Source: Spirogloea muscicola
Lineage: Eukaryota > Streptophyta > Zygnematophyceae > Spirogloeales > Spirogloeaceae
Reading direction: 5' to 3'
DNA: 44,932 nt
NCBI GenBank assembly: GCA_009602725.1
Contig: WELB01000083.1
Location: forward strand, 324,586-369,517
Below, in pieces: positions 1 through 44,932 of the stretch (positions are counted from its first letter, which is position 1; every line of letters begins with the position of its first letter). The position numbers and the translations under genes are program-made. Below the pieces are notes generated by a model, which worked only from the letters and a program-made list of their open reading frames with translations, had not been told where the DNA came from and made no database searches.

Positions 1-490
<490 letters not shown>

Positions 491-516
491 CCCCTATCCC
501 TAATCCTATCCCTAAC
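491..516. repeat. Degenerate telomere-like CCCTAA repeats
   Basis: Four or five imperfect CCCTAA/CCCTAT units sit in a row, immediately left of a retroelement 3'-UTR fragment. The array is too short and too degenerate to be a telomere. It is at most an interstitial telomere-like patch or element-end microsatellite. Confidence 0.4.
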
Positions 517-1100
517 CTAATCCAGGCCCTCCATCACTCAATACATACTCCATTTCCTGCTCACTAGGGGATATTGAGCACCCAGTGGCCACTTGAGTCG
601 CTGTGTGCTTTCTCGCTTTCCTGGCCTCGTCGAACTTTCTTAACTCATTTCTGGGCTGTCCAATCACAGCCAACGCCCACTACTGAAGTAGTTCTTCCTT
701 CTTTCCTAGGATCATCAATCTCACTTCCCCCTGTGACACCTCGTGATCCGAACCCCTATGAACCATGATAGCTCATTAACCTCATTCCACAGCTAGGAAG
801 CCTACATCTAGATTGTGTACCCCGCCATCTTCCCCGGCTGCCGACTCCGCTGCGGTGAGCCTCTGCTGGCGCCATCCTGGCCCGGCGCTCTTCTCTGGCC
901 AACCTGCTGGGCTGGCCATCCGCAGCCGCTGCCCTCGCTTGCTCACTCGCAAGTACTGAGCTTCCCTCTGCATCGTGTCGTGTTTTGTAGTGTAGTCCTT
1001 TTCGGCACCCCTTTCTTTGGCTTTGGACATTGTCCATTCGTTTTGGGCTGGCTGCCAGCCTCTCCTCTGTATGGGCGAGTGCTTTCTTCCTGGAAGCGTC
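515..1100 (+). mobile_element. Retroelement 3'-UTR remnants, plus orientation
   Basis: The stretch starting AGGCCCTCCATCACTCAATA (about 515) recurs near 14965 and, inverted, near 10385 and 15225. It runs into a copy of the family's GGGCTG...CAGCC hairpin at 653-671. A second fragment (about 870-1095) contains the post-stop sequence GAGCTTCCCTCTGCATCGT, also found after the better copy at 16695, and a shortened hairpin at 1045-1060. No intact coding region remains. Confidence 0.6.
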
Positions 1101-1209
1101 TTTCTTCTTGTGAACCTCACTCCTATCTCCTCGTGGTAGTAGCCATTTTGCATCTCTATGATTTGCACACTCTGGCCCCTTCGGACCTTGTCGATTCCAG
1201 TTGGCTGGC

Positions 1210-1830
1210 CTAATGAAAACTTCTTCCCAAAGGGGGATGGGCTATGGAAAGCCAGCCCAAAAGAGAAAGAGTTTCCATAAAGTAAGGCAATGGCTGTGAG
1301 AGGGCAGCCCAGAGGGATGAACAAGGTCTGGAAGGGCCGAGAGGCGCAAAAATCAAAAAGCTTATCCGTGATTTCTGCGAATGGACGCTCAGTCATCTAG
1401 TCAGCAAGTGCAGATCGGAATAAGTAGAGGGCCGGAAAAGTGCTCGCCCATAGAGAAGAGGAGCTGGCAAAGCCAGCCCAAATAAGAATGGACAATGTCC
1501 AAAGCCAAAGAAAGAGGAGCCGGGAAAGAGAGAAGGCGCGCGGTGCGCATGAAATTGAAAGGGAGGCCAATTCTAGCCTTACAAATGTCGTGTTAACTGG
1601 GTAATGAGCTGGCTAAGGGGGACAATAATATCCCCGAGTGAGCACATGCATATCTGACATGCTATACTGAGGCGCCAAACCACCACCACGGAAGCCATTA
1701 GCCTGGGCGAGTGCACGACCAGCACGAAAAAGCACGGAAAAGGGAAAGCGTCGCCCTGTCCGAAAGGACAAGGTCCCGAGGGGCCGGAAGGCGCTAAAAA
1801 GCGCCAAATATTCAGCTAGACATGTGGCTA
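1210..1830 (-). mobile_element. Retroelement 3'-end remnants, minus orientation
   Basis: Read on the minus strand, about 1620-1760 encodes the family C-terminus, including the peptide RAGRALAQANGF and then a SDMHVLTRGYY-type end. Inverted hairpin units occur near 1243, 1291-1310 and 1448. A segment near 1370-1435 matches the minus-strand copy near 9820-9890. At least two overlapping or nested fragments are present and none is full length. Confidence 0.6.
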
Positions 1831-4423
1831 CTGCAAGTGGGAGCTCAAGAAGCCCTAATCAGCAGCCGGAAAACAGAGTAGCTTGAAGCCGGAAAAGTGG
1901 TAATACGGCCAGAGCAGAAGGAGAAGCTAAGCACACATCGCCCCTTTTTTGAAAGACCTTCTTCCTCTGCAGTGCTCTTATGACTATTGCAGGAGCAAAT
2001 AAAATTTATACTATGTATGTCTGTATGTGTTTACAAGATGGCAATCGACATTGCAAGCTTTGCAGTTGGCTTTGGCCCAATAGTACTTTCGAGGATTCTG
2101 TTTGAACAGTCTGGTTTCTCGAATATTCTTGTCAATTGCGTGAAGGCAAATTATCCTTCATTGCGTCCTGCTTTTGCAGATATAAAAGGTCAACCATCAT
2201 TAGGCACACTAATTGATAAGCCCGACCAATTGTTTTGCCTTCGCACCACCTCTTGGTACCATCTTCATGGACGGCCGCTGACAGCAATTGCTCTCAGTAG
2301 TGGAGCTCGCTCGCTATCTTTGGACGTTCTCCTCTCATCTCGGTCTCTTTGAAAGTCTTTGCTTCCCCTTGGCCAGAAAATTGGGCTACCCGATGTATCC
2401 TAGAATGATCAGACGAGTTAAGTTCATCCTGCCCTCTTTTTCCGTTCTGGGCTGGCCTTTCCCAGCCCCTACATTCAGTGGGCAAGCACTTCATTCTGGT
2501 GGCCCTGCAGTCGCTCAGGTCCTCGCCTTGTGAGTCTCAAGGTCTGGGCCTGGACTTCGTCAGCAGCGGCAGGAGGGCGGAGGCTCATTCCATCTTGCCA
2601 GTACTTGATATCTCCAGCATATCAACGGCATGCTACTTGAGTGCCCTCTGATAAAAGCACTTGGGTTTTGTCTGCGAACATCTTCCTCATTGCTGGCAGC
2701 AGTCAGCCCATCAGATTAGCAAACTTCATTGGAGTGGCAATTTCCTGCTAATGCCCCCTTGGCAATTCCTTCATGGCGATTCCTTCATGAGACCTCATTT
2801 GTGGTACTTTAGTCAATACCTGTTGCGTCCTCCCGAAGCAAGCACTCACCTATATCTTCACTGAAGTACCTCCACCATTCACCCCGCCTCACCTTCCCCT
2901 CTTCAACCGGTCATGTTGCAAACCCCTTGCCCCTGGATTGGAGCCCAGCTGCCCCCGCAGCGGCACAAGGCTTTTGGCATCAGCTGATAAAGCCTGTAAG
3001 CCACGAGGCTCTTATTCAGAAATCATGGAGGTTGATGATAAAAGCTGGCAAGATTCACGAGTGTTCTGTCTTACTGGAAGCCGGCCAGTAGCTGGCTTCA
3101 TTGCTACGCCAGGATCCAAGGATGGTTGCTGCAAATAGATGCGCACATGTGCAGATGCAGGCTCTTCTGCACCCACAACGGCGAAGGTGTTGGAAACCTG
3201 TGTATACCCAAATGGGGCACCAGCTCTGCGTTCGAGCAGGTGTTACCTGGGTTTCTTACGAGGTAATGCAAGCCAGGATTGGGATTTCGACCTGAAGCAA
3301 GGGATCTGAGTTGCGTCCACACCCCTGCTTGGCAATGAGTAGGCATCAGCTAGTATCTCATAATCAGATTGGCGCGTTGTGCGCAAGTTGGGATGATCAC
3401 AGGTAACCTGGCATGCCAGTGAAGGGGCACTTAGAGGGGCACCCTCTCTGTAGGCGTAATCTGAAGCATGGCAGTGAGGTTTGTGACCATGCAAGCAGGT
3501 ATTGCTTAGTAATTTGACTCCTGCCTAACAAATCAAGACTTACTTTAGTATCAACGAACCATTCAAGGAGTTGGCATGACAAAGTCATTGATGCATTTGT
3601 GTGCATCACCCGCTTCCTGTTTTAATCTACGCTGATCTGATTATGCTTCAGAGCTGATGGGAACTCATGCCGCCTCCAGATATGATAAGATTGCTGGAGA
3701 CTCATCAAAATGTGGGCCTTCTAAAGAGGCTCTCACATGCTCAACACCAAGGATCATCCAGGTTCTGGTCACACTACGTGAGCAAGTCATGGCTACACAA
3801 GGAAGAGACGCTTTGGTTCAACAGCACTGGCTTAACACTGCCAAGCTGAGTTCAGAAGTAGCCTGCGCGCAGACTAGCCTGCAAGCTTTCAGAGGAGACG
3901 TTGACCTATATGCCAATTGGTAGGGAAGGCTTCAGTGACAAATGGTCACTACAATTGCTCTTTGGGACAGATCTATCTCAACGAGCACACTGGACCTTAG
4001 CGAGAATGTGTCTCAAACACCGAGGCACAAGGATCGCATGTGGCTCAGGATGTGACCGGTGGGAGTCTCCCAGCCTACAAAGCAATAAACAATAAAAAAG
4101 GCAGCTCTGCTCGAGGACGCGTGAAAGTAACCTGAGCTTGCATTCTGGGTCGCAACTGGGCACCAGGGTGTTGGCTCATAACCAAACAATTTGGGTGCGT
4201 GATTCACGAGTTGCTTCCTGAGAGGCTGCCCTTGATCAGAGCGCTCATGCATGCAGCATGCAGCCAAGGATTTGTGGAAGGCCAGTTTTCGGACAAAATG
4301 GCACGTTGGAGGGGAGGGCCGTGGTTTGCGAAATCACGGCTCACAGCGGCGAGCGTCGGTTGCAAAGAGGTGGCAGTCTTTCCACAACGCACGAAGGATG
4401 GGAGGCACAGGCTGTGCGCAGAT
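1831..4423. other. Gene-poor stretch with one retroelement fragment
   Basis: A plus-strand 3'-UTR fragment with the hairpin GGGCTGG...CCAGCCC lies at about 2255-2530 (hairpin 2449-2468). From about 2540 to 4420 I see only short unrelated open frames, with no recognisable domain or consistent exon chain. An A-rich AATAAACAATAAA stretch near 4083-4096 could be a polyadenylation context for an unseen plus-strand transcript. Confidence 0.4.
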
Positions 4424-6536
4424 TCACAGACGCAGTGTGAGGTCGAGGCCGCTGGCGTCGGTCTCGGCGTCCCACACGGAGGCGGTGGTAAGAGCCGTCT
4501 TCCTTCGCTTGGCATCCACTTCCACAGTCTTGGCGCCCTTGTCCACCATCACTGATGTCTTGCCTCTGGCCTCGACGCCGCTGCTCAGCGTGGCACTCGA
4601 GACGCAAGAGGACCCGAAGCTGGACTGGCGCTCGAGCATTGGACCCGTGACTCCGCCGCCGCCAGCGGACTTGGTTGCGGCCAGTGTGAGTTGGAGGGAG
4701 GTCCACAGCGGTGACTGCGATGGTGGCGCCGCGGTTGGCCGAAGCACCGCCGCGGGCACCTCCTGGTGGCGCTGCCGCTTGGAGTAGGGTGCATAAGTCG
4801 GGACGCGCAGTGAAGTGGGGTTGCTCTCGACCATCGGGATCGTGCCATGGCCGACGTCGCTGGAGCGGCGCCGCTTGCTGGCGACGACTGCTGCCGGCTC
4901 CGGCGCAGCCGCAGCCATTGGTTGGCAGACAGTCGCGCCGGCGGAGTTGCTGGCATCGTAAAGCCAGCGCAGGTCCGCCTCTGCAGTTGGCGGCGACGGC
5001 TGGCGGCTGCCGCCGCTGGAGAACTCTGAGCACCCCGCGAGCAGCGACGACTCCGTCGTACACCCTGACGACTTGCCGCCGCTCGACTGTTGGCTGCCGC
5101 CGGCCACGTTCACTGCAAAGGGCGGCGCCGCCACCGCCGTCTTCTCGTCGCAGTTGGCGCTGCTCGCAGCTGCCAGCGGTGGCGCGTAGCGGCCCAGAAG
5201 GCTGGCGAGGGAGTGCAGGTGCAGGTCGCCGACGGCGGCTGTCACCACTGCCGAGGGCGGCGGCGGCGGCGTCGGCAGGCCATTGTGGCAGTGGCGGCCC
5301 GCCCCATGCCCGGCGGGCGCTGTGGCCACGGGCGGGCTGCCGTCGGAAGCACTTAGTGAGCGCCGTTGCTTCGCCGTCGCGGCTTCCAGGCTTCTCATCA
5401 CCGCCCAGCTCGCCTGCACGCCGACAGCGAGTGCCAATTGCTAACCTCAGCGCCATGGCATGGCCGCTCATCCACTGGCTGAGTCACTAACAGCGGGTAC
5501 AATCTTAAGCAGTAGGATTGCTACTCCTAGACACCATACTAGTTCTCTGCTGAGAGCGGCAGCAGAGCCCAGCGTGGTGGCCTCCCTACCTGCTGCGTCG
5601 CCGTGGCCATCGCCGGGGCCTCGTATTTGCCATGGTGGGCCCCCGCTGCGAGCTTCCGGTTGGCGCGCTCCTGCCGAGCGGCGGCGAGGGCCTGCAGGCG
5701 AGCAAAAGTTATTAGTCACCACAGCGCCGAGCAAGATGACCGCAACCGGCGGCATGGACAGCAGCGGCTTGGCTCGAGCACCGGTGCAGGCTAGCGACAA
5801 CTTACATGAATTGAGAAAATAATGGAAGGCCAAAGTGGCCAAGTACAATGGCAAGCACATCTGATGACGGACAAAAGATACAATACCCACTGAAAATTGA
5901 CCCGCTCAGTAACCACGGGTCTGCACGTAAAGGCGAGGGGCTCACCCTGGTGAGGCAGCTGGCCAGCTCCAGTTGGTCCACGCGGCTCGCCGCCTTTGGC
6001 GGCAGCGCGAGGCTGGCGCTGGGGGCCCCCGACTTGGCTGCCTGCCGGTGCAGCAGGTCCTGGACCATCCGCGCATGGGCTGCAGCGGCAGAGAGAGGGA
6101 GCACGGCACATGTGAGCGTCAGCACGCGGCTGCAACGAGCGCAGAACTCCGTCTGTGAGGAAGACGCGGCTGCTGGTGACACAAGAGCGGCCGTAGAGGC
6201 CAGCCAGGTGCGTACAGAGGGTGTTCATGACATGGGTGTCTCTCCCCTTCCCACCCTTCCTCCCTCTCTCTCCCCCTTTCTCTCTGCCTCCCCCCTCTCT
6301 CTCCACCCCTCTGCCCGTCCTTCCGTCCTCCTCTACTTCCTGCGTTCGTCCCACAACTCCCTTGTGGTAACCCAACTCCCACCTCCTTCCTGTCTTGCTG
6401 CCGCCGCGGGCCATGCAGGGGGGGATCGCTCACCGGCGGCCTGGAGGCGGACGGAGGCGAGCCACAGGCGGCGCTGGCGGTCGGCCTCGGCGGCGGCGGA
6501 GGGCGCCGCCTGGGCGCCGAGCAGGGCGGCGTCCAT
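4424..6536 (-). CDS. EAR-motif putative transcriptional corepressor
   Basis: Four exons on the minus strand join in frame: 6536-6434, 6079-5946, 5691-5590 and 5413-4424. All introns are GT–AG with matching phases. The 442-residue product has an Ala-rich amphipathic N-terminal part (residues about 1-113; LWLASVRLQAA, then AHARMVQDLLHRQ) spread over the first three exons. A long low-complexity Ser/Ala/Pro region follows, with basic clusters KRRR (about 293-296) and KRRK (about 415). The protein ends exactly in GLDLTLRL. A C-terminal LxLxL motif is the known EAR motif that recruits TOPLESS-type corepressors, and a DLHLH sequence near residues 176-180 is a weaker second candidate. No DNA-binding domain is visible, so an adaptor role in the nucleus is inferred. 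The start is the first ATG after a TATA box about 110 bp upstream. I do not recognise the family; a VQ, ethylene-response-factor-like or other EAR protein cannot be told apart by eye. Exon 4 is GC-rich and open in other frames, but only this frame chains through all exons. Confidence 0.75.
6240..6345. repeat. CT-rich microsatellite in intron 1
   Basis: This is a near-uninterrupted pyrimidine tract (TCTC, CCCTT and CCCTC units) inside the first intron of the minus-strand EAR-motif gene. In the transcript it is purine-rich. It is probably neutral low-complexity DNA, but it is polymorphism-prone. Confidence 0.6.
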
Positions 6537-6646
6537 GGCGGCTTCGGCGAGGGGGAGGCGACGGGGGGCCGGGAGGCAAGGCGGCCCAGTGGGGCTGAGG
6601 AGGACGGGGGGATACGGGAAACGCGGCCCACGCTAACGAGCTGAAG

Positions 6647-6655
6647 CTTTATATA
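6647..6655 (-). promoter_or_regulatory. TATA box of the EAR-motif gene
   Basis: TATATAAAG is read on the minus strand, about 110 bp upstream of the start codon at 6536. A long polypyrimidine (minus-sense CCCTCC) tract, of the kind common in plant core promoters, lies just upstream at about 6665-6810. Confidence 0.7.
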
Positions 6656-7194
6656 CGGCTCGGCGGGGAGGAGGGAGGGAGGAAGGGGGGATGAGGGAGG
6701 GAGGAGGGAGGGGCTGGGTCGAGAGAGTGAAACGGGGGGGGGCGGGAAGGGAGGGGCGGCCTACTGCGCCGAGAGCGCGCCGGGGGGAGGGGGGGCGGGG
6801 CCCCCCTGGCCAGCTCCCGCACGTCACCCCGGGGTCAGCGGCGCCGTTGTCGGGACGTGCGGCGGCGCGCGCCCGGGGGGCCCGATAACGACGCCCGCGT
6901 GCTGCATCCAGGGTGGAGCTCGTGAGCTCGGGGGCCCCTGTTGGCCGCGGCCGCGCTGGCGCGCACGTGGATAACGGCTCCAGCCGGGCCCACCTGGCCG
7001 CACGCGCGAAAAGTGTTCCCAGCCCCTGGATACTTATCTGCAGGCGTGCACGCCCAAAAGGCAGGGGAGGGTGGGGGAGGGTGACAACAAAAGCAAGTGT
7101 ACAGTAACAGCAACCAAGCATTGATGGGGAGGGAGGTGTTGAGGGAGGAGGGGAGAGGGGGAGGGGCCCCGGCCGGCGCCACTGTTGTGCTGCC

Positions 7195-8250
7195 TGGGGC
7201 TCTTTTCCGGCGCGCCCGCGAACGCTTTTTACATCTGCTGCCGACAAAGGCTCTTTCCGCCTGCTCCGTACCCCTTCCTCTTCACCCTGCGCCCCAAATA
7301 TCTGCCTCCTCCTCTGTGACTGGGTGAGGGGCAAAACGACGAGTGGGGGAGTGTGGGGATGAGCGACCAAATATCTGCCCTATACGTGACACTTTCCAGG
7401 CGGCTGCTAAGTAGTTGTTACTAGGTTACTAAAGTGAATAACCTACATGGTACTTGCTGACTTATGTGTTCAGCGCTTTTTGGCCCCTTAGGACCTGGTC
7501 ATTCTTTCGAGCTGGCTGCTCACAGCTCTCGCCCCCTCTCGAAGAGTTTCAATTCTTCTTTGTTGATAGATTGGACTGGCTCGGTTTGGCATCCCTCTCA
7601 TTTCAGCTTTTGCGCCTTCCGCCCTTTCGGACCTTGTTCCGTTCCTTCCGGCTGGCCTCTCACAGCCATTGCCGTACATTGGAAGAGCTACTTCTTTCAA
7701 AAAGAAGGGGAGGCGGGAACTAGAGGAAGAGAAGCAGGTCTTCCAAGGAAGAACGAGCAGCTCACACTAATGGGCGGAGGCTAAATCTTGCACGCCGGCG
7801 CAAGCTTTTATGTCATGCCGACAAGAGCCTGCTCTTTCCGCCTGCATCCGTCTCCCCTCCCCCATTCCTCCCGCTTCACAAATATCTGCCTCCCTCGCTG
7901 TGAGTGGTTGGGGGGGAAAAGAGGTGAAGTGGAGTGTGGAATTGAGCGACCAAATATCTGTTTCCTCTTCGTGATACTTTCCAGGCTGCAAGGCTTCTCT
8001 GGGGCTGCTGACCAGGGGTGTTGTTGAGCACCTAATAAGAGCGAGTTGCGCTTGTAGCCACTAGCCACCTTCTTCATTCCTGTATCAGCCATTGCCTTAT
8101 CTGGGAAGAGCTATTTCTTTCTCTCACTCACTAGTGTGAGAAGGGTTGGAAGGAGGGTGGTGAGAAGGGGAAGCAGGAGCTGGAGAAAGGAAAGCAGCTT
8201 CTACGAGGAAGAAGCAGCTCTCACAAATGGGCGAGGGCAAACTCCTGAAC
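7195..8250. repeat. Tandemly duplicated upstream block with AAATATCT motifs
   Basis: Sequence at about 7200-7400 is repeated at about 7790-7985. Shared landmarks are GCCGACAA, CTCTTTCCGCCTGC, CAAATATCTGCCTCC, GAGCGACCAAATATCTG and the terminal ACTTTCCAGGC. A second unit (about 7640-7785, retroelement-UTR-like GCCATTGCC plus GAAGAGC) recurs at about 8085-8245. AAATATCT therefore appears four times: 7296-7303, 7369-7376, 7880-7887 and 7952-7959. The block lies upstream of the minus-strand EAR-motif gene. Confidence 0.65.
7450..7720 (+). mobile_element. Retroelement 3'-UTR tandem units
   Basis: Two successive units of the form GGCCCCTT...GACCT..TCATTCTTT...GGCTG...CAGCC lie in plus orientation, with hairpins near 7509-7527 and 7648-7668. 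The first carries the paired change GAGCTG/CAGCTC in place of GGGCTG/CAGCCC. The fragment is inserted between the two copies of the duplicated block. Confidence 0.6.
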
Positions 8251-9369
8251 GGCTGAAGGCCACACTAAGACTTCAACAGGTCCACTGCGAGCGAGAGATA
8301 TAGAGAGAGGGGGGGGTTGGGGGGGGGGGGGAGACTGCAGGGGGGACTAGAGGGACAGGCAGACCGGGAGGGAAGGCCCTAGGGGTCCTCAGGGAGCCCC
8401 TCCGGGAAAATATCGGCCGGGGGAGCACTTCCCGACCAGCCAGAAGGCGCCGGAGGGCCCCTCCCCAATTGGGCCTCCCCGATCGCAACGCCCGTGTACA
8501 CGCACGCCTCGGCACAGCGACACGCAGCGCGTCGCTGTCGCAAGGAAGATCTTGATTGTGTGCCACTCTGAGCGTCAATCTCTCAGTCACGCACTCTCTC
8601 TGTGCCCACACAGTGCGACTGGCGGCTCCTCAGACCCCAACTGATCTCCCGAGGGTGGTCCAGGCTGGGCACGGCCTGCCTGGCAGTGCAGTAGGTATTG
8701 AAGACGACTGGCATTTCATCCGCACTGGCATCGGTGTGAGTAACGAGCTCCGTCGAGGGCGAAAGGTATGGCTGCGCAGAAGGGGGGGTGTGGACGGGCC
8801 CAAAGGTGGTCGAGATTGACCAATAAATGCGGTCGGCCCAGAGTGGTCTAGAGTAATTGATGCGCTGTGCAGCACGCCGACAACTTCTGCCATCCCTCCT
8901 CAGAAAAATCTTGACTTGTCGTACTATGGCACAGAATCAAAGGTGATGAACATGCTCATCATGGAATTGAAATTAAGCGTCTCATAAAACGGCTTGCCCA
9001 AAGGACATAGACACAGGCGGCCGCAAGACGAGAGGTCCGGCTAGCAGAAGCATTGCACGTATCACACACCAGGACACCATAGCACCCGCCAAGGCCACGG
9101 GCGCAGGAGCTCGCGACGGCAGGCGGCGGCCATGGTCGAAGTAGCCGTTGCAGGCGACAGGCCTACGGTCTATAGTAGCAGTGCTGCGAGGGGCGTGCCA
9201 CTACAGCCGGCAACGAGCCTCTGGCCTTGCGCGAGGGGCGGCGACGAGATCTCGGCCCGCCCGAGGCCCCGCGGCTGCGGCACAGTGCTACAACGCGGCA
9301 TGGTGGGGCCCGCCCGCCAAGGCCGCTGCGACGAGGGCGCCCACCCCACCAAACACCTCGCCTCGCCCT
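8251..9369. other. No gene recognised
   Basis: GC-rich sequence with a G-run (about 8311-8332). Open frames occur on both strands but no domain, exon chain or repeat relationship is clear. An ATG at about 9132 opens a 146-codon frame with no recognisable features that runs into the following retroelement fragment, so I do not call it. Confidence 0.35.
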
Positions 9370-9965
9370 GCCGCCTCCTCCTCCTCCCTCTTGGAAGAAA
9401 CGCGCGCGGTGCGCATGAAATGAAAGGGAGGCCAATCCGAGCCTTACCAAGTCCGGGTAACGGGGCAATAATCTGTCTAAGGGGGTCTTTGTTCATTCAT
9501 TTCTCAGGGCTGGCCTCTCACAGCCACCGCCCTCTACTGGAAGCGTCGTTTCTCTTCAGTACTCCCTCTTGAGGCTGCAGCGCGCACGCAGCTGCGGGCC
9601 GTGGCCCACCAGCCCGCTACATGGGGCTCACTGCGCACTGTAGCGGTTCTTGTAGCGGGCCGGTTTCACGGCGCCCTGGAAGCGTGTGTGCTGCCAACCG
9701 CGGTCGCGTGCTTCTGAAGAAATAGCTCGTCCAATACAAGGCAATGGCTGTGAGTGGCCAGCCCAAAGAAATGAACAAGGTCTGAAGGGGCCGAAATGCG
9801 CAAGTAACACCCGATTACTCTTCGTGACTTCTGCAAATGGACGCTCAATAATCTCTTGCCAGCAAATGCAGATCGGATTAACTAGAGGGCGGAAAAGCGT
9901 CGCCCTGTCGGAATCAGGAGGCAGCAGCCAAGGAGCGGCACTTGCAAAACCCGCCAATATGGGTT
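9370..9965 (-). mobile_element. Retroelement 3'-end fragments, mixed orientation
   Basis: About 9395-9485 repeats the minus-strand copy near 1537-1630 (GCGCGCGGTGCGCATGAAAT). A plus-strand hairpin unit lies at about 9490-9570. About 9715-9960 is a minus-strand copy with an inverted hairpin (about 9746-9764). Most coding signal is frameshifted. Confidence 0.5.
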
Positions 9966-10374
9966 GGACCATCCCCGACTCTCCTTGGCATTCGCGAGGG
10001 CCTTGTGAGCCAGTGAGGTCAGTGCTAGCCGGGCATCGTTGTGCGCTACTGCCATCTCAAGCTGACGACTCATGCCAACTGTGCCTCCGATAACAACTAG
10101 TTCCTGTAAGGTGGTAAATGAAGAATTCTTCCAGAGGAGGGGGGATGACTGTGATATACCAAGCTAAAAGAGATTCACAGGGTCCGAAGGGGCCGGAAGG
10201 CGAAGAGCAGGCAGCTACATTAATGGCTACAATGAATGGGTTAAGGATTGCGTACAGTCTAAACGACTACGACGTCCAGAGTGTTGAATGTAGTGTGGTG
10301 GCATCAGCGGGTCGGTGGAGTGACCATCTAACTCGGCCTAATGGGCCGTGGGAACCTTCCTGTAGAAGGAGTTG
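9966..10374. other. No gene recognised
   Basis: Short open frames only. A small fragment near 10160-10205 (GGTCCGAAGGGGCCGGAAGGCG) resembles the minus-strand retroelement UTR. Nothing else stands out. Confidence 0.3.
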
Positions 10375-10580
10375 GCGTGTGTATTGAGTGACGGAGGGCC
10401 TGACGGCCAAATACAAAGCCAAGCACATTAAATAGATGTACATCACCTGCTGCTAAACGAATTCACGAGTCAGCACGTAGAGGTCGCTAACTGACGCCCT
10501 GTAGAATGGAAGCCCCGGCACACTAAGAAAGAATCAGCTCTTCCAATTTACGGCAATGGCTGTGAGAGGCCGGTCCAAAG
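10375..10580 (-). mobile_element. Retroelement 3' end, minus orientation
   Basis: On the minus strand the sequence encodes the family terminus SVSDLYVLTREF followed by a stop. It continues into a 3' UTR that reads TCAGCAGGTGATGTACATCT-like and GGCCCTCCGTCACTCAATAC-like, shared with the plus-strand copy at 14870-15000. An inverted hairpin unit flanks it near 10558-10576. Confidence 0.6.
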
Positions 10581-10650
10581 GAGATGTAAATTGTCTGACA
10601 GGGCCGGCAGGAGAGATGTTAATAGCCGAATCGGTCTGCTTTCCTGGGGC

Positions 10651-10841
10651 GATCGCGCTGCTCTGTGCGCCCTAGCTATGGCTGCCATCCACCAAGGGTG
10701 CGACTCTATGTGCGGCCAGGCGGAGCCTGTGCTGTCTGTGTAAGAGATCGCGCTGCTCTGTGCACTCTAGCTATGGCTGTCACCCACCGTGGGTGCCGCT
10801 CCGTGTGCGGCCAGGCGGAGCCTGTGCCGTCTATGTGACAG
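10651..10841. repeat. Two-copy tandem repeat, period about 95 bp
   Basis: Both units begin GATCGCGCTGCTCTGTGC (10651 and 10746) and contain CTAGCTATGGCTG and GTGCGGCCAGGCGGAGCCTGTG. They differ at scattered bases, so the duplication is not brand new. The flank at 10850-11000 is related, in inverted orientation, to 34225-34410, and parts recur near 14110-14160 and 14690-14760. The unit therefore belongs to a dispersed repeat. Confidence 0.7.
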
Positions 10842-11000
10842 TGTGGCTGATCTCTATGTGAGGTCGGGATCTGTGTGCCGTCACGAGGGAATTTGTAGCT
10901 GAACCGCTGAGACGAGGGCGGTTTGCTGGTCCTTCGGAGGCAGGGAAACGTCCAGTGGAGGACTCTGATTGGAGGAGACAAGAAGCGGAGGCTGCTAATG

Positions 11001-12470
11001 TGCACCACAGGAGCAACATCAGGAGCAGCCAGAGCAGGATGACGTTTACCAAGCTGGTCTGATGGCTACAAAGGACCACAGCATTTGTCTGCGCATTCCC
11101 TTAGGAAAAGATGTCCTCAACAAGCAGCTAACTGTTCTTTGATACACTAATATGCCTAGAAACGGAAGTTTGATTCAATAATATGCTTAGAAGCAGGAAG
11201 CAAACGTACTTACTGGTCGGTGATAAGTCGGTGACTGACCGACGTACCAGATTGATCAGTAAACCTATTTGTGAATTGTCAAGATCTGAATCTGAACCTC
11301 ATGAAATTAGTAACACTGACTTTCCACAAGGTTAAGCACAAAGCCTTGTACTGCTGGATCTTGTACAAGCCAGCGCAGTACAAGAAAGGCCAATGGAGCA
11401 ATGCAATGAAGCAGCGCCAAGGCTACATTTCAACTTTGGCAATGCTAGGCCTCACAGAAGCCAAAGCCGACATTCAGTTGATGTGATGTATATGCTAAGA
11501 GCTAGCAATTACGGACTTCTGCAAACGGTCTGCAAACGGTGAATGTAACGTTCCAATCTCTGTACACACAATCGGAATCAGAAGTCCTTTTCGTAGTCCG
11601 GACACAGAGGGTTTCTGGACACAGCCTCCTACAGAGTGAAATGCCAGCGCGCACAGCGCACATACGCGCACACAGCGCAGCGGAAGTCTCACCATGAGGC
11701 ATGTCGTGCCACAGGCCGTCGACTGCGATATGACGTCGGTAAATCAGATCAGTACGGAAGTAGGCAACCAATCAGCCTCTACGTGGTGGGCACTCAAGGA
11801 AATGAGATGGAAGTAGGTCTGCAAGAAAACGAGTAGCTACATTGACATTGAAAAAAAACAACAGAATAGAAGTAACATACAGATGACGTGGTGGCAATCC
11901 AGAACTTGGAATGGATGAATCTCTTCATATAGTGAAGATGGTCGAGAGACAAGTCGCACGCTTAGAACTGCAATTCGGCACGAAGTCAAGGAATGCCAAA
12001 CACAAGGAATGCTGAAGCAATGTAATGCGACAGCCTCTAAGCAGCTCGAGACGATGTTCGATGCTGCACTCTGCACACACACAAGGTCACGATCTTCGTG
12101 GCTTACCGGAGTGTGAGCCGCTCTGACGCGACCGGATGCGGAGCTCCCCGGGTTAGGCTCTTTAGCTGAAGTTGCGTCTCGTTCCTATGCCCACGCCTTC
12201 ATGGCGTGGCCCTGGACGCGCGCGCTACGCCTACTGACGCAACAGCGGCAGCGGCGACGGCAACGGCGGCGGCGAAGGTTGGCAACGTCCAAAAGAAGAG
12301 ACTGTGTGAACTACTCAGACCAGGCCCTCCACACCCCTTATGCTTGGTCAGATAAAGAGAAGAATGCATTGTTTGGTGGGTTGGGCCATCTGGCCCATCT
12401 GGTCCCCCAGGTCTCAAGGCTAGTGTAGCCCGAGACCCATCTACCACTGTCTACCATTTTACTACCACTG
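11001..12470. other. No gene recognised
   Basis: AT-richer sequence with scattered short frames and a GGC/GAC triplet stretch at about 12240-12285. A near-duplicate GCAAACGGT pair lies at 11521-11541. There is no coherent exon chain and no known domain. Confidence 0.35.
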
Positions 12471-12479
12471 CCGAGCCGA

Positions 12480-12990
12480 GTCCTCACGGCTCATCAGAGA
12501 GAAGTGGCTCTTCCAACGGGGGCAAGGGCTGTGAGAAGCCAGCCCGAAAAGAATTGACAAAGGTTCGAAGTGGCCAAAATGACGGAGGGGCCTGAAGCCA
12601 CAATGACGGAGGGGCCTGAAGATGCTATGTAAGAACGGGAGGAGGATGGACCACTCAGTAGCTACGAGTGAGGAGCCTCAAATCCGACAGACTAGCTGCC
12701 GGAAAACTATCACCCTGACGAAAGTCAGAGGCTGCAGCGAGAGCACGGCCAGCACGCAGATGCAAGGCGTGGGCCATGGACCGCTGAAGGGAGACTGACA
12801 ATCGCATGCGATATACCTGGGCCCACGAGCCAGCGGCGTTGAAGTCAGCCTGCTCACCTCGCCCGCGGGACACAGCGCGCCGCGCAAACCTGGCCAGCAG
12901 GTCGAGCCACTGGGATTCGAGAGCCCCGTGCACGTCCACGGCCAGGGGTACGAGCTCGTCTCCAGCCGGGTGGACAAGCCGGCTCATCGA
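12480..12990 (-). mobile_element. Non-LTR-like retroelement, C-terminal ORF fragment
   Basis: The minus strand holds one of the two best-preserved coding copies, about 110 codons (12987-12655). It starts in MSRLVHPAGDELVPLAVDVH, continues through QRSMAHALHLRAGRALA and ends SLSDLRLLTRSY-stop. The order of a short PLAVDVHGAL-like motif and then SLQRSxAHA followed by a stop resembles the tail of reverse-transcriptase ORFs in non-LTR elements; that family call is inference. The 3' UTR to about 12480 holds the hairpin near 12529-12547 and a doubled ATGACGGAGGGGCCTGAAG. Confidence 0.55.
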
Positions 12991-13164
12991 GGCAAATCAC
13001 ACCTTCGACGTGCTTTCATGAGCTCTCTCGGTCTATGATTGAGGGGCTTTGTGTGGTCTGGGTGGCAGGATGGCACTGCTCATCGGTATCAGTAGTTGCC
13101 ATGGACGGCATTATGCCTGCACGCCATGCCCAGACTGGCACGGCTAGGTAATGAAAGCAAGCAA

Positions 13165-13480
13165 GCGCGGCCAGATTAACTGGTGGCTGGGAGAGGCCAG
13201 CCCAAAGGAATGGACAAGGTCTGAAGGAGCCGGATTGCTTAGGACTGAGACAGCAGCAAGCGGACTCTCAGTAACCTCTAGTCAGTAGATGCAAGTCTGA
13301 ATAGCTAGCAGGCGGAAAGACGTCGCCCTGACGGAAGCCGGAGGCCGCCGCCAAAGCGCGACGTGCGCGCAAGTGGACCGCGAAGGCAAGGGACCGCTGC
13401 AACGAGATGGCCAACAGGGCCAACAATTACATAGGTAATTGGGTTGGGCGCCCGCGTCCGGCGGGACTGGGCGGCAATTG
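13165..13480 (-). mobile_element. Retroelement copy, twin of 35850-36110
   Basis: This minus-strand C-terminal and 3'-UTR fragment closely resembles another copy at about 35853-36110 for roughly 250 bases. Landmarks are GCGCGGCCAGAT, GGACAAGGTCTGAAGGAGCC and GGACTGAGACAGCAGCAAGC. Differences are scattered substitutions and small indels. The frame is broken in places. Confidence 0.65.
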
Positions 13481-14375
13481 AAGTCGAACGTCGCCGCCAA
13501 GCGAGCTTGGGCGCAACCGTCGCTAAGTGGTACTTCAGTGACCAACTGGGCACCTTCTGACCAAAGCGGGTGGGAGGTCCCGCGCTCACGACCCCATCGT
13601 AGCGGGTTGGAGATGCCGACCCCATCTTCACACCAAATTGATGAATGACGCGCCCTCAGATAGCCACGTGAGCAGCCACCTCTGCATCCTTGTCAGCACC
13701 GACGCAATTGAGCCACCGACGGGACATCGCACGACAGGCACCGCCAGAAGGTGGTGACTCCACTGAGGATCAGCAGCTTAGTCGCTGTCCCCCCATGGGG
13801 CGCAGCCGCAGCACTTGCAAAGAGCCGGCGATGGCCCGCAGCGGACGAGCTGCGGCGACGGGCTGGGCAGCAGGCAGCAGCAGCGCTGCGGCGGCGGGCT
13901 GCGGCAGCAGGCCAGCAGGGCTGTGCCTCCATCGGGGCGTCGCTGGTCCGACTACTGAGTCTGGCCTCAGCCCACTACTTGTAGCATTTCCACCTGCCAC
14001 CTCTCCCCAGAGGGTGTGACGATGCTTACCCCTGAAAGCTTTCTTGGTCTGACTGCTCCTGCTCTTGCTCCTGTGTGCTGCGATCAACATTCTCAGATTC
14101 TTAACTTTTCCAGTCAGAGTCCTCCAGCGGACGTTTGCCCTTTTCCTCTCTAGCCGAGCGCAATAGGAAATGCATTCAAAGGACCACCCCAGAGGAGACC
14201 ACTTCTACCCGTGCGCCATGGTTAGTTACGGTGGCTACGGTATGAGATGGTCCTCCCTCATCCAGCATCTGGCCCGACTGGTTGGCGGGCGTCGACACCG
14301 TCAGGGGGGCAGCTTGGGGCACACAAACATTCCGCAGGCATTACTGCATGTTACACAGTGCGGCGCTCGCTTAGT
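13481..14375. other. No gene recognised
   Basis: The region 13780-13960 is rich in GCG/GCA triplets and open in several frames. About 14105-14165 matches part of the dispersed repeat seen at 10970-11000 and 34245-34275 (AGAGTCCTC...CGTTTGCCCTT). No exon structure is visible. Confidence 0.35.
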
Positions 14376-14379
14376 TTGC

Positions 14380-15010
14380 AGCGCTCGCAAGCTCTGGCTA
14401 TCTATCAGCATGCCGGGCGCCCTCTAAGTCAGGCCATCGGCTTCCGTGGTGGCGCTCAGGCTCCCCAAGTTGGCTTATCTGACTTGTATGTGCTCACCAG
14501 TAGGTATTACCGTCACACTGTAATCTTAGCCACCTTAGCATAGGGCTTCGTATCAAAAAGCCCCTCGTTTTGGACGAGGTTTTGCCTGAACAATGTATAG
14601 GCTTGAATTGGCCACCCTTTCAGTTCATGCGCACCGCGCGCCTTCTCTCCACAAGCCCAAATACCGCCCCCGTCGCGGCGGCAAAGACGCAGAGCCGCTC
14701 ATGGCAGTCAGACTAGCACAGACTCCGCCCTCCAAGGTGGGTGGCAGCAATGGCTAGGGCACAGGAGCACCGCATGGCCTCACACTCGGATTCAGCCCGA
14801 TGTTCCGGAGGAACCTCATATACAGGGAGCGCTCCTTGCCGTCTGGTATTCGGGCATCAATTAGCGACCTCTATGTGCTGACTCGTGATTACTGAACGGG
14901 TCAGCTTAGCAGCAGGTGATGTACATCTGTCGATGTGCTTGCCTTTGAACTTGGTCACTCAGGCCCTCCATCACCTGATACAAACTCCAATTTCCGCTCC
15001 TTAGCCCAGT
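14380..15010 (+). mobile_element. Two retroelement 3' ends, plus orientation
   Basis: The first (about 14380-14640) encodes HAGRPLSQAIGFRGG and ends VGLSDLYVLTSRYY. The second (about 14800-15010) ends ASISDLYVLTRDY-stop and continues into the CAGCAGGTGATGTACATCT and CAGGCCCTCCATCACCTGAT 3' UTR. Between them, 14690-14770 carries a piece of the other dispersed repeat. Confidence 0.6.
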
Positions 15011-15189
15011 GGGCTGCTCACATGGTTCCCAGCTCAATCGCTGGTTCACCATAGTACCACAATCAAAAGCCCCAAGGTCCAAGTCCACCCGCGGAGGGGC
15101 GGGCCCGTCGATGGGGAGACGAATCTGGGTGCGCGCGCGGCACGAGGCAAGGGGGTCTCGGATCTAGGCTTCATAGCACACGCGGCACG

Positions 15190-15600
15190 AGAGTACCGAT
15201 TTACGGAGTGGGTATTGAGTGATGGAGGGCCTGAGTTGTCAAGTACGAAGGCAAGCCCATTGACCACAGATGTACTTCAACTGCTTCTAAGCTGACCGGC
15301 TCAGTAGCCACGAGTCCGCAAACAGAAGAAAGACGTCTCCAGGAGAGGGCGATGGCTGGGAGAGGCCAGCCCAGAAAAAGAACGAACAAAGTTCGAAGGG
15401 GTCAGGGAAAGCGCTAAAGCACACAGGAAAAGAAGTAGCTACGAAACACTCAGTAATCCCTGTCAAGCAGCCGCAGGTCGGAAAAACTGGCCTCCTCGTA
15501 GCCGGAGGTCGCAGAGACGAAGTGGCTCTCCTGAATTGACAGCAGTGGCTGTGAGAGGCCAGCCCAAAGGTTGCAGAGGTCGCAACAGGAGGTCGCAAAC
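15190..15600 (-). mobile_element. Retroelement 3' end, minus orientation
   Basis: On the minus strand the stretch near 15530-15455 encodes EEASFSDLRLLDRDY-stop. It is followed by hairpin units near 15353-15371 and 15547-15565 and by the GGCCCTCCATCACTCAATAC 3' UTR near 15210-15235. Confidence 0.6.
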
Positions 15601-15689
15601 TGAATTCAGGGGGGGCTGGCCCACACGGAGCCAGCCCGATTGGGCGGTGCAAGCGCAGCGCAAGCCGGTGCCTCCTGGCCAATTGCAGC

Positions 15690-15900
15690 TCAACAGGAAA
15701 TTGAGCATCTGGTGGCCACTGAGGTCGCTGTGTGCTTTGGCGCTTTTCTGGCCCCTTCAAACTATGTTCATCCTTTTTCTTGGGCTGGCCGATCACAGTC
15801 ATCGCCCACTACTGGAAGAGTCTTTCCCTCCCAATCACAGGCATCGCCCTCTACTGGTAGCGTCTCTCTTCCTGGTACGCCCCACACGAGAGTAGACTCC
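15690..15900 (+). mobile_element. Retroelement 3'-UTR unit
   Basis: ATTGAGCATCTGGTGGCCACT at about 15700 is the same sequence as near 574-594. It is followed by the GCGCTTTTCTGGCCCCTTC...GGGCTGG...TCACAGTC hairpin unit. A shortened repeat of the CATCGCCC...CTACTGG end follows. Confidence 0.55.
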
Positions 15901-16339
15901 AGGAGACGGGCCCATTTCGAGCCAGCCCACGGCCTCGCACCATACTTAGCTACACATACGCTACCATGAAGTGACGGGCACCGTTTGGTACTCCAATACG
16001 GTAGCTACATACACGGTCATGCAGTGCTACCGGCAACGTTGGCACTTGCGAACGGAGGGAACGTTACACCAACCATACCCGCTTCTTTGTGTGCTTGCCT
16101 TTGGCCACGGATTGCGCTTGATGGCTTGCGCTTGATGCACCTCGTCGGCAATGCCAGCCTGTAGACGTTCTTACCGTGCGGGCGATTGTTGCATTTACCA
16201 AGTTGTAGCGACACTTCTGGCTCAGAACGGACAGCCTGTCCAATTTCTTTTCATTGGGCGTTATCAAAATGGTTTGGCACTCGCTGGAGGTATACCCTCA
16301 GCCATCCTGGATCCACCAAGATGGTCACTGGGCTGGTAG
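15901..16339. other. No gene recognised
   Basis: Short frames on both strands only. The right end may be degenerate upstream coding sequence of the retroelement that becomes readable at 16340. Confidence 0.3.
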
Positions 16340-16870
16340 TTGTGCAATGACACTGCTCGTTCAGGGTTCACCCGGTGGGGGATGAATTCGCGGCCCTGGC
16401 GATGGATGTACACGGGGCTTTCGGCAGCCGCTGGCTGGATCTCATTCAGCGGCTTGCCTGCCAGGCCATTGACCGGCGGCCGGGTCTGCCAGGGGCGATG
16501 CCCGGCTTCAACGCCGCCGGTTCGCTCGCACAAGTCTTCCGCATGCGCCTGGCCGTATCGCTTCAACGCTCCCTTGCCCACGCCGTCCACACGCGCGCAG
16601 GCCGTGCTATGGCCGCCGGCTCTGGGTCTCGGCGGAGTGCCTCTTTCCCTGCAGCGAGCTACTCAGACCTGATGTTGCGCACTCGTGGGTACTGAGCTTC
16701 CCTCTGCATCGTTTCTGTGTTCTGCAGTGTTTTGTAGTGTAGTCCTTTCTCCGGCTCCTCTTTCTTTGGCTTCGGACATTGTCCATTCTTTTTTGGGCTG
16801 GCTTTGCCAGCCCCTCTTCTCTATGGGCGCGCACTTCTGTCTCCTGGTATGACATCGTTGTAATGCCTGG
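16340..16870 (+). mobile_element. Non-LTR-like retroelement, best plus-strand copy
   Basis: An open frame at 16375-16695 (106 codons) starts GDEFAALAMDVHGAFGSRWL, contains MRLAVSLQRSLAHAVHTRAG and ends AASYSDLMLRTRGY-stop. It aligns along its length with the minus-strand copy at 12987-12655. After the stop come GAGCTTCCCTCTGCATCGT, GTTTTGTAGTGTAGTCCTTT and a hairpin at about 16796-16815. The domain between the two blocks is divergent. Family assignment to non-LTR elements is inference from the C-terminal pattern. Confidence 0.55.
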
Positions 16871-17079
16871 TGAGGTGGCTGGCATCTCCAAGCATCCGTC
16901 GAACCTTCCATGGCGTCGACATTCCTACTACATGTAACATCGTCACACATCGTCTACTGCTTTCTGACGAGCAGTGCATGAGTTCTGGAGCGTGTGATTC
17001 TGGCCCTCGGGGTGAGTTTCGAGATTCGCTTGCTTTGCGCTTACTGAGCAGGCAACCTTAGTAGTCTGTTACATAACCC

Positions 17080-17275
17080 GACGCCGCTTTTTAGGCCCCT
17101 CCACCATTTGGCCCTTCGAACCTTTGTCAATTCTTTTTCGGGCTGGCTTTTCACAGCCCTTGCCCCCATTTGGAGTGCCACGTCTTTCTTTCTGACTCCT
17201 TGAGACCTCGTTCTTGCTTTCGTGGGCTGGCTTTCCACAGGCCTCGCCGCCTTCGACAGAGCTGCTTCTCATTCT
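17080..17275 (+). mobile_element. Retroelement 3'-UTR tandem hairpin units
   Basis: Two consecutive plus-strand units are present. Hairpins are GGGCTGGCTTTTCACAGCCC (about 17133-17152) and GGGCTGGCTTTCCACAGGCC (about 17223-17242). They end about 120 bp before the likely promoter of the FAS1 receptor kinase gene. Confidence 0.6.
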
Positions 17276-17395
17276 TTGTACCTTGTAAACTCTTTTGTAA
17301 ATTGCAGCTGCTCCCCCCTCTGGAAGTGCTACTTCCCTATTTGCCGGATGAGAAAGTACTCCCCGTGACTGCTGCGAATGGACGGTCAATAAAAG

Positions 17396-17405
17396 CCATA
17401 AATAG
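17396..17405 (+). promoter_or_regulatory. TATA-like box, probably for the FAS1 kinase gene
   Basis: CATAAATAGA sits at the border between retroelement-derived DNA and the GC-rich stretch leading into the gap. It is the only clear TATA-like element upstream of the FAS1 receptor kinase on the plus strand. The distance to the start codon is unknown because that codon is probably inside the gap. Confidence 0.35.
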
Positions 17406-17703
17406 AAATGCAAATGATCGGATGCGAGGTTGTGGGCTCAGAGCTGAGATCTAAGCTTCGAGGTGCAGGGCGGTTGGTGTGCACGTGGCGCCGACGGGGG
17501 GCGGCATGCGGCTCCAGCGCGGCGCCAGGGTGGGGGCCCCTCTGGTGCCTGCAGGCGGCAAACCCGCGGCGTCTTGCCGGGGGCGTCAGGAGCCCGCGCC
17601 CGTGGTTTGTCCGGACAGTAACACCTGGCGCCGGGCCCCCACGATGTGCAGGGCCCTCACCCCCCGGCCGCACGTGCGCAACGCTTCCCCCCCCCCCCGG
17701 CCC

Positions 17704-18244
17704 NNNNNNNNNNNNNNNNNNNNNNNNNNNNNNNNNNNNNNNNNNNNNNNNNNNNNNNNNNNNNNNNNNNNNNNNNNNNNNNNNNNNNNNNNNNNNNNNN
17801 NNNNNNNNNNNNNNNNNNNNNNNNNNNNNNNNNNNNNNNNNNNNNNNNNNNNNNNNNNNNNNNNNNNNNNNNNNNNNNNNNNNNNNNNNNNNNNNNNNNN
17901 NNNNNNNNNNNNNNNNNNNNNNNNNNNNNNNNNNNNNNNNNNNNNNNNNNNNNNNNNNNNNNNNNNNNNNNNNNNNNNNNNNNNNNNNNNNNNNNNNNNN
18001 NNNNNNNNNNNNNNNNNNNNNNNNNNNNNNNNNNNNNNNNNNNNNNNNNNNNNNNNNNNNNNNNNNNNNNNNNNNNNNNNNNNNNNNNNNNNNNNNNNNN
18101 NNNNNNNNNNNNNNNNNNNNNNNNNNNNNNNNNNNNNNNNNNNNNNNNNNNNNNNNNNNNNNNNNNNNNNNNNNNNNNNNNNNNNNNNNNNNNNNNNNNN
18201 NNNNNNNNNNNNNNNNNNNNNNNNNNNNNNNNNNNNNNNNNNNN
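17704..18244. other. Assembly gap (541 N)
   Basis: The gap interrupts a GC-rich region and removes the 5' coding end of the FAS1 receptor kinase gene: signal peptide, start codon and perhaps a first FAS1 domain. Any open frame crossing it is meaningless. Confidence 0.99.
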
Positions 18245-21200
18245 GGCGCCGGCGGCGGGGGCCGGCGCGGCGTTCGAGGCGCTGGCGGCGGCGCTGGCGG
18301 CGCGCGGTAACTACAGCACGACGCTGGCGCTGGTGAAGGCGACGGGGCTGAGCGAGACGCTGGCAGCGCTGCGACGGCCCGTGACGATGCTGGCGCCCAC
18401 TGACGAGGCCTTCGCCCACATCTCGCCCGACGTCTCGTACTCCATCTCGCTCCACAACCAGTTCGTCCCCGTGTTCCTGTACCACGTCCTCGACGGCCGC
18501 CACACCGCCGCCGGCCTCGCCGCCGCCGCCGCCGCCGCCGGCGCCAACGGGACCCACATCGCCACGCTCGCGCCCAACAACCTGCCCATGACCGTGGCGC
18601 CGGGAGATCACGGCGGCGTGGTGTTCCAGCCGGGGCCCGGCCAGGCCAGGCTCGTGGACGCCGACGCATTTGGGGACGTCCTCTTCTTGGTGCAGGGCAT
18701 CGACCGGCTGCTCGTCAGCCCCGCCATTGTTCCGCCCGACTCCATCGTCCCCGCCAGCTCGCCCCTCCCGGCGCCGCAGCCCCCGAGCCCCCCCCCAGGT
18801 CCGGCCGCACCGCCGACATGGGCTCTCGTTACTCGCCATTCTGTGCCCAATTCCGCAACTGGGTTGTTGCTGGAACTCCGGATGGAGCTGTGTAGCTCTG
18901 TACATAAGGAAAGAGCTCCAGCAATGTGGGTGTTCCTGGTAGTCATCTGAGATGCCCAAGCCTGCTCGTAGATCTGCCGCCGGAGCCAGGCCGCGATGCC
19001 ATACTTTCTGCAGACGATGGCTGCCGGTCTCTGCAAGGCCGCCTTGCTGCGAGATTTGGCAGCGGCCAGTGGGGAGCCGCACTGCACCAATGGAGCCGAT
19101 GCTGAAGGCGGCCTATCTCGCTGGTTCTCTGCAGTCACGCCCACTGATGGGAAAAGGAAGCACTCCAGCGACGCGGGGGCCATTGCTGGCGTTCTTGGCG
19201 GCGCTGCCGTACTGCTCGCCGTGGCCATCGTCCTGTATGTGTGCTGCATGCGGCGACGCGCGACGAAGCCCTTGGTGAGCACGATCGACGCGTCCAAGAT
19301 ATTCACGGATGTCAGCATGACCCAAAAGGCGTACGCAGCCGAGGATGGCCACACGATGGTCTCTCTGTCGCAGACCTTCGGTGAGCTCTTCAAATCTCTT
19401 CAATCACTTCTGTGATTGATTGCCTGGTCATGACCTGCAATTATGTATCGGCATTTTTTGCTCCGAGCACCCACGCAGGGTCCTATTAGCACACTGAAAA
19501 TCATACGACTGCAGGCTCTGGTGCAGGAAGACGAGCTTAATGTCACGGTCTTAGCATCTGATTTTTGGAAGAAGATGAAACAGAGTCTTCATTCAGGAGT
19601 CACGGCAATCGCACTTGGTCACCCTATTGAAAGAATGTGAGCTGAGCTCTGTGTACTGCCGAACTTACAATGACCACAGATGCAAGTAACTCTGAGCCCT
19701 CTGAGGAGGTGGCTTGTAGCTCCTCTGAGCGGTGCATCGCGTGTCGCAGGCATCGACACTGCTGGCGTTGAGTACCCTTTCCAGGCGCTCGTGGCGGCAA
19801 CCAGAAACTTTGCTGACGACATGGTGGTGGGCGTCGGTGGTTTTGGGAAAGTGTACAAGGTATGCATGTGTGTCAGATTTGCCTCTAGTGTGTGCTGAAG
19901 ATGACCAACTTTTACACCAGCTGCCCAGGACATAAATTACAGACTTGCGCTCTACACAGGTTGCTCTATATGTCGCCTCAGGCCCGCAAGTTGCAAGTGT
20001 CCAGGCTAAACCTCTTGCCTCCCCCGTATCTGCTTTGCTATGTAGGGAATTATGGAGGATGGAACTGCAGTGGCGGTGAAGAGGTTCAGCCCTGACTCTC
20101 ACCAGGGTATCTCGGAGTTCCTCGCGGAGATGAAGTTCCTCACCAAAGTGAAGCACCCGCACCTCGTGTCCTTGATTGGCTTCTGCAAGGAGGGTGCCGA
20201 AATGCTGCTCATCTACGAGTACATGTCAAACGGCGTGCTCCGATCTCATCTCTATGGTCAGGGCACCAATCTCAAAACCACATTGCCTGCACAAACGGAT
20301 ATATCCTCTAGCTCTGCCTCTGCAGGTCAAAGGTCAGGGGCTAGGTGTCTGCTACATGAGGTTCAGAGATAGATTGCACAAGCAGCATGCATGTAGAACT
20401 ACAGCATTGTGCAAAGCTGTTCTTGCAACCAGCTTCTACACATTCTCAAGCGTACAGCAGGATTTTACTTACTGCTCAAACTTTTCCTGATGACTACGCA
20501 GGCACGGATGCTGAGCTGCATGGTGCCATGCCCTGGAAGCAGCGGCTGGAGATCTGCATTGGCGCCGCCGAGGGCCTGGCTTTCCTGCACACAGGCGCCG
20601 CTCAGAGTATTATCCATCGAGACGTCAAGGTCAGCACATGCTGTTACTTCTCTTCATGTGCTTCGAGCACCTATAGCCATACTGCAGGTCAGCTGGCTTC
20701 GTCATCAGTGCGTAAGGCAGAGTTAAGGCTGGTCCTATTCAAGCCATGGCAATAACTGAAGAGCACGAGTAACTTGGCCAGCAGTCTCCACTGAGTGCCT
20801 GAAAGTTGCAATCTGCTGCTTGAGAGCAGAGCACAAACATCCTCCTGGACGAGCATTTTGATGCAAAGGTTTCTGACTTTGGCCTCTCTCGGATGGGGCC
20901 TGGCCATGACGAATCTCATGTGAGAGCACAGCCCCTTCCTCAACCCTTGGGACCAAATTTCGACCTTGAGACTCAAGTCCATGACCTCTTGGACTCTACA
21001 TTGGATCATGTTGGTCAACATCCAAAAAGTCCAGCTGACCTGGTCAAGCGGCAGCCCGACGCAGTCGACAAAGTGTCCCAAATGTAACATGACTTCGAGC
21101 TTGCAGGTGAGCACGGTAGTGAAAGGAAGCGTTGGGTACATGGACCCTGAGTACTTCCGCAGGTATGAAGCACATAAGCGAAATTTGTGAACATTGTGCA

Positions 21201-22429
21201 ATGGTGAATGATGTAGCTGATGCAGACTTCAGCTTTGGTTATGCTTCAAAGCTGTCAAGCTTCCTGAACCAGCGGAGCTGGTTCAGCCCACTGCTAGTGA
21301 AGTGATTGCAGTTGGTACGCTTTACGCCAAAAGGATGCCATGGATGTCTTACATCGACGGTGTCTCTTAAGACAAGTCTTTGGACTGTGGTCCAAGTCTC
21401 AAGGAGGCGAGATGGACACACAGCTCCTTCACAGCACAGAGCCAGTTGCTGCCAAGTGCTTGGTATAGCAATGCTAGGATTGCTTCTCACCTTCACCCCT
21501 GCTCTTTGGTTGCAGATTGCAGCTAACGGAGCTATCAGATGTGTACAGCTTTGGCGTCGTCGTTCTCGAGGTCCTGTGCGCCCGGCCACCCTTCAATACC
21601 AACACACAAGGAGCCCAGGTCATCCTCGTGGAGTGGGTAAGCGATACTGGGCACCTGCCGTATCATGCTCGAAGTTCACTAGGAGGAGAGGACCTCGCAT
21701 TGCCTGCCGTGGTCAGATTAGCCGCCATGCTTTGTTTGTTGACATCCAGGCTGCGGTTGCAATGCCAGGCAGGCAAGCTCATCAAGCAGGGGATGGTGGA
21801 CCAGATCCTTGATCCCAAGATGGCTGGAACGTACAACGCCGCCTCCATACAACTTGTTGCTGACCTTGCGTCCAAGTGCATCTCGAGCAAGAGCGCCAAG
21901 CGACCCGCCATGAGCGAGGTGCTCCGGACCTTGAAGACCGCCCTTACCCTCCAGGTACATCCGCTCGGGGACCAGTCCATTGTCAATGCTGGCTTTTCCC
22001 AAGCACTATGCCGTTGCAACCAGGATGGCCAGAGGTTGCTGATGCAGGTTGCTGGAGGCTGTCATGGTTTGATGATGTGCACAACGGAGTCATGTCAAAA
22101 AAAAAGAAGAAGAAGATTTGCGATTGTGTGTCAGACTTCTGAGTCTGGAAGGAAGTGCTTGGGATGACAAGATGCAGTCTTTTCCGATTCATTGGCAGGA
22201 GGAGAGCGAACCCAATGATGCAGAGGTGACTATTCCAGGCATTCAACGGAGCTGGGTGTCAGAAGATGAGAAGAGGGGCTCACCAGAAAAGAGCAAGATG
22301 CATGCTGCCGGCAGCAGCTCAGCTTCACAAGTCGAGAATGGCCAGTCAAAGGACAGCAGCCAAGTCTCTCTGAGAGATTTACTGTCTTACTTGGACAATG
22401 ACCCTAGTGTGTTCACTCCGTTGAGATGA
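18245..22429 (+). CDS. FAS1-domain receptor-like kinase, CrRLK1L-type kinase (5' partial)
   Basis: Ten exons join in phase: 18245-18798, 19135-19380, 19750-19859, 20046-20256, 20502-20629, 20830-20919, 21107-21162, 21516-21636, 21769-21954 and 22199-22429, giving 643 visible residues. Residues about 8-160 are a fasciclin (FAS1) domain, with [10 protein letters not shown] as the H1 box, LYHVLDGRH, and [13 protein letters not shown] as the H2 box. Possible N-glycosylation sites are NYS and NGT. A Pro/Ser linker follows, then one membrane span (about 197-221, [20 protein letters not shown]) with a CCMRRR stop-transfer. The kinase has the P-loop [10 protein letters not shown] (294-303), VAVK lysine 315, HRDVK (aspartate 414), DFG (aspartate 432) and GYMDPEYF, so it should be an active RD kinase of the FERONIA/CrRLK1L group. 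A hydrophilic tail ends FTPLR. FAS1 domains are known in secreted wall and arabinogalactan proteins. A wall-adhesion or wall-sensing receptor at the plasma membrane is inferred. The first intron has a weak GTCCGG donor, but it is the one that keeps frame and links FAS1 to the membrane span. Confidence 0.85.
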
Positions 22430-23044
22430 CCTTGTATCTGAGAAGTTCGACACAATGTCTATATCGGGCCACTCGCATACCAACTACACATGGCAACAAG
22501 TGGCCAATGACGTAGGCAGAACAGCACAAATGTAAGAGGACCTTCTTCAGCAAGAGGATCCTTCAGTCAGTGGTTCTAATAGAAACAGACGACATAGCAC
22601 TGTGAGTCATTCCAAATGACCGGGTCTGGAGGAGCACAGCTTGCTTGCTGCGGGACAGTTCCTTCAATTTCCTTCGCAATAGTGCTCTGATCAGAATCAT
22701 TGTGTAGATGAGGCAGCGGCAGCTAGGACAAGTGCATGACGCCTTGCATCACTGCGCAGACCATGCCAATCCAGAACCTGGAAGCGGTACTTCCAGTGTG
22801 CTGATTGCCTAGGCTCTTTGGCTCTTGTCCATTCTTTTGGGTCTGGCCTTTCCCAGCCCCTACCTTCTTCGGGAGAGCCACATTCATTTGATGCAATTCT
22901 TAATGGCAAGCTGTGGACAGGAATAGGTGGACTGCATTGCGAGCAACTATGTGTTGCCAAGTTAGCAGCTGCGCCTGCTGCAAGAAGCTTGGCATCTACA
23001 AGGACCCCTTGGCCTATGCAGCTGTCTCTCTTGTGTCTATCCTT
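22430..23044. other. Convergent intergenic region with retroelement UTR scrap
   Basis: This lies between the 3' ends of the FAS1 kinase gene (plus) and the UNC93-like gene (minus). A plus-strand hairpin unit (GGTCTGGCCTTTCCCAGCCCC) lies at about 22800-22890. No gene is seen. Confidence 0.5.
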
Positions 23045-26000
23045 CTAAGGCTCTAGTCTACCTCCTGCCCTGAATCTGTCCCAAGCTGTTGACAATGCGT
23101 CAACCAACACATAAAGAATGGTGCCAAGCAGCAACCCTCCAGCCTGAATCCATAGCTGAGCGCCAGCCAATGCCAATAGACCCAACATGATACTGTGAGA
23201 AGCAATTATGTGGTGGTTTTGTCCGGGGCATAGTAGTTGCTGCCAAGATTCTTCACAGGTCCATTTCCCTGCGTAAATTAATATTCAGATGCGTGCCGAC
23301 AAAAATTGCACGAATATGAGCTGCCTTTCACAAACCTGGAGGAGGGAGCTCTGTGGGCCAATAATAGGGGAATAAAGAGCGAGTGCATAACTCAACGCAG
23401 ACCCACCACTCTGCAACCCAAGCAGTAAAGCATGAACAGTTGGCTTTGAAGTTTATGAGGGACTCATTACTCCCTTGGCTGCAGATCAAGTATCTACATT
23501 AGGTACAAGTACATCGGCAGTGCCACTAAGTAGGAACGACTCCTGCAAACAGGTCCAAGAGCTCGAGGACTGACCTGGAGAACATTTAATATTGCCCAGG
23601 CTTCTGAGTCATCTGCTGGAAAGAGACGGCCCATCATTAAGTACCTGCATGAGGATGCATGCTGCTGCATTTCGTCAGCGTAGACAGCAAACGACTAGCT
23701 GTATGTAGACAGCCTTTGATTGTAAGATCCAAGAAGGTAACCTGCAAACTGCCAAGCTGGGCCTGACGGTTACAAATGTAAGCTAGAACATCTGTCGCTC
23801 GGTACCACGAAGGAAGTAAACCCACGTGCAGACGTTGAAAACACCATCGCCAATGCCAAGTCCAGCAGCACCGACGTATGAGATTACTGGTGCACCAAGC
23901 CAGGTTGGTTCAAGTATTTCATCCTGCAACATGGAGCTCAACTTGGAGCTTAATTGATAGCCAAATTGCCATTGTTTGTTATTTTGCATCCATATCTTAC
24001 AACTAATCCTCTATGACTATGAAGACCATTTACGGTCATGTGTTTAAGGTAAAATGGGAATACTATCAGCAACAAACCTGTGCTGCACAAATTTATGTCC
24101 TCTGCAGGACAAGATTGTGGATCAAGCATCAAGCAGGAATTTCTGCTGCCAATTGATGCTACTTGACTGCTAGAGATATGGAAATGCACAACTACCTCCT
24201 GCAGTGAAGCAATGGAATACAGGATCACTTACAATGTGAGCGGCTCTGTAAAGGGGTATGCAGACGTACAACCCAAATGAGAAGAAGATTGCACCAATAA
24301 GAAAAGTGGGGGTTTGGCAGCCAAATTGATCGGACATCCATCCTCCAAGGATGAGAGAGCCAGCCACCTTGTGACAGCAATGCTATCTATCAGTACACTG
24401 CTCAGGTCCCCATCACAAGGATCTCTGAGTCACAGATGGCAAAGGTCTCTGAAGGCATCTCTGCCTAACTAGCAGTGAAATCCTGGCGCCTGTTAAGCTG
24501 GACAGATCTTGAGATTGGCACCCATAAATTGTGAAGCAGGCACTGAATACCTGTCCAATGCCCAGGACAAGGAGGACCTGCAGGATCAATCAAACCATAG
24601 GATCATTTCCATGTCTATATTGCGGACGCAATAATGTGCAGATAGTAGCTAATATGAGATGAGTTTGACGCTGCAGGTCATTAGGACTTAGCATCGTTTC
24701 TCGCACATAACCAGAACGGAGTATGCCCTGCTTCATTCACATGAACATGCACATCTCAAGGCAAGCGTACAACAATACCATGCCAATGGTGTTCTGCGGT
24801 AGCAGCTTCGTGTACTGCCCTGACCAGAAGGAGCCCTGCAGAGGAGAAGAGAGATGATGTCCTACCATCCTACCAAGCATGCAGAGAAAGCACGACAAAC
24901 ACTCCCTCGGGCATATCATCTCCAGGTGCAGAGAATCAAATGATCACAATGTGTTCAGATATAAGTCAGAATTACCTCGGCGCCACTGTAGAGGATCATG
25001 GGGGAGAGCAGAAAGTAGAGAAGCAACGTTGTGAGCCTGGAGTGAGGACACCCCACACCATGTTGCTTTGAACTCGGCAACGTCCAGCCTTTGTTCGGAG
25101 GAACGCTGACTACAACGCTAAGTCCAACACCTCCTCCGCAGGCCAGGCCATGATGGTTGCCATGATATCCACTGTCCATGTCCTCCTCTCCACTGCCATC
25201 ACACATGGTTCTGTGCCTGCTCCTGATGATCTCTTCACCTCCTTCACTTGGTGTACAGGGCATCTCGACTTCTTTACTCAGATCTGGGAGGAAGGAAAGG
25301 ATGCCCACTCCAAGTAGTCCCATGAGGGCAAAAATCCCAAAAAGGGTGGCCTGTGTTGCTCTGCAACATTGCGAAAAGACCGTGACATCAGTTCCTGTCA
25401 TACAATGGTGACGGCACTGCAAAGTGACAGGCCATCAAATATTGTCGTCTTGAACAGCGATGCTGCCAGTGACTCCATGGTAAGGGTTCCTGTCAACCAG
25501 GTTATGATGCGATGTCACTTTGGTTACAAGCTGCAAAGCAGATGACTTCTAGAATCTGAGCACCGAAAAACCCACATTTGGAAGATGAACGCCGCAAAGG
25601 CGTTCCCACTTATTGTGCAGGAGTACAGAACACCCCAGAAGACACCACTGTAGGCACCCCTCTTTTCGGGGGGACAAGATTTCATGAAATATGTGCCCTG
25701 CAATCAAGTCACAAGACACTCAATGTTGTCAGCTGCTTTACCCGCAGGTAAAGCCTGGCCTGCAATTACTACAATGGTTACTCAGCAAAAGTCAAAAGTC
25801 AGGCATCATTGTATTCCAGAAACACTTCTGGTTGAGCAGATTGGCTAAAGAGCAGATTTCAGCTAGAACAGTAACCTCATCTGACAAGTACTCAACACAT
25901 ATGACAACTACTGTTCGACAAAGAGAAAAGACAAGCAAGGGCGTAGTGGTGTTTGACCTGGGCCACCCACAGCACACCAGAGCCACAGCCAAGCAGCGCA

Positions 26001-27613
26001 CTGGACGCAAGGATGACAGCTCCCACTGGCCAGATCATGCTCCCCATGTAGATGACAAAGGTCAAGCCTGCATTAACGGCACCCTCAGTCACCACTTGTC
26101 TTTGCATGGGTGGACATCACCTGAGAGCCCCAATGTACTACAGCATAGCCCTATCCCTACAGCCTACATCCTGCACACGCTCACAAAGAGCCTCCTTGCT
26201 GCATGCCACCTCCTGGCAACCTCTGCTCCTCTGATTGCCAGTACTTCTTAGCTGCTAGAAGGCTTGCTTTACTTGTCAGGCACAGTTGTCATCAAGTATA
26301 TCAGCAGGTGATACTACAAGCGCCAAGTGGCAATGTGAGGCGCAGATGCTTAGGCTGGCTTGCCAAGAGATGTCTTACCTCCAAGCACCATGGCTTTGGC
26401 TTCACCCACAAAGCCAACAATAGCCGGCGCAAGAAGAAGGGCACCGAGGGTGAGGGATATGTAAACCAACAGCAAGGACTGGAGACAGATTGGTAACACA
26501 AGTAAGGCAGATGGAAAGAGAGCAGAGACTCCTGGGGCATTCAGGCAGCTTCTAAATACAGCTGCCTTTGTGGAGTAAAAGCCCCTGCAGATACGATGAG
26601 GCAAGGGTGATAGGGGCAGAGCTTCCTATATTTAGCTTACGGCAGTACCATCATTGTAGAAATGACTCTACCATTAGCACATTCGTTACAATGTCCCACA
26701 ATGACTGTTGAACTGCAAATTACCTCATCGCCTAGTCCACCTGGAATAAGCGACGGAACATACTCCTGCGCGCGCAAAACTGCACCAGCTTCTCAGGAGG
26801 CCGGGCTTGCACTTCACCACTGCTGCACTCGGCCCGCGTCTACGTGCAGTGCGTATGCCTCATTGGCATGCACTGGCGTGCTTTTGCATAAGCGGAGCTA
26901 GGCCAAGCACTGGAGTGACTCCGACATGCTCTGCCCTAATCCTAAAAGCCAGACCCTACATCTCAAACCTGACATTAATGGGTTTTGGAGTTTGATGATA
27001 GCAATCGAGCAACGAAGGGGTCTGCATACCTGTACGGTGTAGTAGGCACTGAAGATGAAGAAAAAGCCTGCAGACCTGAAACATGGGATCGGGGAAAGCA
27101 GTTGAGTTGCATTTAATCAGCCTCTGGGTCTTCTCGATTACTGGGGACCTGACCCTATTGCATCGGACGACGTCGCAGCCCGGCGGGCGCGCATCCTACC
27201 AATGAGAGGTTGTGGGATCGAGAACTGGCACTGAGATCTAGCCGTCTTTGCGCTCTTGGGTTCCTTGAGATGGTTAGGCTCAAGGTTGTCCAGATTGCCG
27301 CTGCGGTCTGGAATCGAACACGGGCTGGTCGCATGCAGCCTGGGGAGCCTTACATGAGCACCAGGCAAGTAAGAGGCCTCGCTTCGCGGCTCGCTCGCTC
27401 CGTCTCTGCGGCCAGCTTGTGTTGCTCCGGAGGCAGCCCCGGGGACTGGAGGGGGCCGTCGTCGCGCGCCCGCAACTCCGCCTCGCCGCGCCATGAGGCC
27501 TCCTCGCGGGGCACCGCGTCTCTACCGTCAGAGGCTTGCCGGACGCCATCTCGTGGCGCGCCCCCGCCAAGGAGCGGCGCGTCCAGCGAGCCCCCCCCGC
27601 CGCCATTGTCCAT
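23045..27613 (-). CDS. UNC93-like major facilitator superfamily protein
   Basis: Fourteen minus-strand exons chain perfectly in phase: 27613-27354, 27075-27030, 26765-26724, 26478-26379, 26067-25958, 25697-25576, 25360-24976, 24835-24779, 24577-24551, 24367-24233, 23923-23826, 23644-23575, 23410-23336 and 23239-23045. The product is 573 residues. It has the UNC93/MFS pattern: FFFIFSAYYTVQ in the first span, LWVAQGTYF after the fourth to fifth spans, YSGAEGSFWSGQYTK, a GGWMSDQFG cytosolic loop, GLGIGDGVFN, and a final hydrophobic hairpin. The N-terminus (about 80 residues) is hydrophilic and carries DAPLL, a dileucine-type sorting signal. A charged and glycine-rich loop of about 80 residues (about 252-335) separates the two six-span halves. 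UNC93-like proteins are membrane proteins linked to ion-channel regulation or trafficking; transport activity of plant members is not settled. Exon 9 is only 27 nt. The start at 27613 is the first in-frame ATG after a GC-rich 5' region; an N base lies 35 bases upstream. Confidence 0.85.
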
Positions 27614-28540
27614 GCCGCCGGCCGCCCCAGCGCCTCAGCCCGCGCGGCNCCGCCGCCATCGCCGCCATTGCCGCCGCCGCCGCCGCCGCCGGGGCCGCCG
27701 CGGAGGAGGCCTGCGGCGGAGGCGGGGAGGCAAGGGACGGACAAGCGCTTCTCGGTTGTTTCCGTCTAGAAGATGGTTGAGTCAAAGATCCGTTGGTAAA
27801 GGCGTTGTACGGAGGAAGGCGGCGGAGGTGGGGAGGCAAACGGCGGGAAAAGCGCTCCTCGCTTGTTTCAGTCTAAGAAACATTTAAGGTCCGCGCTTGG
27901 CCTAACGGCGCTGTACAAACAGGAGCACTCACCACGCCCCGCCGCGCCTCCCTCCCCTCGTGGCGATTACTGCCACGTCCAGCGGTGGCGGCGGCGGCGG
28001 CAGCGACGGCGGCGGCGGCGGCGACGACGGCGGGAGAGCTCCATCGAGGCTCTGTTTCTCTCGCCGGCCGGTCGTCCACGGCGCTGCTGAGGAGCGAGCG
28101 CGGCGCTGTGAATCGTGAATCAGCAAGCGGGGGCGCCTGATACCGAAGGAGGCGCGCGTTCCCGTCCTGCGCGGCCTCCGGAGGTCTGCTGAGCCGTCTG
28201 CTGAGCTCTATGCTGGGCCGGCCCTCCGTGCTCGGCAACGTCCAGCGATATCTGCTCACTCCGGTACTTGCCAGACTTCGACTTGCCTTTCTCGGCAATA
28301 CTCCGGATGGCATTTGATGTGCATCCCGCAATCGCGGTCATTTGTCATTGCCAGCTTCTGTGAAGCAAGCGCGCGGCACAAGTGCTCACCTGATTCGACA
28401 GCCACGGATGCGGATGACTCTAGAACGCTCATTGTGCTAGCTACAAGGGTCGTGCTTTTGCCGCTTAGCATCACCACATTCACAGAGGGTTCTTGTGTGG
28501 AGCTTCTGAGCTCGTCAGGACGTGGAGCGAGCAATTGCTC
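27614..28540. promoter_or_regulatory. Head-to-head GC-rich intergenic (probable bidirectional promoter)
   Basis: The two start codons, UNC93-like (minus) and VPS13-like (plus), are about 0.9 kb apart. The region is rich in CpG and GCC/GGC triplets, with runs near 27660-27700 and 27985-28035. Reading frames through it are composition artefacts. It includes the tandem repeat described separately and one ambiguous base near 27648. Confidence 0.5.
27715..27926. repeat. 106-bp tandem duplication in the shared promoter
   Basis: Units start GGCGGAGGCGGGGAGGCAA (27715) and GGCGGAGGTGGGGAGGCAA (27821). Both continue through an AAGCGCT...CTCG.TTGTTTC.GTCTA block and end in GGCG(T/C)TGTAC. Copies have diverged at a minority of positions. 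Confidence 0.7.
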
Positions 28541-31500
28541 ATGGAGCAGGTGATTCGTAAGCTGAAAAAACTGTGCTGTTGCAGCTTGTCCTGAGCATCG
28601 CCAGCAAGTATATTAAGAATGCGGAAGACGCTTCTGTCTCTGACTTGAGGGTATCCGTTACTGGGGGTGCTGTGATATTCCGAAATGTTGAGTTGAATAT
28701 TGAGGGTGAGCTGTGAGCTGCGTGTTACCTCCTTAGCTTCTGTTGGCTGAATACTGCAGTATTCAGACGACAGCTTGCCTCCTTGAATCTACATGTCCAC
28801 TGTTTCCAAAAGATCTCCAGCAAGATGGAGGGACGCTGCTTGTGACAATCATATTGACCCAGGATAGCAGGAACAACCAGCTTACAGACCGAAGCTTCTG
28901 GCAGAATTCTTGCACAATTGGCCTTGCTCAGTAGAACGGACTTTTGCTCGGGAGCTTCATATAAATATCCCATGGACTTCTCTTGCAACGGAGCCTGTCG
29001 AGGTGCTGCTGGAGGATGTGGAATGCATCTTCTCCGAAGAAGAGGAGTTCCTTCCCTCGTCCAACACTGCCTCGTGTCCCAGTCAGCCTGTTGTGGAAGA
29101 GCGTAAGTCATCATCCCCTTGGCTATAGTGGTCTGAGAAAAATTGCTGCACTGTGATGGGGCGATTTGTAGTCATTGCAGTCTTTCATCCTCTTGTCATG
29201 GTGGCTAGGAAAAGAATACAGCACAATTATGGGCCTGCATTTAGAGTGGAGGCTGCTTGTGTGAAGCCTGTGCTGTGCTTAGAGCTACATTGTCTGCCAT
29301 TGGAGCTGTAGTTGTCAGCGACGACGAAGAAATAGCACAGGCTGGTGGAGGAGGATGGATGAGCGACATTATGAGGCATGCTGTGAACAATGTCAGCGTG
29401 CGAGTTCGAAATCTGGTATTCAAGTATACCATGCAGCAGGCTCTTATGACTATGTCAAGCGAATCAATCACGATTTGGTCTGCCACAACTGACTGGACGA
29501 AGGGCATTGTGGTCAGCGCTCAGTACCTGTCCTTTTGCTCTTATGCTCAGCCTCTTTACTGTTACTAGCTTAAAGTGCGACGCGCCTTTACCACTTAGGT
29601 TGCAATAAGAAGATCTTAACAAGTACTGACACTTTATTAGGTTGCTTGAGCCGAGGCAGGATGTTGCGCAAGGTCTCCGCAAGGTTCTGAATATTGTGAA
29701 TCTGACCATGTCCTTGGACAAGCTGTCCAATGGATGGGCCTATGCATGCAAAGGTAAGGCATCATCCTTCTTGCAACTCGTACTCAGGATACGGGAAAGC
29801 AAAGCATGACAGACATCTGCATCAGCTGGAATTATTTTGTTATTCACGGGCTACCTGATTATTGTTCATGAATGGATGGCACTTTAGTGGCAGGTCTCAG
29901 TAGCCAAAGCTCGGGTGTGTGCAGATCCACTACTGAGGAGCAAGGTCTGCTCCATAAAAATGTCCTTTGAGCCACTCACTGGGGCTGGTGACCTCCAGCG
30001 TTGCTTGATTGATGTCAACTCGGAACGACTTCAGCTGAATCTTAACAGCTTTGAGATCACAAGCCTGCGGGACCTTCTTGCGTCCATGAGGCAGCCTGTT
30101 GAGCAGCCGCTCCAAGATCAGGCTGACACACAAGCTCATCCTCAGGGGTTCTCAGAGACGCACATGAATGGAACCCTTTCTCCAACTAAGAAGGAGGTGC
30201 CCAGGGGTGCGGTTAGTCAAGTCACAGCGGCAGGAAGCCGAGTCTTAGGTTGGGCTTGGAACTTCATAGCTGACGAGGATGCGGCTGAGCAGGCGCCAGG
30301 GGCTTCTCAAGCAAGGCGAGAGGCAAATCAGCAGCAAGACGAGGCCAGCTCAGATACTTCCTTGGAGCCTATCCAGATTGACTTCAAGGTCCTCCTGCAG
30401 GCAGGGGGTTTGCAATTTCAGTTTGACAGCATGCCTGACTGTGTTGCTGATGCCGCAGTATCAACAGGACATCCTTTGGAACAGCAGATGTCCAACAAAT
30501 GTTCCTCAAGCCCTTTCTTCATTCCAACCCCAGAGCTATTTCGTAGCTTGCCAGAGGAGTTGCCGCCCAATCGTTCTCTCAAACTGTCAAGCCAACCGCC
30601 ATTTATCAATATAGAGTGGAATGAGCTGAGGCTTGAAGGGCGCCGGCAGGCACAAGCAACTTCAGAGCTTGCTGAGTCCTCTATTGACAAGATAGAGTGT
30701 GACATCAGTCTAGCAGAGCAGGCCCATGATACTGGTGTTGGACCTACTCAAGACAGCGCTGATCAAGTTACACACAGTAACAGATTCGTTTTCCCTCACA
30801 ATCTCCTGGGATTGATAAACTCAGATTTGAGCATCCAAGATTGCAGGTGCTCCTTACCAGCAAAGGACGCCGTGGACACCCACCTTACAGCCCTTCTGTG
30901 CATAGACAATCTTAGCTGTCAATCAGCTTCGGATCCACACCGGTCAGACGAGTACTCCACTTTGCAGATTGAGATAGTTGGTGCTCAAATTGTTCTGGAA
31001 GAGACAGGTCTTGAAAGACAGGTGAGAAGAACCACATGAAGATCACAACTTAGATTGAACTGATTCATAGGAGGGAGGAAGGACCTTTTTATACAGGGAT
31101 GTTCAAGCATTGTTGATCAAGTTCGCCTGTATCCTTGGCTACTTTGAGGAAATAAGTATGGACGTCTTGCCTGTGTCAGGCTTCCAACGTTGTGTCGCAA
31201 CCTGTGCATCTCCAAGGATCCCTGGTGCAGAAATCAATTGTTAACAAGGACAACAAGGAGGCGATGTGCCTAGAGTGCACACTGCACCTTGACCAACTTG
31301 TGCTTCTGCTTGAGAGGAAGGACTGCCGCAATATACTGCTCGTGATGAAAAGTGTGCATGAGGACTTCAAAAAACCACTTCCAAGTGTGGAGCTACTTCC
31401 AGAATCCCTCTGTGCAGGTGACTTGTCAGTAAGTGTTTAGCGCTCATTGCGTCTTAATGGCACCATAAGACAACTTGCCAATCGACCCAGTATTTCTTCT

Positions 31501-33169
31501 ATACGTTTTGGGACCCCGATCTGCAGGCAATGATTTTTTCAGCACATGTCATTCCCACTAGTTCCTTAATTCCAGAGCATCATTATAAGCTCGTGATTTG
31601 TGGTCCTGAGTGAAGCATTACTGAATATGCAGGACCTTGGTTTAAGGTCAGCATATTGGACTTGACCATAGAAGCAGTGAGGGGGCCTTTGGCAGAGCTT
31701 GAAGCTTCCAAGTTGCAAATCTCAACCCTTGAGGTTGAGCTGTTTGGTGCTAGGTAAGCGACTCCAGAAGCTTTCCTGAGTAGCACTTAACTCATGACTG
31801 CGTCAGCTCTGGCGGAGCAAGGCAGAATCGTTTTGCCTGTTTGACATGGTCTTGCTTAAAGTGAGACTATAAAGTTGGGGCCTTGAGAGGCCTCCTGCAG
31901 ATGCTTAAGGTTGCCCCCAATCAACATTTGCAGGACTGACTTGCTGGTTTGGCTGTTCTCCACTCAGAACAATCACTGACATAAGCTTGTATTGTTGGTT
32001 GCCAGTAAGCTATGTTGTGCACCAGAAGCTGCTCATGCAGCGGCCTTCTTGATGAAGTACCAGCAAGCAACGCTTTCACCAGTGGGCTGCCGAGCAGACA
32101 TTGAGGTTCCTTGTCTCAGCATCCAGCTCAAGACTGCGTCATGCTATTCTCTTATGTCCCTCCTCCAAGTCAATGAGCACCTGTTGACTCTTAAGAGCGG
32201 CCCAGCACCTTCCTGGTCATTGCCAGATGGGACTACAATCTCCATGGCCGTAGGTCGTGTAGCAATCTCGCTGGCCTCTGATTGGCAACCCAACTCCAGT
32301 TGTAGCAATGGGCTCCTCTCAAATTCTTGGTTGTGGCCATTCATCGCCCACTTAGCATTTGATGTGAATGTTGGACCCCTTATTCTACTCCTAGATAAGT
32401 CTGGCTCTGCAGCTTTTAGACAATTAGCTGCAGTCAGCAGCGGGGGTGCTATCTCATGGCCCGACCATTTAGTAGATCAAGAGACAGCAATGAGCTTGCG
32501 CATGGGTGCCACAAATGTCATGATAGGACATGGAGTCCAGGCGCCAGTCACCAGCACAGAGGTATGCTGCATTGCTGCTGAGGTTACCATTCAAAAGATG
32601 TGGTATTTGGCCGACACTTCCTTCAGTGGCGTTGCCATATCTGGCAGGAGCTCTGGCTTCAATTTCAGCCCAACCCACTATCACAGCTTATACAGTTGCT
32701 GTCTACATTGTCTGCAGAACGTGCCCGGCGATAAAGCTGTGTACAATATCAAGAAGATTGGCGGGAAAATTCTGCAACTCCTGGAAATGGATGAGCTCAT
32801 GGGTGAGAGTAGATAGGTCCGAGGTTGTTTGATGTTTCTAAGGTCAAGTGCCTTATGGCCTTTCACTTGAAAAATTGGTTCGATTTGGGTTGCTCGGAAG
32901 GTGCGCATGCAAGACATGAATGATAATATGATCATTCCATATTCATATTGCTGTGTTTGATCAAAGGCAGAGCATGTGCAAGTTGCCTTCTGCTCCAAGC
33001 AGCTATGAGGCTTGCGGCCCTGCGCAATCGACTCCAACCCGTGAACGATCTGTAAGTTGCTGAGTGGGTTTCTCTCAGCTCTATTTTCAGCTCAAAGCTC
33101 TCAGCTGCATGCCGGTCCAATCTTTCCAGTCTCTTGTCATCGGTTGTTCTTGTGACCTGCCGAGAGTAG
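28541..33169 (+). CDS. VPS13-family (VPS13B-like) protein, N-terminal part only
   Basis: Proposed exons are 28541-28549, 28585-28705, 28905-29102, about 29290-29522, 29641-29753, 29910-31021, 31180-31417, 31633-31753, 32006-32802, 32967-33051 and 33091-33169. Most junctions keep phase; the start of exon 4 is uncertain. The N-terminus fits the chorein-N pattern (LVLSIASKYIKN, then GGAVIFRNVELNIE). RELHINIPWTSLATEPVEV, RHAVNNVSVRVRNLVFKY, LRKVLNIVNLTMSLDK and VLGWAWNFI follow, in the order and spacing I recall for VPS13B (the COH1 type). VPS13 proteins are bridge-like lipid-transfer proteins at membrane contact sites. The model gives roughly 1,000 residues, against several thousand for complete VPS13 proteins, and the C-terminal modules are absent. 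The start is the weakest point: MEQ plus a 35-nt intron gives the expected N-terminus but is unusually short. An intron around 32570-32718 in the long exon is possible. Confidence 0.65.
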
Positions 33170-33905
33170 GCGCCAGGAATGGCCAGATCCCACATTCTCC
33201 GGGATGCGCCGAGAAGCTACCGCCTTCGTCTTCCATCTGCTGCTCTCCTGTTTCGCACGGTGTCCCCTCATGAGTGAAGCCTAGATTGCCGTCAATACCT
33301 ATCACAATATTCTCCTTGAGTCGTTATGGAACTTCAGAAGCATCTAGTTTTGCAAAGCCTTATGGTTGTCTATCTGTTAGCTGACCTCGCTGTCAAGCGA
33401 TCGGTAATCAGCACCAGCAATAGTGTCTATTCACAGTCAGCAGATCTGTCTCCAAGAAGCAGGGTTCTTTTGTAGGTTGTCGGATTTAGGAAAAATGAAG
33501 GGTGGGGTAGGAGTTTGAGAGGAGCTGGCAAGGCTCAAGGAACTCAAGGTAGAGGCCTTTATGATTGCGTGCTATTTGAGAAGGGTATTGAATGACTCAC
33601 ATAGTTCTCAGCTTTCTATTTTTCGCTAACACTGTCAAGAAGAGTACCTAAGAAGGAATGGCAGCACACCTGGCGCATCCTGGGAACTGCTCAACAGAAT
33701 CAGCCTAAGATCGCCCCCATGTGTGTTCTTGGCCGAGAGACAATCCTGTGAGCGCGCAATTGAGCTTCACGAGGCTGACAGGTTCCGATGCAATGCTTGG
33801 ACAGAACCATTCACCCACTAAGCAGAATACAACGCGAGCTTGATGTAGGGTGAGAGCCAGAGCGGACTGCTCTTCAACTCCTTCAAACGATGGAGTGATC
33901 CACCG
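33170..33905. other. Downstream region with possible leftover exon
   Basis: About 33329-33476 contains a 49-codon plus-strand frame (start MELQKHLVLQSLMVVYL) with coding-like composition, ending in TAG. It may be a further exon or remnant of the VPS13-like gene. The rest shows no gene. Confidence 0.3.
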
Positions 33906-33929
33906 TTGGGAGCCTTGACAGCATACAAC

Positions 33930-34200
33930 TCTTTACATCACCGTCCCTGTGCAAGCTTTTCGTTTCCTGACCTGCGGCTCATGAGCTACTTCTGTCTCAC
34001 CTGGTGTTGCTTATTTGGTGGGCTGGCCCCTTCTGCTGATATATTGTCACCCTCTTGTGGGCAATTACAGTCACACTCTCGGCTGGAGCTCGCATTTCTC
34101 CTGTGGGCTGCTGGCATTGTTGCAGCCACCTTATTCTCATTCTCGTTTCACATAATTAAGAAGATGATAATTTTTAAATCAGGCGGCTCTTGATGTCGAA
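33930..34200 (+). mobile_element. Degraded retroelement C-terminus
   Basis: The peptide CASFSFPDLRLMSYFCLTWC resembles the family ending SFPAASLSDLRLLTRSY. It is followed by a weak relative of the hairpin unit. The copy is strongly degenerate. Confidence 0.35.
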
Positions 34201-34204
34201 TTTT

Positions 34205-34460
34205 CTGGGTGCGCTCAACAGCCTAAATCTCTCTTGTTCTCCACTCAGAGTCCTCAACTGGGCGTTTGCCCTTCTCCGGACAACCAGCAGATCGCCCTCG
34301 TCTAGGTGGTACGAGTTGCAGATCTGCCCGTGGCGGCGCACACAGACTAAACAGCCACACAGACAGCACAGGCTCCGCCCCCACGCAGCGGGTGGCATCA
34401 ATCGGAAGAAACAGCTCCTCCAAAGGTGACTGTGAGAGGCAGCCCCCCCAGACAAACTGA
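34205..34460 (+). repeat. Dispersed repeat related to 10700-11000
   Basis: It shares, in inverted orientation with 10700-11000, CTCAGAGTCCTC.ACTGG.CGTTT.CCCT, GACCAGCA-like and CACAGGCTCCGCC landmarks. The translations are also similar (RVLNWAFALLRTTSRSPSS against RVLHWTFPCLRRTSKPPSS), so this may be a once-coding part of an element. Confidence 0.55.
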
Positions 34461-34734
34461 ATGCGCAACAAAAGGGCCGAAATGCGATAGCTAGGGCGCA
34501 CAGGATTAGCAGTGCAGTAGCCTCAGATTCATGATTGAAAGACAAGCCCGCTGTGCCGGGGCACCCTATAAGACAGGGATGCTCTTACGGACCATTTGGC
34601 TTAGCCAGCTCGTTACCCTGCCCATGCGCTGGTTCACCATGCATTTGTGAAAGTAATGTCCAGCCAAATGACTGGTTCACCATTTCAACACCTCTTCCTA
34701 AGGGGACGAGGGCGATTCTCCTACCGGGAGAGCT

Positions 34735-34915
34735 TTGCGTAAGCGCTTTTGGCCCCCTTGTCGGCCTTTTTGGGCTGGCTGTTGACAGCCCTTGCCCCCT
34801 TTGGGAGAGCCACTTTCTTCCAGAAAAAATGAACAACTCCACAGGGCCGAAAGGCCGAAAGGCACCAAAAGGCGAAAGGCGACAAGAAGAGAAAGCACAA
34901 ACAGCTCTTCCAAAG
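34735..34915. mobile_element. Head-to-head pair of retroelement UTR units
   Basis: A plus-strand unit (about 34735-34825; hairpin GGGCTGGCTGTTGACAGCCC near 34774) abuts a minus-strand unit (about 34830-34915) ending in CAGCTCTTCCAAAGAG. Together they make an imperfect inverted repeat. Confidence 0.5.
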
Positions 34916-35159
34916 AGAGGCCCTGTACACCGCGTGTTCTGCCTTTCCTTTCTGTATACGTGCCGGTATCCAAGAAGCGCGGCAGACCTTACAACAGGCG
35001 TCTGGATGTGGTTGCCATCCCCTGGAGCGGTGGGCCTTGTCTCCTCCTCGACGTCGTTCTTATTGACGCAATTCCAACCAGGGGCACCCACGCCGACTGT
35101 GCCAGGTTGGGCGACGCATCATGCGGAGAAGGAGAGACATTATGAGAAACGATGAAGGG

Positions 35160-35430
35160 CTCGCCCATTGAGGATAGGGGCTGGATAAAGCCAGCCCAAA
35201 AAAGAATGAACAAAGGACGAGAAGGGGCCAGGGGAAGTACGAAGAACAACAAGCACAAGAAAGAAACGAAGCAGCTACGAAGCACTCCGTAACCCCTGCT
35301 AAGCAGCCTCAGGTCAGAGAGACTGGGTTCCTGGAAGCGGGTCCCCTGGCCAGAGCCAGAGGCAGCAGCGAGGGCTCTGCAAACCACCCCCGGGGCGACC
35401 ACTTCCTCCCATGCGCCATGGACACTTATG
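35160..35430 (-). mobile_element. Retroelement 3' end, minus orientation
   Basis: The minus strand encodes CRALAAASGSGQGTRFQ and ends SLSDLRLLSRGYGVL. The hairpin follows near 35173-35190 (GGGCTGGCTTTATCCAGCC on the minus strand). Confidence 0.55.
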
Positions 35431-35599
35431 GCGGCTACGGAAGGAAGAGGTCCTCCCTCCTCCTGGCACAACTCGCCTGACACAACTTGTCGATGCCCGC
35501 CGACATAGTCGGGCGGTAGCTTAGGGCATTCCAGCGTCCCGCAAGAAAGAAAAGCGTTTCCGAATTGACTGGTGGAGCAACCATTGCTTGCTATGAAAT

Positions 35600-35850
35600 A
35601 CTGCTACCACCGAGTCTGCAGCGCTCCCAGGCACTCGCGAGACACCAGCGTGCTGGGCGCGCATTTGGCCAGGCTAATGGCTTCCGTGGTGGTGGTCTGG
35701 CTCCTCAGCTTAGCTTGTCAAATGTGTATGTGCTCACTCGTGGATATCTAGTGTCCCCCTTAGCTCATTGCCCCGTTACCAGGACTATTATAAGGCTCGA
35801 ATTGGCCTCCATTTCAGTTTCATACGCACCGCGCCCCTTTCTATACGACA
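35600..35850 (+). mobile_element. Retroelement 3' end, plus orientation
   Basis: It encodes QRSQALARHQRAGRAFGQAN and ends LSLSNVYVLTRGYL. The downstream sequence TTAGCTCATTGCCCCGTTACC...CGCACCGCGC is the inverse of 1545-1625 and 9395-9485, so these three are the same element end. Confidence 0.6.
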
Positions 35851-35852
35851 GG

Positions 35853-36310
35853 GCAAGCGCGGCCAGATCAACTGGTGGCTGGGAGAGGCCAGCCCAAAGG
35901 AATGGACAAGGTCTGAAGGAGCCGGGTGCTAAGGACTGAGACAGCAGCAAGCGGACTCTCAATTACCTCTAGTCAGTAGATGCAAATCTGAATAGCTAGC
36001 AGGAGGAAAGACGTCGCCCTGACGGAAGCCGGAGGCCGCCGCCAGAGCGCGGCCTGCGCGCAAGTGGACCGCGAAAGCTAGGGACCGCTGCAAAGAGACG
36101 GCCAAACGATTCCGGTAGACTTGGGCGAGGGACCCGGCGACCCGGAAGCCAGGCTGCTCGCCCTGCTGCCCGTGGCGGCGGGCCGCTGCTCGTCACGCAA
36201 GGCGGTGAAGAGAAGTGCGCGCCCATGAACCAGGTCAAGCCATTTGGCGCCAAAGGCGCCGTGTACGTCGACGGCGAGTGGGACAAACTCGTCGCCCACC
36301 GGGTGATCCG
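35853..36310 (-). mobile_element. Retroelement copy, twin of 13165-13440
   Basis: The 3' UTR with hairpin, then a minus-strand C-terminus ending ASYSDLHLLTRGN-stop, then the upstream GDEFVPLAVDVHGAFGAKWL frame (36299 leftwards). It reaches further 5' than its twin. The middle is frameshifted. Confidence 0.6.
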
Positions 36311-36589
36311 AGTACTTGCGATCCTTGGCGCCTGCCGCTTGGCGGACTGCGTAGCCCGCCTCCTCCGCCGAGCGTTTGGCGCTCCTGGAATTGAACGAGT
36401 CAGTTGTGACGACGTCAGCAATGAGCCGAGGCCCCCCGCGCTAGCGACGAGATCAGCGCGCCGGGTGTGGAGACGGCATTCCGCACCAGCGGTCGGAGGC
36501 ATGATGCTGGTACTCTCGAGAAAGGCAGTGTCCGGTGGCCCCCCCGCGAGGGCTGAGGATATCGGTCGGAGTAAGTGGCCACTCTCTTG

Positions 36590-36715
36590 TTATCTTCAGG
36601 CCCCGCAGTCGCTGCTTAGCTCGTACTTTGGCCCCTTCGAACCTTGTCAATTCTTTTCGGGCTGGCTTCTCACAGCCCTTGCCCCCATTGGGAGAGCCAC
36701 TTCTTCTTGTTATCG
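36590..36715 (+). mobile_element. Retroelement 3'-UTR hairpin unit
   Basis: TTTGGCCCCTTCGAACCTTGTCAATTC is followed by hairpin GGGCTGGCTTCTCACAGCCC (about 36659-36678) and the CCCATTGGGAGAGCCACTTCTT tail. It is nearly the same unit as at 17098-17180. Confidence 0.6.
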
Positions 36716-36719
36716 TTGG

Positions 36720-37514
36720 ACAGACGGACAGCCGACTACTAGGGATTTAGCTGGGGCTTGGTATGTACCTGATGGTGCCAACAGCCCCTTACCCACAGCG
36801 GGTAGCCAGGATCCTATTTATAACGAGGCGAGTAGAACTGCGGGAAAAGACTTTGGAGGGGAGAGAGGAGAATGTCTGCTGCCGGCAGGAATTGAACACC
36901 CTTCGCGCCACGTCGCTTGAAGGGGACTAAAGGGGCGGCGGGGTTGGCGCCTCCCCCGGCCTGCGACAAGCTCCGACGGCTCGCCGGCAGCACTCGCCGG
37001 CCTCTTAGCGGGGACGGCTATCGAGACGTTATCGCGTTACTGATGGGCTCCCCCGCTGCCCAGGGCAGTTTGAGGCCCGCGATAGTAGACGGGGCTTAGC
37101 GAGAAGTTACCGGGTACAGGGGGGACGGCGGCGGGGAATGGCTGGCACCGGATTGCTCAGGGGGCGCCCGCCCAGGCGCGCCCCACAGAGCCAGGGGCCC
37201 ATCCAAGCTGGCGGTGCCGCCAGATGTGGCGGCACCTGTGCGGGGCGCCCCACTCCCCGGGCAGCTCCGGCAGGGCTCCGCCAGCTCTGGCGGAGGGCCC
37301 AAAATTGGCGCCCGCTGATCAGGCGTCCCGGCCTTCCCGGGAGCGCCAAGGCCATCACCAAACCCGCCGCCGCCGCCGCCCCCGCCGCNCAGGTCGCCGC
37401 GGACGGCAGTGGCGTCGGTTGCGGCGTCTGCGGCTACCGGAGCGGCGGCGAGACGCGGAACTTGCTGTCGGCCCAGGCGGCCCGTGCGCTGCGGGCTGCC
37501 GGCGCCGGGCCGCC
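36720..37514 (+). promoter_or_regulatory. 5' region of the CrRLK1L gene
   Basis: GC-rich, with no credible gene. It contains two adjacent perfect hairpins, at 37213-37236 (10-bp arms, GATG loop) and 37276-37295 (8-bp arms, GCTC loop), 220-300 bp before the start codon. One ambiguous base lies near 37389. Whether the hairpins are in the 5' UTR or promoter is not known. Confidence 0.5.
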
Positions 37515-40500
37515 ATGCGGCGCTCCTGGTGGCTCCGGAGATCGCAAGCGGGCTTCGGCTTCTGGCTGCTGCTGCTGGTGGCCGAGACTGCGACCTCCAG
37601 CGCGCAGACAGGTGCGAAACCGCTGCTCTCGCCGGTGTTGCAGCTGCAGTACACGCATTGGCCGCGTAGACTGCAGCTGTCGGGAGCCAAGGTAACGCCA
37701 CTTACGGCGGCACACAGGGCGCGCTGCGACGCACAGATTAGAAAGTCGCCGCCATACTTTGGCCTGCTTCTGGCAGAATAGTGGCACAGCCGAGGCTGGG
37801 CCAATGTGTTCGGTTTGGCAATTCATTGGCTCATACATCAGATGTATTACCTGCTTCTCGCTGATATTGATTAAGTCGTCTCTCAGATGTCGGAGATCAG
37901 CTTGAACCTCCTCAAATTGCATGCTCTTGACATTCAAATAGTGATGCATGGCTATTGCTGTGACCTTGCGATGTATGATAAGCCAGACAATGTGCTCATC
38001 AATTGTGGAGGAGCTCCTTTTCAAGACGTGCCTCCATATTCTCGGGCTTGGTTAGGCGACGACAGCATCTCAGCCACGGACAATCTGACAATAAAAGCTG
38101 AAGGTCAACTGAGCACAACATTGCCCATCCTCAATGTGGCTTATGCGGGGGCCCCACTCTATCAGGATGCCAGATATAGCAGGTTCCCAGCAAGTCTTGC
38201 AGTGAGTATCAGGTCCCTGTTGTGCACTGCTTTCAAATCGTAGGACTACTGTGGCTGATTCAAGCTCCTCGTTAGTCCCATCATTCAGTACTAGTACTTG
38301 GCCTTGTCTACTTTCACATAGCCATTGTGCACATCATATAGCTTCCTGTATATGCCTGATCGTTGTGGTGAGTATACTTAAACTTTACGGACATGCTTCA
38401 TCACTGTTAGTTGGCGGCATGGAGACGTTCTATCTGTTGCTGGTTCGTAATACTGACATGCTACGGCGTTCGACTGCAGTACACAATCAATGTCAAGAGC
38501 AGTGGAGCGCACTTCGTGCGATTGCACTTTGCAACATTGGCTCCGGCCCAATTCCAGCTCAATCTACTGGGTCTGGACCCCATATTTAACGTGACTGCAA
38601 GTGGCGCAGTACAAACAGTGGTGCTGCTTGCTAACTACAACGTGACGCAAGAAGCTGCAAACCAGGTGCATGATCAGTCAAGCATGGGAGGCTCGTCCAT
38701 AAGTGTCATATCATGATCACTCTGCGCGAGAGAAAGAGAATAGCTGTTGCTGCCTCAACTGGTACATGATATTGTCCTAGCTCACTGCAGTGCTACCAAT
38801 ACTGAGGTACAACCTCCAGCAGCAAGAGCGTCTGTAGTAAACAGAATTATTTGTAAAGTTGAATGCTGGCAGGTCAATGTTGGAGGGCCTTCACCTTTGC
38901 TGAATCCCCTTCTCATTATCTCATCTTGCAGTTCCCTGGCAGTGGACTTTACACAGCAGTGGTGGAGGAGTTTCTCCTTCCAACCTTTGATAAGCCAGGG
39001 CAGCCCTTGATCATCACGTTCAATCCCTATCCAGACACGTTTGCCATCATAAGTGCCATCGAAGTTGTCTCAGCACAAGATGATCTCTACGACGTGAATC
39101 CACGAGCTGTGACTACTTCGGGTGTCTCAGAAAATCGAACAGATGCGGTCCATGGGAAGGTCAGCTGCAACGGGCACAGTAGATGCTTCCCTATCACATG
39201 GAGATACTTGAAGTTTGCCTTGCAAGATCTTGCGTATGATTGCCAAGCGGAGTGTAAACTTGTTGGCCATTTGCCTTAAGCGACTGGCAGGCATTTTGAG
39301 AAGACATTTGCCTCGTCAGAGAAACACTTGTGATGCATTGGTGCACTAACTGTAATATGTTATTTTTATGTGCAGAATCTTAGGATGGTATACCGCTTCA
39401 ATTGTGGGGGCCCGATTGTATATGCCTTGACAGATCCATTCTCCCGGACTTGGCTGGACACTGATGGTAATTACACAATGACCTCTAGCCAGCATCATCA
39501 TTTGGATGCAACAAGGCCTGGAGGAGGTCCACTAGTGAACAACGTCAATGCAACTGCCCTTTACTATATTCCTACGTAAGTTATCTGGTACAATGCATTT
39601 GGTATAATGAAAGCTTCATTTCACAAGCTGATCAATAGTCCAGGCATGCAGCATACTGTCAATCTTGCACATTTGCAAGCAAGGCTGGACTGATGTGTCT
39701 GAATTGTTTGCATCTGTATGCAGACTTGTAACACAAGATACTCGTGAGCTGCGAGTATCATCAGTGACAAACTTGACTTATGCCTTCCCCGTACAGGCTG
39801 GGGGCACATACATAATCCGGCTAATTTTCTCTCAGTACGAAGACAATGAATTTGACCTAAGCATCAATGATGTGGTTGTAGACACCGTAAGCAGGCCTGA
39901 CTCAATGTCTGTGCATATTATGAGCTCTCCTCTCTCAGACTCAGTACTTATGGGAATGACATTGTGGCTTAAAGTCTGTAGTTTAGTTCATGAGAGTGTG
40001 ATGTGAAGCAGAGGTGATCACGTGTATGTTAGAGACTCTTGCTGGAATGAGCACATTCTGCAAGGAACTATCTTCTGAAGTCTTTGTGCAGCATTGCAGT
40101 ATGTCTGACATAGCAATGGGTATGTTTGTTGTAGGTTACAAATCAGTATGTGTACAAAGTAGATGCAGAACGTCAAATAATCAAAACGCCCATATATGGT
40201 GTCCAAGTGAGAGACTTCGTGGTGAGCCTCTTGCCTGCCCAAGCGACGCTCAACATCAGCCTCATTGTTGGTGCCAAGAGCAAGGTGAGCTGTTTTCAGA
40301 CCATCTCAACAGCCAACACTTGTTCTATCATTCCAGAGGTATGTGCTGGCAAGGATGATGATCTTTGGAACACGCACAAGCACTTGTGCCCTTTTTGACG
40401 ATTAACTTACGTGGACCCACTCACACATACTTCAGGTGATGGATGTGGAAATAGCTGGCCTGGAGATTTTAAAGATGGGAACAAGAGACCTGAGTGGGAT

Positions 40501-43500
40501 AGACCGTTTTCACCAGAGCCTGGGTAAGTCTTACCTGAAGAAGCGGCAAGTGTTTTGTAGGTTATGTTTCTAAGCTCAATAGCTTGAGCTTTTTGGAGGT
40601 CCATTAGATGCACAAGCAGCTCTGAGAAGGTCTGCTTCTGCAGATTCTTCTGTAGATGTAGGATCTGCCTCCTACTTGTGGTCTTTTGTTGCTGACAATC
40701 GTCTAATGACCTGCTCGTGGGGCAAAAGCAGGCTCTTCTGTCTCACCACCGTTGTCTCCACCTACTCCGCATAGTCCTCCCATACAGCCTCCAGGTAAGA
40801 CTACCTCCCTCTCACTCTTGCCGCAGACATCCTTGTCTCTTCCCCAGTCATGGAACCGTATGACCATCTGCAGCCCAGGCACCCTACCGCTTCGTATTTG
40901 TTATACGAGTAAGCATAAAGGACTGGTCAGGCAAATGAATTGCACTGCAAGGGGACATACCCTGCTCAACAGTCAATCAATGTCGAGTTTGTTAGATTCT
41001 CATTTGAGACACCTTGCCTAGCACGGGTCTGTTACTTAGCAAGAGAAGGACAGCCTCAGAGTCCATAAAACAATGAGAGGCCTTAGATCAAGCCACTGCA
41101 TACAAGTGTACCACAATGCTTACAGATTCAATATCTGCTTTATGGCATGACAGGAGCAGCATCTCCAGCAACAAGCCCAGTTGCATCCCCTGCACAAGTC
41201 CCCCCTACATCTGGTAACTACTGAATAGCGGCCCCCTCATGTATTCAAGTTGTACTATAGCCATACAACTTGGAGCCATTACATCACTGTCCATATATAG
41301 TGCTTTGTTGAGGAAGAGCACGTCACAGACAAATTGCAGATTTAGCAATATCAAGGTGAGTCTGAGAGAACTTCATGTGGACGTGGAGGCTCTTCTTCTT
41401 ATCCTGTTTCATTACTGACTGAAAACAGGCAAGAAGAAGAGCAGCTCAAGCATTGCACCAATAGTGGGGGGCGCTGTAGGTGGCATTGCTGCCCTTCTCA
41501 TCCTCGCAAGCATCATATACATTTTCTTGGTGAAGCGGAAAAGAGTTGCCATCAATGGGAACGAGTCTCCAACACCAAGGCCTAAGCAAGCAGGTGGGAC
41601 AATAGGAGGATGCCAACAATGATTTCCTCCAGCCACGGTAGCAGCCTTTAGCACAACTACATAGGCTGGCATGAAAGTTGATCTACTTGCACTGATAGTT
41701 GCTACCTGCAATCAGGTATTCTGAAGAAGGAGCCTTTGGGACGGAGATTCCGCTTGCAGGAACTGAAGAATGCAACAAACAACTTTGCTGACAATCTGCT
41801 GATTGGAGAAGGAGGTTTTGGCAAGGTTTATAAGGTACTGCAAGGTGGAGAGTTAGTAGTATAGCAAGCTGGATATACCTAGATTGTGATGTCATAATAC
41901 TATCACTCTTTGTGCTGTATATTGAACAGTGTACTTGTGTGCCTTTTCCAATCCCCATGTCCTGTTCCAGAAGCATGACCACAGACATATGCTGAGTGCT
42001 ATGCCTTGGCTGAATGATGTAGGGTGTACTACCTGATGGCCCTGAGGTGGCCATTAAGAGGGGTGTACCAAACTGCGTGCAAGGTGTCAAGGAGTTTGAA
42101 ACGGAGATCCTTCTGCTCAGCCAGCTCAGGCATAGGCACCTAGTGTCTCTCATTGGCTACTGTGATGAGCGGCAGGAGATGCTACTTGTCTACGACTTCA
42201 TGCCAAATGGCACACTCAGGAGTCACCTTTACGGTGAGCCTTTTTCGTTACACGCTAGCTTAGCATGCCTCAATCACCTCCAGCCTTGCACAAAGGGTCT
42301 GTGATGCTCAAGAACAGATTTCACAATCTTGTAATGGCGCAGGGAAGGAGTTGGACATCGGAAAGGTGCTCACTTGGAGGCAGCGACTAGAGATTTGCGT
42401 TGGCGCGTGCAGCGGCCTCAACTATCTCCATAACGGGGCTACACACAGTGTCATTCACAGAGATGTCAAGGTAATCAGTTGCATCAGGAACGTGCATTCT
42501 GCACGTCAAGTGTGTTACAGTCAACCACAGTCCTACATTGTCAATTTGCAAATGAGGTGTAGTTGCAGCCAAATTCAAGTGTGTAACAATCTACCTTAAC
42601 TCCACGTCGCCAACCCTGCAAATGAGGTCGAGTTACTGCCTAATCCACAGATAATTTACCAGCATGTCGTCGCGTTCTGTTTAGTTTGTGCACGTGCTGG
42701 GACTTGCTGGTCTTCTAGCCCCTCGTCCATACTGATCACTGGAGTGTTGTGCTTCCACAGAGCACAAATATTCTTCTTGATGAACACTTTGTGGCCAAAG
42801 TCTCAGACTTTGGCCTTTCACGACTAGGCCCTGATTTGGACAAGTCTCATGTAAGAGCCTACATGGTGCTCGTCTTAGGTTGCATTAATGCGCGCAGCAA
42901 CGATCAGTTTGTGCATGGAAAGTCCAGATGAGCAGGTCCTCAGCCTGACAAGTTGTTATACATCCACTTTCACAAAAGATCACGTCATTCAAAATCCAAT
43001 GCACTGTTACAGGTCAGTACCACTGTCAAAGGAAGCATTGGCTACTTGGACCCAGAGTACTTCCGAAAGTAAGTACTGGCTCATGCAAGTACAATCAACC
43101 AAGTCACACTCATATATAGCAGTGCTCAGTTGTGTTGACTGCCCAAATTACTGCCAGCATGATTCAAAAGCCTGACCTGATCAACACCTCTGATATTGCA
43201 GGTTGCAGCTCACAACAAAGTCAGATGTCTACAGCTTTGGGGTGGTGCTCCTAGAAGTCCTGTGCGGAAGGAGCCCCATAGACTCTGAAATCGCTTCCGA
43301 CGAGCTCATACTTGTTGAGTGGGTGAGTGATGCAGAGCTTTCGTATGAGTCGCACGGCATGCCTTCCTCAGGTAGTGGTGACTGTGCTAGCATTCCACAG
43401 GAGGACGAACAAGCTCATGAAGTGTATCTGTCATCTGATGCACAGGCTCTGCACCACTTAGGCGAGGGCACGTTGTACAGAGTAATAGATCCAAATCTGC

Positions 43501-43931
43501 AAGGGCAGTATGAGTGGGCGTCTGTGGAAAAGGTGGGGGAGTTGGCAGGGAAATGTGTTCGCCATGACAGCTCCAAACGACCCGCTATGGGCGATGTCTT
43601 GACCACCCTTGAAATTGCGCTGTCGATGCTGCCGGTGTGTCCTTGGACCTACTCTTTCCCTTTTCACGCCCTGCAGATTGTGGAAATGCCTTACTGCGTT
43701 GAGTTCTGATGCAATTGTTGTGTTTCCCAAGAGTTGACAATCCCTTCAAGCACATGTATCCTGGGGGCTGCTTCATGCTTGCGCAGCTCCACTGGGGTGA
43801 GTCAGTGCAATTGATGTACGAATATTATGTTGTGTTGATTTTTGCAGCCTGATGAGAGTGGTGTGTCTGCCTTGGCTCCCCCTCCCAGCATCCCAAAAGT
43901 ACACTCTCTTGAAGATAGTGACTCCTGGTAG
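37515..43931 (+). CDS. Malectin-like receptor kinase, CrRLK1L/FERONIA type
   Basis: Nineteen exons join in phase to 870 residues: 37515-37611, 37987-38201, 38480-38665, 38932-39159, 39376-39575, 39724-39886, 40135-40284, 40436-40523, 40732-40794, 41154-41213, 41429-41593, 41716-41834, 42023-42233, 42343-42470, 42761-42850, 43013-43068, 43202-43322, 43446-43634 and 43848-43931. A signal peptide (about 1-31, [17 protein letters not shown]) is followed by two malectin-like halves: DNVLINCGG... (33 to about 240) and [20 protein letters not shown]... (about 245-440). Typical motifs include [26 protein letters not shown] and GLEILKM. A Pro/Ser stalk (443-484), a membrane span (about 495-520) and KRKR come next. 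The kinase has [10 protein letters not shown] (569-578), VAIK lysine 590, HRDVK aspartate 689 and DFG aspartate 707, and the tail ends DSW. CrRLK1L receptors sense wall state and RALF peptides and control growth and reproduction. The length is normal for the family and all catalytic motifs are intact. The final exon could alternatively be spliced at its last GTAGGA. Confidence 0.93.
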
Positions 43932-44854
43932 GACACTCAAGAAGCCTGCTCAGCCATCTGCCTTCACAGAGGCTCCTCATATTGGTCAATTCGACTGCTT
44001 TAAGTGCAAAGCACCAAATTCATTCATTGTAACCCGTGGAGGCTGCTGAAATGCTTCCAATTCAGAGAAGCGCTTCGCTCCTCTTTGATTGCCGAGAGCC
44101 TGACATTGACGAATGGCTTGTTGTCATGTTACCAAGTTCTCAAGATGTGGTCATGAGCAGGATGGATGATAGACTCGCAGTCCGAGGACTCGTTCCCCCA
44201 CATGCGAGCAGCTTGCAACTCATGAGCTGCACTGACCATATGATTTTGCAGTACAGCAAGCCATTTGAAAACTTGAGCTTGTTATGTAAGCTAATGCTGG
44301 TGACTGTCATACCTAGCACAGCGCTTCTTGAGCTTGTTTTCCTGCGTTCGCCTTGGTCGGCCCCTCTGTAGCCACCCCCTCGTCAGAAGATCCGGACCAG
44401 CAAGTCGCCCATCCAAGACTTCCACCTCTCTTAGATAGCCATGACGGCTGCTGCTCTCAGTGCAACCTCGCACAGCAGAGTCCTTTCTCGCTGCAGGCAG
44501 CGCTTCCTGAGCGCTTGCTGGCCAATGCCTTGTCTATCACACCGTCGTTCCTCCGTGACCACAAGGCTACATGTAATGGAGCTCTAAGCTAAGGTGGCTA
44601 AGGTGACAGTGTGACGTTAGTACCCAAAACTACTAAAACCATCACAAAAATCAACTAGTGGCTGTACAGTGCTGGAAATAATATTGTCACGTGTGCACGT
44701 CGCCCCGACGACTGCCCCTAATGTAAAGCACTTACGCCGGACCAGCCAAGCCCAACGAGGGAGGAAGCGCGCCGATGGGATGCTCTGACGCGAGCTGCCT
44801 GAACGACGCCTCGACGGCCTGTCTCTAATGGAAACCAGTTAAGCCGGACCAGCC
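43932..44854. other. Intergenic region and promoter of the next gene
   Basis: A 111-codon plus-strand frame (44036-44371) shows no recognisable domain and is probably 3' UTR or chance; a downstream tail exon of the receptor kinase is a remote alternative. A G-box CACGTG lies at 44688-44693. The phrase GCCGGACCAGCCA occurs twice (about 44736 and 44843), the second time running into the start codon. Confidence 0.45.
44688..44693. promoter_or_regulatory. G-box CACGTG
   Basis: This palindromic CACGTG core, inside GTCACGTGTGCACGT, lies 160 bp upstream of the start codon at 44855. G-boxes bind bHLH and bZIP factors in plants. Function here is inferred from position only. Confidence 0.4.
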
Positions 44855-44932
44855 ATGGCGGCGGCGGCGGCGGCGACGGCGGCGGCGGCGGCGACGGGCT
44901 CCGCGCCCGCCGCCCCAATCCCCGGCGGGCTC
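44855..44932 (+). CDS. Start of an unidentified gene (3' cut by window end)
   Basis: An ATG in good context (AGCCATGGCG) opens an Ala-rich frame that stays open to the window end (26 codons: alanine runs, then GSAPAAPIPGGL). The GCG-triplet-rich start resembles other gene starts in this window. The product cannot be named. An Ala-rich N-terminus could be a plastid or other targeting peptide, or simply GC-rich low complexity. Confidence 0.45.
   Translation, partial: MAAAAAATAAAAATGSAPAAPIPGGL

What the first reader, a model, noticed from the sequence alone, without database searches (positions are those of the whole stretch)
18245..22429. Receptor kinase with a fasciclin (FAS1) ectodomain and a CrRLK1L kinase
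Seen in sequence: FAS1 boxes ([28 protein letters not shown]), a Pro/Ser linker, one membrane span and a complete RD kinase chain through ten in-phase exons. Known: plant FAS1 domains sit in secreted or GPI-anchored arabinogalactan proteins, and CrRLK1L kinases carry malectin-like ectodomains. I know of no established plant receptor class with FAS1 joined to a CrRLK1L kinase. Inference: a wall-adhesion receptor that feeds a FERONIA-like signalling module.
Basis: partly seen in the sequence, partly recalled or inferred. Interest (0 to 1): 0.88.

Follow-up and report, generated by a model that had tools for sequence, protein, structure and literature searches.

The report
Receptor kinase with a fasciclin ectodomain

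Summary
Window 18246-22429 (+) encodes 643 residues, cut at the start by a 541-N gap: a Pfam Fasciclin domain (9e-13), a Pro/Ser linker, one membrane span and an RD kinase (6e-47), over ten GT-AG exons. FERONIA is the best PDB match. Contigs C164 and C279 of the same 153-Mb genome carry further copies with the same exon borders, except that C279 has lost part of exon 4. None of 19 exon pairs compared has an indel, while intron 1, between FAS1 and the span, has frame-breaking ones. This argues strongly against separate genes and a mis-join. The closest kinases found belong to paralogues with malectin-like sequence, so FAS1 probably replaced a malectin-like ectodomain; clade support is moderate (87/85, 90/86). 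The organism is probably Spirogloea muscicola (inferred). Ten text searches listed no FAS1-kinase receptor; supplements and many subscription papers were out of reach. The role proposed, wall or adhesion sensing with a FERONIA-like output, is inference. Verdict: a real, apparently unreported receptor architecture, a new variant of CrRLK1L receptors.

The parts
17704..18244 (.). Assembly gap of 541 N that hides the gene's 5' end
   Evidence: both homoeologues also break in this exon with a single N, and in C164 the 18 bases before that N equal what I recall as the start of an Illumina adapter (13 places in the genome, 0 for the reversed control)
18246..18798 (+). Exon 1 (partial): FAS1 domain and Pro/Ser-rich linker
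   Evidence: Pfam Fasciclin 9e-13; PDB ig-h3 FAS1 3.1e-10; no indel against C164 or C279 over the 418 bases shared
18799..19134 (+). Intron 1, joining the FAS1 exon to the membrane-span exon
   Evidence: GT and AG conserved in three copies; indels of 4 and 1 (against C164) and of 8, 1, 23 and 1 (against C279)
19135..19380 (+). Exon 2: extracellular juxtamembrane stretch, membrane span (19182-19244), inner juxtamembrane stretch
   Evidence: highest hydropathy of the protein, 2.58 over 21 residues; dN/dS 0.12-0.17
19750..21954 (+). Exons 3-9: CrRLK1L-type RD kinase (19750-19859, 20046-20256, 20502-20629, 20830-20919, 21107-21162, 21516-21636, 21769-21954)
   Evidence: Pfam 6e-47; FERONIA 3.1e-107; motifs located; trees
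22199..22429 (+). Exon 10: C-terminal tail and TGA stop
37983..43634 (+). Not part of the gene: neighbouring malectin-like CrRLK1L gene on the same strand (approximate limits; kinase exons 41716-43634), with kinase introns at the same places
   Evidence: Pfam Malectin_like 2.3e-10 and Malectin 2.1e-9 on hand-joined ectodomain pieces; kinase exons; in PDB only ANXUR1 ectodomains at E about 0.009 for part of it

Best explanation
This is one gene for a single-pass receptor kinase: a signal peptide (hidden in the gap, inferred), one FAS1 domain, a short Pro/Ser-rich stalk, a membrane span, and an RD kinase of the CrRLK1L (FERONIA) type. It most likely arose when a FAS1 exon took the place of the malectin-like ectodomain of a duplicated CrRLK1L gene; this step is inferred from the kinase trees and shared introns. 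Proposed mechanism, inferred: the FAS1 domain binds a wall, mucilage or neighbouring-surface partner, as secreted fasciclin-like arabinogalactan proteins are thought to do. Strain on, clustering of, or release of that partner changes receptor association, the kinase phosphorylates itself and its substrates, and a FERONIA-like output such as RopGEF activation follows.
For: One frame over ten GT-AG exons. Fasciclin (49 bits, cut-off 22) and kinase (160.5 bits, cut-off 23.1) are both well above Pfam's cut-offs. FERONIA gives the best PDB match at 362.6 bits, then chain 2qkw_B (Pto, by recall) at 317.6 and SYMRK at 260.7. Copies on three contigs share exon borders; 0 of 19 exon pairs compared has an indel (10 against C164, 9 against C279, its broken exon 4 left out), while introns differ by 4.2-17.7% and 15 of 17 intron pairs compared have indels (intron 6 has none in either pair). 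Indels in intron 1 shift the frame between copies, so neither a FAS1 frame running on to the stop at 18948 nor a kinase frame starting in intron 1 is conserved. Exons 3-8 of the kinase were found at matching places in 6 of 6 malectin-type loci and in the neighbour. The FAS1 kinases group with those six at 87/85 and 90/86. Catalytic motifs are present. RopGEF (PRONE) matches occur at two loci of the genome.
Against: No transcript was seen. The 5' end is missing in all three copies, so the signal peptide is untested. The FAS1 exon is under weaker constraint (dN/dS 0.30-0.84, on few changes) than the kinase (0.10-0.20), and the tail reaches 1.08 in one pair. The C279 copy lacks about 83 bp of exon 4 with its donor: broken, or mis-assembled. 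The supports that place the FAS1 kinases are below the program's starred level, and a grouping that adds the window neighbour is neither shown nor rejected. The structure prediction failed (mean pLDDT 36.6). No RALF was found, though that search had no positive control. Ligand, adhesion and output are untested.
Confidence: 0.72

Rival explanations
1. Two neighbouring genes: a secreted FAS1 protein ending shortly after exon 1, and a kinase starting within intron 1.
For: An open FAS1 frame runs on to a stop at 18948, and an open frame from 18972 leads into exon 2.
Against: Both extensions are crossed by indels of 4, 1, 8, 1, 23 and 1 bases between the three copies, while the flanking exons have none and donor and acceptor are conserved. 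Exon phases match across the intron.
Confidence: 0.05
2. Assembly mis-join or collapse that brought a FAS1 exon next to a kinase.
For: A 541-N gap touches exon 1; both homoeologues have a single N in the same exon, one of them next to an adapter-like stretch.
Against: 18245-22429 holds no N. FAS1 and kinase lie together on three separate contigs whose exons differ by 1.8-6.9%. The breaks lie upstream of or inside the FAS1 exon, not between FAS1 and kinase.
Confidence: 0.02
3. A malectin-like CrRLK1L whose malectin exons are hidden in the gap, with FAS1 as an added domain.
For: The six nearest paralogues and the C18/C72 genes show malectin-like sequence by eye; of two ectodomains scanned with Pfam, both are malectin-like.
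Against: In C164 about 600 bases lie between the place that matches the window's last base before the gap and a candidate start codon kept in both homoeologues (C164:208132, C279:144439); two blocks of this upstream stretch are only 79-81% alike with 39 and 17 gap positions. A gap of nominal 541 bases then leaves little room. Gap sizes and single-N joins are estimates, so this is not excluded.
Confidence: 0.07
4. A decaying gene: a FAS1-kinase chimera on its way to pseudogene status after genome triplication.
For: C279 exon 4 loss; raised dN/dS in the FAS1 exon and tail in some pairs.
Against: Window and C164 copies are intact from exon 2 to the stop, with kinase dN/dS 0.11-0.20 between them and no exon indels. 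The start of exon 1 cannot be judged.
Confidence: 0.1

Closest known systems
CrRLK1L (malectin-like) receptor kinases: FERONIA, THESEUS1, ANXUR
   Same: Kinase domain closest to FERONIA among solved structures (57.6% identity over 290 residues; best PDB match); one membrane span; intron places shared with malectin-type paralogues of the same genome.
   Different: Ectodomain is a FAS1 domain with a Pro/Ser stalk; no malectin-like match in the protein.
Fasciclin-like arabinogalactan proteins (FLAs), e.g. FLA4/SOS5
   Same: FAS1 domain followed by a Pro/Ser-rich stretch.
   Different: FLAs are soluble or GPI-anchored (PMC6032426 passage); this chain runs through a membrane span into a kinase. [quoted passage not shown]
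FLA4-FEI1/FEI2 pathway
   Same: A FAS1 protein and receptor kinases act in one genetic wall pathway (passages of PMC7912651 and PMC6032426).
   Different: There FAS1 protein and LRR kinases are separate molecules with no experimental proof of direct interaction; here FAS1 and kinase are one chain, and the kinase is of CrRLK1L type.
Closterium CpRLK1
   Same: Charophycean (Closterium) receptor kinase related to CrRLK1Ls (passages of PMC5002434).
   Different: Said to have a domain composition similar to CrRLK1Ls (PMC7618880 passage), not FAS1. Its sequence was not compared here.

Membership tests
CrRLK1L receptor kinases | Kinase domain of the CrRLK1L clade | tested here: met
   FERONIA is the best PDB match; groups with six malectin-type paralogues at 87/85 and 90/86, below the starred level. 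FERONIA itself sits on a neighbouring branch with the C18/C72/C146 triad. Land-plant rows were one FERONIA and, Pto.
CrRLK1L receptor kinases | Malectin-like ectodomain | tested here: not met
   No Malectin or Malectin_like match at E <= 0.01 in the 643 residues; the 5' gap leaves a small doubt.
CrRLK1L receptor kinases | Single membrane span between ectodomain and kinase | tested here: met
   Hydropathy peak at residues 201-221, encoded by 19182-19244; simple hydropathy, no dedicated predictor.
CrRLK1L receptor kinases | Intron places shared with CrRLK1L paralogues of the same genome | tested here: met
   Exons 3-8 found in 6 of 6 malectin-type loci and in the window neighbour; the search imposed the window's phases and GT/AG ends, and exons 4-7 end at the same residues. 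Exon 9: well in 1 of 6 loci, poorly in 2, not in 3 whose loci end early.
CrRLK1L receptor kinases | RALF/LLG ligand complex | not testable with these tools
   PF05498 found no RALF in the genome, but nothing rang in the controls either; LLG was not searched.
Fasciclin-like arabinogalactan proteins | FAS1 domain | tested here: met
Fasciclin-like arabinogalactan proteins | GPI anchor or soluble secreted form | tested here: not met
   The chain continues through a membrane span into a kinase.
Fasciclin-like arabinogalactan proteins | Signal peptide | tested here: inconclusive
   Hidden in the gap; a candidate start (reading MARRPSAAAAAA in C164, MAR in C279) stands before the breaks.
Fasciclin-like arabinogalactan proteins | Arabinogalactan-type Pro-rich glycosylation region | tested here: inconclusive
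   Linker [22 protein letters not shown] is seen; glycosylation cannot be read from sequence.

The most novel reading that the evidence does not exclude
A distinct receptor class in which an adhesion-type FAS1 module has replaced the malectin-like domain of a CrRLK1L, so that one molecule couples fasciclin-based adhesion or wall sensing to FERONIA-type signalling, in an alga of the land plants' sister group. It would be a natural fusion that supports direct coupling of FAS1 proteins to wall-integrity kinases, which in the land-plant FLA4-FEI pathway is known only genetically.
Probability: 0.55. Interest if true: 0.75.

Novelty: new variant of a known kind. Interest (0 to 1): 0.62.

Why it matters
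A FAS1 protein and wall-integrity kinases act in one genetic pathway in Arabidopsis (FLA4-FEI), but direct interaction has no experimental proof (PMC7912651, passage). A gene that fuses the two kinds of module is independent evidence that coupling them is workable, and gives a one-molecule system in which to ask what FAS1 senses. It also suggests that the CrRLK1L kinase could take a different ectodomain. The same genome holds malectin-like CrRLK1L-type genes, which bears on the published view that CrRLK1Ls are land-plant specific (PMC7618880, passage).

Tried and rejected
Separate-gene, mis-join, hidden-malectin and decay readings were tested and are given as rivals. A structure prediction of the ectodomain from three near-identical rows failed (mean pLDDT 36.6), so no fold search was made. 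NCBIfam gave only a weak match far below its cut-off for the ectodomain. A RALF search found nothing but had no positive control. Other plants could not be searched: the whole-genome tool states that this genome has no relatives on hand, so the kinase trees hold one FERONIA and, in one tree, Pto as land-plant rows. The kinase search of the genome scored 133 of 774 candidates, so its list is a lower bound. A test of one clade made of ten rows (three FAS1, six paralogues, the neighbour) was not rejected (p-AU 0.408), which does not show a clade. Pfam scans of seven other window frames gave nothing above cut-off. Five other FAS1 loci hold no kinase match within about 3.2 kb; the remaining FAS1 places (C61, C14, C213) were judged only by distance to the kinase matches. 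A first merge of C279 loci was in the wrong orientation and was redone.
Full report
What was checked. I rebuilt the gene. Ten exons with GT-AG introns splice into one frame of 643 residues with a single terminal stop. The 5' end is cut by a 541-N gap at 17704-18244. Pfam finds Fasciclin at residues 22-156 (9e-13, 49 bits against a cut-off of 22) and PK_Tyr_Ser-Thr at 292-560 (6e-47). Among PDB sequences the protein is closest to FERONIA kinase (3.1e-107, 362.6 bits), then to a chain I take to be Pto (317.6 bits), then to SYMRK (260.7 bits) (1591 distinct sequences matched, the best 60 shown). The FAS1 part alone matches TGFBI/ig-h3 FAS1 domains (3.1e-10). The kinase has a glycine loop, the VAVK lysine, HRD, DFG and DPEYF motifs; that it is active is inference.

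Which organism. The window is C83:324586-369517 of a genome of 153,112,186 bases in 471 contigs. Several kinase and malectin-domain matches come in sets of three contigs. A table in PMC11096116 gives Spirogloea muscicola CCAC 0214 174 Mb, the value 566.4 and 17,449 scaffolds (passage). I read 566.4 as N50 in kb, because the Penium row (116.2; 332,786) agrees with the N50 of 116.1 kb and 332,786 scaffolds named in PMC11341676 (passage). Contig C94 here is 566,364 bases long. With a recalled report of genome triplication, this points to S. muscicola.

One gene or two. Fasciclin matches in the genome at E <= 0.001 number 12. Three of these (C83, C164, C279) lie just upstream of the same kinase. 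The two other copies have the same exon borders and phases, except that exon 4 of C279 is broken. Of 19 exon pairs compared (ten against C164, nine against C279, exon 4 of C279 left out) none has an insertion or deletion, and exons differ by 1.8-6.9%. Introns differ by 4.2-17.7%, and 15 of 17 intron pairs compared have indels. After the exon 1 donor the copies differ by indels of 4 and 1 (C164) and 8, 1, 23 and 1 bases (C279). So a FAS1 frame read on to the stop at 18948, or a kinase frame started within intron 1, would be shifted between copies. That is strong evidence that 18799-19134 is an intron joining FAS1 to the membrane-span exon. As FAS1 and kinase lie together on three contigs, a mis-join is very unlikely.

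The 5' end. In C164 and C279 a single N stands inside exon 1. In C164 the 18 bases before it match what I recall as the start of an Illumina adapter. That 18-mer occurs at 13 places in the genome, and the reversed control at none, so the break is probably an assembly artefact in GC-rich sequence. A candidate start codon stands just before both breaks (C164:208132, reading MARRPSAAAAAA; C279:144439, reading MAR). Two blocks of the stretch upstream are 79-81% alike between the copies, with 39 and 17 gap positions, as expected of non-coding sequence. About 600 bases of C164 lie between the place that matches the window's last base before the gap and this start, so a gap of nominal 541 bases leaves little room for another large domain. 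Gap sizes are estimates; a hidden domain is unlikely but not excluded. The first 34 to 43 residues of the FAS1 exon as seen in the window are missing from both other copies.

Where the kinase belongs. I placed 25 kinase rows in a tree, and 21 rows after leaving out three distant algal rows and Pto. Most rows are tblastn pieces. The three FAS1 kinases form one clade (100/100) and group with six paralogues (C19 twice, C132, C317, C10, C106) at 87/85 and 90/86, below the program's starred level. FERONIA groups with the C18/C72/C146 triad (97/96). Identity of the window kinase is 63-74% to the six paralogues, 62.3% to the window neighbour over the 231 residues modelled, and 57.6% to FERONIA. Kinase exons 3-8 were found at matching places in all six paralogues and in the neighbour, in a search that imposed the window's phases and GT/AG ends. 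By eye the paralogues carry malectin-like sequence. Pfam was run on two hand-joined ectodomains, C19 and the neighbour at about 37.98-43.6 kb; both match Malectin and Malectin_like above cut-off. In the PDB, part of the neighbour's ectodomain matched only ANXUR1 chains, weakly (E about 0.009). The simplest history is a duplicated malectin-like CrRLK1L whose ectodomain was replaced by a FAS1 exon; the moderate support leaves room for other orders of events. Kinase fragments that may be the neighbour's counterparts lie about 23 kb and 30 kb from the FAS1 gene on C164 and C279, on the same strand as it, so the pair probably predates the triplication; this was not checked by sequence.

Other FAS1 genes. 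With the FAS1 part as a query, only the three copies are found in the genome at E <= 0.1. Of the other Pfam FAS1 places, five loci show no kinase match within about 3.2 kb, and the frames of four of them were read.

Constraint. dN/dS is 0.10-0.20 in the kinase and 0.12-0.17 in exon 2, but 0.30-0.84 in the FAS1 exon and linker, where dS is low, and 0.19-1.08 in the tail. The FAS1 frame is kept, but its sequence is less constrained. C279 lacks about 83 bp of exon 4 including the donor: a broken copy, or an assembly error.

How it may work. Shown: domain order and conserved gene structure. Inferred: secretion, plasma-membrane placement with FAS1 outside, binding of a wall or surface partner by FAS1, and kinase output. 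The genome holds RopGEF (PRONE) matches at two loci, so one output known for FERONIA (recalled; RopGEFs are also named as CrRLK1L pathway parts in PMC5002434) may be available. RALF was not found, in a search without a positive control. Background: FLA4 and the FEI kinases act in one wall pathway without proven contact (PMC7912651 passages), and FAS1 domains in plants occur almost exclusively in FLAs (PMC12820192 passage).

Is it in print. Ten text searches were made. Two returned nothing, and two listed only part of what they found (25 of 42 and 25 of 72). No title or abstract start listed describes a FAS1-kinase receptor. In PMC10834447 (177,645 RLKs from 350 genomes) the words fasciclin and FAS1 do not occur in the main text, and fasciclin does not occur in PMC10152718; of both papers I saw passages only. 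PMC11096116 mentions 209 Pfam domain combinations unique to Zygnematophyceae (passage), which might include this one; its supplement could not be read. Gong and Han 2021, Dievart et al. 2020 and Sasaki et al. 2007 were seen only as citations, so prior mention cannot be excluded.

Verdict. A real gene with an apparently unreported receptor architecture, of a known kind (receptor-like kinases with exchanged ectodomains). The adhesion and wall-sensing role is a good hypothesis, untested.

Noticed in passing
window 37983-43634 (+): Neighbouring CrRLK1L-type gene with a malectin-like ectodomain (Pfam Malectin_like 2.3e-10 on hand-joined pieces); related kinase fragments lie near the FAS1 gene on C164 and C279 too.
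   Followed up: partly
L021, L022, L023, L028, L033, L035, L051, L052: Several malectin-like CrRLK1L-type genes in this genome, which bears on the published statement that CrRLK1Ls are believed to be land-plant specific.
   Followed up: partly
L005/L029 (C279), exon 4: About 83 bp including the exon 4 donor are missing from the C279 copy: pseudogene or assembly error.
   Followed up: partly
L007 1482-1499 (C164:208168-208185) and 12 other places in the genome: An 18-mer that I recall as the start of an Illumina adapter, here next to a single-N join; adapter remains may mark artefact joins in this assembly. The other 12 places were not inspected.
   Followed up: partly
window 12658-12996 (-), 16351-16692 (+), 36081-36440 (-): A repeated peptide of the form DE[FL]..LA.DVHGA....WLDL, perhaps remains of a transposable element; of the three frames only the first was scanned with Pfam, without a match.
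   Followed up: no
L003 (C175:35279-38482, minus strand): FAS1 frame without a kinase nearby; the open frame reported there (3241 aa) contains a run of N read as X, so its length means little.
   Followed up: partly
L039-L041 (C14, C16, C38): Full-length Malectin_like domains in a triplicated set; kinase matches of about 43% identity lie 13-16 kb away on the same strand of each contig. Whether they belong to one gene was not examined.
   Followed up: no
L044-L049 (C5, C41, C54): Malectin_like domains split over two stretches in a triplicated set, with kinase matches about 3.5 kb downstream.
   Followed up: no
window 1-123: The window opens with a run of A of about 123 bases.
   Followed up: no
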